This document shows, piece by piece, positions 1 through 64,000 of a DNA stretch of 64,000 nt. The stretch covers positions 1,233,001 through 1,297,000 of the forward strand of contig NZ_CP048422.1 in NCBI RefSeq assembly GCF_010450875.1, written 5' to 3'. The number at the start of each line of letters is the position of its first letter. The first letter of the stretch is position 1. The position numbers were made by a program, and so were the translations under genes. The DNA is from Sphingomonas insulae (lineage in GTDB: Bacteria > Pseudomonadota > Alphaproteobacteria > Sphingomonadales > Sphingomonadaceae). The notes under the pieces were generated by a model. That model was not told the DNA's origin and searched no databases. It was given only the letters and a program-made list of their open reading frames with translations.

Positions 1-359
1 CTGCCGAGCCGTCGGCAAAAGTAATTGTAAATGCGCGCACCGGAACGGTCGTTATCAATTCTGCGGTCAGGGTAGGTCCTGCCGCGGTGACGCACGGCAA
101 GCTGACCGTGCGCATCGACGAGAACCAGCGGATCAGCCAGCCGGCACCGTTCAGCCAGGGCCAGACCGCGTTGGAGCGCAAGTCCAACGTGTCGGTCGAA
201 GAGGAGAAGAAGCCGATGTTCCTGCTCGCTCCCGGCCCCAAGCTGGCGGATGTGGTGAAGGCCGTGAACGCCATCGGTGCGTCCCCTGCCGATCTCGTCG
301 CGATCCTGGAGGCGCTGAAGGAAGCCGGCGCGCTGCGTGCCGAACTGATCGTCCTGTGA
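1..359 (+). CDS. flgI: Flagellar P-ring protein FlgI, C-terminal part
   Basis: This is the last 118 or so codons of a gene that begins before the window. FlgI forms the periplasmic P-ring around the flagellar rod in the peptidoglycan layer. The reading frame entered at base 3 gives a typical FlgI end: an [13 protein letters not shown] stretch, then [11 protein letters not shown], and finally a helical tail with [22 protein letters not shown] that closes the family. The stop overlaps the GTG start of the next gene, which marks the cluster as one transcript. The N-terminal signal peptide is outside the window and cannot be checked. Confidence 0.93.
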
Positions 360-676
360 GTATCGCACCCGTTTCGACCGTCGGCGGCATTTCGACCGAC
401 ACGTCCCGCCTAAAGAGCGCCGACAACCTCAAGAAGGCGGGGCAGCAGTTCGAGGCGGTGTTCACCGGCATGATGCTGAAGAGCATGCGGCAGGCGAAGC
501 TTGCCGACCCGCTGTTCGATTCGAAGGCGCTCGACACCTTTACCGAGATGCAGGATGCGCGCGTCGCACAGAGCATGTCGGAGACGACGCCGCTCGGCAT
601 CGGCAAGGCGATGACCGACTTTCTCAGCAAATCGCAAGCCGATCTTAACGAGTCCAAGGCAGACCCGCCGCAATGA
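356..676 (+). CDS. flgJ: FlgJ-like rod-binding protein (short form)
   Basis: A 106-residue protein beginning at a GTG that overlaps the flgI stop (GTGA). It matches the N-terminal rod-binding domain of FlgJ: the segment [29 protein letters not shown] followed by [15 protein letters not shown] is the family signature. The C-terminal peptidoglycan hydrolase domain of gammaproteobacterial FlgJ is absent, as is usual in alphaproteobacteria, so it should cap or scaffold rod assembly without cutting the wall itself. Its position between flgI and flgK and the ATGA overlap with flgK support the assignment. Confidence 0.88.
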
Positions 677-2037
677 GCGACATGCTGTCGATCGGCGCGT
701 CAGGCGTCCGCGCGTACCAGACCGCGCTAGCGACCGTTGGCGAGAACATCGCCAACGTGGGCACGGTGGGCTATGCCCGACGCGCGGTGACGCTGAACGA
801 GGTCGCCGGCGGCAGCGGTTCGGTGAATGGCTATGGCGCCGGCAACGGCGTGTATCTGTCGGGGGTCAATCGATCGACCGACGTCTATTCGGCAACGGCG
901 CTCCGGGCCACGACCAGCGACCTGACCCGCACCACCAAGGGTGCGGAATGGCTCGATCGCATCCAGAATGCGCTGACCGGCAACCAGCTGACGACACGTG
1001 TCACCTCATTCTTCGGATCGGCGCAGGCGCTTGCCGCCGAACCCGATTCGACCGCATTGCGCACCGGCATGCTGAGTGCCGCATCGTCGGCCGCGCTGGC
1101 GTTCAGGACGACCGGTCAGGCGTTCGACCAGGTCGATGCCGATTTGCAGACGGCGGGGACCCAGGCGGCGCAGACCCTGACGTCGCTGGGCAATTCCCTG
1201 ACCAAGGTCAACGAGGGGCTGAGCCGCTCGCAACCGGGCAGCACCGCCGCTGCGCAGCTGATGGACCAGCGTGACACGATCCTGTCGCAGATGAGCGAAC
1301 TGGTCGATGTCGACGTCAAGATGGACCCGATCGGGCGCGCGACGGTGAAGCTCGGCGGGGCGGAGGGGCCTGCGTTCGTACAGGGCGCGATGACCGGCAC
1401 GGTCAGCTATACGCGCAACGAGAACGGCACCGCCGCCTTTGCCGTCACGATGCGCAACACCACCACCGAAATCACGCCGAACGGCGGTACGCTCGCCGGC
1501 ATCGCCGACGGTGCCCAGCGCGTATCCGCCATTCGCCAGTCGCTGAACGCGGTGGCCGAAAGCTTCGTCGCCGCGGTAAATGACAATCAGCGCGCGGGCG
1601 CCGATCAAAAGGGGGCGGCCGGCATCAACCTGTTCGTGGCCGGCGATTCCGCGACCGACATCACGATTTCCGACAAGTTCACCGATGGCAGCAAGATCGC
1701 CGCAGCGACCGGTGCATCCGGCACGAAACCTGCGGGCGGGGTGCGTGATGCGAGCAATCTCGCCGCGCTGGAAGCGACCCGCAATTCGCTCCGCTTCGAA
1801 GCGTCGCTGACGACGCTCGTCACCGACAATGCGACCGCCTACAAACAGAAGAACACGATCGCCGATGCGCAGGCTGCGATCCGCGATGGGGCGGCGACCG
1901 CCCTGTCCGCGTCGACGGGCGTCAACCTCGATTCGGAAGCGGTCGACCTGATCCGCTTTCAGCAGGCCTATGCGGCATCCAGCCGCGTGATCCAGATCGC
2001 GCGCGAGACGATGCAGTCCATTCTCGACATCCGGTAG
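673..2037 (+). CDS. flgK: Flagellar hook-associated protein FlgK (HAP1)
   Basis: FlgK is the first hook-filament junction protein, exported through the flagellar type III apparatus. The 454-residue product has the conserved N-terminal heptad region (SIGASGVRAYQTALATVGENIANVGTVGYARR) and the matching C-terminal helix (DLIRFQQAYAASSRVIQIARETMQSIL) that pack together in axial proteins; the low-complexity Ala/Thr/Gly middle is variable. It is at the short end for the family. The ATG overlaps the flgJ stop, so translation is probably coupled, and flgL follows after 8 bases. Confidence 0.95.
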   Translation: MSDMLSIGASGVRAYQTALATVGENIANVGTVGYARRAVTLNEVAGGSGSVNGYGAGNGVYLSGVNRSTDVYSATALRATTSDLTRTTKGAEWLDRIQNALTGNQLTTRVTSFFGSAQALAAEPDSTALRTGMLSAASSAALAFRTTGQAFDQVDADLQTAGTQAAQTLTSLGNSLTKVNEGLSRSQPGSTAAAQLMDQRDTILSQMSELVDVDVKMDPIGRATVKLGGAEGPAFVQGAMTGTVSYTRNENGTAAFAVTMRNTTTEITPNGGTLAGIADGAQRVSAIRQSLNAVAESFVAAVNDNQRAGADQKGAAGINLFVAGDSATDITISDKFTDGSKIAAATGASGTKPAGGVRDASNLAALEATRNSLRFEASLTTLVTDNATAYKQKNTIADAQAAIRDGAATALSASTGVNLDSEAVDLIRFQQAYAASSRVIQIARETMQSILDIR

Positions 2038-2045
2038 GACGCGCG

Positions 2046-2960
2046 ATGCAGATTTCCACCAACCTGTTCTACAGCAATGCATCGAACCGCCTGTCCAAGA
2101 TGGGCGAGCGCGCATCCGAATTGCAGACCCAGATCGCAACCGGCAAGAAGATCATCAAGCCGTCCGACGACCCCGCCGCATCGCAACAGATCGCGGAACT
2201 GGACCGCAAGGATGCCGATGCCGTAGTCTATGGCGCCAACATGACGCTGGCCGGGTCGCTGCTCAATCAGGCCGACAGCGTGCTGGGCCAGATCGCCACG
2301 CAGCTCAATCGCGCGACCGAGCTTACGGTGCAGGCGGCAACGGGAACGCAGACCGATGCGACGCGCAAGGTCATCGGCACCGAATTGAAATCGATCGTCG
2401 AATCGCTGGTGGCGCTGGCCAATTCGAAGAACGTCCGCGGCCAGCCGTTGTTTGGCAACGCCGCCGGCGGCGCGGCGGTGGCCACCGCGACGGACGCCAG
2501 CGGCAATACCAGCTTCACCTTCGCCGCCGCGACGCCGGCGGTATCGGAAGTGCCGATCGCCGATGGCCAGAGCGTGCAGGCGACCGAGAGCGCCGAGCGC
2601 ATTTTCGATATCGGCAACAAGGACAATACGCTGGCGATGCTCACGCGTCTGGCCGCCGCGCTGACGGCGGGCGGCGACGTGTCCGCCGTGACGTCGGCAT
2701 CGCTCGATGGTCTGAACGCGGCGACCGAGAAGGTCGCCGACGTGCAGGCATCGGTCGGTGCGCGCGGTGCGCGCGTCGACCTGCAGCAGCAATTGCTGAC
2801 CACTGCCAATACCGATCGTGCCGACCTGCGCGGCAAGCTGGAACAGGTCGACATCACCGATGCCGTCGTCCAGCTTCAGCAGATGATGACGGCGCTGTCC
2901 GCGACGCAGGCCAGCTTCAGCAAGCTCTCCGGCCTGTCGCTGTTCGATTACCTGAAGTAA
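2046..2960 (+). CDS. flgL: Flagellar hook-associated protein FlgL (HAP3)
   Basis: FlgL is the second junction protein between hook and filament. The 304-residue sequence starts with MQISTNLFYSNASNRLSKMGERASELQTQIATGKKI and the conserved PSDDPAAS motif of the flagellin/FlgL N-terminal domain. It ends with the helical DAVVQLQQMMTALSATQASFSKLSGLSLFDYLK tail of the C-terminal D0 domain. It is the last gene of the visible flg run. About 170 bases without a gene separate it from the stator genes, which probably have their own promoter. Confidence 0.94.
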   Translation: MQISTNLFYSNASNRLSKMGERASELQTQIATGKKIIKPSDDPAASQQIAELDRKDADAVVYGANMTLAGSLLNQADSVLGQIATQLNRATELTVQAATGTQTDATRKVIGTELKSIVESLVALANSKNVRGQPLFGNAAGGAAVATATDASGNTSFTFAAATPAVSEVPIADGQSVQATESAERIFDIGNKDNTLAMLTRLAAALTAGGDVSAVTSASLDGLNAATEKVADVQASVGARGARVDLQQQLLTTANTDRADLRGKLEQVDITDAVVQLQQMMTALSATQASFSKLSGLSLFDYLK

Positions 2961-3050
2961 CGGGCGTTTCGTCCGCGGCGTGCCGTCGCGAGAGCGGCCA
3001 TCGAACGGCGCCGCCTGCACGATCCCTTCCGGTAGCAAAACCTTCGCGCC

Positions 3051-3083
3051 TGGTAACCACTTGTCTAGGAAATGCGGTTAACC
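3051..3083. promoter_or_regulatory. Palindromes upstream of motA
   Basis: The flgL-motA gap contains two short near-adjacent palindromes, TGGTAACCA and GGTTAACC. They lie 50-80 bases before the chosen motA start, in locally AT-richer sequence. GGTTAACC contains TTAACC, one half of a CtrA-type site, but no second half at the usual spacing is present. No convincing sigma-54 or sigma-28 promoter was found by eye. This is only a candidate regulatory site. Confidence 0.25.
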
Positions 3084-3132
3084 CTGTGCCATCGGGTTTG
3101 CCGGCATGCCGGCGCAAACGGGGTATCCCACA

Positions 3133-3996
3133 GTGTTTCCTGCCATCGGTCTCGTCGTCCTTCTCGTCATGGTGTTCGGCGGCTTCGCCATCACCGGTGG
3201 TGCGCTCGGCCCCGTCATGGAGGCGATCCCGCACGAGATGCTCATCATCGGCGGCGCGGCCGCGGGCGCACTCATCATTGGCAATTCGGGCACCGAGCTG
3301 AAGGCGATGGGCGGCGGCCTTGCCAAGGTGTTCAAGGGCCCCAAGTACAAGAAGCAGGATTATCTCGACGTCATCTTCCTCGTCAGCAAGCTGATGAAGA
3401 TGTTGCGCATGGATGGCCCGATCGCGCTGGAACCGCATGTCGAGGATCCCAAGTCCTCCGCCGTCTTCAGCGAATATCCGCGCCTGCTCGCCGATCACAC
3501 GCTCGTCGCGCTGATCGCCGATACGCTGCGGCTGGTCGTCGTGTCGTCCGGAACGCTCGACGTGCATGCGGTCGAGGAGGTGATGGATCATTCGATCAAG
3601 ACCCACCATCATGAGGTGGAGGGGCCGCACACCACGCTCACCAGCCTGGCCGATTCGCTGCCCGCGCTGGGCATCGTCGCGGCGGTGCTCGGCATCGTGA
3701 AGACGATGGGGTCGATCGACAAGCCGCCATCGGTGCTCGGCGGGATGATCGGATCGGCGCTGGTCGGCACCTTCATGGGCGTGCTGCTGGCCTATGGCAT
3801 CGTATCGCCGCTGGCCGGCCGGCTGAAGCAGGTGATCGATGCCGATGCCGCCATCTACGACGTCGTCAAGCAGATCATCATCGCCTCGCTGCATGGCCAC
3901 CCGCAGCCGCTGGTGATCGAGGCGGCACGCTCCGGCATCGCGCACAAGAACCAGCCCGGCTTTGCCGAGGTGTTCGATGGCCTGCGTGGCAAGTAA
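3133..3996 (+). CDS. motA: Flagellar motor stator protein MotA
   Basis: MotA is the four-helix inner-membrane stator subunit that couples ion flow to rotor torque. The 288-residue product shows the long-form MotA layout: N-terminal membrane helices (FPAIGLVVLLVMVFGGFAITGG), a cytoplasmic loop with charged residues, and the paired helices around ALGIVAAVLGIVKTMGSIDKPPSVLGGMIGSALVGTFMGV, which carry the conserved prolines and glycines. I chose the GTG before FPAIGLVV because the family begins there and a GGGG stretch lies just upstream; an in-frame ATG 27 bases earlier would add nine unconserved residues. motB follows after 19 bases. Confidence 0.93.
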   Translation: MFPAIGLVVLLVMVFGGFAITGGALGPVMEAIPHEMLIIGGAAAGALIIGNSGTELKAMGGGLAKVFKGPKYKKQDYLDVIFLVSKLMKMLRMDGPIALEPHVEDPKSSAVFSEYPRLLADHTLVALIADTLRLVVVSSGTLDVHAVEEVMDHSIKTHHHEVEGPHTTLTSLADSLPALGIVAAVLGIVKTMGSIDKPPSVLGGMIGSALVGTFMGVLLAYGIVSPLAGRLKQVIDADAAIYDVVKQIIIASLHGHPQPLVIEAARSGIAHKNQPGFAEVFDGLRGK

Positions 3997-4015
3997 GCGC
4001 GGGGAGAATTGAGCC

Positions 4016-4921
4016 ATGGCCCGCGCTGCTCCTCACGGCACCAACCAGCCGCCCAAGATCGTCATCGTCAAGAAGATCATCGACGGTGGCCATGGCGGCC
4101 ATCACGGTGGTGCGTGGAAGGTCGCCTACGCCGATTTCGTGACGGCGATGATGGCGTTCTTCCTGCTGCTCTGGCTGCTCGGGGCCACGACCGAGAAGCA
4201 GCGCAAGGGCATCGCCGATTATTTCGCGCCGACGTTGCTCGACAAGAAGATCATCGGGCTCGGCGGCAGCGGCCCGCTGGGTGGCGAATCGATCATGAGC
4301 AACAACAAGCTGGGACCGAAGGCGGCGGCGGCGGCGGTCGCCTCGATCGGCATACCCATGGAGGCGAAGGGCGGCGAGAGGAGCGGCACCGGCGACAAGG
4401 GATCGCTGCGCAATCCCGCCGCGATGCAGGTCGACAATCTGGCGTTCAAGGCGATCAAGGATCAGCTGGAAAAGCAGATCAAGGGATCGGCGCGACTGGC
4501 GAAGCTCGCCAGCCACGTCCGCTTCGTGCCGACGCAGGACGGGCTGCGCATCGACCTGGTCGACGACGCCGATTATTCCATGTTCGCGCTCGGCACGACC
4601 GCGCTCGATGCCAAGGCGTCGGAACTCATCGGCATGATCGCGGGCACGATCGCCGGTACGCCGAACACGATCATGATCCGCGGGCATACCGACAGCCTGC
4701 CGTATGGCGATCCGCGAGCGATGAACAACTGGATGCTATCGTCCGGTCGGGCAGAGGCGACGCGGCGCCGGCTGGCATCGGGCGGTATTCCCGAAGCGCG
4801 ATTCGAACGGATCGAGGGCGTTGCCGACCGCGAGCCGATCATCACCGCCGATCCCGGTGATCCCCGCAACCGCCGGGTGGCGATCACCCTGCTTTATCGC
4901 AAGGGCCTGTTCGGCTCGTAA
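4016..4921 (+). CDS. motB: Flagellar motor stator protein MotB
   Basis: MotB pairs with MotA and anchors the stator to peptidoglycan. The 301-residue protein has a His/Gly-rich cytoplasmic start and a single membrane helix, AYADFVTAMMAFFLLLWLLG, with the proton-accepting Asp at residue 40. A periplasmic linker follows, then an OmpA-like peptidoglycan-binding domain from about residue 165 to 295, with the IMIRGHTDSLPYGD and NWMLSSGRAEATRRRL motifs. A GGGGAG ribosome-binding site precedes the ATG. A hairpin (ACCGTCG/CGACGGT) begins on the last base of the stop codon, but it has no T-run. Confidence 0.95.
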   Translation: MARAAPHGTNQPPKIVIVKKIIDGGHGGHHGGAWKVAYADFVTAMMAFFLLLWLLGATTEKQRKGIADYFAPTLLDKKIIGLGGSGPLGGESIMSNNKLGPKAAAAAVASIGIPMEAKGGERSGTGDKGSLRNPAAMQVDNLAFKAIKDQLEKQIKGSARLAKLASHVRFVPTQDGLRIDLVDDADYSMFALGTTALDAKASELIGMIAGTIAGTPNTIMIRGHTDSLPYGDPRAMNNWMLSSGRAEATRRRLASGGIPEARFERIEGVADREPIITADPGDPRNRRVAITLLYRKGLFGS

Positions 4922-4989
4922 CCGTCGACACACGACGGTCTGCGCGAACGCCGGGTGGGGATTGTCGTCACCATCCGCGTTGGCCTGGC

Positions 4990-5020
4990 CTCGCAGCCTG
5001 CCCGAGCGGCAGGCTGCGAG
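4990..5020. terminator. Bidirectional hairpin between motB and mucR
   Basis: A perfect 13-bp inverted repeat (CTCGCAGCCTGCC, five-base loop, GGCAGGCTGCGAG) sits between the convergent ends of motB and mucR, five bases past the mucR stop. Its position and stability fit a transcription terminator acting in both directions. There is no long T-run on either side, so intrinsic termination may be incomplete. Confidence 0.65.
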
Positions 5021-5025
5021 ATTGC

Positions 5026-5520
5026 TCAGGCGTCCGCCGTATCCGCAGACTTGCGCGTGCGACGCGTAGCGGCGGCGCCATCGTCGGTCTTGCGCGCGCC
5101 GGGCTTGCGGCCCAGGCCGATCTTCTTCGCCATCGCCCGACGGCTTTCCGAATAGCTTTCGGCGACCATGGGATAATCGACCTTGAGGCCGTAGCGTTCG
5201 CGATATTCCGCCGGCGTCATGCCATGGGTCGCCAGATGGCGCCGCAAGGTCTTGTAGGGCTTGCCGTCGATCATCGAAATGATGTGATCTTTGGACGCCA
5301 GCGATTTGCGGGCCGATACTGCCGGCGTATATTCGGCGGCTGGCGGCGTTTCCGTAGAGGAACCGGTCGTGCCAAGCAGCGCCGACACGGTGTCATGCAT
5401 CTTGCCGAGGAACGCTGGAACCTCGTCAGCGGAAGTGCGGGTGTTGGGATTGGCGAGCCAAGCAATCGTCAATTCGGTTGCAAGTTCGACAGCATTCAGG
5501 TCGGACGTTTCATCAGTCAT
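5026..5520 (-). CDS. mucR: MucR/Ros-family transcriptional regulator
   Basis: MucR-family proteins are H-NS-like or Ros-like DNA-binding regulators of exopolysaccharide, motility and cell-cycle genes in alphaproteobacteria. The 164-residue protein has the N-terminal helical oligomerisation part (VELATELTIAWLANPNTRTSADEVPAFL) and the C-terminal Ros/MucR fold with RRHLATHGMTPAEYRERYGLKVDYPMV and KKIGLGRKPG. The usual first zinc ligand, Cys in CLEDG, is Ser here (SMIDG), while the Asp and both His are kept. The start is supported by GGAG six bases before the ATG. It converges on motAB, which makes a role in motility control possible but unproven. Confidence 0.88.
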   Translation of the reverse strand: MTDETSDLNAVELATELTIAWLANPNTRTSADEVPAFLGKMHDTVSALLGTTGSSTETPPAAEYTPAVSARKSLASKDHIISMIDGKPYKTLRRHLATHGMTPAEYRERYGLKVDYPMVAESYSESRRAMAKKIGLGRKPGARKTDDGAAATRRTRKSADTADA

Positions 5521-5803
5521 AGTTTGCTCCTTTGACCGAGGACCGCCGTACGCCGACGCTTCTATGCGTCAACCCTGCGAATTCATAAACTTGCGTATCG
5601 GCTCCTGTAAAAACGAGGTATTCGACCACTGCCGTCGGATACGGAGATCATTGCAAGGAACCGATGCATGTTGTCGTTCACGATGATCGACATGTTCACG
5701 ACGATCGGGCTGCCGCTGCGCTCAGACAGGCACATCACGCGATCGATGGTCCGGCAGATGTTCTTGCCGGCACGGTGATCGCCATCGCGATGAGGGCGTC
5801 GGA

Positions 5804-7057
5804 TCAGGAGGCCATCATCTCACGACCGGTCACGTGGAAGATCTCTTTCAACGCGGCTTGTTCATCGGTCGATAGGTGCGGGTTCCAGACGTCGAAGATG
5901 AGGACGATGCGGGGATGATCGCTGTCGTTCCAGGCTTCGTGTTCGATCGTATCGTCGAAAGCGAAGGCTTCGCCCTCGCGCCATGACCGCGTTTCGCCAC
6001 CGACGCGAAAGCGACAGTCGGGCGGCACGACCAGCGGCAGGTGGATGATCGCGCGGCTGTTCGTAACGCCGGTATGGGCGGGGATGTGGGCGTGGGGCCG
6101 GAGGATGGAGAAGAAGGCTGTCGGTGCCTTGCCCGGCACATCGTTCTGCGGAACGGCGGCGAGTGCGGCCGTCGTTTCCGGGCAACGCGAGCATATGGCA
6201 TCGTTGCGAATGCCGTATTCCCATAGGAAGCAGGCGCTCCAGTCGAAATTGTTGTCGAGCCCCGACCAGATGTTGCGCGGGGTTCCGGCGTCCTGCCGTA
6301 CGTAGGGGCGGACGGATCCTGCATCGTTCTGCAACAGCGCGAGGGCTTCCGCGCGAATGGCGGGAACGCGCGCCTCCAAAGCTGCGAACCATGGAAAATG
6401 CGCACGATCGAAGAATTCGTCGGCAGGCAAGAACGGGACGTGAACGCCGGCGCATTGATTGGCGTAGATCGCGCGGCGCCCCAGCATGTGATCGATGCAT
6501 GCCGCCATGCGCCGCGACGTCGCACCACCGAGCGCGGCATCGATCGCCTGGCCGAGGTCGGCGGTATGTCGGGCGAGGAAGGCTTTGCCACGAACGAGCG
6601 CGTCTTCGATCATCGGCGCGCGTTCGACCATCCCGCTCGCCATCTGGACGACGGCCGCCCACCCCTGTGCGGCGGCGGCGTCGCGTCCGCAGCGCTGGTG
6701 TAGTTCGGCCATGCGCAATTGTGCCGTGAAGTTCAGCCTGTCGATGGAAAGGGCCCGCTCCAGCGCCTGCGCCTCTGCCGCGTCCTGCCCCAGCAAGCGG
6801 TGGACGGTGGCCTGGTTGATCCACAGGACAGGTTGTCCGGGATCGCCATCGGCGGCGGCGCCGAATAGCGCCAAGGCCCGCGGCAGGTCCTCGTCGGCCA
6901 GTGCACGCATGCCGCGCGCGTTGAGCACATGCGGATGATCCGGGGCGAGCGCGAGTGCGTCGTCGAGCAACGTGCGCTCGCCTGCTGTATCGCCACGTTG
7001 GCGTGCGGTCATCGCCTGAGCCATCAAGGTACGGGCGGGGGGCGGCAGATCGGTCAT
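5804..7057 (-). CDS. TPR protein with aspartyl/asparaginyl beta-hydroxylase domain
   Basis: The 417-residue product has TPR-like helical repeats over about residues 1-150 (HPHVLNARGMRALADEDLPRALALFGAAADGDP) and a C-terminal Asp/Asn beta-hydroxylase domain. That domain carries the iron and 2-oxoglutarate residues: His in PAHTGVTNSRAIIHLPL (about 328), His in DDTIEHEAW (about 373) and Arg in HPRIVLIFD (about 383). Such enzymes hydroxylate Asp or Asn side chains of proteins; the target here is unknown. The start at MTDLPPP is preferred over an ATG 11 codons upstream because the TPR begins there. It lies downstream of the TonB-dependent receptor on the same strand, beyond a terminator. Confidence 0.85.
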   Translation of the reverse strand: MTDLPPPARTLMAQAMTARQRGDTAGERTLLDDALALAPDHPHVLNARGMRALADEDLPRALALFGAAADGDPGQPVLWINQATVHRLLGQDAAEAQALERALSIDRLNFTAQLRMAELHQRCGRDAAAAQGWAAVVQMASGMVERAPMIEDALVRGKAFLARHTADLGQAIDAALGGATSRRMAACIDHMLGRRAIYANQCAGVHVPFLPADEFFDRAHFPWFAALEARVPAIRAEALALLQNDAGSVRPYVRQDAGTPRNIWSGLDNNFDWSACFLWEYGIRNDAICSRCPETTAALAAVPQNDVPGKAPTAFFSILRPHAHIPAHTGVTNSRAIIHLPLVVPPDCRFRVGGETRSWREGEAFAFDDTIEHEAWNDSDHPRIVLIFDVWNPHLSTDEQAALKEIFHVTGREMMAS

Positions 7058-7095
7058 GGGGTGTCGCGGCCTTAGAATGACATCGAGCATATACG

Positions 7096-7127
7096 AAAAA
7101 GGGGCAGCCCGCGAGAGCTGCCCCTTT
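7096..7127 (-). terminator. Rho-independent terminator of the TonB-dependent receptor gene
   Basis: Read on the minus strand, an 11-bp stem (AAAGGGGCAGC/GCTGCCCCTTT, 8-base loop) is followed by a TTTTT run. It lies 26 bases past the receptor stop and before the start of the hydroxylase gene. It should end most receptor transcripts, so the hydroxylase is expressed either by read-through or from its own promoter. Confidence 0.85.
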
Positions 7128-7152
7128 CAAGGGTCCGGTCAGGCGGCGACGC

Positions 7153-10143
7153 TTAGAAGCGCAGCTTGCCCGAGACGGTGAACAGGCGACCCAGCACGTC
7201 GTACGTCGACGGATAGGTGTTGCCGCTGTTGTAGGCGGTCGATCCGATCGATGCACCCACCAGCGGCGGCTGCTTGTCGAGCAGGTTGCGGACGCCAGCC
7301 GTGAACGTCAGGTTGTCGTTCACTTCGACCTGCACGTTGAGGTCGAAGTAATCGTACGCGCCGATGCGGTTGAAATTGTAGGTGCCGCCGGCGAGCGGGG
7401 TCGGACCCGTAACCGTACCACTGAACAGCGGGGTCGAGATCAGGCGAGCGGCAGCGTCGGGTGCCAGCGCTTCGTACTGAACCTTGCCGATGTGGCGCCA
7501 CAGCAGCGAGAGCGTGCCGGGGCCGAAGCTCAGGCTGGTGCGCTGGTTCCACTGGAACTCCGGCTGGATCGATTCACAGCTGCTGCTGTAATAGCCGACG
7601 CAGTCGCGGTCATACGCGGTTTCCGATGCACGGAAATAGCGATGAGCGGTCCAGGTGCCCTGGAAGCTGAGGTTCAGGCCGACATCACCGAACTCACGCG
7701 TGTAGTTGGCGTTGAGGTCGATGCCATCGGTGCGCAGACGACCACGGTTGGTCAGCGGCTGGGGCAGACCCGCAACCGTGGCGCTGGAACCGCTGAGGCG
7801 GCCCGTCGTGGTGCTGCGACGGATGCTGGTGCATGCCGCCGACGCAGCCTGCGCCGCCGTGATCGAGGCCGGGCTGGTGCCGAAGCACTGCGCCAGGATG
7901 TCACCCGGAGTGGCGGAGGTGATCGCGTCCTTCACCTTGATGTTGAAGTAGTCGACCGCGATGCTGAGGCCCGGCACGATACCGCGCGGCTGGATCACGA
8001 CGCCGAAGGTATAGGTGTCCGCCTTTTCCGGACGAATGTTGGGGTTGCCACCACCCGTGACGTTCGGCTGGCCCGAGGCGGGCTCGAGAATGCCGGTCGT
8101 GCTGTTGATGGCGCTCAGCGGTGCACCCTGCGCCAGACAGGCAGCACGCAGGTTGGCGATGTTGCGCACGTTGACGCCGACGCAGGGGTCAAGACCCGGC
8201 GGCAGGCTGTCGAGCGACGTCGACACAGGCGTGAACAGTTCCGAGATGTTCGGCGCGCGAACGGCGCGCTGATAGTTGCCGCGGAACTTGATTTCCTGAA
8301 CCGGTTCGAAGCTGCCGCCGAACTTGTAGGTGGTCGCGTTGAACTTGGGATTGTTCGTCGCCTGCACCTTGTAGTCCGAATAGCGGACGCCCGCTTCGAG
8401 GGTCAGCGAGTGGAAGAACGGCCGATCGGCGACAAGCGGCGCGATGATTTCGCCGAACGCCTCGCGAACGTCGTATCCGCCCGAGAACGGCGTCACGGCA
8501 CCACCGGCACCGCCCAGCTCGCCCGGAACCAGCGCATAGGCATCCGGGATACGGTTGTAGCTGTACTTGCGATATTCGCCACCGGCCGCGAACGCGATCG
8601 GCTCGTTGGCGAACGGCGAGGTCGTGCCGAAGTCGCCGTTGAAGACGCCACGGAACTGCGACAGCGCCGTGTTGATCGCGATGGAGCTTTCGCCGCTGAG
8701 GAAGGCCGCCTGATCAGCGCTGATCGAGCCCGCCGCGCCGAACAGGTTGAGCGGGACGCAGCCGTTGGTCGTGACCGTGCACGTCGTGGTGTTGTTCGCA
8801 TTCAGCGCCTGCTGAACGCGGCTGCGCAGCACATAGCCGGTCTGCGACTGGTCGAGGTTGCTTTCGCCATAGGCGCCCGACACGTCCAGCTTGACGTGAT
8901 CGGAGAAGCGCAGACGCAGGCCCGCCTTATAGTCGAAGATCGTCGTCGTGTAGGTCGAGACGCGCGGCCCGAGTTCGACCGACCGACGATATACTTCCGG
9001 CAGCGGGATTGCGGTGTTGGTGTTGCAGGCGGCGCCAAGTGCAATGCCGTTGAGCGTGCAGAGCTGGTCGCGGATACCGGCCGGCAGATACGGGTTGGAA
9101 CCCGGGATCGTCAGCGCTTCGCCAAAGATGCCCGACGGTGCGATGATCGACCGGATGGTGTTCTTCGAGAACAGGCCGCGGGTGTAGACTTCGAGGTTGT
9201 CGTTCACCTCGTAGTTCGCCTGGGCGTAGATGTTGTAGCGCTTGAACGGCGTCTGGAAGATATTGTACGGGCTGAAGTTGAAGCCGTTGTAGAAGGGCAC
9301 CAGCGCAGTGCCGGCCGAGTTGACCTGAAGGTCCTGGCCCGCGATGGCGATGCGCGTCGGCGTCGAGGTGGGCGACGCACCGGCGGCGACACCGCTGGCA
9401 CCGTTGATGCTGAACACCGAGACGTCGCGCTTGCCCTGATACAGGGGATCGGCTTCCTGATAGCCAAGGCTTAGGGTCGCGTTACCGCGGCCGTCATCGA
9501 AGTTGGCGCCGACCGTCAGGTCCGCGCGGAAGTAGTTCGAATCGCCCTTCTCGGTGATCTGCTGGCTGGCCGTCGCCTCCATGCCGGCGAAGTTCTTCTT
9601 GGTGATGAAGTTCGCCACGCCCGACACCGCGTCCGCACCATAAGTGGTGGAGGCGCCGCCGGTCAGCACGTCGACGCGCTGGACCAATGCGGTCGGGATA
9701 TTGTTGAGGTCGACGGTGCCGCCGGCCGCTGCCGGAACGATCCGATCGCCGTCGAGCAGCACGAGGTTGCGCTGCGAACCGAGGTTGCGCAGGTTGATCG
9801 TCGCAAAGCCGCCGGTGCCGTTGTTGACGGCCGAGCCGATGCCCGGAACCGCGCCCGGCAGTTCGCGGATGATCTGTTCGACGTTGTTGACGTTGCGCAG
9901 CGTCAGCTCGTTCTCGGACACCACGTTGACCGGGCTGGACGAGACGAGGTTGGGGTTGCTGATCAGCGTACCCGTGACGACGATGTCCTGACCCTCTTCC
10001 GCAGGCGCGGATGCGTTGGGGGTCGATTGCTGTTGCGTTTCCTGCGTGGCAGGCGCGGTCTGCGCGAGCGTCGGCGTGGCGACCATGGCGGCGCCGACGA
10101 ACAACGTCGTGTTGAGCAGACGAATACGGGTGCGTGACGTCAT
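7153..10143 (-). CDS. TonB-dependent outer-membrane receptor
   Basis: A 996-residue receptor for TonB/ExbBD-energised uptake across the outer membrane. It has a signal peptide (LNTTLFVGAAMVATPTLAQ), a Gln/Ala-rich spacer, the sphingomonad TonB-box region EEGQDIVVTGTLI, and a plug domain (INLRNLGSQRNLVLLDGDRIVP, DVLTGGASTTYGADAVSGVANF). A long beta-barrel ends in the NLLDKQPPLVG box and a terminal Phe. The substrate cannot be read from sequence. The ATG used has AAAGGGG upstream; an open frame extending 74 codons further lacks a signal peptide at its start and is rejected. The paralogous family is very large in sphingomonads. Confidence 0.95.
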   Translation of the reverse strand: MTSRTRIRLLNTTLFVGAAMVATPTLAQTAPATQETQQQSTPNASAPAEEGQDIVVTGTLISNPNLVSSSPVNVVSENELTLRNVNNVEQIIRELPGAVPGIGSAVNNGTGGFATINLRNLGSQRNLVLLDGDRIVPAAAGGTVDLNNIPTALVQRVDVLTGGASTTYGADAVSGVANFITKKNFAGMEATASQQITEKGDSNYFRADLTVGANFDDGRGNATLSLGYQEADPLYQGKRDVSVFSINGASGVAAGASPTSTPTRIAIAGQDLQVNSAGTALVPFYNGFNFSPYNIFQTPFKRYNIYAQANYEVNDNLEVYTRGLFSKNTIRSIIAPSGIFGEALTIPGSNPYLPAGIRDQLCTLNGIALGAACNTNTAIPLPEVYRRSVELGPRVSTYTTTIFDYKAGLRLRFSDHVKLDVSGAYGESNLDQSQTGYVLRSRVQQALNANNTTTCTVTTNGCVPLNLFGAAGSISADQAAFLSGESSIAINTALSQFRGVFNGDFGTTSPFANEPIAFAAGGEYRKYSYNRIPDAYALVPGELGGAGGAVTPFSGGYDVREAFGEIIAPLVADRPFFHSLTLEAGVRYSDYKVQATNNPKFNATTYKFGGSFEPVQEIKFRGNYQRAVRAPNISELFTPVSTSLDSLPPGLDPCVGVNVRNIANLRAACLAQGAPLSAINSTTGILEPASGQPNVTGGGNPNIRPEKADTYTFGVVIQPRGIVPGLSIAVDYFNIKVKDAITSATPGDILAQCFGTSPASITAAQAASAACTSIRRSTTTGRLSGSSATVAGLPQPLTNRGRLRTDGIDLNANYTREFGDVGLNLSFQGTWTAHRYFRASETAYDRDCVGYYSSSCESIQPEFQWNQRTSLSFGPGTLSLLWRHIGKVQYEALAPDAAARLISTPLFSGTVTGPTPLAGGTYNFNRIGAYDYFDLNVQVEVNDNLTFTAGVRNLLDKQPPLVGASIGSTAYNSGNTYPSTYDVLGRLFTVSGKLRF

Positions 10144-10279
10144 ATAGTTTGGAACCCCTTTTTGCCGTCGATGTCGCCGGCGATCTCGACCGGAATGTGC
10201 GTGCATCCGGTTCTGCGCGCAGGTTAGGCACGAACGAGAAGGGGCCGCAATGGTCGTTTGCGGCGCACAATATTTTTGA

Positions 10280-10291
10280 AACAATGTTGTT
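10280..10291. promoter_or_regulatory. Palindrome upstream of the TonB-dependent receptor
   Basis: The inverted repeat AACAA-TG-TTGTT lies in an AT-rich patch (also containing AATATTTTT) about 140 bases before the receptor start, in the divergent gap with the small exported-protein gene. It may be an operator or part of the promoter. No regulator can be named from this window. Confidence 0.3.
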
Positions 10292-10394
10292 GCCGATCTG
10301 TCACATACAGAATGCGGCCGCACCGAACGGACTTGCGGCGGCGCGGCGAACAGGCGATGCAGCATGTCGCGCCCGGCCGTATGGGAATCACTGC

Positions 10395-10880
10395 ATGCTA
10401 TCGATCATCCTGCTGACTGCCGCCCAGGCCGCCAGCGCTCCCGCGCCGAGGTTGATCGACGATCTGGCGGCGTGTCGCGCCATCGCTGCATCGGATGCAC
10501 GGCTGGCCTGTTTCGATCGCACGGCAAAGGCGGTGATCGAGGCGCGGGACGACAAGGCGATCGTCGTGCTCGACCGCGGCGAGGTGCAGAAGGCCAAGAA
10601 GTCGCTGTTCGGATTTTCGCTGCCGTCGATCAAGCTGTTCGGCGACGGCAAGGACGATGCGCAGTTAAAGCAACTGGTCGGCACGATGCAGGCCTCGACC
10701 GTCCTGCCCGGCGGGCTGATCCGCTTCGCGCTGGACGATGGCGGGCAATGGGAGACGACGGAACAGGTGATGATGCCACCGCGCCGGGGCGACGTGGTGA
10801 CGATCAAGGCGGGGTCGCTGGGCAGCTATATCGCGACGGCGCCCGGTCGTCGTGCCGCGCGGGTGCGCCGGATACGCTGA
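10395..10880 (+). CDS. Small exported protein of unknown function
   Basis: A 161-residue protein starting MLSIILLTAAQAASAPAPRLIDDLAACRAI, i.e. a short hydrophobic signal-like N-terminus followed by a mature part. It contains the paired Cys sequence ACRAIAASDARLACFDR, which resembles the start of type VI-associated or lysozyme-inhibitor-like periplasmic proteins. A basic, SH3-like C-terminal half follows (LIRFALDDGGQWETTEQV, GDVVTIKAGSLGSYIA). I do not recognise a named family with certainty. The frame is open well upstream, but the ATG before the signal sequence is the natural start. It is divergent from the TonB receptor and convergent with the FMN oxidase, eight bases apart. Confidence 0.75.
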   Translation: MLSIILLTAAQAASAPAPRLIDDLAACRAIAASDARLACFDRTAKAVIEARDDKAIVVLDRGEVQKAKKSLFGFSLPSIKLFGDGKDDAQLKQLVGTMQASTVLPGGLIRFALDDGGQWETTEQVMMPPRRGDVVTIKAGSLGSYIATAPGRRAARVRRIR

Positions 10881-10887
10881 CGGCGCG

Positions 10888-12051
10888 TCAGGGCAGCCGC
10901 TGCGCGCCGGCGGCACGGACGGCGGCAAGGTCAGGATAGCCGTTGACCGCCATCAACAGGTCCGCCTCTGCCAGGATGCAGCGCAGGACATGGGCCGCAC
11001 CGGCGGTGCCGTCGAGCGCCAGCCCGTAGCTATACGGACGGCCGACGCCGACCATGCGGGCGCCCAGCGCGACCGCCTTCACCACATCGGTGCCGGAGCG
11101 GATGCCGGAATCGAACAGCACGGGCGTATCGCCGGCGGCGGCGACCACGCCGGGCAGCAGGTCGATCGCGGCAATCCCGCCGTTCGCCTGGCGGCCGCCG
11201 TGATTGGAGCAGTAGATGGCGTCCGCGCCGCCGTCGATCGCGCGGCGGGCATCGTCGGGATGGCAGATGCCCTTGAGGATCAGCGGCAGCTTGGTGAGCG
11301 AGCGCAGCCACGGCAGGTCGGCCCAGGTCAGCACCTTTCCGAACACGCCCATCCAATGGCGGACGGCGGCGGCGGGGTCCTGTTCCGGCGGCACGGCGAG
11401 CCGGGCGCGGAAGACCGGATCGCTGAAATAGTTGGTGAGGACGTGACCGCGCAGCTGCGGGAAATTGCCGGTGTTGAGGTCGCGCGGGCGCCATCCGGTC
11501 ACCCAGGTATCGAGCGTCACCACGATCGCCTTGTATCCAGCCGCTTCGGCCCGGCCGACGAGGCTGGCGGCGAGATCGGGGTCCTTGGGCGTATAGAGCT
11601 GGAAGAACCCCGGCGTATCGTCCATCTGCCGGGCGACGGTTTCGAGCGGATCGTTCGACAGGGTGGACGCCATCAGCGGCACGCCCGTCTCCGCTGCGGC
11701 GCGGGCGGCGGCGAGGTCGCCGTGGCCATCCTGCGTGCAGATGCCGGTGACGCCGATCGGCGCCATGAAGACCGGGCTGGGAAAGGCCGTGCCGAACAGT
11801 TCGACGGACAGGTCGCGCGTGGTGCAATCGACCATCATGCGCGGGGTCATGCCCCAATGGTGGAAGGCGTCCGCGTTGACGCGCTGGGTGCGTTCGTCAC
11901 CGCAGCCGCCCTGTACATAGTCGAGGGTCGATGCCGGCAGCGCGGCGGCCGCGCGGCGTTCCAGCGTGGCGAAATCGACTGGCACCCTGGGAACGACGCC
12001 GGCCAGGCCGGCGCCGTAGATCGCGTTCTGGTAATCGCCGTAATGGGGCAA
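10888..12051 (-). CDS. FMN-dependent alpha-hydroxy-acid oxidase (lactate 2-monooxygenase-like)
   Basis: The 387-residue TIM-barrel flavoprotein should oxidise an L-2-hydroxy acid at FMN, as lactate 2-monooxygenase or lactate dehydrogenase do. Visible features are the TLDYVQGGCGDERT N-terminal motif, MAPIGVTGI, LILKG with the FMN-contacting Lys (about 260), and the catalytic SNHGGRQ His (about 284), followed by FDSGIRSGTDVVKA and GVGRPYSYGL for the phosphate. The start is a TTG: it directly precedes PHYGDYQNAIYG, which matches where the family begins, and AAGGGA lies six bases upstream, while no in-frame ATG is available. The exact substrate is not determinable. Confidence 0.9.
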   Translation of the reverse strand: MPHYGDYQNAIYGAGLAGVVPRVPVDFATLERRAAAALPASTLDYVQGGCGDERTQRVNADAFHHWGMTPRMMVDCTTRDLSVELFGTAFPSPVFMAPIGVTGICTQDGHGDLAAARAAAETGVPLMASTLSNDPLETVARQMDDTPGFFQLYTPKDPDLAASLVGRAEAAGYKAIVVTLDTWVTGWRPRDLNTGNFPQLRGHVLTNYFSDPVFRARLAVPPEQDPAAAVRHWMGVFGKVLTWADLPWLRSLTKLPLILKGICHPDDARRAIDGGADAIYCSNHGGRQANGGIAAIDLLPGVVAAAGDTPVLFDSGIRSGTDVVKAVALGARMVGVGRPYSYGLALDGTAGAAHVLRCILAEADLLMAVNGYPDLAAVRAAGAQRLP

Positions 12052-12072
12052 GGCCGATCCCTTTCATGATGA

Positions 12073-12086
12073 GGTCCGCGCGGACC
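12073..12086. promoter_or_regulatory. Perfect 14-bp palindrome before the FMN oxidase
   Basis: GGTCCGCGCGGACC lies 22 bases upstream of the oxidase start, next to its ribosome-binding site. It could be an operator for a dimeric repressor or a short hairpin in the mRNA leader. The chance of a GC-only palindrome is not negligible in a GC-rich genome. Confidence 0.3.
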
Positions 12087-12152
12087 CGGCGGGACGGTTC
12101 AAATGCGGCCGAGGCGATGGCTCCGCGCGGGTCACGCGCCGCGCCGGGTGCA

Positions 12153-12929
12153 TCAGTCGCGGAAGCCGGGGTCGAGGCGGTCGAGTTTGCGGAGGAGAGC
12201 TGGCCACGCCAGCCCTTGTGCGAGCATCGCCATGCCCTGGCCGCTCGACTGTTCCTCGACCTTTTCGGCGACGCCCTGATTGGGGTTGTTGAGGCCGTCG
12301 CGGCCGGCGCTGAGCATCAGGATCTGCGCTTCGCAGGCGCGTTCGAGGAAGTACATGCGCAGGAACGCCTGCGGCACGCTGGCGCCGACGGTCAGCGTGC
12401 CGTGGTTGCGCAGGATCATCGTGTTGCGCGAGCCGAGGTCGGCGACGAGGCGTTCGCGTTCGTCCAGTTCGGTCGCGATGCCTTCGAAGTCGTGATAGGC
12501 GACATCGTGGCCGGCGATCATCGCGGTCTGGGTGTGCGGCAGCAGCCCCTCCTTCATCGCCGACACCGCCTGTCCATGCGGGGTGTGGAGGTGGAGCACC
12601 GCGACCGCATCCTCACGCGCGGCGTGGATCGCTGAATGGATGACGAAGCCGGCGCGGTTCACCGGCGCGGGCGTGTCCGACACCTTGTTGCCGTCGACGT
12701 CGATCTTGACCAGCGAGGATGCGGTGATCTCCTCGAACATCATCGAATAGGGATTGATGAGGAAGTGATGTTCCGGGCCGGGCACCCGCGCCGACAAATG
12801 GGTGAAGATCAGATCGTCCCAGCCGTACAGCGCGACCAGCCGATAGGCGGCGGCGAGGTCGACGCGCAGCGCCCATTCCTCGGCGGAAACGGTGTCGCGC
12901 AGCGTCGTCGGCTTGAGTGCGGTCGCCAT
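12153..12929 (-). CDS. Class II aldolase/adducin family protein
   Basis: The 258-residue protein belongs to the zinc-dependent class II aldolase/adducin head family, whose members include L-fuculose-phosphate aldolase and decarboxylating relatives. The zinc ligands are seen in AVLHLHTPHG, and the C-terminal third His in the RNHGTLTVG motif; THLSARVPG and HHFLINPYSMMFEE are also typical. GAGAGGAC precedes the ATG. It ends about 100 bases upstream of the FMN oxidase start on the same strand and could form a catabolic operon with it. A divergent Crp/Fnr-family gene starts about 100 bases away and is the obvious candidate regulator (inference). Confidence 0.88.
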   Translation of the reverse strand: MATALKPTTLRDTVSAEEWALRVDLAAAYRLVALYGWDDLIFTHLSARVPGPEHHFLINPYSMMFEEITASSLVKIDVDGNKVSDTPAPVNRAGFVIHSAIHAAREDAVAVLHLHTPHGQAVSAMKEGLLPHTQTAMIAGHDVAYHDFEGIATELDERERLVADLGSRNTMILRNHGTLTVGASVPQAFLRMYFLERACEAQILMLSAGRDGLNNPNQGVAEKVEEQSSGQGMAMLAQGLAWPALLRKLDRLDPGFRD

Positions 12930-13033
12930 GGCAAGTCCTCTCTCATTCTATCGTTGCCGCGGACATGCCACGGCCGGGCGCGCAAGACTGTCGCGAAGTT
13001 GACAAAGCACGCCCGAATGCGTTGTTTTCGCCG

Positions 13034-13702
13034 GTGACCGTGATCGACCGCGCCCTGCTGGATACCGACCGCTGGTTCGGCACGCTGACGCCCGAGCGCG
13101 GCGATGCGCTGATCGCGGAAGCGCGGGTGCGGGCGATCCCGGCGGGCGGGCTGATCTATGCCACCGGGGATGCGCCGAACGGGCTGTGGGCGGTGATCGA
13201 GGGGCAGGTGCGGCTGAAGGGTTATCCGGCGGCGGGGGCGGAATTCCTGGCGCTGATCCTGCGGCCGGGGACGTGGTTCGGCGAGGTGTCGACGCTGGAT
13301 GGCGGCCCGCGACCACATGACGCCGCCGCATTCGGCGCGGTGCGCGTGCTGCACGTGCCGATGGCGGCATTCCAGCGGGCGGCCGAACGGATGCCGGCGC
13401 TGTACCATGATGTGGGGCGGCTGGTGTGCCAGCACCAGCGGATCGCGCTGGACTTCATCGCCGAGACGCTGTCGCTGCCGGTCGGTGCGCGCCTCGCGAA
13501 GCTGTTGCTAGGGCGGCTGGACGACGAGGACGGCGTGCTTCACGTCCGGCAGGAAGAGGTGGCGGTGATGCTCGGCGTGTCGCGGCAGACGCTGAACCGG
13601 CATCTGCGCAGCCTGGCGGACCAAGGCGCGATCCGGTTGGCCTATGCCCGGATCGCGATCGTCGACCGGGCGATCCTGCAGCGGTTGGCGCGGGTGGATT
13701 GA
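13034..13702 (+). CDS. Crp/Fnr-family transcriptional regulator
   Basis: A 222-residue regulator with an N-terminal cyclic-nucleotide-binding-type beta-roll (GGLIYATGDAPNGLWAVIEGQVRLKGY, ILRPGTWFGEVSTLDGGPR). A dimerisation helix follows, then a C-terminal Crp-type winged helix (VRQEEVAVMLGVSRQTLNRHLRSLADQGAIRLAYARIAIVD). There is no N-terminal Cys cluster, so it is not an iron-sulphur Fnr. The upstream open frame has no start-like features; I took the GTG at the beginning of the conserved domain, and a second GTG six bases later is equally possible. It is divergent from the aldolase gene and is likely to act on it. Confidence 0.85.
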   Translation: MTVIDRALLDTDRWFGTLTPERGDALIAEARVRAIPAGGLIYATGDAPNGLWAVIEGQVRLKGYPAAGAEFLALILRPGTWFGEVSTLDGGPRPHDAAAFGAVRVLHVPMAAFQRAAERMPALYHDVGRLVCQHQRIALDFIAETLSLPVGARLAKLLLGRLDDEDGVLHVRQEEVAVMLGVSRQTLNRHLRSLADQGAIRLAYARIAIVDRAILQRLARVD

Positions 13703-13759
13703 CGTTGTCAGCGGCGCACGTTCCGTCCAATGTCCGGACCGGGACAGGGAGAGCGACGG

Positions 13760-15178
13760 ATGCGGACGGGGATCATCGGACTGGCGGCGGTGATGTTGCC
13801 GGGCGTGGCACTGGCCCAGGACGCGCAGGTGCCGCCGGGCGTGGGGCGCAGTGCGCAGGGCGACGTGTCGGTCACCATCTATACGAACGACGTCGCGCTG
13901 ATCCAGGACGTGCGGCCGCTGGCGCTGGGCCGTGGGCAGGTGCGGCAGGATTTCCCCGATGTCAGCGCGAGCATCCGTCCCGAGACGGTGTCGCTCAACA
14001 CGGCGGATGCGACGATCGTCGAGCAGAATTTCGATTACGACCTGCTCAGCCCGACCAGCCTGATGGAAAAGGCGGTGGGCGAGACGATCACGCTGCTGCG
14101 CACCAACCCGGCGACGGGTGCCGAAACGCGCGAGCGGGCGAAGGTGCTGGCGGTGAACGGCGGCGTCGTGTTGCAGATCGGCGAGCGGATCGAGGTGCTG
14201 CGCGACGACGGCCTGCCGGTGCGCGCGATCTTCGACCGGGTGCCCGAATCGCTGCGGGCACGGCCGACGCTGTCGGTGACGCTCGACAGCAGCCGGGCGG
14301 GGACGCGGCCCGCCACGCTGTCGTACCTGAGCCGGGGGCTGGGCTGGAACGCGGATTACGTCGCGCTGTTCGACGACAAGAGCGGGCGGATCGACGTGCA
14401 GGGCTGGGTGACGCTGAAGAATACCAGCGGCACGACGTTCGATAACGCACGCACCCTGCTGGTCGCGGGCGAGGTGGCGAGCGACGACGGCGAACAGAAC
14501 GGCTATCGCCCGCGCCCGCCGCGCCGGTTGGGGCGGATGACGCAGGCGGGGACCGAGACGGCGAACCGCGAGCAGCTGGGCGATTTCTACCTCTATCCAC
14601 TGCCCGGCCGGACGACGATCGCGGACAAGCAGACCAAGCAGGTCAGTTTCCTCGACGTGAAGGGCGCGACGGCGCAGTCGGGCTATGCGTTCGAGAACGG
14701 CTGGCTGGGCACCGCCAGCGAACCGCGCAGCGCCGCGAGCGTGCTGCGCTTTGCCAATTCGGGCGCGGCGGGGCTGGGCGATGCGCTGCCGGCAGGGACG
14801 GTGCGCGTATACGTAAAGGATGCGCGCGGGCAGGCGCAGTTCACCGGCGAGAACCGCATCGACCATACGCCGCAGGGATCGCAGATCGCGCTGAGCACGG
14901 GCGATGCGTTCGACGTGAAGGTGCTGCCGGTGGTCGTCAGCCGCACCAAGGTGGGCGACACGCGGTGGAAGACGGCGATGCGCTATACCCTGACCAACGC
15001 CAAGGCGCGGCCGGTGACGGTGGAGCTGGTGCAGGGCGGGCTGGACTGGACCGACACGCGGATCACGGACGAGAGCCGCAAGAGCGAACGGCGCAACGCC
15101 GGGCAGGCGGTGTGGCAGGTGCCGGTGCCGGCGAACGGCGAGACGATCGTCACGGCGACGTTCGACACGCGGTTCTGA
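13760..15178 (+). CDS. DUF4139 domain protein, first of a tandem pair
   Basis: A 472-residue secreted protein with signal peptide MRTGIIGLAAVMLPGVALAQ. The body matches the DUF4139/DUF4140 family: VTIYTNDVALIQDVRPL near the N-terminus, then LSYLSRGLGWNADYVALFDDKSGRIDVQGWVTLKNTSGTTFDNARTLLVAGEV in the middle. The C-terminal part is a beta-sandwich-like QIALSTGDAFDVKVLPV. The role of the family in bacteria is not established. The ATG is preceded by GGGAGAG. The stop shares one base with the start of the next gene, a paralogue, so the two are co-translated and possibly act together. Confidence 0.85.
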   Translation: MRTGIIGLAAVMLPGVALAQDAQVPPGVGRSAQGDVSVTIYTNDVALIQDVRPLALGRGQVRQDFPDVSASIRPETVSLNTADATIVEQNFDYDLLSPTSLMEKAVGETITLLRTNPATGAETRERAKVLAVNGGVVLQIGERIEVLRDDGLPVRAIFDRVPESLRARPTLSVTLDSSRAGTRPATLSYLSRGLGWNADYVALFDDKSGRIDVQGWVTLKNTSGTTFDNARTLLVAGEVASDDGEQNGYRPRPPRRLGRMTQAGTETANREQLGDFYLYPLPGRTTIADKQTKQVSFLDVKGATAQSGYAFENGWLGTASEPRSAASVLRFANSGAAGLGDALPAGTVRVYVKDARGQAQFTGENRIDHTPQGSQIALSTGDAFDVKVLPVVVSRTKVGDTRWKTAMRYTLTNAKARPVTVELVQGGLDWTDTRITDESRKSERRNAGQAVWQVPVPANGETIVTATFDTRF

Positions 15179-16899
15179 TGCGGCCGGCAATGCGCCTGCT
15201 GGCGCTCGGCGGGATGCTGGCGTCGACGGCGGCCGGCGCTCAGGTGCAGGGGCCGGCCAAGGCTCAGGCACACGCTCTGGCAGCGGCGCAGGCACCGGCG
15301 CCGGGCGGGCCGGTGACGGTCATCTCGGCAGGGCCACGGACGGTGGCGGTGACCGTCTATCGCAACCCGGCGCGGGGCAGGTATGAGGCGATGGACCTGC
15401 GCTGGCTGCAGGGTTTCGCGCTGGTGACCGAGACGCGGACGGTGCGCCTGCCAAAGGGGCGGGCGGTGCTGCGCTTCGAGGGGGTGGCCGAGGGCATCGT
15501 CCCAGTGAGCGCGATCATCGACGGGCTGCCCGGCGGGACGATCGAGAAGAACCGCGACGCACGGTTGCTGTCGCCGGCATCGCTGGTCGACGGCACGCTG
15601 GGCCGCGGCGTGACGCTGACCCGTACCGATCCGGCGACCGGCAAGCGACACAGCGAGGCCGCGACGATCGTCGCCGGAGCCGCGCAGGGCGTGGTGGTGA
15701 AGACCGCGGCGGGGATCGAGGCGTTGCGCTGCGCCGGACTGCCGGAGACGTTGGGGTTCGGCGGCGTGCCGACGGGATTGTCGGCGAAACCGGTGCTGAG
15801 CGTCGCGACCGACACGCCGTCGACGCGCACGGTGACGGTGACAATGTCGTACCTGACCGCGGGGTTCGACTGGAGCGCGAGTTACGTGGCGACGGTGGCG
15901 GCCGACCCTGGCGGCGGGGGCGAGACGCTGGACCTGTTCGCCTGGCTGACGCTGGCGAACGGCAACCCGCAGGCGTTCGTGCATGCCGACGTGAAGGCGG
16001 TGGCGGGGCGGCTGAACCGGACCGCGACCGAAGGGTGGATGCGGGCGGCAGGCGACCTGGCGCTGCGCTGCTACCCGCTCGGCACGACGACGTCGGACCT
16101 GCCGGAGATCGCCTTGCCGGAGGCGGCGGAGGCGGACGATGCCAACGACATCGTGGTCACCGGCATGCGGATGATGGGGCCGCCACCGCCGCCGCCGCCC
16201 GCGCCCGCGCCCGCGCCGGCGATGATGGCGCCGCCACCCGAGGATCTGGGCGACCTGAAGCTCTATACGGTGCCGGCGGCGGTGACGGTGGCGCCACGCG
16301 GGCAGAAGCAGGTGGCGCTGCTCGCCGCCGGGCGGGTGCCGTTCGAGCGGCGGTACCGGCGCAGCATCGTCGCGGGCGAGACGCTGGAGGGGGCGACGAC
16401 GGGGATCGTGCTGGTGATGCGCAACCGCCGCGAAGACCGGCTCGGCCTGCCGCTGCCGGCGGGGACGACGGCGCTGTATGCGGATCGCGGCGGTTCGGGC
16501 CGGCTGCTGCTCGGCACCGGGACGATCGGCGATCGCGCGACGGGTCAGGTCGTGCGGATCGCGGCGGGGACAAGCGCGCAGGTATCGGTGGACCAGCAGG
16601 CGATCACGGTCGGCGCACGGGATGGCCGGACCGGCGGTGGTAGTGGCGGCGGCAGCGGCGGCGATGGCGGCCGTGCGAGGGTGACGGTGCGCAATGCCAA
16701 CCCCTTTGCCGTCGAGGTCGAACTGCCGATCGGGCGGGCGGGACAGGACATCAAGGGACAGGCGACCGCCGGGCAGGGGGGCAAGGCGCAGGCGGTCGAT
16801 GCCATGGCCGGTACGCTGGCCGAGGTGGACGGCATCGCCACCTGGCGCGTGCGGCTGGGGGCGGGCGCCACGGCGTCGCTCGATTACCGCTATCGGTGA
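15178..16899 (+). CDS. DUF4139 domain protein, second of a tandem pair, with IVVTG motif
   Basis: The 573-residue paralogue of the preceding gene, coupled by TGATG. It has a signal peptide (MRLLALGGMLASTAAGA) and the same landmarks: VTVYRNPARG, DGTLGRGVTLTRTDPATG and TVTMSYLTAGFDWSASYVATVAA. Between the halves lies an insertion at about residues 315-360 with DANDIVVTGMRMM and a Pro/Ala-rich tract. DIVVTG is otherwise the hallmark of sphingomonad TonB-box regions. A Gly/Ser-rich linker (GGGSGGGSGGDGG) precedes the C-terminal sandwich. It probably acts in the periplasm or at the outer membrane; the function is unknown. Confidence 0.83.
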   Translation: MRPAMRLLALGGMLASTAAGAQVQGPAKAQAHALAAAQAPAPGGPVTVISAGPRTVAVTVYRNPARGRYEAMDLRWLQGFALVTETRTVRLPKGRAVLRFEGVAEGIVPVSAIIDGLPGGTIEKNRDARLLSPASLVDGTLGRGVTLTRTDPATGKRHSEAATIVAGAAQGVVVKTAAGIEALRCAGLPETLGFGGVPTGLSAKPVLSVATDTPSTRTVTVTMSYLTAGFDWSASYVATVAADPGGGGETLDLFAWLTLANGNPQAFVHADVKAVAGRLNRTATEGWMRAAGDLALRCYPLGTTTSDLPEIALPEAAEADDANDIVVTGMRMMGPPPPPPPAPAPAPAMMAPPPEDLGDLKLYTVPAAVTVAPRGQKQVALLAAGRVPFERRYRRSIVAGETLEGATTGIVLVMRNRREDRLGLPLPAGTTALYADRGGSGRLLLGTGTIGDRATGQVVRIAAGTSAQVSVDQQAITVGARDGRTGGGSGGGSGGDGGRARVTVRNANPFAVEVELPIGRAGQDIKGQATAGQGGKAQAVDAMAGTLAEVDGIATWRVRLGAGATASLDYRYR

Positions 16900-16973
16900 G
16901 CGGCGGCGGGCGGCGAAGTTGAACAACATGAACAAGTGGGGCACTCGTGTGGAAACGATGCGCCCCGATCGTT

Positions 16974-17672
16974 TCAATAATCGTCATCTTCGCCCGCCTC
17001 TGCCGCCTCCCGCTCGTCCTTGAGGCGCATCGCCACCGGGTGGGCCAGTTGCGTGTCGATCATGGCGAGCATCGTGGGAAACATCGCGGCGAGTTCGTGC
17101 GGCGGCAGCGTCGGGTGCACCGGCGCAGGCGTCTGCCCGAGCAGGAAGGTGAGCAGCCGGTCGTTGTGCACGACGCGGGTGCCGACCTGTTCGCCGTGAT
17201 ACCACACCGCGACCTCCTGCCCCTGCGTCGCGCGTTCGATCGCCACGTCGAGCAACCGCTTGCGCGACAGCTGGACCGCGACGTCCCAGGCGAGCGAGAA
17301 CACCGAATGCGGCGCACGATGGCGCATGGCATAAGCGGTGTTGCGCGACACGCCGACGATGCGCGCCGCCTCGCTGACCGATCCCGTCTCGGCGAGGGCG
17401 GTGATGAAGGCGCGCAGCATGTCCGGCGTCCAGCCATCGGCGCGGATCTTGCGCGGTTCGAGCAGCGGCGCGAAATCCTCCGGGTCGTCACCGTTCTTCA
17501 TCCGCTTGGGCTTGTCGCGCGCGGCGTTGACGGCGGTGGCGATATCCTCGCCCTTTTCGCTCGCCTCGATGCCGGCAAGGATGCAACGGTCGGTCTCCGC
17601 CCGCTGTGCCTCGTCGCGGGCCAGCACGCGGGCGTTCTTTTCCCTGCTCCAGGGGATAAATTCCTTGGCCAT
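16974..17672 (-). CDS. Helix-turn-helix protein of unknown role
   Basis: A 232-residue basic protein that starts MAKEFIPWSREKNARVLARDEAQRAE. It contains a helix-turn-helix reading ITALAETGSVSEAARIVGVSRNTAYAMRHR at about residues 90-120. The HTH resembles those of terminase small subunits and site-specific recombinase-type regulators. The C-terminal half (ARTQGQEV-like segment, HNDRLLTFLLGQTPAPVHPTLPP) looks like a conserved sphingomonad family without a name. AAAGGGAC lies just before the ATG; the longer frame upstream is not supported. It is divergent from the TerB/BRCT gene and sits at the left edge of the accessory stretch. Confidence 0.75.
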   Translation of the reverse strand: MAKEFIPWSREKNARVLARDEAQRAETDRCILAGIEASEKGEDIATAVNAARDKPKRMKNGDDPEDFAPLLEPRKIRADGWTPDMLRAFITALAETGSVSEAARIVGVSRNTAYAMRHRAPHSVFSLAWDVAVQLSRKRLLDVAIERATQGQEVAVWYHGEQVGTRVVHNDRLLTFLLGQTPAPVHPTLPPHELAAMFPTMLAMIDTQLAHPVAMRLKDEREAAEAGEDDDY

Positions 17673-17795
17673 GCCCGTCCCTTTTCTGTGTCGTGGGACC
17701 GCGGGTCTATGCAGGAACGGGGCGTGTAGGACAGTTTGTCTTGCGGGGCGTCCAACAGGGGGGCAGTCTGCTTCGCGAATCGGGGGAGGCTCGGT

Positions 17796-18404
17796 GTGAT
17801 CGACGATGATTTTTATAACCGTGTCGGCGGTGACCGCATTACATCGCGCCAGATCGATGAACTGGTGGGGTTGGCACGCGGAATTGCTGCGGATGGTCTT
17901 ATCAATCAGTCCGAAGTCGAGTTCCTGCAAAAATGGCTTGCTGCCAACGTGGCGATCAGCGGCCAGCCAATGATTCGGCGGCTGTACGATCGGGTCGACA
18001 CGATCACGGCTGATGGCATTGCCGATCCCGAAGAATGCCGTGACCTACTCGACACACTCAACAGCTTTTCCAATCGCGATTTCGAACTCGGTGAGGTGCT
18101 GAAATCTACCACGTTGCCGCTGTGTAATCCTGCGCCGTCGTTGCAGTTTGATGGCCATCGATACTGTTTTACCGGCACCTTCAATTACGGCGGCCGCCGT
18201 GATTGCGAAGAGGCGGTAGCGGCGCGTGGCGGATCGGCAGGTAGCCTGACGCAGAAGACGGACGTCCTTGTGATCGGCATCTACGCGACCGAGTCGTGGA
18301 AACATTCGAGTTTCGGAACAAAAATCGTGAAGGCGGTCGACTGGCGCGAATCGGGGATGCCGATCGCGATCGTGTCGGAGGAGCATTGGGCGGGACATCT
18401 GTAA
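17796..18404 (+). CDS. TerB-like/BRCT two-domain protein
   Basis: A 202-residue protein. The first half is an all-helical, acidic TerB-like repeat (SRQIDELVGLARGIAADGLINQSEVEFLQKWL and RVDTITADGIADPEECRDLLDTL). The second half is a BRCT domain (HRYCFTGTFNYGGRRDCEEAVAARGGSAGSLTQKTDVLVIG, ending IAIVSEEHW). BRCT domains of this ligase-like type bind DNA ends or phosphopeptides. Proteins of this design are known as conserved hypotheticals, sometimes near exonucleases. The GTG start has an excellent GGGGGAGG site six bases upstream. Codon use is less GC-rich than in the surrounding housekeeping genes. Confidence 0.8.
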   Translation: MIDDDFYNRVGGDRITSRQIDELVGLARGIAADGLINQSEVEFLQKWLAANVAISGQPMIRRLYDRVDTITADGIADPEECRDLLDTLNSFSNRDFELGEVLKSTTLPLCNPAPSLQFDGHRYCFTGTFNYGGRRDCEEAVAARGGSAGSLTQKTDVLVIGIYATESWKHSSFGTKIVKAVDWRESGMPIAIVSEEHWAGHL

Positions 18405-18421
18405 CGACGTTGACGGCGGCA

Positions 18422-18439
18422 ATTATGTAGTTACATAAT
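18422..18439. promoter_or_regulatory. Palindromic operator of the brnTA operon
   Basis: ATTATGTA-GT-TACATAAT is a perfect 8+8 inverted repeat that runs into the ATG of brnT. BrnA antitoxins are ribbon-helix-helix-like repressors that bind palindromes at their own promoter. The position over the start region therefore fits autoregulation by BrnA or the BrnT-BrnA complex. Confidence 0.65.
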
Positions 18440-18713
18440 GGCTGACGACATCAGCTTCGATTCCGCCAAGCGCGCGATCACGTTGGCAGAACGCGGGCTG
18501 GACTTTGCGGATGCGCCGCGGCTGTTCGCGGGGCTGACCTATACGCGCCCGGACGAGCGGTTCGATTATCCCGAGGCGCGGTTCCAGACCTATGGGTCGC
18601 TCGACGAACGATTGGTGATGGTGGTGTGGGCGGAGACAGACACCGGGCGGCGGATCATTTCGATGAGGAAGTGCAATGAGCGAGAACAGCACTGGTTCGG
18701 GCAATTGGACTGA
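18438..18713 (+). CDS. brnT: BrnT-family ribonuclease toxin
   Basis: A 91-residue RelE-fold toxin of the type II BrnT-BrnA system, a ribosome-independent or general RNase that inhibits translation. It shows the BrnT marks FDSAKRAITLAERGLDFADAPRLF near the start, the central RFQTYGSLDERLVMVVWAE strand, and the C-terminal RRIISMRKCNEREQHWF, which carries the catalytic Arg and Glu/Arg/His region. Toxin-first order and a 38-base overlap with the antitoxin gene are typical of this family. Confidence 0.88.
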   Translation: MADDISFDSAKRAITLAERGLDFADAPRLFAGLTYTRPDERFDYPEARFQTYGSLDERLVMVVWAETDTGRRIISMRKCNEREQHWFGQLD

Positions 18714-18990
18714 TCCCGACGACGCGCCGGAATGGACCGAAGAGATGTTCGCCACCGCAGAGGTCGCGGTCGGCGACCGGGTTATCCGGCCGGGTGCCTG
18801 GCGAAGCGCGGGCCGTCCGCCGATCGGCGCCGCTACCAAGCGTCAGGTGACGCTGCGCCTTGATCCCGATGTAATCGAGCGGTTTCGTGCGGACGGGCCG
18901 GGGTGGCAGGGCCGGATGAACGCGGCGCTGCGCAAGGCGGCAGGGTTCAGCGCCATTACGCCTCACGTAACAGATGAACCGCTAAAATAG
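18676..18990 (+). CDS. brnA: BrnA-family antitoxin
   Basis: A 104-residue antitoxin with an acidic N-terminus (DPDDAPEWTEEMFATAEVAVGD), which should wrap the toxin. The C-terminal DNA-binding part is KRQVTLRLDPDVIERFRADGPGWQGRMNAALRKAAG, the BrnA signature (beta strand, then RADGPGWQ.R.N..L). It begins inside brnT, giving coupled translation. The palindrome at the brnT start is its probable binding site. The pair may stabilise the surrounding accessory segment or provide abortive defence (inference). Confidence 0.87.
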   Translation: MSENSTGSGNWTDPDDAPEWTEEMFATAEVAVGDRVIRPGAWRSAGRPPIGAATKRQVTLRLDPDVIERFRADGPGWQGRMNAALRKAAGFSAITPHVTDEPLK

Positions 18991-19050
18991 ATTGCGCAGT
19001 TGCTCTATGCCGCTAGTGTTTGTCGCTTATGATAAACGGGTGCGGTGTTT

Positions 19051-20274
19051 ATGAACAACAAGCTGGACTTTGAGCAACTGTACGCGCTGGCGGGATCAAC
19101 GTTCACGCCGGGAACGCCGGTTAATGATCGCGATTTGTTTGCTGGTCGTATCGATCAGCTACGCAAAGTTAGCGATGCCGTAACTCAAGTAGGCTATCAC
19201 GCAGTTCTGTTTGGCGACAGGGGTGTGGGCAAGACGTCTCTGTCGAACGTCATGTCGGCAATGCAGATTGCTGGACGCACGCTCTCGACCTGTAAAGTCA
19301 CGTGTGACGCCGGGGATAACTTTGAGTCGCTTTGGCGAAAAGCATTTCAAGAACTTTCTGTTTATACGATTGAACCAGGATTTGGATTCGGTCAGGCTGA
19401 TCGAATGGGAACGACATCGCTAGAGTTCAATCTTCCCGATAAATCATCACCAAATGACATTAAGAGACTACTAGCAAGTATATCAAGTGCATCTGATATA
19501 CTTATAATATTTGACGAGTTTGACCGTATTACTACAAAATCCGTAACCGGGCTGATGGCCGACACGATCAAGACGCTTTCAGACGCGGCCATTAAGGCAA
19601 CGATTTTGATCGTCGGGGTTGCTGAATCTGTTGACTCGTTAATCGAGAATCACGCCTCGGTCGAGCGCGCATTAGTCCAGGTGGCGCTGCCCCGAATGTC
19701 GAAAAACGAGATCGGGCAAATTATCGATAAAGGCTTAACTCGCCTTAGTATGAAAATTCAGGCCAAATCACGGTTAGAGCTAATATCTTTATCGCAAGGC
19801 TTGCCTTACGTCACCCACCTTTTGGGCCTCCATGTCTCAAGGGCTGCAATTGACGAAGAGCGCCTTGAGATAAAAGAGCAAGATCTTGATAAAGGAATCA
19901 AAAATGCGCTTGAGCAATGGCAGCAATCGGTCAAGGCCGTACATTACAAAGCAGTTCTGAGTTCACAGCCGGGTAATATATTTCAACAGGTCCTATTGGC
20001 GTGTGCGATGGCAGAAACGGATGATTTTGGATACTTTACAGCTACTTCTGTGAAATCTCCTCTAAAAGCTGGTTCAGGTAAAGATTACGACATCCCAAGT
20101 TTTGCAAATCACCTTAAAGAATTCAGTGAATTAAAAAGAGGTGAAATTATCGAACGCGTAGGGCAAACCCGGCGCTTCAGATATCGATTTGTTTCACCCC
20201 TAATGAGGCCGTATATTGTAATGAAAGGGTTTTCTGACGGGCTATTGAGCAGAGAAGATTTATCATTGTCATAA
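19051..20274 (+). CDS. AAA/Orc1-like P-loop ATPase, stand-alone, probably acquired
   Basis: A 407-residue ATPase with the AAA_16-like entry DRDLFAGRIDQLRKV, Walker A GDRGVGKTS (Lys about 61), and Walker B LIIFDEFDR (about 151-158). A sensor-1-like ATILIVGVAES comes next, and a C-terminal winged-helix-like part ends in RFVSPLMRPYIVMKGFSDG. The order resembles Orc1/Cdc6 or STAND NTPases without a recognisable effector domain. ATG is chosen over a GTG two codons upstream. GC content is strikingly below that of all neighbours, and the gene lies between a toxin-antitoxin pair and uvrA. A role in phage or plasmid defence is possible but not shown by sequence. Confidence 0.75.
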   Translation: MNNKLDFEQLYALAGSTFTPGTPVNDRDLFAGRIDQLRKVSDAVTQVGYHAVLFGDRGVGKTSLSNVMSAMQIAGRTLSTCKVTCDAGDNFESLWRKAFQELSVYTIEPGFGFGQADRMGTTSLEFNLPDKSSPNDIKRLLASISSASDILIIFDEFDRITTKSVTGLMADTIKTLSDAAIKATILIVGVAESVDSLIENHASVERALVQVALPRMSKNEIGQIIDKGLTRLSMKIQAKSRLELISLSQGLPYVTHLLGLHVSRAAIDEERLEIKEQDLDKGIKNALEQWQQSVKAVHYKAVLSSQPGNIFQQVLLACAMAETDDFGYFTATSVKSPLKAGSGKDYDIPSFANHLKEFSELKRGEIIERVGQTRRFRYRFVSPLMRPYIVMKGFSDGLLSREDLSLS

Positions 20275-20285
20275 AGCATAGTGCA

Positions 20286-23165
<2,880 letters not shown>

Positions 23166-23172
23166 GTGGCTG

Positions 23173-23187
23173 GTTCTACTTCTGTTC
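23173..23187. promoter_or_regulatory. LexA (SOS) box of uvrA
   Basis: GTTC-TACTTCT-GTTC is an exact match to the alphaproteobacterial LexA consensus GTTC-N7-GTTC. It lies 8-22 bases before the uvrA ATG, overlapping the leader and ribosome-binding region. Binding of LexA here would block transcription initiation or early elongation of uvrA until DNA damage. Confidence 0.8.
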
Positions 23188-23288
23188 TGTGCCGGGGGCT
23201 AGTCTGCGCAAGTAGGAACGCGCGAGCCGCATTGAAAGCGCCGAGCCGGTGTCTTACCTGTCCGACACACATTGATGAGGCTGCGGCG

Positions 23289-23678
23289 ATGGGCAAGAAG
23301 ACGAAGAAGGCGAAGCTGCCGAAGGAAGTGATGGGGGTGAAGCTGCCCAGGGAGGTGCGCGAGATCGGCGGCGCATTGCTGGAAAAGGCGCAGAGCCCGC
23401 AGGGACGCGAGATGCTGGCGGCCGGACTGACGATGGCGGCGGCGGCGGCGACCGCCGCGGTGGCGAAGGGGCGGGCGAAGCGCGAGGCGGCGGCGGCGGC
23501 TTCGGACGCGCCGGCTGCGGCCCCTTCGGCGGCTGAGCCGGAAGCGCCGACGCCGCCCGTGCCGCCCGTGCCGCCGCAGGGCACGCAGATGCAGCCCGAT
23601 CCGCAGGCGATCGCCGAAGCGGTGGGCAAGGCGGCCGAAGCGATGCTGGGCCGGCTGTTCGGGGGAAAGAAGGCCTGA
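23289..23678 (+). CDS. Small Lys/Ala-rich protein of unknown function
   Basis: A 129-residue protein with a strongly basic start (MGKKTKKAKLPKEVMGVKLPREVREIGG), an Ala-rich helical centre (LAAGLTMAAAAATAAVAKGRAKREAAAAA), a Pro-rich linker (PTPPVPPVPPQ), and a helical end (AIAEAVGKAAEAMLGRLFGGKKA). No domain is recognised. The layout resembles small nucleoid-associated or envelope-linked sphingomonad hypotheticals, but nothing in the sequence decides this. It is divergent from uvrA, 123 bases away. Confidence 0.65.
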   Translation: MGKKTKKAKLPKEVMGVKLPREVREIGGALLEKAQSPQGREMLAAGLTMAAAAATAAVAKGRAKREAAAAASDAPAAAPSAAEPEAPTPPVPPVPPQGTQMQPDPQAIAEAVGKAAEAMLGRLFGGKKA

Positions 23679-23777
23679 TCCTCCCTCCGTTTCGGATGTA
23701 AGCGGATGTGTCTTCGATAGCCTGCTGCGCTCGATCCACGCCACCCTGCCTGCCCTGGGCAGCGGGGGACGGCGGGG

Positions 23778-26700
23778 ATGGACGAGGCGATCGAGCGGTT
23801 CGTCGAGCGATGGCGCCGCAATGAAGGCGGCGCGGAACGGGCGAACTTTCCGCTGTTCCTGACGGAATTGTGCGCGCTGCTCGACCTGCCGCCACCCGAC
23901 CCGGCGGACGCCACCCATGCGCGCAACGATTATGTGTTCGAGCGCGCGGTGACCTTTCCCGACGCGGCCGGCAGCGGGCGGCACGGACGGATCGACCTGT
24001 ATCGCAAGGGCAGTTTCGTGCTGGAGGCGAAACAGAGCCGCGAGCGGGGCGGCGCGAAGGAGGTGGCGCTGGGCGATGCGCAGGCCACGCTGCCGGGCAT
24101 CGAGGTGCCGCGCGGGCGGCGCAGCGCGCATCGCGGCTGGGACGTGCTGATGCGCAACGCCCGCGAGCAGGCGGAGCAATATGCCCGGGCGCTGCCGGAA
24201 AGCCATGGCTGGCCGCCGTTCATCCTGGTGGTGGACGTCGGCCATGCGATCGAGGTGTTCGCCGACTTTTCGGGGCAGGGTAAGAACTACCGGCAGTTTC
24301 CGGACCGTGCCGGGTTCCGCATCTATCTGGACGACCTGCGCGATCCGGCGGTGCGCGAGCGGTTGCGGGCGATCTGGCTGGAGCCGCAGACGCTCGACCC
24401 GTCGCGCCATGCCGCCAAGGTCACCAGGGATATTGCAGGTCGGCTTGCCAACGTCAGCAAGCGGCTGGAAGATCGCGGCCATGCCGCCGAGCCGGTCGCA
24501 CATTTCCTGATGCGCTGCCTGTTCACGATGTTTGCCGAGGACACCGGCCTGCTGGAACCCGGCAGCTTCAGCCAGGTGCTGACCGATGCGCTGGAGCACC
24601 CGGACACCTTCGCACCGATGCTGGAGGATCTGTGGCGGACGATGGACACCGGCGGTTTTTCGGCGCTGTTGCGCCGCGGCGTGCGCCGGTTCAACGGCGG
24701 GCTGTTCGCCGATTGCCACGCGATCCCTCTGGAGCGCGAGGAGATCGGCGAATTGTGCGCCGCGGCCCGCCACGACTGGCGCGACGTCGAGCCGGCCATC
24801 TTCGGCACGATGCTGGAGCAGGCGCTCGATCGGGTCGAACGGCGGCGGCTGGGCGCGCATTACACGCCGCGTGCCTATGTCGAGCGGCTGGTCATCGCGA
24901 CGATCATTGAACCCCTGCAGCGCGAGTGGGAAAGCGTGGTCCTAGGCACGGTCGAGCGAGAGCGGACGCAGGATGTGGGCGCAGCGATCCGTGCGGTGCA
25001 CGAGTTCCACGAGCGGCTGGCGGCGACGCGGGTGCTCGACCCGGCGTGCGGGACGGGCAATTTCCTGTACGTCGCGCTCGAGCTGATGAAGCGGCTGGAG
25101 GGCGACGTGCTGGAGGTGCTCGCCGACCTGGGCGGGCAGGAGGCCTTGGCGCTGGAGACGGCGACGGTCCATCCGCAGCAGTTCCTGGGGATCGAACTCA
25201 ATCCGCGGGCGGCGATCGCCGAATTGGTGCTATGGCTGGGTTATCTGCAATGGCAGTTGCGCAATCGCGGCGTGGTCGCTGACCCGGTACTGGAGCGGCT
25301 GGATAATATCGTGGTGCGCGATGCGGTGCTCGGCGGCACCGCCGACCGGCCGCGGCGGCCGGACTGGCCTGAGGCGGACTATATCGTCGGCAATCCCCCC
25401 TTCATCGGCGGCAAGGACCTGCGCGGGCGGCTGGGCGATGCCTATGCGACGGCGCTGTGGAAGGCGCATCCGAAGATCAACCGGTCGGCGGATTTCGTGA
25501 TGTACTGGTGGGACCGCGCGGCCGAGCGACTGACCGAGACGGGTACCCGGCTGAAGCGGTTCGGGTTCGTCACCACCAATTCGATCACGCAGGATTTCAG
25601 CCGGCGGGTGATCGCGCGGCGACTGGCGGGGGCGAGGGCGGTGAGCCTGACCATGGCGGTGCCCGACCACCCCTGGACCAAGGCGAGCCGCGATGCCGCA
25701 GCGGTGCGGATCGCGATGACGGTGGCGGAGGCGGGGGCGGGCGAGGGCACGCTGCTGACGCTTGCCAGCGAGCGGGGGTTGCGAACCGACGCACCGCAGG
25801 TGGAATTCAACGCCCGGGTCGGAACGATCAACGCGGACCTTGGCATCGGCGCGTCGAGCAGCATCGCCCAGCCGCTGATGGCCAATGGCTTCCTGAGCGT
25901 GCGCGGCGTCGAATTCCACGGCGATGGCTATGTCATCGCATCGAAGCTGCGGCGGACGCTGTTTCCGGGAGGGGACGTTCCGCATCATTGCCGACGCTTC
26001 ATGACCGCGGGGGATCTCAAAAGCGGGCAGGTGCGACCGGTGCACGTACTGGACCTGCACGATCTCGACCAACAAGGGCTGCGGCGGCGGTATCCTGCGG
26101 TGTACCAGCATCTGCTGACCACCGCGAAGCCGAGCCGGGCGAACAATCCGGTGCGACGGCGGCGCGAGGAATGGTGGAAGCTGGCATTGCCGCATGCCGA
26201 GTTGCGGGACGGGACCCGCGACCTGCGCCGTTACATCGGCACGATCGTCACCGCGAAATACCGCCTGTTCGCGTTCATCGACGGCGATGTGATGCCGGAT
26301 CAGGGGATCATGGCGATCGTCAGCGACGATGCGGCTATGTTGGGCGTGCTCAATGCGCGGGTGCATGTCGCCTGGGCGCTGGCGTCGGGCGGCACGCTGG
26401 AGGATCGGCCACGCTACAACAACACGCTGGCGTTCGATCCCTTTCCCTTCCCGGACCTGACCGACGATCAGGCAGAGGCGATCGGCGATCTGGCGGAGGA
26501 ACTGGACGCGACGCGCAAGGCGGTGCTGGCGGAGCATGACGACTTGACGCTGACGGGGCTGTACAATGTGCGCGAGCGGATCCGTTCGGGTGCGGTGCTG
26601 ACCAGGGTCGACGAGGATCGGCGACGACGTGGGCGGGTGGATATCCTGATCGAACTGCACGACCGGATCGATGTCGCGGTGGCGGACGCCTATGGCTGGC

Positions 26701-27110
26701 CGACCGACCTGGACGATGCGGCGATCGTCGCGCGGCTGATCGACCTGAACCTGCGGCGGCGGGCGGAGGAACGCGGCGGGCGGGTGCGCTGGCTGCGGCC
26801 GGACTATCAGATCGCCCGCGCCGGGCTGACCGCGCTGCCGGCCGGCAGACCCGGACCGGAGCAGATCGAGGCGATGTTGCCGGCGGCGCAGGCGCGCAAG
26901 CCGGCCTTTCCGCGCGATGCGATCGGCCAGACGGCGGCGGTGCTGGCGGCGCTGCGCGTCGGCGGCCCGGCGACCGCCGAGGGGATCGCGCGGCGCCATG
27001 CGCAGGGGCGGCGGGTGGAACGGCGGGTGCAGGCGACGCTGGAGGCGCTGGAACGGCTGGGCCATGTCGCCAATGCGGCGGGAGGGTTCGTGCTGCGCCG
27101 GGCGGCGTGA
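23778..27110 (+). CDS. MmeI-like type IIL restriction-modification enzyme (endonuclease-methyltransferase fusion)
   Basis: A single 1110-residue chain combining DNA cleavage, adenine methylation and target recognition. The N-terminal nuclease has the MmeI-type D-X9-E-X-K arrangement: Asp73, then nine residues, then Glu83-Ala-Lys85 (in IDLYRKGSFVLEAKQ). A helical spacer follows (FLMRCLFTMFAEDTGLL, RRLGAHYTPRAYVERLV). The gamma-class N6-adenine methyltransferase shows DPACGTGNF (about 421) and NPPF (about 539-542). The target-recognition part contains QPLMANGFLSVRGVEF and ends around NTLAFDPFPFPDLT. The tail carries a DNA-binding-like segment (TAAVLAALRVGGPATAEGIARRHAQGRR). It is about 190 residues longer than MmeI. 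It stands alone, as this family needs no partner. The recognition site is not predictable. Confidence 0.88.
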   Translation: MDEAIERFVERWRRNEGGAERANFPLFLTELCALLDLPPPDPADATHARNDYVFERAVTFPDAAGSGRHGRIDLYRKGSFVLEAKQSRERGGAKEVALGDAQATLPGIEVPRGRRSAHRGWDVLMRNAREQAEQYARALPESHGWPPFILVVDVGHAIEVFADFSGQGKNYRQFPDRAGFRIYLDDLRDPAVRERLRAIWLEPQTLDPSRHAAKVTRDIAGRLANVSKRLEDRGHAAEPVAHFLMRCLFTMFAEDTGLLEPGSFSQVLTDALEHPDTFAPMLEDLWRTMDTGGFSALLRRGVRRFNGGLFADCHAIPLEREEIGELCAAARHDWRDVEPAIFGTMLEQALDRVERRRLGAHYTPRAYVERLVIATIIEPLQREWESVVLGTVERERTQDVGAAIRAVHEFHERLAATRVLDPACGTGNFLYVALELMKRLEGDVLEVLADLGGQEALALETATVHPQQFLGIELNPRAAIAELVLWLGYLQWQLRNRGVVADPVLERLDNIVVRDAVLGGTADRPRRPDWPEADYIVGNPPFIGGKDLRGRLGDAYATALWKAHPKINRSADFVMYWWDRAAERLTETGTRLKRFGFVTTNSITQDFSRRVIARRLAGARAVSLTMAVPDHPWTKASRDAAAVRIAMTVAEAGAGEGTLLTLASERGLRTDAPQVEFNARVGTINADLGIGASSSIAQPLMANGFLSVRGVEFHGDGYVIASKLRRTLFPGGDVPHHCRRFMTAGDLKSGQVRPVHVLDLHDLDQQGLRRRYPAVYQHLLTTAKPSRANNPVRRRREEWWKLALPHAELRDGTRDLRRYIGTIVTAKYRLFAFIDGDVMPDQGIMAIVSDDAAMLGVLNARVHVAWALASGGTLEDRPRYNNTLAFDPFPFPDLTDDQAEAIGDLAEELDATRKAVLAEHDDLTLTGLYNVRERIRSGAVLTRVDEDRRRRGRVDILIELHDRIDVAVADAYGWPTDLDDAAIVARLIDLNLRRRAEERGGRVRWLRPDYQIARAGLTALPAGRPGPEQIEAMLPAAQARKPAFPRDAIGQTAAVLAALRVGGPATAEGIARRHAQGRRVERRVQATLEALERLGHVANAAGGFVLRRAA

Positions 27111-27170
27111 GGGCAGACGCTTGCCAGACGTTCCGCAGCGCGTGCAGATAGATGCCCGAACGGACGAAGG

Positions 27171-29087
27171 ATGCGCGGCGTGGCGATGAAGGCGGGATAT
27201 TGGCTGGCGGGCGTGCTGGCGCTGGCGGCGGTGGACGTGCAGGCGCGCACGCCGACGGCCACGACATCGGCAGCGGACGCGGCGACGATGGCTGCCAGGG
27301 CGATCGCATCGCAGCAGGCGCTCGATCCGGGGGCTGCGGCGGCGGTGGTGTACGACGTATCCTTCCCCAATGCGGTCCACCACGAGGCGCAGGTGACCGC
27401 GACGTTCCGCGGCGTGCCGCCGGGGCCGTTGCGGGTGCAGATGGCGCGGTCTTCGCCGGGGCGTTACGCGATCCATGAATTCGCCAAGAACGTGTACGAC
27501 GTCACCGCCAGGGACGGGGCCGGGCGGGCGCTGAACGTGGGGCGCAACGACCCCTATGGCTGGAGCGTCGCGGGGCATGACGGGACGGTGGTGGTCACCT
27601 ACACGCTGTTCGGCGATTGGGGCGACGGCACCTATGCGCAGATCGACGCGACCCATGCCCATCTCAACATGCCCGCGACGTTCCTGTGGGCGCCGGGATA
27701 TGAGGACAAGGCGATCCGGGTGCGGTTCCGCACCTTCGACCCGCGGTGGAAGGTGGCGACGCAATTGCCCGCGGCCAGGGATGCGGGGACGTTCTGGGCG
27801 CCGAACTTCCAGTATTTCATGGACAGTCCGACCGAGCTGAGCGACTTCGCTTTGCGGCAATGGCCGGTCACCGACGCAAAGGGGCGGACGCAGCTAGTGC
27901 GGCTGGCGGTGCATCACACCGGCTCGGAGGCCGATGTCGATACCTTCGCGGCCAAGGCGCAGCGAGTGATCGCACAGCATTACGCGCTGTTCGGGCAGGC
28001 TCCGCGCTACGATTATGGCACGTACACGTTCATCGCCGACTACATGCCGCAGATCGCCGGCGACGGCATGGAGCATCGCAATTCGACGATCATCACCGAC
28101 CAGCGCCCGCTGCGCGCGGCGAACTTCGCCCAGATCAACACACTGAGCCACGAATTCGTCCATAGCTGGAACGTCGAGCGGCTGCGCCCTGCCGAGCTGG
28201 AACCGTTCGACTTCACCCGCGCCAATCCCACGCCCAGCCTGTGGTTCGCGGAAGGGTTCACGCAATATTACGGGCCGCTGATGATCCGGCGCGCGGGCGA
28301 AACGAGCGTCGACGATTTCCTCGCCGGGCTCGGCAGCACGCTGAGCGCCGTCGTCAACCGGCCGGCGCGGCGCTATGGCGGGCCGGAGGAGATGAGCCTG
28401 CGCGCGCCGTTCGTCGATGCGGCGAAGGCGATCGATCAGGTCAATCCCAACATCTACGTATCCTATTATCCCTATGGCGCGATGATCGCGCTGGCGCTCG
28501 ACCTGCAGCTGCGCCAGCGCGGGCTGACGCTGGATGCGTATATGCGCCACCTGTGGACGACGATGGGCGATCCGGAACGCAAATATACGCCCGCCGACCT
28601 GGAGCGGGGGCTGGCCGAGGTGACGCACGATGCGGCGTTCGCCAAGGCGTTCTTCGACCGGAGCGTGCATGCCAGCGCCCTGCCCGATTACGCGCCGTTG
28701 CTGCGCCAGGCGGGCCTGGTACTGCGGCCCGCCGCCGCAACGCGCGGCTGGGCCGGACTGACGATGGTGGCGGATGATGGCGGCGTGGCGGTCGGCGAGA
28801 CGCCGTGGCCGAACGCGCCGGCCTATGCGGCGGGGCTGGAACGCGGCGACATCATCCTGAGCCTTGATGGCATGGTGGCGAGCGACCCGGCGGCGATGAG
28901 GGCGATGCTGGCCGCGCATCGGCCGGGTGACCGGATCGCTGTGCGCTATCGCCAGCGGGGCATCGAACGGAGCGCGACGTTGCGGCTGGCGGTCGATCCG
29001 ACGTTCGAGTTGGTCCGCGGCGAGACGGCGGGCGTGGCGGTGACGCCGGCGCAGATGGCGTTCCGGACCGGTTGGTTGGGCCAATAG
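27171..29087 (+). CDS. M61-family metallopeptidase with PDZ domain
   Basis: An exported 638-residue zinc peptidase of the glycyl-aminopeptidase (M61) family. It has a signal peptide (WLAGVLALAAVDVQA), an N-terminal beta-rich domain (VYDVSFPNAVHHEAQVTATF), the catalytic zinc motif HEFVHSWN (His327, Glu328, His331) followed by WFAEGFTQYYG with the third ligand Glu, and a C-terminal PDZ domain at about 520-600 (YAAGLERGDIILSLDGMVASDPAAMRAML). It probably trims N-terminal Gly/Ala peptides in the periplasm. The ATG five codons downstream gives a cleaner signal peptide and is an alternative start. Confidence 0.88.
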   Translation: MRGVAMKAGYWLAGVLALAAVDVQARTPTATTSAADAATMAARAIASQQALDPGAAAAVVYDVSFPNAVHHEAQVTATFRGVPPGPLRVQMARSSPGRYAIHEFAKNVYDVTARDGAGRALNVGRNDPYGWSVAGHDGTVVVTYTLFGDWGDGTYAQIDATHAHLNMPATFLWAPGYEDKAIRVRFRTFDPRWKVATQLPAARDAGTFWAPNFQYFMDSPTELSDFALRQWPVTDAKGRTQLVRLAVHHTGSEADVDTFAAKAQRVIAQHYALFGQAPRYDYGTYTFIADYMPQIAGDGMEHRNSTIITDQRPLRAANFAQINTLSHEFVHSWNVERLRPAELEPFDFTRANPTPSLWFAEGFTQYYGPLMIRRAGETSVDDFLAGLGSTLSAVVNRPARRYGGPEEMSLRAPFVDAAKAIDQVNPNIYVSYYPYGAMIALALDLQLRQRGLTLDAYMRHLWTTMGDPERKYTPADLERGLAEVTHDAAFAKAFFDRSVHASALPDYAPLLRQAGLVLRPAAATRGWAGLTMVADDGGVAVGETPWPNAPAYAAGLERGDIILSLDGMVASDPAAMRAMLAAHRPGDRIAVRYRQRGIERSATLRLAVDPTFELVRGETAGVAVTPAQMAFRTGWLGQ

Positions 29088-29176
29088 CGCCAAAATCATA
29101 CCGTAACGCCCGATTGTAACGGAACATTGCTGCGGCGCAGCAGTAGTATCGGGAGTTGCAACCGGAGCGTTCGTCC

Positions 29177-31564
29177 ATGATCCAAGCCCGCCACCCCGCC
29201 CGGTGGCCCCATATCCTTGCCGTGGTGATCGGTGCGGTGGGGCTGCTCAATCTGGCCGGCGGATTGTGGCTGGCGACGCTGGGTGGCAGCCTGTTCTACG
29301 CGGTGGCGGGGCTGGCGATGCTGGCGACCGCGGCGTTGCTGTGGCGACGGCGGGTGGCGGCGCTGCATCTGTTCGCGGTGTTGGTGATCGGCACGGTGAT
29401 CTGGGCGTGGGCGGAGATCGGCGCCGACTGGTGGCCGCTGGTGCCGCGTGGCGACCTGATCTTCATCTTCGGTGCATTGCTGGTGCTGCCATGGACGGTG
29501 AAGCGGCTGGTACCGGGAACAGGCTGGCGCCGCGCGGCGGGGCCGTTGGCGGGCGCGATGGCGCTGGCGGCAGTGTTCGGTATCGTATCGCTGCTGCGCG
29601 ACGTGCACAATCTGGACGGCACGCTGCCCGGGCCACGCAGTCCAGCCGTCGCCAACGCGGGCGGTGTGCCCGACGACGACTGGCAGGCCTATGCCCGCAG
29701 CTGGCGCGGCGACAAATTCTCGCCGTTGACGCAGATCACCCCGGCAAACGTCGGCAACCTGAAGGTCGCCTGGCAATTGCAGACCGGCGACCTGAAGCGC
29801 GCGGGCGATCCGGGCGAAACGACATACGAGATGACGCCGATCAAGGTCGGCGACACGGTGTATCTGTGCACCCCGCACAATTGGGTGATCGCGGTCGATG
29901 CCGAGACGGGCAAGGAGCGCTGGCGCTTCGATCCCAGGATCGCGACGTCATCGAAGAACATGCAGCATCTGACCTGCCGCGGCGTATCCTATTGGGATGG
30001 TGCCAAGGCCGGCGCGAGCGTGGCGGACTGTCCGCAGCGGATATTCCTGGCGACCAACGACAGCCGGCTGATCGCGCTGGACCCGAAGACGGGTGCGCTG
30101 TGCCGCAGTTTCGGTCAGGGCGGGACGGTGAGCCTGCTGCCGGGGCAGCCGCATTACAACCAGGGCTGGTATCAGGTGACGTCGGCGCCCTTGGTGGCGA
30201 AGGGGCTGGTCGTCACCGGTGGGGCGGTGTTCGACAACATCTCTACCAAGGTGCCGTCGGGCGTGATCCGCGGCTATGACGCGGCGACCGGCAAGCTGGT
30301 GTGGAATTTCGATCCGGGCAATCCCAACGACACCGCGCCGCTGGGGGCGGGCAAGCATTATACGCCATCGTCGCCGAACAGCTGGAGCACGCCGGCGGCG
30401 GACGAGGCGCTGGGTCTCGTCTATCTGCCGATGGGCATGGGGGCGGTCGACCAATGGGGCGGCAATCGGCCCGCGACGACCGAGCGGTTCGCGACGTCGG
30501 TGCTGGCGCTCGACATCGCGACGGGCAAGCCGCGCTGGGTCTACCAGACCGTGCACCACGACCTTTGGGACATGGATGTGCCGGCACAGCCCGCGCTCAT
30601 CGACCTCGACCTGCCGGGCCGTGGCCGCGTGCCGGCGCTGATCCAGTCGACCAAGACGGGCAATCTGTTCGTGCTCGACCGGCGGACCGGCCAGCCGATC
30701 TTCCCTGCGCCCGAGCGGCCGGTTCCCGCGGGTGCTGCGCCGGGCGACCGGACGTCGCCGACGCAGCCGTTCAGCGCGATTTCGCTGATGCCGGCGCCGG
30801 CCCGCGAACGAGACATGTGGGGCGCGACGATGATCGACCAATTGTGGTGCCGCATCCGGTTCAGGTCGCTCGATTACAAGGGGCCGTTCACGCCGCCGTC
30901 GCTGAAGGGATCGCTGGTGTTCCCCGGTAACTTCGGAGTGATGGACTGGGGCGGCATCTCGATCGACCCTGTCCGGCAGGTGGCGTTCGCCCATCCCAAT
31001 TACGTGGCGTTCGTCGACCGGCTGGTGCCGCGCGCGAACGACACGGGCGGTGCGGGCGAGCGTGGGCCGGCGGGCGGTTCCGACCGGCACGGGTCGGACG
31101 AGTCCGGCTACAACCCCAATACGGGTGCGCCCTTTGCGGTCGACATGAACCCGTTTTTGTCATTCGCCGGCCTGCCCTGCCAGCAGCCACCCTGGGGCTA
31201 TGTCGCGGGGATCGACCTGACCACGGGCAAGAAGGTGTGGGAGCACAAGAACGGCACGATCCGGGACGAGACGATCCTGCCGATTCCCTTCAAGCTGGGC
31301 GTGCCATCGCTCGGCGGGCCGATCACCACCGCGGGCGGTGTCGCGTTCATGGCGGCGGCGATCGACAATTACGTGCGCGCCTATGACACGCGGACGGGCA
31401 AGGTGCTGTGGCGGGCGCGATTGCCCGCCGGTGGGCAGGCGACGCCGATGACGTATCGATCCGCGGCAAGCGGGCGGCAGTTCGTGGTGGTGGTGGCCGG
31501 CGGACACGGATCGCTGGGGACGAAGCTGGGCGATCATGTGATCGCTTACGCGCTGCCGAACTGA
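29177..31564 (+). CDS. gcd: Membrane-bound PQQ-dependent dehydrogenase (glucose/quinate/shikimate type)
   Basis: A 795-residue quinoprotein. The first 140 residues hold about five membrane helices (WPHILAVVIGAVGLLNLAGGLWL onward), which pass electrons to ubiquinone. The rest is a PQQ beta-propeller in the periplasm with W-motif repeats: DDDWQAYARSWRGDKFSPLTQITPANVGNLKVAWQ, TYEMTPIKVGDTVYLCTPHNWVIAVDAETGKERW and the VHHDLWDMDVPAQPALIDL motif. It should oxidise glucose or a cyclic polyol to the lactone or keto acid. Quinate/shikimate dehydrogenase is an alternative specificity. No pqq genes are in the window. Confidence 0.87.
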   Translation: MIQARHPARWPHILAVVIGAVGLLNLAGGLWLATLGGSLFYAVAGLAMLATAALLWRRRVAALHLFAVLVIGTVIWAWAEIGADWWPLVPRGDLIFIFGALLVLPWTVKRLVPGTGWRRAAGPLAGAMALAAVFGIVSLLRDVHNLDGTLPGPRSPAVANAGGVPDDDWQAYARSWRGDKFSPLTQITPANVGNLKVAWQLQTGDLKRAGDPGETTYEMTPIKVGDTVYLCTPHNWVIAVDAETGKERWRFDPRIATSSKNMQHLTCRGVSYWDGAKAGASVADCPQRIFLATNDSRLIALDPKTGALCRSFGQGGTVSLLPGQPHYNQGWYQVTSAPLVAKGLVVTGGAVFDNISTKVPSGVIRGYDAATGKLVWNFDPGNPNDTAPLGAGKHYTPSSPNSWSTPAADEALGLVYLPMGMGAVDQWGGNRPATTERFATSVLALDIATGKPRWVYQTVHHDLWDMDVPAQPALIDLDLPGRGRVPALIQSTKTGNLFVLDRRTGQPIFPAPERPVPAGAAPGDRTSPTQPFSAISLMPAPARERDMWGATMIDQLWCRIRFRSLDYKGPFTPPSLKGSLVFPGNFGVMDWGGISIDPVRQVAFAHPNYVAFVDRLVPRANDTGGAGERGPAGGSDRHGSDESGYNPNTGAPFAVDMNPFLSFAGLPCQQPPWGYVAGIDLTTGKKVWEHKNGTIRDETILPIPFKLGVPSLGGPITTAGGVAFMAAAIDNYVRAYDTRTGKVLWRARLPAGGQATPMTYRSAASGRQFVVVVAGGHGSLGTKLGDHVIAYALPN

Positions 31565-31578
31565 AGTGTGATCGTCTC

Positions 31579-31608
31579 CCGCCATCCCGGTGGTAGCCGG
31601 GATGGCGG
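31579..31608. terminator. Bidirectional hairpin between gcd and the symporter gene
   Basis: A 12-bp inverted repeat (CCGCCATCCCGG, six-base loop, CCGGGATGGCGG) sits between two convergent genes. On the plus strand it is followed by a short AGAGTTTGG. The place and strength suit a shared terminator. Confidence 0.65.
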
Positions 31609-31617
31609 AGAGTTTGG

Positions 31618-33315
31618 TCAGTGCGCCGATGCCCCCTCGGCGCCGATGCCGGTTTCGGCGCGGATGCGCTGGGCGGCATAGCCGGCGTGATCGACGGCGG
31701 CGCGCGGCGATCGGTCGAGGATCGAGACGAGCCAGATCGTCAGGAACGCCAGCGGCATCGAGACGATCGCCGGGGACGAATACGGGAAGATGGCGGCCGG
31801 GTGGCCGAGGATCGTGACCCATACCGCTGGCGACAGGATCGTCAGCACCACCGCCAGCACCAGTCCGAGCGTACCGCCAGCCACCACGCCGCGGGTGGTG
31901 CAGCCCTTCCACAGCAGCGACAGGATCAGCACGGGGAAATTGCCCGACGCGGCGATCGCGAAGGCGAGGCTGACCATGAAGGCGACGTTCTGCTTTTCGA
32001 ACACGATGCCGAGCAGGATCGCCGCTGCCGCGAGCGCCAGCACCGTGCGGCGCGACACGCGCAATTCGGCGGCGCTGTCGGCTTGCCCCTTGCGAAAGAC
32101 GGTGGCGTAGAGATCGTGGCTGACCGCGGATGCGCCCGACAACGTCAGGCCGGCGACCACTGCTAGGATGGTGGCGAAGGCGACCGCGGAGATGAAGCCG
32201 AGGAACAGGTTGCCGCCGACCGCATGCGCCAAGTGGATTGCGGCCATGTTGCCGCCGCCGATCAGCCCGCCGGCCCCGTCGGCATAGCTGGCGTCGGTCG
32301 CGACCAGCACGATCGCGCCGAAGCCGATGATGAAGGTGAGCAAGTAGAAATAGCCGATCCATCCCGTCGCCCACAGCACCGAGGTACGCGCCGCCTTGGC
32401 ATCGGGTACGGTGAAGAAGCGCATCAGGATGTGCGGCAGGCCGGCGGTGCCGAACATCAGCGCCATGCCGAACGATATCGCCGAGACGGGGTCCTTGATG
32501 AAATTGCCCGGCGCCATGATCGATGCGCCGTGCACCGCAGCATCGGCAGGCGACAGGCCGGCGGCGGCGGCGAGGCCCGTCTTCACCTGCACCGCGCGGG
32601 CGAACAGGGCCTCTGGCGAGAAGCCGAACTGGGCGAGCACCATCAGCGCCATGAAGGTCGCCGAGCCGAGCAGCAGCACGGCCTTGATGATCTGCACCCA
32701 GGTGGTCGCGGTCATGCCGCCGAACAGGACATAGAGCGTCATCAGGACGCCGACGATGCCGACCGCATATTCGTAGCGTAGCCCGAACAGCAATTTAATT
32801 AGCTGGCCGGCGCCGACCATCTGCGCGATCAGGTAGAAGAGGACGACGACGAGGGTGCTGGTAGCGGCGAAGCTGCGCACCGGCGTCTGTGCGAAGCGGA
32901 ACGAGGCGACATCGGCGAAGGTGAACTTGCCGAGATTGCGCAGCCTTTCGGCCATCAGGAACAGGATGATCGGCCAGCCGACGAGGAAGCCGATCGCGTA
33001 GATCAGGCCGTCATAGCCGTCGTTAAAGATCTGCGCCGAGATGCCGAGGAAGCTGGCCGCCGACATATAGTCGCCGGCGATGGCGAGGCCGTTCTGGAAA
33101 CCGGTGATGCCGCCGCCGGCGGTGTAGAAATCGGCGACCGTGCGCGTGCGCCGGGCCGCCCAGCGGGTGATGCCGAGCGTCAGCAGGGCGAAGGCGGCGA
33201 ACATCGCGATCGCGGTCCAGTTGGTCGGCTGTTGCCGCGTTTCGCCCGCGATGGCGTCGGCGAACGCAGGGGGCGCGAGCAAAAGGAGCGGGAGCGTCAG
33301 CAGCCAGCGGATCAC
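31618..33315 (-). CDS. actP: Sodium:solute symporter, ActP/VC_2705 type (acetate/monocarboxylate)
   Basis: A 565-residue symporter of the SSS family, best matched to acetate permease ActP. It has a leader-like hydrophobic start ([15 protein letters not shown]), then about 13 membrane helices. SSS landmarks are [31 protein letters not shown] in helix 1, [34 protein letters not shown], and [25 protein letters not shown] with the Na+ site. A GTG start overlaps the stop of the DUF485 gene by four bases (GTGA), the standard yjcH-actP arrangement; longer frames upstream lie inside that gene and are rejected. Confidence 0.9.
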
Positions 33316-33623
33316 GCGCGATGGTCCGCGACGAGTGCCGCGAGTGCGGCGTCGTAATCGCGATTGGCGCGCGCCACGTAGAGCCATGTGAGCAGGATCG
33401 CGAGCACGATCAGCGCGAAGCCGATCAGGATGCCGAGCGAGGTGACGCCGCCCGCGACGATCGGCCGGGCAAGGAAGCTCTTGTCGAAGGCGATCAGCAG
33501 CACGAAGCCGAAATAGGCGGCGAACATGATGCCCGACAATATCCAGCCAAAACGGCCGCGCGCGCGGATGAGCCGGCGGTATCTCGGATCGTCGGCGATC
33601 CGCGTGAGCTGCGCGTCGATCAT
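33312..33623 (-). CDS. DUF485 membrane protein (YjcH-like)
   Basis: A 103-residue protein with the DUF485 layout: a basic helix ([19 protein letters not shown]), and two membrane helices, [19 protein letters not shown] and [31 protein letters not shown]485 proteins are encoded directly upstream of ActP-type symporters and are thought to be accessory subunits. Here the two genes overlap by four bases, so they are certainly co-expressed. Confidence 0.9.
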
Positions 33624-33721
33624 TCACCCTCCCCGGCGCGACCCCGTGGGCGGGATCGATAGCGATATCATGACGGAAGCGTCGGCGGGCGCAACCGGGA
33701 ATAATCGCCGTGCCGCCGACG

Positions 33722-33749
33722 GTACGGGGTAGGTACGGCGACAGTACGG
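33722..33749. promoter_or_regulatory. Three GTACGG direct repeats at 11-bp spacing
   Basis: GTACGG occurs three times with identical 5-bp spacers, so the repeats recur every 11 bases on one face of the helix. This is the geometry used by OmpR/PhoB-family response regulators. The array lies in the 170-base divergent gap between the DUF485-symporter operon and the VirJ-MprF operon and could control either. A degenerate fourth copy (GTAACGG) follows directly. Confidence 0.45.
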
Positions 33750-33792
33750 TAACGGGGGACCGATCGGGTGACGAAAAGTTCATGTCGCCGCC

Positions 33793-34575
33793 ATGCCGGG
33801 GATAGCAGGACGGGTGCATTGGATACGCATGGGCTTGAGCGCACCGGGGACATCGCGAGGACGCTTCTGGATCGGCGGGGGCGCGGCGTGCGTGCTGCTG
33901 GCGCTGGTCGGCATCGCCGCGGTGGCCGGCTTCTTCGATCGCGATGCCGTCCGGCTGTTCGCCGCTCGGGGCGCCAAGCGGCCGATCGGCGTGCTGTACG
34001 TGTCGGGCGACATGGGGCTCCACTTCGGCCCGGCCCCGTATACCGCGCAGGGGCTGGCGGCGCATGGCATCGCGGTGGTGGGAATCAATTCACCGACCGC
34101 GTTTCGCATGCGGCAGAATCGCGCGGAGATCGACGCGATCGTCGCGAACGGCGTACGCCGGGCGCTGGTGGACACACAGGCGGACCGGTTGATGCTGATC
34201 GGGCAATCCTATGGCGCCGATATCGTGCAGACCGGGCTGGCGGCATTGCCGGCCGACCTGCGCACGCATGTCGCCGGCGTGGTGCTGGTGGTGCCCGGAA
34301 CGTCGGTATTCTTTCGTGCGGACCCGACCGGCATCGCCTATCGCAATACGCCCGACAGCGATGGCGCCGGGACGCTGCGCCAGCTGACCTGGACGCCGGT
34401 GACCTGCATCTATGGCGTGGCCGAGACGGACAGCGTGTGTCCGCACGTTCACCTCGGCAATCTGCGGTCGATCGGCATGCCGGGCGGGCATTTCCTGAAC
34501 GCGGATCGTGCTGCGTTGTTCGGTCATATCATGGAGGCGATACGGCGCGCGGCGCCCGAGGCGTTCGCGACCTGA
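33793..34575 (+). CDS. VirJ/AcvB-domain serine hydrolase-like protein
   Basis: A 260-residue membrane-anchored protein: one N-terminal helix ([24 protein letters not shown]), then an alpha/beta-hydrolase fold of the VirJ family, with [13 protein letters not shown] at the oxyanion end, the nucleophile motif LIGQSYGAD, and a late GGHFLN His. In Agrobacterium the related AcvB hydrolyses lysyl-phosphatidylglycerol and is co-encoded with the MprF homologue LpiA. Here an mprF-like gene lies two genes downstream, which suggests the same lipid-editing role (inference). A second in-frame ATG 36 bases later, preceded by GGA, is a possible start. Confidence 0.8.
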
Positions 34576-34595
34576 TAAAAGGGATGGGGGAGAGT

Positions 34596-35027
34596 ATGAT
34601 GACGAAATGGATGGCCGCGTGGGCGGCGATGATGACCATGGTGGCGCTGGGCCTGACGACGACGGAAGCGATGGCGACGCAGCGCCCCGACGCCGTGATC
34701 GGCCGCTGGAGCAACCCCAAGGGGACGCTGGCGGTGCAGACCGGGCCATGCGCGGACGGATCGCTGTGCGGGCAGATCGTCTGGGCGAGCCCGCAGGCGC
34801 AGGCCGATGCGCGTGATGCCGGGATCGCCGGTCTGGTCGGGACGCAGTTGCTGCAGGGCTATCGTCCCGAGGGGCGGGGCAGCTGGGCGGGGCGGGTCTA
34901 TGTGCCCGACATGGGGCGCAGCTTTTCCTCGCGCATCCGCCAGACGTCTGCGGGGACGCTGAGCATCTCGGGCTGCCTCGTCGGCGGCTTCCTGTGCAAA
35001 TCGCAGGTGTGGCACCGGGTGGCGTGA
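34596..35027 (+). CDS. DUF2147 exported protein
   Basis: A 143-residue protein with a signal peptide (MMTKWMAAWAAMMTMVALGLTTTEAMA) and the DUF2147 lipocalin-like core. The core contains IGRWSNPKGTLAVQTGPCADGSLCGQIVWA, then LLQGYRPEGRGSWAGRVYVPDMGRSFSSRI, and the terminal CLVGGFLCKSQVWHRV. Proteins of this family are envelope-associated and of uncertain function. GGGGGA is well placed before the ATG. The end overlaps the start of the next gene by GTGA, so it belongs to the virJ-mprF operon. Confidence 0.85.
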   Translation: MMTKWMAAWAAMMTMVALGLTTTEAMATQRPDAVIGRWSNPKGTLAVQTGPCADGSLCGQIVWASPQAQADARDAGIAGLVGTQLLQGYRPEGRGSWAGRVYVPDMGRSFSSRIRQTSAGTLSISGCLVGGFLCKSQVWHRVA

Positions 35028-37582
35028 CGCGCATGCGCCTGGATGCGGGTATCGCGCTGGCGACGCGGCATCGCCGTAGCCTGACCGTCGCTGCGGTCCT
35101 GATCGTCGCGGCGATCGGGTTCGAAGCGTTGCGGCTAGTGTTGCGCGAAGTGCACCTGAGCGATGTGCGAACCGCATTGCATGCGGTGCCGGACGGCCGG
35201 ATCGCGGCGGCGCTGGGGCTGACCGCGATCAGTTACCTGCTGCTGACCGGCCTCGACTGGGTGGCGCTTCGCGGCGTCGGCCGGCCGCTGCCATGGCGGA
35301 TCGCCGCGGCGGGATCGTTCACCAGCTATACGTTGAGCCACAACCTGGGCCTGTCGCTGATTACCGGCGGATCGGCGCGGTTGCGGCTGTATGGGGCCGC
35401 GGGCCTGGCGTTCGGCGAGATCGCGCAGGTCGCGGCGATCTGCGCCATGGCGTTCTGGGCGGGCGTGGCCGGTGCGGGCGGCATCGGGTTGATCCTGAGC
35501 GACGGCATCGCGCTGGGGCCGGTGACGCTGGGGCCGGCGGCGGCACGGGCAATGGGCGCGGCGCTGATCGCGGCACTGGCGGTGTTGCCGATCGTGCGGG
35601 CGAGCGGGCGCGAATCGCTCGGCTGGGGGCGGCTGCGTATCGCGCTGCCCAGCTTGCGGCAGATGGCAGCGCTGGGCGCACTGTCGCTTGCCGACCTGAG
35701 TGCGGCGTCGGCGGCGCTGTTCGTGTTGACGCCGCACGGCACGATCGCGGCGTTCCCCGCCTTCGTCGTCGCCTATGCCGTGGCGGTGGTGGTCGCGCTG
35801 CTGCTGCACGTACCGGGCGGGCTGGGCGTGTTCGAGACGGTGGTGCTGGCGACGGTGCCGGGCGACCGGCCGGCGCTGTTCGCGGGATTGCTGCTGTATC
35901 GGCTGATCTATTATCTGTTGCCGCTGCTGATCGCGGCGATCGGCATCGCGGTGGCCGAGGGGTGGCGGCTGCGCCATCCGATCCGGCGCGGCCTGTCCTA
36001 TGTCGATCGCGCCGGGCAATTGCTGGCGCCGAGCGCGGTGACCGTGCTGGTGTTCGTCGCCGGGCTCGTGATGCTGGTCTCCGGCGCGCTGCCGGGCGTG
36101 AAGGGGCGGCTGGCCGACCTGCAGGATCTGGTGCCGCTGCCCTTCATCGAAGGGTCGCACATGGCGGGCAGCCTGATCGGCACCGCGATGCTGCTGGTGG
36201 CCCCCGCGCTGACCGCGCGGCTGCGGTCCGGCTGGGCGGCGGCGCGGGTGTTGCTGATGTGCGGCGCGCTGTTTTCGCTGATGAAGGGCCTGGATTACGA
36301 AGAGGCGCTGTTGCAGCTGATCGTCGCCGGCGTGCTGCAATACTGCCGTGCGAGCTTCTATCGCGAGGGCGGTATCCTGACCGATCGGCCGCGCTGGCCG
36401 TGGCTGGTCGCGGCGGCGGCGGCGGTGGGGCTGAGCATCTGGGCGGGATTCTTCGCCTACAAGCGCACGCCCTACAGCGACGAATTGTGGTGGCGGTTCG
36501 CGTTCGACGCCAATGCGCCGCGATTCCTGCGCGCGAGTTTCGCCGCCGGGGTGCTGTTGACCGCGGCGTCGGCGTGGCAGCTGCTGACCGCCAGTGCGAC
36601 GCGGTCGCTGCCCGATGCTTTGCCACCCGAAGATGTGATCGCGGCGGCGGCGGCGCACGCGTCGCGCACCGACACGGCGCTGGCGTTCACCGGCGACAAG
36701 AGCTTCGTCGTGTCGGCGGCGGGCGATGCGTTCCTGATGTACCGGGTGCAGGGCCGCAGCTGGGTGGTGATGGGCGATCCGGTCGGCCCGGCAGCGGCGT
36801 GGAGCGAATTGGTGTGGAGCATCCGCCGGGCCTGCGATGCGCGAGCGGGTCGGCTGTGCTTCTATCAGGCGAGCGAGCGGATGCTGCCGTTGTTCGTCGA
36901 GCTGGGATTACAGGCGATCAAATATGGCGAGGAGGCGCATGTCGCTACCGCCCTGTTTTCCATGGCGGGGCCGCGTGGAAAGTCGCTGCGCCACGCAGTG
37001 CGACGGACCGAGGCGGCGGGGGCCGTGTTCTCGGTCGAGTCGGCGGCGGTGGTGCCGGCGTTGATGGGCGAGCTGGCCGAGGTGTCGGCAGTGTGGCTGG
37101 CAGACAAGGCGGGACGCGAGAAACGGTTCAGCCTGGGCGCGTTCGACCCGGACTATCTGACGCGCTTCCCGATCGCGTTGGTGCGGGTGGAAGGGCGGAT
37201 CGTCGCCTTCGCCAACATCTGGGTATCCGGCGATGGCGAGGAAACGTCGGTGGACCTGATGCGCCACCGCCCGGATGCACCCTATGGTACGATGGAGATG
37301 ATGATGGTGCGGTTGATCGAATGGGCGCGCGATGCGGGCTACGATCGGTTCAACCTAGGGATGGCGCCGCTGTCGGGCATGCCGAGCGGTCGGCTGGCGC
37401 CGCTATGGGCGCGGCTGGGGCATGCGATGTATGCCAATGGCGAGCGTTTGTACGGTTTTGCCGGATTGCGTGCCTTCAAGGCGAAATACGGGCCGGAATG
37501 GGTGTCGCGCTATATCGCCACACCGCCCGGCGCGGCGATGCCGCGGACGCTGATCGACCTCGCCCGGCTGGTGAGCGCCTGA
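35024..37582 (+). CDS. mprF: MprF-like phosphatidylglycerol aminoacyltransferase/flippase
   Basis: A two-part protein of about 852 residues. Residues 20-520 form a polytopic flippase domain with about 14 helices (for example ISYLLLTGLDWVALRGVGRPLPWR, HNLGLSLITGGSARLRLYG). Residues 560-850 form the cytosolic synthase domain with GNAT-like folds (VVMGDPVGPAAAWSELVW, RLCFYQASERMLPLFVELG, FNLGMAPLSGMP). MprF moves lysine or alanine from tRNA to phosphatidylglycerol and flips the product, lowering surface charge. The GTG overlapping the DUF2147 stop is used; an ATG nine bases later is an alternative. Confidence 0.88.
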   Translation: MTRMRLDAGIALATRHRRSLTVAAVLIVAAIGFEALRLVLREVHLSDVRTALHAVPDGRIAAALGLTAISYLLLTGLDWVALRGVGRPLPWRIAAAGSFTSYTLSHNLGLSLITGGSARLRLYGAAGLAFGEIAQVAAICAMAFWAGVAGAGGIGLILSDGIALGPVTLGPAAARAMGAALIAALAVLPIVRASGRESLGWGRLRIALPSLRQMAALGALSLADLSAASAALFVLTPHGTIAAFPAFVVAYAVAVVVALLLHVPGGLGVFETVVLATVPGDRPALFAGLLLYRLIYYLLPLLIAAIGIAVAEGWRLRHPIRRGLSYVDRAGQLLAPSAVTVLVFVAGLVMLVSGALPGVKGRLADLQDLVPLPFIEGSHMAGSLIGTAMLLVAPALTARLRSGWAAARVLLMCGALFSLMKGLDYEEALLQLIVAGVLQYCRASFYREGGILTDRPRWPWLVAAAAAVGLSIWAGFFAYKRTPYSDELWWRFAFDANAPRFLRASFAAGVLLTAASAWQLLTASATRSLPDALPPEDVIAAAAAHASRTDTALAFTGDKSFVVSAAGDAFLMYRVQGRSWVVMGDPVGPAAAWSELVWSIRRACDARAGRLCFYQASERMLPLFVELGLQAIKYGEEAHVATALFSMAGPRGKSLRHAVRRTEAAGAVFSVESAAVVPALMGELAEVSAVWLADKAGREKRFSLGAFDPDYLTRFPIALVRVEGRIVAFANIWVSGDGEETSVDLMRHRPDAPYGTMEMMMVRLIEWARDAGYDRFNLGMAPLSGMPSGRLAPLWARLGHAMYANGERLYGFAGLRAFKAKYGPEWVSRYIATPPGAAMPRTLIDLARLVSA

Positions 37583-37593
37583 TAGAAGGACGC

Positions 37594-38439
37594 ATGACCC
37601 GGAAAATCCGCAAATGTCGCAGCGTGTTGTTCATGCCCGCCTCCAACCCGCGGGCGATGGCGAAGGCGCGGGGGCTGGCCTGCGATGCGGTCATTCTGGA
37701 TATGGAGGATGCGGTCGCGCCCGAGGTGAAGGCGGCGGCGCGGGACGCGGCGGTGTCGGCGGCGGGCGAGGGGTTCGGCGATCGGCTTTGCGCCGTACGG
37801 ATCAATGCGCTCGATACGCCATGGGGTCGCGAGGACGCGGCGGTGCTGGCGGCTGCGCCGGGGGTCGACGCGGTGGTGGTGCCGAAGGTGGCGTCGGCCG
37901 CCGACCTGATGGCGGTGCGCGGGATATTGGGTGCGGACGGTCCACCGGTCTGGGCGATGATCGAGACGTGCGGGGCGATTCTGCGGCTGGCCGAGATCGT
38001 TGCGGCGGGGGCGGGGCTGGAACTGTTGATCGCGGGGACCAACGACCTTGCCAAGGACATGCGATGCCGGCCGGGGGAGGCGCGCGATCCGCTGGTGCCG
38101 GCGCTGGTGCAGGTGGTGATCGCTGCCCGCTCCGCGGGACTGGTGGCGCTGGACGGCGTGTGCAACGCGATCGGCGACGAGCCGCGGCTGGCGGCCGAAT
38201 GCGCACAAGGCGCCATGCTGGGGTTCGATGGCAAGACGTTGATCCATCCGGCCCAGATCGCCGCGGCACATGCGGCGTTCGGGCCGTCGGAGGCGGAACT
38301 GGCATGGGCACGCGGTGTCGTGGCGGCCTTCGCCGCGCCCGACGCGGCGGGCAAGGGTGCGATCCGGCTGGGCGGGGCGATGGTGGAGCGATTGCACCTT
38401 GCCGAGGCGGAGCGGTTATTGGCGATGGCGGGCGACTGA
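37594..38439 (+). CDS. HpcH/HpaI-type CoA-ester lyase (citrate lyase beta-like)
   Basis: A 281-residue TIM-barrel lyase of the CitE-like group, which cleaves acyl-CoA esters such as malyl-CoA or citramalyl-CoA. Motifs seen are SVLFMPASNPRAMAKARGL, the acidic LDMEDAVAPE, INALDTPWG, VVVPKVAS, WAMIETCGAILRL with the Mg-binding Glu, and AGTNDLAKDMR. Near the end GFDGKTLIHPAQI is characteristic. AGAAGGA precedes the ATG. It starts 11 bases after mprF and may simply be read through from that operon; no metabolic partner is adjacent. Confidence 0.87.
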   Translation: MTRKIRKCRSVLFMPASNPRAMAKARGLACDAVILDMEDAVAPEVKAAARDAAVSAAGEGFGDRLCAVRINALDTPWGREDAAVLAAAPGVDAVVVPKVASAADLMAVRGILGADGPPVWAMIETCGAILRLAEIVAAGAGLELLIAGTNDLAKDMRCRPGEARDPLVPALVQVVIAARSAGLVALDGVCNAIGDEPRLAAECAQGAMLGFDGKTLIHPAQIAAAHAAFGPSEAELAWARGVVAAFAAPDAAGKGAIRLGGAMVERLHLAEAERLLAMAGD

Positions 38440-38552
38440 GCGTTATCCGGCACCTAGCGGTGAACAATCGCCAGTCGCCGGAAGCCGCTAGCGCCGTACC
38501 GGCAATCGCCCTACGCCATGCGGTTCCGCCGTCTTCTTGGCGGGGAGGGCCG

Positions 38553-40643
38553 CTACCCCTCCAGAATGGCGCGAACGCGGTCGGCGATGACGTCCATCGC
38601 GAACGGCTTGGTGACCAGCGCCATATTGGGGGCAAGTGGGCCGTTGCCGATCACCGCGTTTTCCGCATAGCCGGTGATGAACAGCACCTTCAGGTCCGGC
38701 AGCAGCGCCATCGCCGCATCGGCGACCTGACGGCCGTTCATCTGGCCGGGCAGGCCGACGTCGGTGATGAGCAGGTCGACCTGCGCGCCGGTGCCGAGCA
38801 GCCGCATCGCGCCGGCGCCGTCGCCCGCCTCCAGCACGGTGTGGCCCATCTCTTCGAGGATTTCGACCACCAGCATGCGGATCGTCGGTTCGTCATCGAC
38901 GACCATCACCGAATGGTGCCCCTCTGCCGCGACCGGCAGCGTGGTGGTCGTGGGGGCGGCATCATCCTCGGCATCGCCATAATGACGTGGCAGGTAGATG
39001 CACATCGTCGTGCCCTGGCCGAGTTCGGAATAGATGCGCACCTGGCCACCCGACTGGCGCGCGAAGCCATAGATCATCGATAGACCCAGACCCGTGCCCT
39101 CGCCCATCGGCTTGGTGGTGTAGAAGGGGTCGAATGCGCGCGCCTGCACGTCGGGCGTCATGCCGGTGCCGGTGTCGGTGACGCAGAGCGAAAGGTACTG
39201 GCCGGGTTCGAGATCGCGTTCCTTGGCGCTGCGCTCGTCGAGCCAGCGGTTGGCGGTTTCGATCGTGATATGGCCGCCGTCGGGCATCGCGTCGCGCGCG
39301 TTGATGCAAAGGTTGAGCAGCGCATTTTCAAGCTGGTTCGGATCGACCATCGCCGGCCACAATCCGCCGGCACCGACCGTCTCAACTTCGACGCCGGGTC
39401 CCACGGTGCGCTGGATCAGATCGCGCAGGCCGTCGATCAGGCGGTTGATGTCGGTCGGCTTGGGATCGAGCGTCTGACGGCGCGAAAACGCCAGCAGCCG
39501 GTGGGTGAGCGCCGCGGCGCGTCGGGCCGCGCCTAGCGCGGCGGTGGAATAGCGCTCAAGCTCGCCGATCCGCCCTTGCCGGATGCGGACCTGCATCATT
39601 TCGATCGCGCCCGAGATGCCGGTCAGCATGTTGTTGAAATCGTGAGCCAGTCCACCGGTCAGCTGGCCGACCGCTTCCATCTTCTGCGCCTGGCGAAGGT
39701 GCGCCTCGGCGACCATCAATTCGCGGGTGCGCGCCTCGACCTGCTGTTCGAGGCTGGCGGTCAGGACGCTGAGTTCCTGTTCGACCCTGCGCCGTTCGAC
39801 CGCATCGCGGACGCGCTCTGCGATGTCGCGGACGAAGGCGACCTCTTCGGGCAGCCACGGCCGCGGAACAGCGTTGTTGAGATAGAGCAGCGCGACGAAT
39901 CCGCCCTGTTCGGTGACCGGCATGTTGATGAACGACAGCGCCGCGAGGCCCTTCAGCCCCTCTGCCGTGTCGCGGGTGCGGGGATCGGTATAGGCATTGC
40001 CGATCGCGACCGTATCACCGCGTTTCAGGTCCTCGATGTACGAGCCGTAATCGCGGAAATGGAGGATCGAAGGCAGGGGATCGATGCCCGGCGCACACCA
40101 CGGGCGTTCGGTGACGATCGTCTCCGCCTCAGGATCGATAGTGCCGTAGCCGCAGCGGCTGACATCGAGCAGGCGACCGAGGATTTCGACCGCGGCATAG
40201 GCGACGTCGGCGGGATCGCCGGTGGCGCGCAGCGCATCGTTAAGCTGGACGAGCGCCTGCAGGCGAAGCTCTGCCGATTTTCGCGCATCGATGTCGAAGC
40301 TGATGCCCGGGAAACGGACCGCACGACCCGTAGCGTCGAGCATCGCCCGCCCGCGGGCGGCGACCCAGCGGGCACGTCCGTCGGGCTGGTACAAGCGATA
40401 GTCGCTTTCGAACGGCTCGCCGGTTTCAAGGGCGTGGGCGATTTCTGCCTGCACTCGTCTTGCGTCATCCGGGTGCATCGCGGCGAAGAAATGCCGGATC
40501 GGGGCACCCGCGCGGGCGGCGGACGGGTCGACGCCGTACAGATGGGCAAAGGCGGGGTCGGCGGTGACCCGGTCGGCCACGACGTCCCAATCCCAACTGC
40601 CGACGCTGATCGCACCGGAGATTTGCAGGTCTTCATCGGCCAT
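38553..40643 (-). CDS. Hybrid sensor histidine kinase (PAS-GAF-HisKA-HATPase-REC)
   Basis: A 696-residue cytosolic kinase without membrane helices. A PAS domain spans about 10-120 (SYDRLYQPDGRARWVAARGRAM-like segment) and a GAF domain about 130-285 (LLDVSRCGYGTID, GDTVAIGNAYTDPRTRDT, LAALSFINMPVTEQGGFVALLYLN). A coiled coil leads to the dimerisation domain with phospho-His in LTGGLAHDFNNMLTG. The ATPase carries ENALLNLCINARDAMPDGG, GTGMT and GEGTGLGLSMIYGF. A C-terminal receiver domain has LLITDVGLPG and VTKPF. The layout resembles light- or stress-sensing HWE-unrelated kinases of sphingomonads. The partner is unknown. Confidence 0.9.
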   Translation of the reverse strand: MADEDLQISGAISVGSWDWDVVADRVTADPAFAHLYGVDPSAARAGAPIRHFFAAMHPDDARRVQAEIAHALETGEPFESDYRLYQPDGRARWVAARGRAMLDATGRAVRFPGISFDIDARKSAELRLQALVQLNDALRATGDPADVAYAAVEILGRLLDVSRCGYGTIDPEAETIVTERPWCAPGIDPLPSILHFRDYGSYIEDLKRGDTVAIGNAYTDPRTRDTAEGLKGLAALSFINMPVTEQGGFVALLYLNNAVPRPWLPEEVAFVRDIAERVRDAVERRRVEQELSVLTASLEQQVEARTRELMVAEAHLRQAQKMEAVGQLTGGLAHDFNNMLTGISGAIEMMQVRIRQGRIGELERYSTAALGAARRAAALTHRLLAFSRRQTLDPKPTDINRLIDGLRDLIQRTVGPGVEVETVGAGGLWPAMVDPNQLENALLNLCINARDAMPDGGHITIETANRWLDERSAKERDLEPGQYLSLCVTDTGTGMTPDVQARAFDPFYTTKPMGEGTGLGLSMIYGFARQSGGQVRIYSELGQGTTMCIYLPRHYGDAEDDAAPTTTTLPVAAEGHHSVMVVDDEPTIRMLVVEILEEMGHTVLEAGDGAGAMRLLGTGAQVDLLITDVGLPGQMNGRQVADAAMALLPDLKVLFITGYAENAVIGNGPLAPNMALVTKPFAMDVIADRVRAILEG

Positions 40644-40672
40644 CGGTGGCAAATCGTCTCTGTAAGTGGGGC

Positions 40673-40915
40673 TCAGACCGGATCGGTCGCTCGGCGGCGG
40701 GCTTCGCCGGCAGCGTCTTCCGCCGGCAGACCGGTGTCGATCGGCGCATTGGGCGCGGTGCCGTGCTGGCCCTTGCCGGTCACCGCCGAACGTGGTCCAA
40801 GGCCGCCGCCGCCCGTCTGCGTGTCGAGCGTTTCGTCATGCAGCACACGCGCAGCGGTATCGTGATCGCGCGGCATAAGCTCGTCGGGTGCATTGTTGGG
40901 CTGATCGGTCGGCAT
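40673..40915 (-). CDS. Small hydrophilic protein upstream of the hybrid kinase
   Basis: An 80-residue, Gly/Asp/Pro-rich, probably disordered protein (DELMPRDHDTAARVLHDETLDTQTGGGGLGPRS). It has a strong AGGAG site six bases before the ATG, which is the main reason to accept it. It ends 29 bases before the hybrid kinase start on the same strand, so the two form an operon. No domain or function is recognised. Proteins of this sort are commonly seen as short conserved hypotheticals in sphingomonads. Confidence 0.62.
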   Translation of the reverse strand: MPTDQPNNAPDELMPRDHDTAARVLHDETLDTQTGGGGLGPRSAVTGKGQHGTAPNAPIDTGLPAEDAAGEARRRATDPV

Positions 40916-41022
40916 GACATACTCCTATGCTGATCCGGCAACGATCCGCAACGCGGAGCGATCCTGTGGGCGCGACGAACCGAGCCGCGTCGACCGGGCA
41001 GAGCCGCGTCCATCGGGCGGGA

Positions 41023-42456
41023 TCAGCGACTGGTCGCGGCTATGTCCTCCCGGTTCCAGCCGCCGCCCATCGCCTGATACAGCGCGACATAGGCGGTGGC
41101 CCGGTCGGCGCGGGCCTGCACGAGCGCGAGTTCCGCGGTGAGCAAGCCGCGCTGCGCGTCGAGCTGTTCGATATAAGACGTATAGCCGGCGCGATAGCGG
41201 TTGCTGGCGTTCCGCAGTGCGCCTGCGAGAGCGTCGACCTGCAGGCCCAGCGCAGTCGCCTGCTGTGCGGAGCGCTGGACGCCAGCAAGCGCGTTGTCGA
41301 CCTCCTGGAACGCGGTCAGGGCGGTACGTCGATAGGCGAAGGCGGCCTGGTCGCGGCGAGCGGCGGCGATGTCGCTTTGCGCGCGCAGCCGGCCGCCATC
41401 GAAGATCGGCGAGAGGATGCTGGCGCCGATCGAAAAGACGCCGATCGGATTGGCGAGTGCGGTGGAGAGGACGACCCCGGCCGATCCGGTAAGCGCCAGA
41501 TTGGGGAGCATCGCGGCGCGCGCGCTGTCGAGCGTGCGGTCGGTGGCGACCAGCGTCTGTTCAGCCTGGAACAGGTCGGGGCGTCGACGCAACAGGTCCG
41601 CGGGCAATCCGTCGGGGATTGCGGGCGCCAGCAGCCGGTCGAGGGGCAGGCCACGCGATATCGGGCCGGGGCTGGTGCCGAGCAGCAGGCTGAGGGCGTT
41701 TTCCTGACGGCTGATCGCCAGCTGCGCCGCAGGGACGAGTTGCTGGGTGGCGCGATATTCCGCCTCTGCCTGGCGCAGTTCGAGGTTGGAGGTATAGCCC
41801 GCCTCGGCCCGGCGGCGTGCGATGCGCAACGCTTCTGTCCGGGCGGCGAGCGTCTGTTGCGCGACGGCGAGCCGCTGGTCGAGCGCGCGCAACGCGATGT
41901 AGCCGCTCGCGACACTGCCGGCGATGGCCAAGCGAACGGTGTCGCGGGCGCCTTCGCTGGCGAGCAATTGCGCCTGCGCCGCTCGGGACGCCTGGCGAAG
42001 GCGACCGAACAGGTCGAGATCGTAGCTGGCGGTGATCGCCGGCTGCGCGCCGAAGGCATCGCTGGGGGTACCGAACGGACTGACGGTCTGGCCGGTGGTG
42101 CCGGGCAGGTTGCCGCCCAGCGTGGGCGTACGCTGGGCCTGCGCCAGCCGCGCGGCGGCGCGCGATTCGTCGATGCGCGATGCGGCGGCGGCGAGGTCGA
42201 CGTTGTTCGCGAGCGCCCGTGCAACCAGATCGGTGAGGACCGGGTCGCCGAACGCGTTCCACCAGTCGGCGCGAACCGGCTGCCCGGCGCCGAGCGCCGT
42301 GCGCCACTGTGGCGGCGGGACGACGGCGCTGGTCGCGGGTGGTGCGGGGCGGGGGCCGATGCAGCCGGCGAGGGCGGCACATAGCATCGCACCGCATGCG
42401 CTGCGCCGAAGACCACGCCAAAGTATAGTCCTCCACGGCAGGCGGAAGGGCGACAT
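41023..42456 (-). CDS. Outer-membrane efflux lipoprotein (NodT/OprM type)
   Basis: A 477-residue TolC-like outer-membrane channel of the RND/NodT lipoprotein group. The signal sequence ends in the lipobox LAGC (Cys about 32). WWNAFGDPVLTDLVARALANNVDLAAAASRIDESRAAARLAQAQRTPTL opens the mature part. The two helical hairpin repeats carry QASRAAQAQLLASEGARDTVRLAIAGSVASGYIALRALDQRL and GYTSNLELRQAEAEYRATQQL. It closes a tripartite efflux operon, following the membrane fusion and MFS genes on the same strand, 71 bases behind the former. Confidence 0.9.
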   Translation of the reverse strand: MSPFRLPWRTILWRGLRRSACGAMLCAALAGCIGPRPAPPATSAVVPPPQWRTALGAGQPVRADWWNAFGDPVLTDLVARALANNVDLAAAASRIDESRAAARLAQAQRTPTLGGNLPGTTGQTVSPFGTPSDAFGAQPAITASYDLDLFGRLRQASRAAQAQLLASEGARDTVRLAIAGSVASGYIALRALDQRLAVAQQTLAARTEALRIARRRAEAGYTSNLELRQAEAEYRATQQLVPAAQLAISRQENALSLLLGTSPGPISRGLPLDRLLAPAIPDGLPADLLRRRPDLFQAEQTLVATDRTLDSARAAMLPNLALTGSAGVVLSTALANPIGVFSIGASILSPIFDGGRLRAQSDIAAARRDQAAFAYRRTALTAFQEVDNALAGVQRSAQQATALGLQVDALAGALRNASNRYRAGYTSYIEQLDAQRGLLTAELALVQARADRATAYVALYQAMGGGWNREDIAATSR

Positions 42457-42527
42457 GATCGAGCAAGCTGATTTGCGTCCCGGATTATTGCGAGTGCCGC
42501 AGCCCAAGTGGCGGGGTGGCGAGGCGA

Positions 42528-43703
42528 TCACTGCACCACCGGCCCGTTGGCGGTGTCGACGCGGGCCTGGACCGACATGCCGGGGCGCAGGCGTTGCGCG
42601 AGCGGCTGGCCCGGATTGATGCGGATGCGCACGGCGATCCTTTGGGGAACCTTGGTGAAATTGCCGGTGGCGTTGTCGGCCTTCAGCACGGCGAATTCCG
42701 ATCCCGCCGCGGGGCTGATGCGTTCGACATGGCCGAGCAGGCGCGCATTGGCGAGGCCATCGACGGTGAAGCTGGCGGACTGGCCGACGGCCATGCGTGC
42801 GGTCTGCGCTTCCTTGAAATTGGCGATGACCCAGGTTTCGGGTGGAACGAGGAACATCAACTGCGACCCGGCGGTGACATATTGGCCGACGCGGACGCCC
42901 ACTTCGCTCAGCCGACCGCCCTCGGGCGCGCGAATGACGGTGTTGGCGAGATCGATTTGCGCCAGGCGGCGGGCGGCTTCGGCGCCCGAGACACCGGCGC
43001 GCTGGCCACCGCGACCGACCTGCACGGTACGGATATCCTGCCGCGCGATCTCACGTGCGGCACGGGCTTGTTGCACTGCGGCCTGCGCCTGACGCAGCGC
43101 GGCGAGCGTCTGATCGCGTTCGCGCAAGGACACCGAACCGTCGGTGACGAGGTCGTTGACGCGGTTCATGTCCGCCTGCGCGCGCATCAGCTGTGCTTCG
43201 GCATTGGCGACGGCGGCGGTTTGCGCGGCGAGGCTGGCGGTCCGGCTGCTTTCGGACTGCTGTGCGTTGGCGAGCGTCGCCGCCTGCGCATCGACCTGCG
43301 CGCTCGCCTGGTCGACGCGCTGGCGATAGATGCGATCGTCGATCTGGACGAGCGGCTGGCCGGCCTTCACGTCGGCGAAGTCGCGAACGTAGACCTGCGT
43401 GACATATCCCGACACCTGCGGCGCGATCACCGTCGTGCGGCCGCGGACATAAGCGTTGTCGGTCGTCTGGTTGGCGCTGGCGAAGGGCGGCAGCCGCCAC
43501 GCCGCGAGGACCGCGAGCACGCCGCCCAGCGCGAGCAGGACGATGACGATCAGCGCGGTGCGGCTGGGCGGCTGCGGCCGCCAGCCCGAGCCGGCAGGCG
43601 CGCTGGGCGGGGCCACCGCCGTCGGCGCGGCGACGGGCTGGACCTCCGCGCGGGCTTCTTCGGTGGCGGGCGTGGGATCGACGGGGTTGCGACTGTCGGT
43701 CAT
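42528..43703 (-). CDS. emrA: EmrA/HlyD-type membrane fusion protein
   Basis: A 391-residue adaptor linking the MFS pump to the outer-membrane channel. It has a cytosolic Pro/Ala-rich start, one membrane helix (TALIVIVLLALGGVLAVLAAW), the barrel-sandwich entry TDNAYVRGRTTVIAPQVSGYVTQVYVRDFADVKAGQPLVQID, a long alpha-helical hairpin, and the second half with TVIRAPEGGRLSEVGVRVGQYVTAGSQLMFLVP. The ATG overlaps the pump gene stop (ATGA). Residue patterns are those of EmrA rather than AcrA. Confidence 0.92.
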   Translation of the reverse strand: MTDSRNPVDPTPATEEARAEVQPVAAPTAVAPPSAPAGSGWRPQPPSRTALIVIVLLALGGVLAVLAAWRLPPFASANQTTDNAYVRGRTTVIAPQVSGYVTQVYVRDFADVKAGQPLVQIDDRIYRQRVDQASAQVDAQAATLANAQQSESSRTASLAAQTAAVANAEAQLMRAQADMNRVNDLVTDGSVSLRERDQTLAALRQAQAAVQQARAAREIARQDIRTVQVGRGGQRAGVSGAEAARRLAQIDLANTVIRAPEGGRLSEVGVRVGQYVTAGSQLMFLVPPETWVIANFKEAQTARMAVGQSASFTVDGLANARLLGHVERISPAAGSEFAVLKADNATGNFTKVPQRIAVRIRINPGQPLAQRLRPGMSVQARVDTANGPVVQ

Positions 43704-45358
43704 GGCGTGTTTCCGGCAAGGGCGGCACGACGTTCGCGGCGCGCACGCCGGATCATCAGGAACAGCAGGTAGCAGAAGGTGAGCGCGGCCAGCACCGCGA
43801 TCAGGCGGAAGACGTCGTCATAGGCGAGCACGTTCGCTTCCCGCGTGGCGGTCTGCGACAGGATCGCGCCGCCCTCCGCGCTGCGTAACGCAGGATCGCC
43901 GACCACGCGCGACACGGCGGCACCGCCGGCCTGCAACCGTTGCGCGACGATCGGGTCGGTAGGGTCGATGGCCTGAACCAGCGCGGCGCTGTTCGCCTTT
44001 TCGCGGATCACCTGATAGCTGCCGAGCAGCGCCGTGCCGGCGAGGCCGCCGATCGAATTGATCATGCCGAACAGCGCGACGAAGCTGATGATGTGCCCCG
44101 ATCCCTGTTGCAGCGCGCGGGTCATCCCGAACAGCAGCGCAGGGCCGAGAAAGTAGGTGGCGGCGAAGGCGATCAGCGCCTGGGTCCCGTACATCTGCGG
44201 TGCGCGCGTTAAGCTGGTCGCGTGGCTGTCGAAGAAAGCGGCGATCGCGACGAGGCCGATCGCGAGCATGATCGGGTGTGACAGCCGGTTGACGTCGAGC
44301 GTCACCGCGCTGAGCACGACCCCGGCGACCGAGGCGAGGAAGATAATCGAGAAGAAGGAGACCAACTGGTCGTTGTTCTGGCCCAGGACAGTGAGCAGCC
44401 CGACCGCGGCGTAGGTCTGTTCGGACAGGACGATGCGGGCCATGATCGTGACGATCGTGAAGCGGACGATGTCGGCACTGCCCAGCCAGCGCGTGTTGAG
44501 CAGCGGATTGACGCGGTGATGTTCGATATACAGCGCGGCACCGAGCATCGGGATGGCGGCGATCAGCGCCCAGCCGATCCAGGCGGCGTTGGTCCACCAG
44601 ACGATCCGCCCCAGCCCGAGCACCGCGGCGAACAGCGCCATCGCCCCGGCGAACAGGACGAAGGTGACGAAGTCGAGCCGTTCGAACGCCTTGGCACGCG
44701 TCGTCGGCGGCAGGCGGAGGAAGGCGACGGCAGCGAGGCTGAGCAGGGCGAGCCCGAGTTCGAACAGGTAGAGCGTGCGCCATTGGGACATGGCGAGCAG
44801 ATCCGGCGAAAACAATCGAGCGAGCGGCGTCGCGCATTGGGGCACGCCGATGCCGACCACCACTGCCTTCAGCCGCCATTTCAGCGGCAGCGCCTGCATC
44901 ATGTAATAGAGGCACAGGCTGCTGACCGCGGCACCCGCCATGCCGCTGGCGGCACGCACGAGGATGGCGGTGTCGAAGCCGCGGACGAACAGATGGCCGA
45001 AGGTGAGCGCGGCGTAGATGCTGAGGAATATCATCGCGAACGGTCGGAGGCCGTATTGCGCGCGGAACTTGATGAGCAGCAGATTGATGCTGACGTTGGT
45101 CATCACATAGACCGTGGGCAGCCATGCGATCTCCGCCGGATCGAGGCCGAGTGCACCTTGTAAGGTGTACGTGTTCGCCGAGATCAACGCATTGCCGAAG
45201 CCGCCGGTCAGGCCGAGCAGCACCGCGATGACGCCATAGGCGATGCGGTGGTGCGTCCGATGCTCGACCGCCCCCGGAGAACCGGGGATGGCCGGGATCT
45301 CATGGGGCAGAAAGTCCCATTTTTCTTCGGACAGGAAACGGCGCAGCCGGACGAACAT
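43700..45358 (-). CDS. emrB: DHA2/EmrB-type MFS multidrug transporter
   Basis: A 552-residue, 14-helix major facilitator. It begins MFVRLRRFLSEEKWDFLPHEIP. The helices include YGVIAVLLGLTGGFGNALI, LGLDPAEIAWLPTVYVMTNVSINLLLIKF with the motif-A region RAQYGLRPFAMIF, and the periplasmic loop near the end, from SNLTRAPQMYG-like loops to AFAATYFLGPALLF. It exports hydrophobic compounds by proton antiport. It leads an MFS-MFP-OMF operon; the gap to the upstream GT4 gene is about 100 bases, so it may have its own promoter or be read through. The ATG is preferred over an upstream start that lacks a ribosome site. Confidence 0.88.
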   Translation of the reverse strand: MFVRLRRFLSEEKWDFLPHEIPAIPGSPGAVEHRTHHRIAYGVIAVLLGLTGGFGNALISANTYTLQGALGLDPAEIAWLPTVYVMTNVSINLLLIKFRAQYGLRPFAMIFLSIYAALTFGHLFVRGFDTAILVRAASGMAGAAVSSLCLYYMMQALPLKWRLKAVVVGIGVPQCATPLARLFSPDLLAMSQWRTLYLFELGLALLSLAAVAFLRLPPTTRAKAFERLDFVTFVLFAGAMALFAAVLGLGRIVWWTNAAWIGWALIAAIPMLGAALYIEHHRVNPLLNTRWLGSADIVRFTIVTIMARIVLSEQTYAAVGLLTVLGQNNDQLVSFFSIIFLASVAGVVLSAVTLDVNRLSHPIMLAIGLVAIAAFFDSHATSLTRAPQMYGTQALIAFAATYFLGPALLFGMTRALQQGSGHIISFVALFGMINSIGGLAGTALLGSYQVIREKANSAALVQAIDPTDPIVAQRLQAGGAAVSRVVGDPALRSAEGGAILSQTATREANVLAYDDVFRLIAVLAALTFCYLLFLMIRRARRERRAALAGNTP

Positions 45359-45457
45359 CGCTGTCCTATAAGGGCAAAACCGGTGCGCGGTCAGCAGCGT
45401 ATGTTGCGGGGGTATTGCTCTCACTCACCCTGCGCCGCGGCGGGACGGCGACGCCGG

Positions 45458-46465
45458 CTAGGCGCCCAGGATCTGGCGGTAGAGCGCGATATAATCGTCC
45501 GCCATCCGCTCGACGCTGAAGCGGTCGGCGACGGCGGCGCGGCAGGCCGCGCGGTCTATCTCGGGCAGGCGGGCGACGGCGGCGATCGCATCGTCGACGC
45601 TGTTCACCAGGAAACCGGTGACGCCATGTTCGATCAGTTCGGGCATCGAGCCGCGGTTGATCGCGATCACCGGCGTGCCGCAGGCCATCGCCTCGATCAC
45701 CGACAGGCCGAAGGGTTCGTCGAAACTGATGAGGTGGAGCAGGGCGGCCGCCTGTCCCAGTGCGCGGGTGCGATCTTCGCCGCCGACCGCGCCCGGATGA
45801 ACAATGCGATCGCCGAGATGCGGCCGCACGCTGCGTTCGTAATAGCCCTGATCCTGCACGATGCCGTACATCGCGAGGCGGCGACCGGTCGCCCGGGCGA
45901 CGGCGATGGCTTCGGCGGCGCCCTTGTCGGGGTGCATGCGGCCAAAAAACAGCAGGTCGTCGTTGCCCGCCGCGTCGAAGGGGAACGCGTCGAGGACGAT
46001 GCCGTGGTGGATGGTTGCGGCATAGCGGAGGCTGGGCGAGCGATCCGCGTCGCTGATCGCGACATAGTGCACCCGGTCCTGATAGGGCTGGTACATCGGC
46101 AGGATGCGATCGGACGAGAAGCCGTGGATGGTGGTGACCATCGGCGTATCGACGAGGTGGGCGAAAGCATGGGCGGGGAAGTCGGCTTGGTTGTGTATGA
46201 GGTCGAATTCTCCCGCGCGGTGGAAGAGATTCGCGAGATGACGGAATTCCCAGACTTTCGCGTCGATAGTCGGGTCTTCGGAATAGGGCGCGGGGACGAC
46301 GGCGGCGAGCGTGCCGGCGGTCAGGCTGTCCTGCGTCGCGAACAAGGTCACGTCGATACCGCGCTTCACCAGCGCCTCGGTGAGCAGGCTGGTGACGAGT
46401 TCCCACGGGCCATAGTGGCGCGGCGGGGTGCGCCAGGAAATGGGGGCTAGCATCGCGATCTTCAT
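45458..46465 (-). CDS. Glycosyltransferase family 4
   Basis: A 335-residue GT-B retaining glycosyltransferase. The N-terminal part has APISWRTPPRHYGPWELVTSLLTEALVKRG with the Gly-rich acceptor loop. The C-terminal part shows LFFGRMHPDKGAAEAI, VGGEDRTRALGQAAALLHLISFDEPFGLSVIEAMACGTPVIA with the GT4 E-X7-E pair, and GVTGFLVNSVDDA. It should transfer a sugar from a nucleotide donor. It follows the GH130-GH13 pair on the same strand, 70 bases downstream, which suggests a shared carbohydrate pathway. Confidence 0.88.
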   Translation of the reverse strand: MKIAMLAPISWRTPPRHYGPWELVTSLLTEALVKRGIDVTLFATQDSLTAGTLAAVVPAPYSEDPTIDAKVWEFRHLANLFHRAGEFDLIHNQADFPAHAFAHLVDTPMVTTIHGFSSDRILPMYQPYQDRVHYVAISDADRSPSLRYAATIHHGIVLDAFPFDAAGNDDLLFFGRMHPDKGAAEAIAVARATGRRLAMYGIVQDQGYYERSVRPHLGDRIVHPGAVGGEDRTRALGQAAALLHLISFDEPFGLSVIEAMACGTPVIAINRGSMPELIEHGVTGFLVNSVDDAIAAVARLPEIDRAACRAAVADRFSVERMADDYIALYRQILGA

Positions 46466-46535
46466 GAGGACGGCCTAGGCGGTTCGCGATGAAAGGTCGA
46501 CCGGTGGATCGTGCCGTTCAAACCAATACATCCGT

Positions 46536-48089
46536 TCAGCCGTCCGCCAGCAGGACGATACCCTCGTTCGCGCGGAGCAAGCCCGGCGGCGCCGGGTGCG
46601 ACAGCGTCGACAGCAGCACCTGCCCCACGGGAAAGGCGAACGGCTGCTCAGTCGTGCCGAGATTGAGCGCCACGACGATGCGTTCGTCGCCATGGGTGCG
46701 TTCGTAGGCGAGGACGTCGCCCTGCGCGTCGATCATCCGGAAGCCGCCGATGGCCAGCGCGGCATGCTTGCGGCGCAGGTTGAGCAACGTGCGGTACAGC
46801 GCGAGCATGGCGTTCTGCGCGGCGACGTTGCGAACGGGCCAGTCGGGGTTGAGGGGCAGCCAGGGTTCGGCCGTGGAGAAGCCGGCGTGCGGGCTGTCGT
46901 TCCACGGCATCGGCGTACGGACGGGATCGCGGCCGAGGCCGAGGCCGGGTTCGCGCAATTCGCGCGGGTCCGCCACGCGATCGGCCGGAATGGCGACGTC
47001 GGCAAGCCCGATCTCGTCGCCGTAATAGATGGTGGGCGTGCCGCGCAGGGTCAGCAGCAGCATGGCGGCGATCCGCGCCTGCGCTTCCCCGACGCGGCTG
47101 GCGATGCGGGGACGATCATGGTTGCCGAGCACCCAATTGGGCCAGCCGCCGGGGGGCAGGGCAGCCTCGTAATCCGTAATCAGCTGCGCGAGCTGGCGGG
47201 CATGCCACGGCGCGTCGATCAGCTGGAAATTGAAGGGCAGGTGCACCTCAGGCGCGGCGAGGCCGTAATATCGCATCAGCCGTTCGACGGGCAGGTAGAT
47301 CTCACCGATCAGCACCCGGTCGCCGTCGTAACCATCGGCAATCGTGCGCATCTGCGCGGCGATATCGTGCACCTCGGGCTGGTCGGTGGAGTGGCGCTGG
47401 AGGACGGCGTGCATCTCTCCCATGGTAGGCAGATAGTCGGGGTTGGCCGGATTGTCGGGAAAGTCGGCGTGCTTGACCATGTGCCACAGCACATCGATGC
47501 GGAAGCCATCGACGCCGCGGTCGAACCAGAAGCGCAGCACGTCCATCATCGCGGCCCGCACATCCGGGTTGCGCCAGTTGAGGTCTGCCTGTTCCTTCAG
47601 GAAGGCGTGGTAGTAATATTGGCCGGTGTGGGCGTCATATTCCCAAGCGGAGCCGCCGAAGTCGCTGATCCAGTTGTTGGGCGGGCCGCCATCGGCGGCG
47701 GGATCGCGCCAGATGTACCAGTCGCGCTTCGGATTGTCGCGCGACGAGGCGCTTTCGCGGAACCATGGATGGTCGGTCGAGCTGTGATTGGGGACGAAAT
47801 CGAGCAGCAGTTTCAGCCCGCGGGCGTGCGCGGCGGCAAGCAGGTTGTCGAAATCGGCAAGGGTGCCGAAGCGCGGGTCAATACCGCAATAATCGGCGAC
47901 GTCGTAGCCGAAGTCGCGCATCGGCGAAGGGAAGATCGGGGAGATCCACAGGGCGTCCATGCCGAGCGCGACGAGATGGTCGAGCCGCGCCTCGATCCCC
48001 TTGAGGTCGCCGATGCCGTCGCCGTCGCTGTCCTGGAACGAGCGCGGATAGACCTGATAGATCGTGCCCGATTTCCACCATTGCGTCAT
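46536..48089 (-). CDS. GH13 alpha-glucosidase/oligo-glucosidase-type glycosidase
   Basis: A 517-residue (beta/alpha)8 glycosidase that hydrolyses or transfers alpha-linked glucose. The catalytic triad is clear: Asp199 in GFRIDVLWH, Glu263 in LIGEIYLPVE, and Asp325 in NWVLGNHDRPRI. The start WWKSGTIYQVYPRSFQDSDGDGIGDLKGI places it with alpha-glucosidase, oligo-1,6-glucosidase and trehalose/sucrose-active enzymes. There is no signal peptide, so it is cytosolic. It overlaps the GH130 gene by ATGA. Confidence 0.9.
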   Translation of the reverse strand: MTQWWKSGTIYQVYPRSFQDSDGDGIGDLKGIEARLDHLVALGMDALWISPIFPSPMRDFGYDVADYCGIDPRFGTLADFDNLLAAAHARGLKLLLDFVPNHSSTDHPWFRESASSRDNPKRDWYIWRDPAADGGPPNNWISDFGGSAWEYDAHTGQYYYHAFLKEQADLNWRNPDVRAAMMDVLRFWFDRGVDGFRIDVLWHMVKHADFPDNPANPDYLPTMGEMHAVLQRHSTDQPEVHDIAAQMRTIADGYDGDRVLIGEIYLPVERLMRYYGLAAPEVHLPFNFQLIDAPWHARQLAQLITDYEAALPPGGWPNWVLGNHDRPRIASRVGEAQARIAAMLLLTLRGTPTIYYGDEIGLADVAIPADRVADPRELREPGLGLGRDPVRTPMPWNDSPHAGFSTAEPWLPLNPDWPVRNVAAQNAMLALYRTLLNLRRKHAALAIGGFRMIDAQGDVLAYERTHGDERIVVALNLGTTEQPFAFPVGQVLLSTLSHPAPPGLLRANEGIVLLADG

Positions 48090-49198
48090 GCGAACAGCGC
48101 TTTCGGCAGGCGGGTCATGCGGCAGGCGAGGTCGGCTTCTCCGCTGGCGACCAGATAGTCGTCACCGGTATCGACGAGGCCCGTGGAGAACACGACGGGG
48201 GTGGGCAGATACATCTGGTGCGCGATCGGCGTGGTGAGCGCGGGGTTCGCCTGTAGCAGCGGTACGTCATCCTCGACCCGCAGGATATGCGCGGGATCGT
48301 CGCGATCGAGCAATGCCCAGAAGCTTCGGTAGATGCCGACGCTCTCACGCGCCTCGACCCCGTGGTAGATCATCAGCCAGCCTTCGCTTGTCAGGATCGG
48401 CTGTGTGCCGCCGCCGATCTTCATCGCCGAGCTGGACGCCTTGCGCGCGCGAAGGCCCGGCGCGTCGAGCGGTTTCCAGTGGAGCGCATCGGGACTTTGC
48501 GCGAAATTGATCGACGGGCCACCGACATAGGGGCTGTCGGGCGGATAGGCGAAATAGACTTCACCCAGCGGGCGGGTCAGCGCCATGAACTTGCCGTCCA
48601 CCAGCCCTTCGAACAGGATCATGTCCTTGTTTTGATGGTCGAGGACGATCCCTTCCAGTCGGTAGTGCAGGCCATCGTGCGAGGTGTGCAGCGTGGTGCA
48701 ATGGCGTTCGGCGCCGACCGAGCAGGTGGTCATGTACCAGATGTCGCCGATCCGGGTGATGCGCGCATCCTCGACGCCATAGCATTGATAGCCGGCGACG
48801 GGCTCGATCGCGGCGTCGTAATGGACCGCGACGATCGTCTCGCCGGCGGGATCGAGCTCGACGGGCAGCAGCCATGACAGCGAGGTGAGCGCGAGGATGC
48901 GATGGCGGCTGCCCTTCAGCTCGAACTGGCGCGGGTCTGTCATGTCGACCTGCGCAAGGGGCCATGCGTCGAGCACGTAGCCGGCAGGGGTCCAGCGGAT
49001 CGCATGGACGTGATCGCCATGGACGGGTTCGGACAAGGCCTCTGCGATGCGGACCATCAGCAGCAAATTGCCACTGGGCAGGCGGGTGAAGCCGGGATTG
49101 AATGCGCCGAGCACGAAGGTCGGCTCCGCGATCCCGCGACGGAGCGGCGAGCGGGTCAGGTCGACATTGTCGGGGGTGAAGATCAGCGCATCGTGCAT
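48086..49198 (-). CDS. GH130-family beta-mannoside phosphorylase/hydrolase-like
   Basis: A 370-residue five-bladed propeller of family GH130. Typical signs are AFNPGFTRLPSGNLLLMVRIAEAL, YGVEDARITRIGDIWYMTT with the Asp proton donor, HDGLHYRLEGIVLDHQNKDMILFEGLVDGKFMALTRP, and KIGGGTQPILTSEGWLMIYHGVE with phosphate- or substrate-binding residues. Members phosphorolyse or hydrolyse beta-mannosides. The pairing with a GH13 enzyme and a GT4 transferase points to turnover of a cytosolic oligosaccharide rather than scavenging (inference). Confidence 0.88.
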   Translation of the reverse strand: MHDALIFTPDNVDLTRSPLRRGIAEPTFVLGAFNPGFTRLPSGNLLLMVRIAEALSEPVHGDHVHAIRWTPAGYVLDAWPLAQVDMTDPRQFELKGSRHRILALTSLSWLLPVELDPAGETIVAVHYDAAIEPVAGYQCYGVEDARITRIGDIWYMTTCSVGAERHCTTLHTSHDGLHYRLEGIVLDHQNKDMILFEGLVDGKFMALTRPLGEVYFAYPPDSPYVGGPSINFAQSPDALHWKPLDAPGLRARKASSSAMKIGGGTQPILTSEGWLMIYHGVEARESVGIYRSFWALLDRDDPAHILRVEDDVPLLQANPALTTPIAHQMYLPTPVVFSTGLVDTGDDYLVASGEADLACRMTRLPKALFA

Positions 49199-49319
49199 GG
49201 GGACGTTAGCGCTGGCGGCGGGCGGTGGTTCCGTTGGACGGGCGGGAGGCAGGCACAGGTCCTGCCCCCGTCGCCATCGTCAGCGGTTCATCCCCGCCCT
49301 GAGCGGGGAGCCGCGACCA

Positions 49320-50168
49320 TCAAAAGGCCGCGGTCAGGCTGGCGAGGACGGTCGCGCCGGCAATCGTGCCGGTGCCGTCCTGCCCCTTGCTGAAGCTTGG
49401 CTGGAGATAGGCCGATTCACGCTTGCTGATGTCGGTGTCGGTATAGGCGACACCGACGGTCAGCGGCGTGCCGGCGATCGCATAGTCGGCGCCGAGCAGC
49501 CAGTCGGCATATTCGCCGGTCGGCGCGACGCTGGTCGCGAACGGGCCGAGTCCGTCATTACCCTTCGAATAGCCGAGGTGTGCCTTCAGCGTCAGGCCGG
49601 TGTTCGGCACCGCGCTGCTGATGTCGCCCCAGACGTAGAGATTGTCGTTCTTGTCGCCGGGGTTGGTGTAGACGCCGTTCGCCGCGGCGGTGCCGTTGGC
49701 GTACCATGCGCCGAGCGCTTCCTGCTTGGGCGCGTAGGCGACGCCTGCGGTCAGGCCGACCGGGCCGAGCGTGCCGGACAGCTTGGCATAGGGTTCGATG
49801 AAGTCGGTGTTGTCGAAGCCGCCCGGATACATGTACCAGGTCGCGCCGATATCGAGCGTGCCGCCGCCGACCGGAAGCTTGTAGCCCGCGATAAGGTCGA
49901 GCTCCATATTGGCGCCGCCGAACGTTCCCCAGCCGGCGAGGTTCGAACCCCAGGTGCCGATATAGAGGCCGCTTTCGTGCGCGATGGTAAGGCCGCCCTG
50001 CACGGCAAGTTGCCTGTCGCTCTGCGATACGCCGCGAAAGCGATAGTCGGAAACGATACCGACGCTGCCGGTGACGGTGACCGCCTTCGGCGGTGCCGTT
50101 TCCTGCGCGGCGGCCGGAACGGCTACGAGGGCTGCGAGCGATGCCGCGGCCAGGCTGAGATACTTCAT
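49320..50168 (-). CDS. TorF-family putative outer-membrane porin
   Basis: A 282-residue beta-barrel with signal peptide MKYLSLAAASLAALVAVPAAAQ. The TorF-type start is TVTGSVGIVSDYRFRGVSQSDRQLAVQGGLTIAHESGLYIGTWGSN. Strands follow such as GGGTLDIGATWYMYPGGFDN and the closing PLTVGVAYTDTDISKRESAYLQ, ending in AF. This family contains sphingomonad porins of unknown solute. AAAGGGG is well placed before the ATG. A short hairpin (CCCCGC/GCGGGG) lies about 12 bases past the stop, without a T-run. Confidence 0.87.
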   Translation of the reverse strand: MKYLSLAAASLAALVAVPAAAQETAPPKAVTVTGSVGIVSDYRFRGVSQSDRQLAVQGGLTIAHESGLYIGTWGSNLAGWGTFGGANMELDLIAGYKLPVGGGTLDIGATWYMYPGGFDNTDFIEPYAKLSGTLGPVGLTAGVAYAPKQEALGAWYANGTAAANGVYTNPGDKNDNLYVWGDISSAVPNTGLTLKAHLGYSKGNDGLGPFATSVAPTGEYADWLLGADYAIAGTPLTVGVAYTDTDISKRESAYLQPSFSKGQDGTGTIAGATVLASLTAAF

Positions 50169-50328
50169 GGGACCCCTTTCAAACGGTTGGAGGGTCCCTC
50201 CTGCGTCCGGGCCGCCGGCGCGCTCGCTCCGGTTGGAGGGGCACCGATCAATCCCGAACGCCTATTCGCTATCGCAGCATTATGGCCAAAAAGTCGCTTT
50301 TATGTAACGAAACATTGCTGGGCGAGGA

Positions 50329-51849
50329 TCAATGGGCGAGTGCGGCAGTCTTGCCACGCGCCCCGAACAATTCCACCGCATCGCCGGCGGCGCGGCGGCG
50401 CTGGAACCAGTCCTTGATGAGTTCGGCGCACGTATGGTCAACCGTCGACAGGTCGGTGACGTCCAGACGCACGGCCTGTCCGGCGGGTGCCCGTTCCAGC
50501 GTGTCCGACAGCTTGGGCAGGGAGACGAAGGTCGCCGAACCCGACAGGTTGATCGCATGCGCGCCGGCGAATTGCCCCTCGGACACGTTGAGGCCGAGAC
50601 GGCGCAGGTGCGGGACCAGTTCGAGCATCGACAGGCCGATGCCGACCAGCACGCCGGTCAACAAATCAGCGGCGACGACGGTGACCAGGGTCGCCAGCCA
50701 GATGAGGGCGGGCAGCGGGCCGTAATGCGACAGCAGGTGGCGGGCATGGCTGAGGCTCACGAGACGCCAGCCGGTTACGACCAGGATCGCACCGAGTGCC
50801 GCCATCGGGATTTCGCGCAACAGCCAGGGGAGCAGCGCGACGAAGCCGAGGATCCATATGCCATGGAATATCGTCGACATCCGCGTGGTCGCACCGGCCT
50901 GAACGTTGGCGGACGAGCGGACGATGACGCCGGTCATCGGCAGCGCGCCGGCCAGGCCGCACAGCAGGTTGCCGACGCCCTGCGCGCGCAATTCCTTGTT
51001 GTAGTCGGTACGGACGCCATCGTGCATGCGATCCACCGCCGCTGCGGACAGCAGGGTTTCGGCGCTGGCGATAAAGGCGATGGCGAGCGCGGCGGTGATG
51101 ATCGCCGGGTCCATCCACTTGGCGAAGACCTCGGTACCGGGCAGCGTGACCGCGGAGGCGATCGACTGCGGCACGTTGACGCGGGCGACGTCGAGACCGA
51201 ACGCCAAAGCGGCGAAGGTGCCGGCGAGCACGCCGACGAGCGCGCCGGGAACCAGCTTCATCGAGGCGGGACGCAGCTTTTCCCAGCCGAGCATCGCGAT
51301 GATGGTCAGCATGCCGATGGCAAAGGCGAGCTCGGCCGCGGCGATCGTGTCGACCGAAAGGCCGAGCAGGCGGCCGGGGGCGGCGGCCAGGTTCTGGAGA
51401 CCGCTGGGCAGTGGCTTGGCGTCGAACAGGACATGGAACTGGCCGACGACGATCAGCACGCCGATGCCCGCGAGCATGCCATGCACGACCGCGGGACTGA
51501 TCGCGCGGAACCAGCCGCCGAGGCGGGCGATGCCGGCGACGACCTGGATCAGGCCGGCGAGGATGAGGATCGGGCCGAGCGCGGACAGGCCCTGATCGCG
51601 GACGAGTTCGAACACGACGACCGCCAGCCCGGCGGCGGGCCCACTGACCTGCAGCGGCGACCCGGCGAGCATGCCAACGACGATACCGCCGATGATGCCG
51701 GTGATCAGGCCCTTTTCCGGGGGGACGCCGGAGGCCACAGCGATGCCCATGCAGAGCGGCATGGCGACGAGGAAGACGACGATCGACGCGGTGAGATCGC
51801 GGGTGACGACCGGCATCGACGGCAATTTGAAGGCGCCCGGCATGGCCAT
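50329..51849 (-). CDS. SulP-family anion transporter with STAS domain
   Basis: A 506-residue inner-membrane transporter of the SulP/SLC26 family. It carries VTRDLTASIVVFLVAMPLCMGIAVASGVPPEKGLITGIIGGIVVGMLAGSPLQVSGPAAGLAVVVF at the N-terminus, the signature stretch of helices 1-4. A C-terminal STAS domain of about 80 residues follows (AINLSGSATFVSLPKLSDTLERAPAGQAVRLDVTDLSTVDHTCAELI). It is joined to carbonic anhydrase by TGATG, which favours bicarbonate rather than sulphate as substrate. Confidence 0.88.
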   Translation of the reverse strand: MAMPGAFKLPSMPVVTRDLTASIVVFLVAMPLCMGIAVASGVPPEKGLITGIIGGIVVGMLAGSPLQVSGPAAGLAVVVFELVRDQGLSALGPILILAGLIQVVAGIARLGGWFRAISPAVVHGMLAGIGVLIVVGQFHVLFDAKPLPSGLQNLAAAPGRLLGLSVDTIAAAELAFAIGMLTIIAMLGWEKLRPASMKLVPGALVGVLAGTFAALAFGLDVARVNVPQSIASAVTLPGTEVFAKWMDPAIITAALAIAFIASAETLLSAAAVDRMHDGVRTDYNKELRAQGVGNLLCGLAGALPMTGVIVRSSANVQAGATTRMSTIFHGIWILGFVALLPWLLREIPMAALGAILVVTGWRLVSLSHARHLLSHYGPLPALIWLATLVTVVAADLLTGVLVGIGLSMLELVPHLRRLGLNVSEGQFAGAHAINLSGSATFVSLPKLSDTLERAPAGQAVRLDVTDLSTVDHTCAELIKDWFQRRRAAGDAVELFGARGKTAALAH

Positions 51850-52559
51850 CACTCGGCCGCCATGGCGAATGCGACATCGGACGCCTGACGCGGACCGGCG
51901 GGCAGCGCGACCGGAAATTCGTCACCCTCGTTGAGCGGCCGGAACCGCCCGGTCATGCCATCGAGCGCCAGGACGGAGCCATCGTGGATGTCGACGAACC
52001 AGCCATGCAGCGAAATCTTGCCCTGCGCGATCCCGGCCGCGACCGACGGATGCGTGCGCAGGTGGGCGAGTTGGGCGACGACATTCTCGAGGCTGAGCGC
52101 ACGGATCCGCTCGGGCTCGGTCAATTCGGGATACGTCTGGTCGACGATCTGCCGCGCGGCGGCGCCATGCTTCAGCCAGTTGGCCACGGTCGGCACCGAT
52201 GCCAGCGCAGCGGGATCGCCGGCCAGTCCCTTCATCGCGCCGCAGTCGGAGTGACCGCAGACGATGATGTCCTGCACGCCGAGTACCGCGACGGCATATT
52301 CCACCGTCGCGGACACGCCGCCGGTCTGCAGCGCGTAAGGCGGTACGATGTTGCCGGCGTTGCGACAGACGAACAGGTCGCCGGGCTGCGCCTGCATGAT
52401 CTGTTCCGGCACGATGCGGGAATCGGCGCAGGAGATCATCAGCGCCTTGGGGCTCTGGCCCTTGGCGAGTGTCGAATAGAGTTCCTGCTGGCCGGTGTAG
52501 ACGGTCTTGCCGAAACTGACGACGCGTCCGAGCAACTCGTTCACGGTGCGATACTCCAT
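51849..52559 (-). CDS. Beta-class carbonic anhydrase
   Basis: A 236-residue zinc enzyme interconverting CO2 and bicarbonate. Zinc ligands and the Asp-Arg pair are seen in ISCADSRI (Cys44, Asp46, Arg48) and CGHSDCGAMKG (His103, Cys106). The dimer loops VCRNAGNIVPPYALQTGGVSATVEYAV are typical. No signal peptide is present, so it is cytosolic. It is the first gene of a two-gene unit with the SulP transporter, probably feeding or draining bicarbonate. Confidence 0.94.
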   Translation of the reverse strand: MEYRTVNELLGRVVSFGKTVYTGQQELYSTLAKGQSPKALMISCADSRIVPEQIMQAQPGDLFVCRNAGNIVPPYALQTGGVSATVEYAVAVLGVQDIIVCGHSDCGAMKGLAGDPAALASVPTVANWLKHGAAARQIVDQTYPELTEPERIRALSLENVVAQLAHLRTHPSVAAGIAQGKISLHGWFVDIHDGSVLALDGMTGRFRPLNEGDEFPVALPAGPRQASDVAFAMAAE

Positions 52560-52652
52560 CGTGCGACAGGGGTCGCATCAGGCACGGTATCTACAGGAGC
52601 GATTTTGCTGTCCGGCCGCGGAACCGTTTTAATTTGTTGCTCGCGACAGCGA

Positions 52653-53963
52653 TCAGAGCGGCAGGCCGATGGTGGCGCGCAGCCCGCCCTGGGGCCGGTT
52701 GGCGAGCGTGAGCGTGCCGCCCTCCGTCTCGACGATGCGGGCCACGATCGGCAGGCCCAGGCCGAACCCGATCGTGTCGCGCGGGCGCGCCGTGTCGAGG
52801 CGGACGAACGGTTCGAGGACGCGGCGCAGCTGGTCCTCCGGAATGCCGGCGCCATCATCCTCGACATGCAGCGTCACGCCGTTGCCGGTGCTGTCCAGCC
52901 GGATCGCGACGTTGCCGGCGTAATGCAGCGCATTCTCGACCAGGTTGGCGAGCGCCCGTTTCAGCGCCACCGGACGGACGGTCACCTCGCAATGGGCAGG
53001 GCCGTGATAGGTGCCGGGCAGGTCGCGATCCTCGACGTCGTCGATCAATGTCGCGCACAATACGGCGATGTCGGTCAGCACCGGCGTCTCGGGATCGCTG
53101 TCGCCGCCGAGGAAGGCGAGCAGCGAGGTGACCATCGCTTCCATCTCGCCGATATCGCGCTGGATCGCGGTGCGGGTGGCGGCGTCGTCGACGCCATCGG
53201 CGCGCAGGCGCAGGCGCGCCAGTGGCGTGCGCAGGTCGTGGCCGACGGCGGCAAGCGCCTGCGTCCGGTCGGCGATCAGCCGCTGGATGCGTGCCGCCAT
53301 GCGGTTGAACGCGACGACGACATGGCGCACCTCGCGCGGGCCGGCTTCGGAAATCGGATCGTGCTCGGTATCGCCGAAACTGTCCGCGGCGGCGGCGAGC
53401 TGGCGCATCGGGCGCAGCGCGCGCCGGATCAGCAATCCACCCAGGATCATCAGTCCCAGCGCCGGGATCAACGCCAGCAGGATGCGCTCGGCGGCGAGAT
53501 TGAGGTTGTGCAGCGGTTCGAGCGTGCGGAAGTACAGCCAGCTGCCATCGGGCAGTTGCAGCCCGCCGGTGACGACGGAACTGCGCCCCGGACTGGTGAG
53601 CTTCAGCCGCAGGTCGGTGGTGGCGAGCGACGGTTCCCACTCGACGACCTGGTGCCGCATGCCATCCAGCGCAGGCGCGATCGGCGGCGGGGCCGGCAGG
53701 TCCTGCTGCCAGTGCAGCGCGTAGCGTTCGGTGGTGAGGTCCTCCGCCATATCGTCGCGGCGCGACACCGGTTGTTCCGCGATCAGCCGGCGGGCGATGA
53801 CGAGGTGTTCGGCCAGTCGCCGCGCCTCATCGTCGCGGACGGCGAACTGGCTGGCGCGTTCGTAGAGGAGCGTGCTGACGCCGAATTCGATGACCATGGT
53901 CAGCAACAGGATGGCGACGATCTGGCCGATGATGCCGATCGAGGGGCGCAGCAGCTGCTTCAC
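52653..53963 (-). CDS. EnvZ-like sensor histidine kinase
   Basis: A 436-residue membrane kinase. The GTG start is followed by helix IGIIGQIVAILLLTMVIEFGVSTLL, a periplasmic sensor of about 120 residues, a second helix (ILLALIPALGLMILGGLLI) and HAMP (RRALRPMRQLAAAADSFG). The phospho-His is His242 in AVGHDLRTPLARLRLRAD. N, G1 and G2 boxes appear as LVENALHYAG, DDGAGIPED and GFGLGLPIV. It follows the OmpR-like regulator by 55 bases. The longer frame upstream lies in that regulator and is rejected. Confidence 0.9.
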   Translation of the reverse strand: MKQLLRPSIGIIGQIVAILLLTMVIEFGVSTLLYERASQFAVRDDEARRLAEHLVIARRLIAEQPVSRRDDMAEDLTTERYALHWQQDLPAPPPIAPALDGMRHQVVEWEPSLATTDLRLKLTSPGRSSVVTGGLQLPDGSWLYFRTLEPLHNLNLAAERILLALIPALGLMILGGLLIRRALRPMRQLAAAADSFGDTEHDPISEAGPREVRHVVVAFNRMAARIQRLIADRTQALAAVGHDLRTPLARLRLRADGVDDAATRTAIQRDIGEMEAMVTSLLAFLGGDSDPETPVLTDIAVLCATLIDDVEDRDLPGTYHGPAHCEVTVRPVALKRALANLVENALHYAGNVAIRLDSTGNGVTLHVEDDGAGIPEDQLRRVLEPFVRLDTARPRDTIGFGLGLPIVARIVETEGGTLTLANRPQGGLRATIGLPL

Positions 53964-54018
53964 GCCGACCGGATACCGATCGCCGCGCTGCCGCGATCCC
54001 CAGTGACAACGCGTCGCC

Positions 54019-54729
54019 TCAACGGCGCGACACCTCGGTGTTGAGCATGTAGCCGACGCCGCGGACGGTGATGATCGGCGCATCCTTGCCGGCGCTCGAC
54101 AATTTGCGGCGCAGTCGGCTGATGAGCACGTCGATGCTCCGGTCCGAACTATCGCCCAGCCGGGTGCGGGACAGTTCGATCAGCCGTTCGCGCGCGATGA
54201 CGCGGCCGGCGTGTTCGGCGAGGCTGACGAGCAGGTCGAACTCCGCACCGGTCAGGTCGACGACGGCGCCGGTTGGCGAGGTCAGTTCGCGGCGCGGCAA
54301 GGTCACCTGCCAGCCGTCGAACGTCAGCACCCCTTCCTCGCGCTCGCCGGGGCTGCGCTCCAGCGAGCCGCGGCGCAGGACGGCACGGATACGGGCGATC
54401 AGTTCGCGGGTGCCGAAGGGTTTGGCGATGTAATCGTCGGCGCCGAGTTCGAGTCCGACGACACGGTCGGTTTCGCTGCCCTTTGCGCTGATGAAGATGA
54501 TCGGAACCTCGCTCTTCTGGCGCAGGGTGCGGCAGAGATCGATGCCGCTGGTACCGGGCAGCATGATGTCGAGCAGGATGAGGTCGACGGGGCCTGCCTC
54601 CAGCGCCAGCCACATTTCGGGCGCGGCGGAGGCGGGGCGGACGAGGTAGCCGTTCTCCTGCAACGCGCGGGTGGTCAGGGTGCGAAGAGCGGGATCGTCC
54701 TCTACCAGGAGGATGGTGGGAGCGGTCAT
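54019..54729 (-). CDS. OmpR-family response regulator
   Basis: A 236-residue regulator with a receiver domain (PTILLVEDDPALRTL, phospho-acceptor Asp54 in LILLDIMLPG, Lys in AKPFGTREL) and a winged-helix DNA-binding domain (DLTGAEFDLLVSLAEHAGRVIARERLIELSRTRLGDSSDRSIDVLISRLRRKL, ending GVGYMLNTEV). It is co-transcribed with the EnvZ-like kinase. It carries two acidic residues at VEDD and a complete set of switch residues. A palindrome or direct-repeat box such as GTACGG-N5 elsewhere in this window would fit this type of protein in geometry, but no link is shown. Confidence 0.92.
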   Translation of the reverse strand: MTAPTILLVEDDPALRTLTTRALQENGYLVRPASAAPEMWLALEAGPVDLILLDIMLPGTSGIDLCRTLRQKSEVPIIFISAKGSETDRVVGLELGADDYIAKPFGTRELIARIRAVLRRGSLERSPGEREEGVLTFDGWQVTLPRRELTSPTGAVVDLTGAEFDLLVSLAEHAGRVIARERLIELSRTRLGDSSDRSIDVLISRLRRKLSSAGKDAPIITVRGVGYMLNTEVSRR

Positions 54730-54829
54730 GTCGCCAAGAGGTAGGCAAGGACGCCGCATGGGTCAACCGACGCCCATCACGCGTGATGGGCTGGCCCGAC
54801 TCTGGTGAAAAAATGAGGCTCCCGCCGGA

Positions 54830-56362
54830 TCAGTCCGCGGCGACCGGTCCGTGACCGCCCTTGGGCCGGCGGGTGAACCAGGTGATGGCGATCAGCGCGA
54901 CGCACAGCCACGCGGAGACGCGGAACAGGTCGGTCGACGCGAGCAGATAGGCCTGGCCGACCATCTGGCGGGTGATCGCCCCGGCCGCCTGCGTCGAAGT
55001 CGCACCCATGCGTTGCAGCGTTTCCGTAGCCATCTGAAACGGCATGCCCTGGCCCACCGCTTCGGCCAGCCGGCTCTGGTGCAGTGCCTCGCGCCGGTCC
55101 CAGGCGGTGGTGATGATCGAGGCCGCGAAAGACCCGGCGACGATGCGCGCGAAGTTGGAGATGCCGGTGGCGGACGGCAGCCGTTCGGGCGGAATGCCGT
55201 CGAGCGAGATAGTGAGCATCGACAAGAAGAAGACGCTCATCGCGACGCCCTGTACCAGCAGCGGCAGCATGAAATCCCACGAACTGGCCGAGGTCGTGTA
55301 GCCCGAGCGCATGTAATAGGAGAGCGCGAAGGCGGCGAAGGCGATCGTGGCGAGGATGCGCGCGTCGATCTTTCCCGACATGCGCGCGGCGAATGGCGAC
55401 AGCACCACCGCGACCATGCCGCTGGGCGCGGCGATGATGCCTGCCCAGGTCGCGGTATAGCCGAGCTGGGTCTGGAGCCAGAGCGGCAGGATCAGGATGT
55501 TGGCGAAGAACACGGCGTAGCCCAGGCAGAAGGCGATGTTGCCGATCGCGAAATTGCGGCTTTTGAACAGGGTCAGATCGACCGCGGGATTGGCATCGGT
55601 CAGTTCCCAGATCACCCAGGCGATGAAGCCGATCGCGGCGACCGCCGCCAGCACGCAGATCGCCGTGTCCTGAAACCAGTCGGCGTTCTTGCCGAGGTCC
55701 AGCATGATCTGGAGCGCGCCGACCCACACCACGAGCAGCCCCAGCCCGACGGTGTCGATCGGCAGCTTGCGCGTCGGCGTCTCACGCGTCTTCAGCCCCC
55801 GCCAGCAGACCAATGTGACGAAGATGCCGAAGGGGACGTTGATGAGGAAGATCCAGCTCCAATGGTAATTGTCGCTGATGTAGCCGCCGAGGATGGGGCC
55901 CATCACCGGGCCGACCAGCGTGGTGATCGACCAGACGCCCAATGCGGTGCTGCGTTTGTCAGAGGGAAAGACGGAGATCAGCAACGCCTGGCTGCCCGGC
56001 ATCATCGGGCCGGAGACGGCACCCTGGATGATGCGGAAGACGATCAGCGATTGCAGGCTCCACGCGATGCCGCACAGGAACGAGGAGAGCGTGAACAGCG
56101 CCACGGCGGTGCAAAAGGTGCGCACCACGCCGAACCGGCCCATCAGCCAGCCGGTCAGCGGCACCGCGACGCCGTTCGCCACCGCGAAGGCGGTGATGAT
56201 CCACGTCGAATTGTCGCTCGACACGCCGAGATTGCCGGCGATCGTCGTCAGCGACACGTTGGCGATCGTGGTGTCCAGCACCATCATGAACGTGCCGAGC
56301 GCCAGCGCGAGGGCGATCAGCGCGAGGCGGCCGCCGGTAAGGGGGGCGGGTTGGGCGGGCAT
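54830..56362 (-). CDS. emrB: DHA2/EmrB-type MFS multidrug transporter, second copy
   Basis: A 510-residue, 14-helix pump of the EmrB/QacA group. MVLDTTIANVSLTTIAGNLGVSSDNSTWIITAFAVANGVAVPLTGWLMGRFGVVRTF shows motifs D and A, while GPVMGPILGGYISDNYHWSWIFLINVPFGIFV shows motif C (antiporter). It is the last gene of the second tripartite operon, 133 bases after the fusion-protein gene, and is better conserved in the DHA2 motifs than the first copy. Confidence 0.92.
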   Translation of the reverse strand: MPAQPAPLTGGRLALIALALALGTFMMVLDTTIANVSLTTIAGNLGVSSDNSTWIITAFAVANGVAVPLTGWLMGRFGVVRTFCTAVALFTLSSFLCGIAWSLQSLIVFRIIQGAVSGPMMPGSQALLISVFPSDKRSTALGVWSITTLVGPVMGPILGGYISDNYHWSWIFLINVPFGIFVTLVCWRGLKTRETPTRKLPIDTVGLGLLVVWVGALQIMLDLGKNADWFQDTAICVLAAVAAIGFIAWVIWELTDANPAVDLTLFKSRNFAIGNIAFCLGYAVFFANILILPLWLQTQLGYTATWAGIIAAPSGMVAVVLSPFAARMSGKIDARILATIAFAAFALSYYMRSGYTTSASSWDFMLPLLVQGVAMSVFFLSMLTISLDGIPPERLPSATGISNFARIVAGSFAASIITTAWDRREALHQSRLAEAVGQGMPFQMATETLQRMGATSTQAAGAITRQMVGQAYLLASTDLFRVSAWLCVALIAITWFTRRPKGGHGPVAAD

Positions 56363-56495
56363 CAGCAACGACCCTCGTTTGTCGCATCGTCCTCACCCCG
56401 AACACATGGCGGCGCCGTGCGGAGTGCCTTCCCGTCCCGGACGGGTGCGGAAGAGGCGCCACAGGTGGTGGAGGGTGAGGACAAGCGCGACGTCA

Positions 56496-57716
56496 TCAGC
56501 GGTTGGCGGCGATGATCTGGCGGATGCGGGCTTCGACCGCGGGGTCGCTGCCGTCGGTGGGCTTGCGGCCATAGGCCTGCGATGCCGCGCGACCGAGGCG
56601 CGTGCCGTTGAGATCCGCGGTATCGACGGTGGCATTGACCGACAGGCCGACGCGCAGCGGATTGCGGTTCAATTCGCGCGGGTCGAGGGCGATCCGCACC
56701 GGCACGCGCTGAACGATCTTGATCCAGTTGCCGCTGGCGTTCTGCGGCGGCAGCAGGGCGAAGGCGTTGCCCGAGCCGGCACCGACGCCGATGACGCGAC
56801 CGTGGAACACCAGGTCGCCGCCGTACATGTCGGCGGTGATCGTCGCCGGCTGACCGATGCGCAGGTCCTTGAGCTGCGTTTCGCGGAAGTTCGCATCGAC
56901 CCACACCTTGTCGAGCGGCACGACGGCCATAAGCGGGGTGCCGGGTGCGACCTGCTGGCCGATCTGTACCGTGCGCTGCGCGACGACGCCGTCGATCGGT
57001 GCGACGATGTGCATATGACTGCGGGTGATCGCCGCGCGGCGATAGGCGGCGGCGGCGGCCAGCACGGCGGGATTGGTGCTGGTGTCGGTTCCCTGCACCG
57101 CCGAGCGCGACTGGGCCTGCTGGCTGGTCGCGAGGTTCAGGTTGGCGCGCGCGACCTTCACCGCGTCGGCGGCATGCGCGAGTTCCTCGCCGGAGATCGC
57201 GCCTTGTGCCGCAGCGCCCTGACGACGGGCATAGTCGGCCATGGCGGCGGAGAGCTGCGCGCGCGCCTGGACGACGGCAGCGCCGCTTTCCGACACCTTG
57301 CTGATGTCGGCGCGGGTGGCGCGGACGGCGCGGGCGAGTTCCGCTTCCGCCGACGCGAGCGCGACGTCGGCGGTCGCCGGATCGAGGTCGAGCAGCGGCG
57401 CGCCGGCCTTCACCGTCTGGGTATTGTCGGCATGGATGGCGGTGATCTGACCCGGATCGCGCGCGGTGATCGCGACGACGTCGCCGGCGACATAGGCATC
57501 GTCGGTTTCCTGTTCCGGCTTGGCCAGCAGGAAGTGGAATACCGCCCAGACGATCGCCGCGATGGCGATGACGACGCCCAGGATCAGAAACGCGCGGCGG
57601 CGGGTGCGCGGTTTGCCGCCCTCGCGGGCAGGCTGGGGCTGGGGCTGGGGCTGGGATTGGGAGTCAGCGTCATCCCTGGGCTGGTCGGGCGACGCGGAAG
57701 GATGCGTATCGGTCAT
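56496..57716 (-). CDS. emrA: EmrA/HlyD-type membrane fusion protein, second copy
   Basis: A 406-residue periplasmic adaptor. After a Gln/Pro repeat (SQPQPQPQP) lies one membrane helix (AFLILGVVIAIAAIVWAVFHFLL). The barrel-sandwich entry follows: QETDDAYVAGDVVAITARDPGQITAIHADNTQTVKAGAPLLDLDPA. A coiled-coil hairpin leads to the second lipoyl half with HIVAPIDGVVAQRTVQIGQQVAPGTPLMAVVPLDKVWVDANFRETQL. The ATG overlaps the outer-membrane gene stop by four bases. Confidence 0.93.
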   Translation of the reverse strand: MTDTHPSASPDQPRDDADSQSQPQPQPQPAREGGKPRTRRRAFLILGVVIAIAAIVWAVFHFLLAKPEQETDDAYVAGDVVAITARDPGQITAIHADNTQTVKAGAPLLDLDPATADVALASAEAELARAVRATRADISKVSESGAAVVQARAQLSAAMADYARRQGAAAQGAISGEELAHAADAVKVARANLNLATSQQAQSRSAVQGTDTSTNPAVLAAAAAYRRAAITRSHMHIVAPIDGVVAQRTVQIGQQVAPGTPLMAVVPLDKVWVDANFRETQLKDLRIGQPATITADMYGGDLVFHGRVIGVGAGSGNAFALLPPQNASGNWIKIVQRVPVRIALDPRELNRNPLRVGLSVNATVDTADLNGTRLGRAASQAYGRKPTDGSDPAVEARIRQIIAANR

Positions 57717-59128
57717 CGGCGGGGTTCCTGCGGAATGAAGCCGCCGCCGAGCGCCAGCACCAGCGCGACGCGCTGGCGGGCCGCTTCGGCAGCGAGATTG
57801 GCCTGGGTGAGTTCGGCGTCGAGTAGCCGGACGTCGTTGTCGACGAGATCGAGCTTGCTATCGAGGCCGCTCGAGACGCGGATCGCGTTGAGGCGGTTGG
57901 TTTCGCCGAAGCCGCGCACGACCTCTGCGGTGCGTGCACGTTGCTGGGCAAGGTTGCCGACCAGCGCGATCGCATCCGCCGCTTCGCGTATCGCGCCGAC
58001 GACGCGCCCGTTGTAATCCGCGGTAGCGAGGTCGAGCGCGGCCGTGGCGCCGGCAAGGTCCGCCTTGAGCCGGCCGTTGTCGAACAGCGGCAGGTGGATC
58101 GCCGGGCCGGCACCGACCGTGCCGGCATCGAGGCTGAGGAGGTTGCCGAGGCCGACGGCCTGAAAGCCCGCGAGGGCGGCGAGATTGACGTTGGGATAGA
58201 AAGCGCGCCTTGCCACCTGACGCCCGGCCGCGGCGGCATCGATGCGGGCGAGGCCGGCGGCGATGTCCGGACGGCGGGCGAGCAGGTCGGCGGGCACCTG
58301 CGCCGGCACCGGCAGGGCGGCATCGAACGCCAGCGTCGCCGGGCGGATCGCCGCCGCATAATCCGGTCCACGACCCGCCAGCGCGGCGAGGGCATTGGTG
58401 GCGAGTGCGCGGCTGCCGTCCGCCCGGACCAACGCCGTGCGCGCCTGCGACAGCAAGGTCTGCGCCGCCACGGCCTGCAGATTGCTGGCCAGGCGGTTGC
58501 GGATGCGGATGTTCACCAGTCGCAGCGAATCCTCGCGCGTGGCGATGGTTCGGCGGGCGATCGTCGCTTCCGCCTCGGCGCGGGCGAGATCGATATAGGT
58601 CTGCACCACCGAGCCGGCGATGGCGAGGCGGGCGGCAGCGAGGTCGAGCGCCGCGGCCCTGGTCGAGGCGCGTGCCCCCTCGATCGCGGCCTTTTGCCGA
58701 CCGAACAGGTCGAGGTTCCAGTTGAGGTTCGCCTGCGCCTGGCCGACGAAGCGGACGGTGCCGGCATAAGGCGGCGGGATGGTGTAGCGGCCGGACAGGC
58801 GGGCGACCTGCGCCGATCCGTCGATGGTCACGTCGGGCCCGTCGTCGGCGCGGCGACTGGACAGCACCGCCTGCGCCTGCGCCACGCGGGCGAGTGCCGC
58901 GTCGAGCGTGGGATTGCCGGCCGTGGAATCGGCGACCAGCCGGTCCAGCTGTGGATCGCCGAACCCGGTCCACCAGGTGTCGGCGATGGCCGGCGCGGCG
59001 GGGCCGGTCAGGCCGAGCGTCGCGGGCGGAATCGCGGTGACCGCAGGGGGATCGTGCGGGACGGAACAGGCGGCGAGGATGGTCGACGCAAGCAGCGGGA
59101 CCAGCAGAAGGGGTTTGGCGAGGGTCAC
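57713..59128 (-). CDS. Outer-membrane efflux lipoprotein (NodT/OprM type), second copy
   Basis: A 471-residue TolC-like channel. It starts at a GTG overlapping the marR stop (GTGA), with a signal peptide ending in ILAAC (lipobox Cys 21). Features are DTWWTGFGDPQLDRLVADSTAGNPTLDAALARVAQAQAVLSSRRADDGP and two hairpin repeats, including LRLVNIRIRNRLASNLQAVAAQTLLSQARTALVRAD. The open frame upstream in this register runs through most of marR only because that gene is frameshifted; it is not a fusion protein. Confidence 0.9.
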   Translation of the reverse strand: MTLAKPLLLVPLLASTILAACSVPHDPPAVTAIPPATLGLTGPAAPAIADTWWTGFGDPQLDRLVADSTAGNPTLDAALARVAQAQAVLSSRRADDGPDVTIDGSAQVARLSGRYTIPPPYAGTVRFVGQAQANLNWNLDLFGRQKAAIEGARASTRAAALDLAAARLAIAGSVVQTYIDLARAEAEATIARRTIATREDSLRLVNIRIRNRLASNLQAVAAQTLLSQARTALVRADGSRALATNALAALAGRGPDYAAAIRPATLAFDAALPVPAQVPADLLARRPDIAAGLARIDAAAAGRQVARRAFYPNVNLAALAGFQAVGLGNLLSLDAGTVGAGPAIHLPLFDNGRLKADLAGATAALDLATADYNGRVVGAIREAADAIALVGNLAQQRARTAEVVRGFGETNRLNAIRVSSGLDSKLDLVDNDVRLLDAELTQANLAAEAARQRVALVLALGGGFIPQEPRR

Positions 59129-59593
59129 GCGGGGGCGCTTTCGTCGAAGGTCTGTTGCATGGTGTCGCGAAGTTGGCCGAGGAGGCGGATCAGGTCGTTG
59201 ACGTCTTGTGCGTTCCACCCGTCCAGCCAGTCGTTCCATACGTCGATGACGGCGTCGCGGACCTTGATGGCAATGGCGCCGCCCGATGACGTCAGGGTGA
59301 CACGAACCAACCGGCGGTCGCCGTCCGCGCGCGCGCGTCACCCAGCCACGTTCCTCCAGCGTGTCGACCAGCCGCGTCGTCGCGCCCTTGTCATGGCCAA
59401 GGTCGCGCGCAATCTCCGCACAGGTCGACGCGCGGTCGAAATGCAGGGCGACGAGCGCGCTCCACTGGGTCTTGCTGATATCGTGCGCCGCGAAAACCGG
59501 TTCGAGCGCGGCCGTGCCGAGCTGTTCCGAACGGCGGATCAGATAGCCGATCGACATGTCGGGATGGAAGTTCGAATCGGAGTAGAACGGCAT
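59125..59593 (-). pseudogene. MarR-family repressor, frameshifted in a GC tract
   Basis: Residues from MPFYSDSNFHPDMSIGYLIRRSEQLG through the winged helix CAEIARDLGHDKGATTRLVDTLEERGWVTRAR are read in one frame. The rest, DGDRRLVRVTLTSSGGAIAIKVRDAVIDVWNDWLDGWNAQDVNDLIRLLGQLRDTM, is in another. The break is in an alternating (GC)5G run at about 59327-59337; restoring one GC dinucleotide gives the expected WVTRARADGDRRLVRV. Both halves are otherwise intact and end exactly at the start of the efflux operon. The protein would normally repress that operon. The frameshift may be real, slippage-prone, or a sequencing error. Confidence 0.75.
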
Positions 59594-59597
59594 ATGG

Positions 59598-59609
59598 TTG
59601 CCATGGCAA
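59598..59609. promoter_or_regulatory. Palindrome overlapping the marR leader, candidate MarR operator
   Basis: TTGCCATGGCAA is a perfect 12-bp palindrome 5-16 bases before the marR ATG. A second TTGC...GCAA site, TTGCGCAA, lies about 25 bases further upstream (59634-59641). Paired TTGC/GCAA half-sites at the gene's own promoter fit MarR-type autorepression. The sites also lie within 130 bases of the divergent aminotransferase gene. Confidence 0.5.
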
Positions 59610-59721
59610 TGGTTGCGAAGGCAGTCAATAGTGTTGCGCAATGTTGCTGGCGTGGCGGCGCTAACCGGTTCTTAGGGGCGCGGCGTTAGGCGGGCGGATC
59701 GACTTGCAGGACGCTTGGCCC

Positions 59722-62241
59722 ATGGAATTTCCGCTGATCGCGCCCAATCCTCCGCGACTGAGCGCCTTGACCGCGGGGCTGCACCGGATCGAGGCTTCGG
59801 GCGTGTTCAGCAACAACGGGCCGGAGGTGCAGGCGTTCGAGGCCGAGATCACCGATCGCCTGTTCGGCGGCACGGGTGCCAGCCTGGCGGTGTCGAATGC
59901 GACGCTGGGCCTGATGGTGGCGATCCGCCAGGCGGCGGGACTGTATCCGAAGCCGGGCACGCTGGCATTGATGCCGGCGCTGACCTTCGCCGCGACGGCG
60001 CAGGCCGCGATCTGGGCTGGCCTCACCCCCCTGATCTGCGACGTCGATGCCGAGACCTGGGCAGCCGACCCCCGGCAGGAAGAAGCGCTGCTTGCACGCC
60101 ATGCCGGACGCATCGGGGTGATCGTTCCTTATGCGACGTTCGGCACGGCGATCGATCTCGATCGCTATGCATGGTTGGCCAAGCATTATCAGGTCGGCGT
60201 GGTCGTCGATGCGGCGGCGTCGCTGGGGACGCTCGATGACGACGGACGCGGGTTCGGCACCGGTGCGCCCTTCGCGATCGTCTATTCGATGCATGCGACC
60301 AAGACGTTTTCGGTCGCGGAAGGCGGGCTGATCCACAGCGTCGACCACGGATTGATCCACCAGTTGCGCAGCATGATCAACTTCGGGTTCGAAGCGGGGC
60401 GCAGCGCGACGCTGCCCGGCATCAACGCCAAGCTGCCCGAAGTGATCGCGCTGATGGCCCGCGCCAAGCTCGCCGACATCGATGCGGTCTGCGATCATCG
60501 CGCGGCGATCGACGCGGCCTATCGCGACGCACTGCCCGCCTTTGCGGTGCAGCGGCGGCACGGACGGCGGCAGGCGACGCAGTTCATGCCGGTGTTGCTG
60601 CCCGAGGGACTGGCACCGCATCGGGCGGCGATCGCGGCAGCGCTGACCGAAGACGGCGTGGGCGTCGGGCAGTATTTCAGTCCGCACATCGGCCAACAGC
60701 CGCTGTTCCAGGCCATCGCCGAGGTGGAACCGACACCGGTCGCCGACGCGATCGGCGCACGGATGTTGAGCCTGCCCATCACCGATGCGATGACGCCGGC
60801 CGATGTGCCGGTCATCGCGGAGCGGCTGGTGCGGGCGATCGAACGGGTGGCGGACAGCGCCATGCTGCGGGTAGGAGCGGCGAGGATGATCGCGACGCGC
60901 GAGATGATGGGGACGGTGGTGATCGGCGGCGGACCCGCCGGTACCGCGATGCTGACCTCGGCCAGTAAGCAGAACAAGCTGGTTCCTCTGGTCGAAGCCG
61001 GCCTTGCGATCGTCGAACGGCGGCCGCGGATGGGCGCTGGCGAGCTTGGTCATTATGCCATCCGGTCGGATACCACGGCGGAGACGTTCCTGTCGGCGGT
61101 TAGGAACAATCCGCATCCCGAGCTGGCGGCGCTGGAGCATCACCCGGCCGGGCAATTGATGCAGCGCTACGTCGCCGAACTGGGAGCGCCGCTGACCGAC
61201 ACGGCGCCGCTGCTGTCGGTGACGGCGGACCGGCTGGCGGACATCGTGGCGGCGCATGGCGGCGAGGTGCTGACCGGGCATGACGCGATCGGCGCCCGCC
61301 GCACGGCCGACGGCGGCTGGATGACGACGGTGAGGGATGCTGCCGGCGCGACGCGGACGTTGGTGTCGCGCAACGTGGTGGTTGCCACCGGCGGCTACCA
61401 GACCGACGAACAGGTCGCGGCGAAGCGGGTGGCGGGGGTTCCGCTGGGCACGCTGGCCGGCAAGCGGCTGATGCGGTCCGACGCCTTGCTGCGGCTGGGC
61501 GGTGTCGAGCAGGTGCGCGAACGGCTGCACGGCCACGCATCGCCCAGGGTTGCCATCATCGGGGCGTCGACCAGCGCGATCGCGGCGGCGGTGCTGCTGC
61601 TGAAGAGCCAGCCCGGCTTCGCGTTCGGTGCGGGGGCGGTGACCATCCTGCATCGACAGCCGCTGAAGCCCTTCTACCCGACGATCGCGGCGGCGCATGC
61701 CGACGGCTTCCACGATTTCGACGAGAACGACATTTGTCCTGTCAGCGGCTTCGTGTTGCGCCTCGCCGGGTTGCGGCTGGAATCGCGCGAACTGGTGGTG
61801 CGGATGCTGTCGCTCGGCGGCCGGACGCCCGATCCACGCGTGGCGTTGCACCGGATCGCCGGCGACGGCGATGCGGCGGCGAGGCGCATCGTCGCCGGCG
61901 CCGATCTGGTGGTGGGCGCGCTCGGCTATCGACCGCGGGCGATGCCGTTGTTCGATGTCGACGGCGCGCCGCTGGCGCTGGCGCATCACGAAGGACGGCC
62001 GATGGTGGACCGGCATTGCCGCATCCTCGATGCCGCCGACCGGCCGGTACCGGGCGCATATGGCATCGGCCTGTCCGCGGGATTCGTGCCGTGGGGACGG
62101 ATGGGCGGCGAGGCGAGCTTTCGCGGACAGGCCAACGGGCTGTGGCTGTGGCAGAACGACGTCGGCCAGATGATCGTCGACCAGTTGCTAGGGCTCGGAC
62201 AGCCCGATGCGATGCCGGCGGACGTCCGGGCGGCGGCGTGA
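59722..62241 (+). CDS. Fused DegT-type aminotransferase and FAD-dependent oxidoreductase
   Basis: An 839-residue two-domain protein. Residues 1-375 are a DegT/DnrJ/EryC1/StrS PLP enzyme: PLIAPNPPRLSALTAGLHRIEASGVFSNNGPEV, VSNATLGLMVAI, IVPYATFG, VVVDAAASLGT, and the PLP Lys194 in SMHATKTFSVAEGG. A short linker leads at residue 395 to an FAD domain, VVIGGGPAGTAM, with a second nucleotide-binding motif VAIIGASTSAIAAAVLLL and the closing GYRPRAMPLFD and GAYGIGLSAGF. DegT enzymes transaminate nucleotide-linked keto-sugars; the FAD half resembles N-hydroxylating or amino-acid-type monooxygenases. The frame is continuous. The stop overlaps a glycosyltransferase gene, so the product probably supplies or modifies its sugar. 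Confidence 0.82.
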   Translation: MEFPLIAPNPPRLSALTAGLHRIEASGVFSNNGPEVQAFEAEITDRLFGGTGASLAVSNATLGLMVAIRQAAGLYPKPGTLALMPALTFAATAQAAIWAGLTPLICDVDAETWAADPRQEEALLARHAGRIGVIVPYATFGTAIDLDRYAWLAKHYQVGVVVDAAASLGTLDDDGRGFGTGAPFAIVYSMHATKTFSVAEGGLIHSVDHGLIHQLRSMINFGFEAGRSATLPGINAKLPEVIALMARAKLADIDAVCDHRAAIDAAYRDALPAFAVQRRHGRRQATQFMPVLLPEGLAPHRAAIAAALTEDGVGVGQYFSPHIGQQPLFQAIAEVEPTPVADAIGARMLSLPITDAMTPADVPVIAERLVRAIERVADSAMLRVGAARMIATREMMGTVVIGGGPAGTAMLTSASKQNKLVPLVEAGLAIVERRPRMGAGELGHYAIRSDTTAETFLSAVRNNPHPELAALEHHPAGQLMQRYVAELGAPLTDTAPLLSVTADRLADIVAAHGGEVLTGHDAIGARRTADGGWMTTVRDAAGATRTLVSRNVVVATGGYQTDEQVAAKRVAGVPLGTLAGKRLMRSDALLRLGGVEQVRERLHGHASPRVAIIGASTSAIAAAVLLLKSQPGFAFGAGAVTILHRQPLKPFYPTIAAAHADGFHDFDENDICPVSGFVLRLAGLRLESRELVVRMLSLGGRTPDPRVALHRIAGDGDAAARRIVAGADLVVGALGYRPRAMPLFDVDGAPLALAHHEGRPMVDRHCRILDAADRPVPGAYGIGLSAGFVPWGRMGGEASFRGQANGLWLWQNDVGQMIVDQLLGLGQPDAMPADVRAAA

Positions 62242-63290
62242 CCGATCCCGTCGTCTCCGTCGTCGTTCCCAGCTACAATGGCGTCGCCTTCATCGGCGAA
62301 ACGCTGGAGTCGCTCGGGCGGCAGACGTTGCGGGAGTGGGAGGCCATCGTGATCGACGATGGTTCGACGGACGATACGCGCGCGCTCGTCCGCGCCTGGC
62401 CCGATCCGCGCGTTCGCCTGATCGAGCGGGCCGAGAACGGCGGCCCGGTGCTCGCACGCAATGCGGGGATCGCCGCGGTGCGCGGGCGCTACGTCGCTGG
62501 CCTGGATCAGGACGACCTGTGCCTGCCCGATCGACTGGCGCGGCAGGTCGCCTATCTGGAGGGGCATCGCGATGTCGTGCTGGTCGGATCGCAGGCCCGG
62601 CAATTGCGCGACGGACGGGTGTCGTCGATGCAATATGCGCCGCTCACCACCCCGGACTTGATCGCATGGTTGACCTGGATCGAGAATCCGATCGTCTGGT
62701 CGACGGTGATGATGCGTACCGACGCTGCGCGCTCGCTGGATCCGTTCAGCCGGCCCGAGCTGATCTATGCGGAGGATTTCGACCTCTACCACCGCATCGC
62801 CCGGCTTGGCAGACTTGCACGACTGGACGAACCGCTGTTGCTGTATCGTCAGCACGCTGGCGGCGTGTCGAAGCGCTTTATCGCGACCATGCAGGCCAGC
62901 GCGACGCGGGTGCTGGCGGAAGCGCATGCCGCGGTGCTCGGCGAGGCGGAGGCGGCTGCGATCGCGCCGTTGCTGGTGCGGCACAATATGGGGGGCGAGC
63001 CGGTACCCGACCGTCTGACGCTGATACGCCTCGGCAACGGCATCGCGACATTGCAGGCGGCGTTTCTGGAGCACGTCCGGCCCGATGCGGAGGGACGCAA
63101 GCTGATCCGCTGGGAGACGGCGCGGCGCTGGGCGCGGATCGGTCGTGCCGGCCTGCGATCGGGTCAGGTCGGCTTGCGTGACATCCTGGCAGCCCGGCCG
63201 CCACACCTGGGCCTGGGCTATGCCGGGCTGGAGACGTTGCTGTGGAGCGGTGCGATCGGGGCGGTCCGCCGGATGCGGCGACCCGCCTGA
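62238..63290 (+). CDS. Family 2 glycosyltransferase
   Basis: A 350-residue GT-A enzyme starting at a GTG that overlaps the upstream stop (GTGA). VSVVVPSYNGVAFIGETLESLGRQTLREWEAIVIDDGSTDDT opens the nucleotide-binding half. The metal-binding D-Q-D-D segment is YVAGLDQDDLCLPDRLARQ. A probable catalytic Asp is in YAEDFDLYHRIARLG. A basic, helical C-terminal part of about 120 residues (RKLIRWETARRWARIGRAGL) may bind the membrane or acceptor. Coupling to the aminotransferase-FAD gene links it to an unusual sugar. Confidence 0.88.
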   Translation: MTDPVVSVVVPSYNGVAFIGETLESLGRQTLREWEAIVIDDGSTDDTRALVRAWPDPRVRLIERAENGGPVLARNAGIAAVRGRYVAGLDQDDLCLPDRLARQVAYLEGHRDVVLVGSQARQLRDGRVSSMQYAPLTTPDLIAWLTWIENPIVWSTVMMRTDAARSLDPFSRPELIYAEDFDLYHRIARLGRLARLDEPLLLYRQHAGGVSKRFIATMQASATRVLAEAHAAVLGEAEAAAIAPLLVRHNMGGEPVPDRLTLIRLGNGIATLQAAFLEHVRPDAEGRKLIRWETARRWARIGRAGLRSGQVGLRDILAARPPHLGLGYAGLETLLWSGAIGAVRRMRRPA

Positions 63291-63359
63291 TCGGTCGGGC
63301 GTGAGGCCGACAATCTACGCATGACGTGGCGGTCAACCCGCGCTAATGCCGCACCACCT

Positions 63360-64000
63360 ATGACCGACGCCCCCGATACCGCCGCCAACGCTCCCAAGGA
63401 CTGGCGCGACACCGTCTTCCTGCCGAAGACCGATTTTCCGATGAAGGCGGGCCTCGCCGCCAAGGAGCCGGCGATCCTGGAGCGCTGGGCGAAGATCGGC
63501 GTCTATGATCGGTTGCGCGAGCAGCGCGCCGGACGCGAGCGGTTCGTCCTGCACGATGGCCCACCCTACGCCAATGGCGACATCCACATGGGCCATGCGA
63601 TGAACAAGGTGCTGAAGGACATCATCGTTCGCAGCCAGTCGCTGATGGGCAAGGATGCGCCATACGTCCCCGGCTGGGATTGTCACGGCCTGCCGATCGA
63701 GTGGAAGGTCGAGGAAGCGTATCGCGCCAAGAAGCAGAACAAGGACGAGGTGCCGGTCGCGCAGTTTCGCGCCGAATGCCGCGCCTATGCCGACCGCTGG
63801 GTAGGCGTGCAGCGCGACCAGTTCCAGCGGCTGGGCGTCATGGGCGACTGGGCCGACCCCTATCTGACGATGAACTACGACGCAGAGGCGACGATCGTCG
63901 GCGAGCTTCTCAAGTTCGCCGAGTCCGGCCAGCTGTATCGCGGCGCCAAGCCGGTGATGTGGTCGCCCGTCGAGAAGACCGCGCTGGCCGAGGCGGAGGT
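63360..64000 (+). CDS. ileS: Isoleucyl-tRNA synthetase, N-terminal part
   Basis: The first 213 codons of a class I synthetase that runs off the window. It charges tRNA-Ile with isoleucine. The sequence [30 protein letters not shown] is the IleRS start. The HIGH-type ATP motif is [20 protein letters not shown] (about 70-90), followed by [19 protein letters not shown]. The ATG begins in the last base of the preceding line of sequence, 69 bases after the glycosyltransferase stop. The KMSKS motif is outside the window. Confidence 0.95.

Follow-up and report, generated by a model that had tools for sequence, protein, structure and literature searches.

DesI and perosamine synthase, both of them DegT-type enzymes, are C4 aminotransferases of 6-deoxy sugars. 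Nitrogen oxidation of a nucleotide-linked amino sugar is carried out by the sugar N-oxygenases ORF36 and KijD3, which have an acyl-CoA-dehydrogenase fold. Flavin-dependent oxygenases include the N-hydroxylating monooxygenases of the PvdA/SidA type, which carry a D(x)3(L/F)ATGY motif and are known to act mainly on amino acids and diamines as opposed to nucleotide sugars, and the class B flavin monooxygenases (FMO/BVMO), which carry FxGxxxH-type signatures. DegT-fold proteins are also paired with flavoproteins in E1/E3-type deoxygenation, in which the PLP 3-dehydrases (E1, ColD) have a histidine in place of the PLP lysine. One source (PMC7347517) lists amino sugars among the substrates of flavin N-hydroxylating enzymes. 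No description of a DegT-flavin fusion was found in titles or abstracts of the searchable literature, a weak negative given that most subscription papers lie outside that search.

The window analysed here, a 64,000-nucleotide stretch of Sphingomonas insulae DNA, contains such a fusion. The gene (59722-62241, + strand) is a single 839-residue frame with an ATG start, at the position that is also the called start in three related loci (L030, L032 and L040); an alternative opening codon, TTG, is found at 59704. Approximately residues 1-385 (59722-60876) form a DegT/DnrJ/EryC1/StrS aminotransferase half, matching PF01041 (residues 20-369) with 206.5 bits against a cut-off of 19.8, and approximately residues 396-839 (60907-62238) form a two-Rossmann FAD/NADPH flavoprotein half, matching Pyr_redox_2 (PF07992) at residues 398-647 (33.5 bits; cut-off 26.1). 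The original prediction held that one frame joins a complete aminotransferase to a complete two-Rossmann flavoprotein, and these domains, the catalytic Lys194 and intact FAD and NADPH motifs bear this out. The linker is placed at about residues 386-395 (60877-60906). In a full-length AlphaFold model, the C-terminal helix of the DegT half spans residues 361-391, a low-confidence stretch (pLDDT <50) covers 385-392, and the first FAD strand begins at 396, making the earlier estimate of about 20 residues a fair one. The pTM of the full-length model is 0.56, and therefore the relative placement of the halves was not used and no claim of channelling is made. An antisense frame of 776 amino acids is open in the same GC-rich stretch; such long antisense frames are a common effect of high GC, and the evidence that the fusion is coding thus rests on conservation and not on frame length.

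The TGA stop of the fusion (62239-62241, + strand) lies inside a 4-bp GTGA overlap with the GTG start of a family 2 glycosyltransferase (GT2) gene (62238-63290, + strand; 350 amino acids), which matches PF00535 with 118.8 bits against a cut-off of 23.3. The GT2 gene is followed in the window by a gene (63321 onward) for a class I tRNA synthetase, judged by eye to be ileS. The coupling proposed from this overlap extends across the genus: in 118 of 120 fused loci a GT2 homologue is found directly 3' of the fusion, in the same orientation and, in all 118, in the same relative frame; the gaps listed all equal 2 modulo 3, as a 4-bp overlap would give. The remaining two loci are G134, with no GT2 match, and G118, where a GT2 fragment sits at the edge of another contig. 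GT2 homologues at E<=1e-60 are present in 133 of the 201 genus genomes. In 30 mapped regions (L021-L050), every protein cluster apart from the fusion and the GT2 is limited to 7 regions or fewer, so these two genes form a stable unit.

A search with the whole fused chain, which had been suggested as a check, recovered it at full length in 120 of the 201 genus genomes surveyed (the window's own included), with any match at E<=1e-3 in 149. Identity to the window's fusion is 52-87% in 119 of the 120 full-length copies. At the protein level, 776 of the 7993 database proteins scored match the fusion (E<=1e-3), and coverage of the chain is at least 89% in each of the 120 database matches listed. Six of the full-length copies are flagged with one TGA, which is probably at the 3' end of the gene, each match reaching residue 832 or beyond. 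Left out of the 120, among the matches listed, were the partial copies in G068, G171, G162, G082, G007, G179, G120 and G018 and DegT-only matches of at most 33% identity. The fusion and GT2 module is real and widespread.

Beyond the genus, fusion matches at E<=1e-60 were found in 10 of 249 genomes of the family and 4 of 289 of the class, own genome counted in each, and matches to the flavin alignment at 1e-20 in 12 of 398 phylum genomes. In several of the matching genomes the two parts are separate genes, and in one they form a single frame with the order reversed. When genome contigs were searched with the flavin alignment, 235 loci were confirmed, and 80 of these were retained for a census of gene arrangements. 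In 66 of the 80 a DegT gene is joined to the flavin gene or adjoins it, and in 14 there is no DegT gene nearby. The DegT-FAD fusion accounts for 35 loci (GT2 next in 34), and the reverse FAD-DegT fusion for two, namely Terriglobus roseus L120, where another GT2 is next, and the Rhodospirillales MAG L089. The genes are adjacent in DegT-FAD order with the same DegT type in 13 loci, including L129, a Sphingomonas with a split frame, and adjacent in FAD-DegT order in six. The remaining ten (Reyranella, Enhydrobacter, Ferrovibrio and MAGs) have an adjacent, N-terminally extended DegT; the group (L050, L063-L072) is so named because a CBS domain was found in only two (L071, L072) of the five members scanned by Pfam. 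Pseudomonadota and Acidobacteriota both contain the DegT-flavin pair, and the flavin gene with no DegT extends also to Actinomycetota.

On a tree of 60 rows, in which 13 fused rows stand for the thinned-out sphingomonads, the sphingomonad fusions form one clade that includes the split L129. The two reverse fusions fall elsewhere and require two separate events, although the exact place of L120, on a long branch, is unsure; this tree thus needs three fusion events. The DegT and FAD distance matrices are correlated (r 0.93 over 71 rows, window counted), and remain so among the 35 loci farthest from the window (r 0.89) and among the 21 of those with the same DegT type (r 0.79). In 2000 permutations of each of the three sets, the observed value was never reached. 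The association of DegT and flavin genes is confined neither to the window locus nor to the fused form.

In the DegT half, Lys194 (60301-60303) lies within SMHATKTFS, and the PLP lysine is kept in all 78 fused rows (alignment A4) and all 71 paired rows, the window being counted in both. The best solved relative is PDB 3ju7 (6.3e-54, 186.8 bits), for which no function is given, followed by DesI (2po3; 2.2e-35). The half resembles DesI-like sugar aminotransferases in its whole fold and catalytic lysine, but differs in its attached flavoprotein and in its score against the DesI equivalog TIGR04427 in NCBIfam (154.3 bits, far under the 650-bit cut-off). Separate DegT partners in two other loci are nearest to DesI (L147, 202 bits) and to perosamine synthase (L050, 312 bits). 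Because DesI and perosamine synthase are C4 enzymes, C4 is a reasonable guess, though only a guess, for the amination position in the fusion.

The flavin half contains the motifs GGGPAG (402-407), ATGG (555-558), GASTSA (614-619), D670-x-C672 and GY (735-736). The FAD motif GxGPxG is present in 72 of 79 flavin sequences, the other seven rows being gapped at the site, and suggests that FAD binding, the loss of which had been considered in the original prediction, is retained. The second NAD(P) Rossmann motif, GxxxSA, and the DxC motif are invariant in all 79. No specific family was assigned to this half in scans of Pfam or NCBIfam; the protein combines two familiar enzyme folds, one of them lacking a specific family in either database. 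The single FAD-half sequence has no match to solved structures at E<=10, and the matches of a 79-row profile are weak and fragmentary throughout (best E 7e-6), the chains concerned being lipoamide dehydrogenase, ferredoxin-NADP and thioredoxin reductases, urocanate reductase, YpdA, 9nns (EtcB/MbtG) and DiatB.

Structure prediction, proposed earlier as a further check, gave a confident AlphaFold2 model of the flavin half (pLDDT 94.5, pTM 0.91). The nearest folds are flavin monooxygenases and N-hydroxylases, with YpdA and thioredoxin reductases almost equal in score. The highest VIA-align Z values (22.4 and 23.0) belong to the SmFMO-type single-chain monooxygenases 4a9w and 4usr, but three patterns for FMO/BVMO signatures were found in none of the 79 flavin sequences. 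Identity to SidA, PvdA, KtzI, EtcB and DiatB is 14-20%; the strict NMO signature is likewise found in none of the 79, and the Pfam scan gave no PF13434 match. A looser form of the NMO motif occurs in 63 of 79, a form that reductases could meet too. The half differs from YpdA bacillithiol disulfide reductase and thioredoxin reductases in its larger chain and in the CxxC redox pair, which is missing in 75 of the 79 sequences (present in four), and a dithiol reductase is disfavoured on that ground. Nothing of the acyl-CoA-dehydrogenase kind seen in ORF36/KijD3-type nitrososynthases appears in the fusion's Pfam scan. The original interpretation is supported in part; its proposal that the flavin half may oxidise the newly made amine is compatible with the modelled fold, which is near those of flavin monooxygenases and N-hydroxylases, whereas the near-equal reductase scores and the missing signatures weigh on the other side.

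The neighbourhoods point to a surface glycan and are often polysaccharide operons. In L147, the FAD, DegT, flippase-like, GT2 and Wzc genes are consecutive, as they are by gene layout in L144 and L145, and in L146 Wzc and flippase family genes adjoin the FAD-DegT pair. A bacterial sugar transferase follows the pair in Roseomonas L095, Wzy and GT4 precede it in L125, and rmlC and rmlD are upstream of it in Komagataeibacter L105 and L142. Pairs also occur in other settings, with Ku (L134) or a desaturase (L091) as the upstream neighbour examined, or an acyltransferase family 3 gene downstream (L086, L087). Among the loci without DegT are nine from Mycobacterium. Around L075, the one with Pfam annotation, lie genes for two proteins of C-methyltransferase type, PIG-L, an epimerase, a sugar transferase, Wzz and Wzy; within the DNA examined, the other eight loci carry homologues of most of them. 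In Pseudomonas luteola L085, also without DegT, an NTP_transferase/Glucosamine_iso fusion is upstream and siderophore-type transport genes are downstream, while Epimerase_2 is directly downstream in Belnapia L090 and accompanied by GT2 nearby on the opposite strand in Actinoplanes L097. No amino-sugar enzyme was found among the neighbouring genes examined in L082, L143 and L148; an amino-sugar enzyme beside the flavin gene is usual, not universal.

It is highly probable that both halves serve a single amino-sugar pathway leading to a surface glycan, and the envelope-glycan decoration proposed originally is likely. A bifunctional enzyme that makes a modified amino sugar for such a glycan by way of N-oxygenation is suggested here tentatively. 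In the first step, supported at family level by sequence, the PLP half would use its catalytic lysine to convert a nucleotide-linked keto sugar to a nucleotide-linked amino sugar, probably at C4. The FAD/NADPH half might then oxygenate the amine just made, taking it to a hydroxylamine, oxime or nitroso group, as flavin N-hydroxylases do. Finally, given the conserved coupling, the GT2 would attach the completed sugar to a glycan or lipid carrier. N-oxygenation is the likeliest flavin step, at somewhat under an even chance, because the enzyme that recurs as partner, with three fusions on the tree, produces an amine, and because the scaffold includes amine N-hydroxylases. A simple version of this account is burdened by the 14 of 80 flavin genes with no DegT close by and by the 17 of 120 fusion genomes in which none of three sugar dehydratase families (RmlB, GMD and PF02719) was found at strict cut-offs.

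Some other NADPH-flavin step on the same sugar, whether carbon hydroxylation, a Baeyer-Villiger type insertion or reduction of a keto or imino sugar, has perhaps one chance in a few. The fold is common to FMOs, N-hydroxylases and reductases, the DxC motif is invariant and has to our knowledge no counterpart in N-hydroxylases, and flavin genes without DegT lie near C-methyltransferase-type, Epimerase_2 or NTP_transferase-Glucosamine_iso genes. An amine target is nevertheless favoured by the way the flavin gene is time and again paired with, and has repeatedly been fused to, a gene for an amine-making enzyme, and the scarcity of the CxxC pair also speaks against this reading.

A serious rival, if an unlikely one, has the flavin half supply the ketone: it would oxidise a hydroxyl group on a nucleotide sugar or cyclitol, and the DegT half would aminate the result, so that the fused protein by itself would turn an alcohol into an amine. 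At strict cut-offs (RmlB and GMD E<=1e-100; PF02719 E<=1e-50), 17 of the 120 fusion genomes lack both RmlB and GMD, and none of the 17 has PF02719, as such a route would allow. All 17 have PF16363 matches (142-193 bits); these seem to be ordinary epimerase or decarboxylase proteins and were left out of the dehydratase tally. The Sphingomonas unit is a two-gene cassette with otherwise variable neighbours, the fusion is found in both orders, and the C-methyltransferase-type partners of the Mycobacterium flavin genes belong to a kind of sugar enzyme that needs a keto sugar too. Against this, both dehydratases are matched in G509 (L050, with the perosamine-like partner) and in G778, G782, G856 and G1043 (the L147 group), the conserved NADPH-side motifs suggest that the flavin is reduced by NADPH, and we know of no sugar-alcohol oxidase of the two-Rossmann NADPH type. 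Among 12 genomes tested, including those of L050 and the L147 group, GMD is present in nine and RmlB in 11, and the window's own genome has both. Across the genus, RmlB occurs in 100 of 120 fusion genomes vs 49 of 73 without the fusion (Fisher p 0.013) and GMD in 52 of 120 vs 27 of 73 (p 0.45), leaving out 8 of 201 genomes with partial or degraded copies; this co-occurrence is too weak to name the substrate.

Deoxygenation as in ascarylose or colitose (E1/E3, ColD), with the DegT half eliminating a hydroxyl and the flavin half supplying electrons, is very improbable: the DegT-fold and flavoprotein pairing is of the same general kind, but the PLP lysine is retained in every row examined, on which ground this assignment was rejected, and the Pfam scan shows no [2Fe-2S] ferredoxin domain. 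That two unrelated genes were joined by deletion or assembly error, as the original prediction had considered, can be dismissed, since split two-gene forms (L047, L048, Acetobacter and others) and a few interrupted fused frames (G068, G171, G162 and L129) are set against a fused frame conserved in 120 genomes and two separate reverse fusions.

It is probable that an unusual nitrogen-bearing sugar decorates the surface of Sphingomonas carriers of the fusion. Returning to N-oxygenation, it is conceivable, on balance doubtful, that these proteins represent an unrecognised family of two-Rossmann flavin N-oxygenases for nucleotide-linked amino sugars, with hydroxylamino, oxime, nitroso or nitro sugars common on sphingomonad and other bacterial surface glycans. 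Such a family would have a scaffold unlike that of the known nitrososynthases and would have been fused repeatedly with its aminotransferase. If the amine is oxidised, N-oxidised sugars, instead of being an antibiotic rarity, would be an everyday component of surface glycans in a very common environmental genus; either way, the single fused protein is a handy, expressible object for studying where sugar modification falls relative to glycosyl transfer. In G120, the FAD and GT2 genes are kept without the DegT half at the locus, and another DegT match lies about 2 kb from its RmlB; this one case fits a flavin step able to follow a separate aminotransferase.

The DxC motif of the flavin half (D670 and C672 in the numbering of the fusion) is kept without exception across alignment A3, whose 79 flavin sequences reach down to 25% identity to the window's own sequence.

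Members of the flavin family are also found in other genetic settings. In one Sphingomonas genome, the flavin half and the GT2 gene are kept and the DegT half is absent (L021:8131-10928), its position being occupied by a small gene for a type II chorismate mutase. The Mycobacterium members, at L075 and the other loci of the series L073-L081, are housed in a Wzz/Wzy-type polysaccharide cluster that also encodes a PIG-L deacetylase and two proteins of the C-methyltransferase type; no DegT gene was detected near the flavin gene at these loci. In Pseudomonas luteola (L085:5875-14438), the flavin gene follows an NTP_transferase fused to a Glucosamine_iso domain, and is itself followed by siderophore-type genes (MFS, FhuF-like, ABC and FecCD).

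The GT2 family of the fusion locus is likewise present without the fusion, at four loci. At L151 its neighbors include genes for a bacterial sugar transferase and a UDP-sugar dehydrogenase as well as an Epimerase_2 gene. Among the genes close by at the other three are one for a sugar transferase at L152, those for FkbH and an acyl carrier protein at L153, and an epimerase-type gene at L154.

Two records, under the names Arthrobacter sp. TPD3018 (L101) and Microvirga sp. SRT01 (L139), also contain fusion loci of the typical sphingomonad kind, and these assemblies are likely to be misnamed or contaminated.

Elsewhere in the window, an MFS/HlyD/outer-membrane efflux gene set (54830-59641) adjoins a MarR-like regulator on the reverse strand (59128-59593), the names in both cases having been assigned by eye. 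Judged against two relatives, the regulator is here divided between two reading frames, and its front part continues in frame into the outer-membrane protein; this split may be real or may be a sequencing error.
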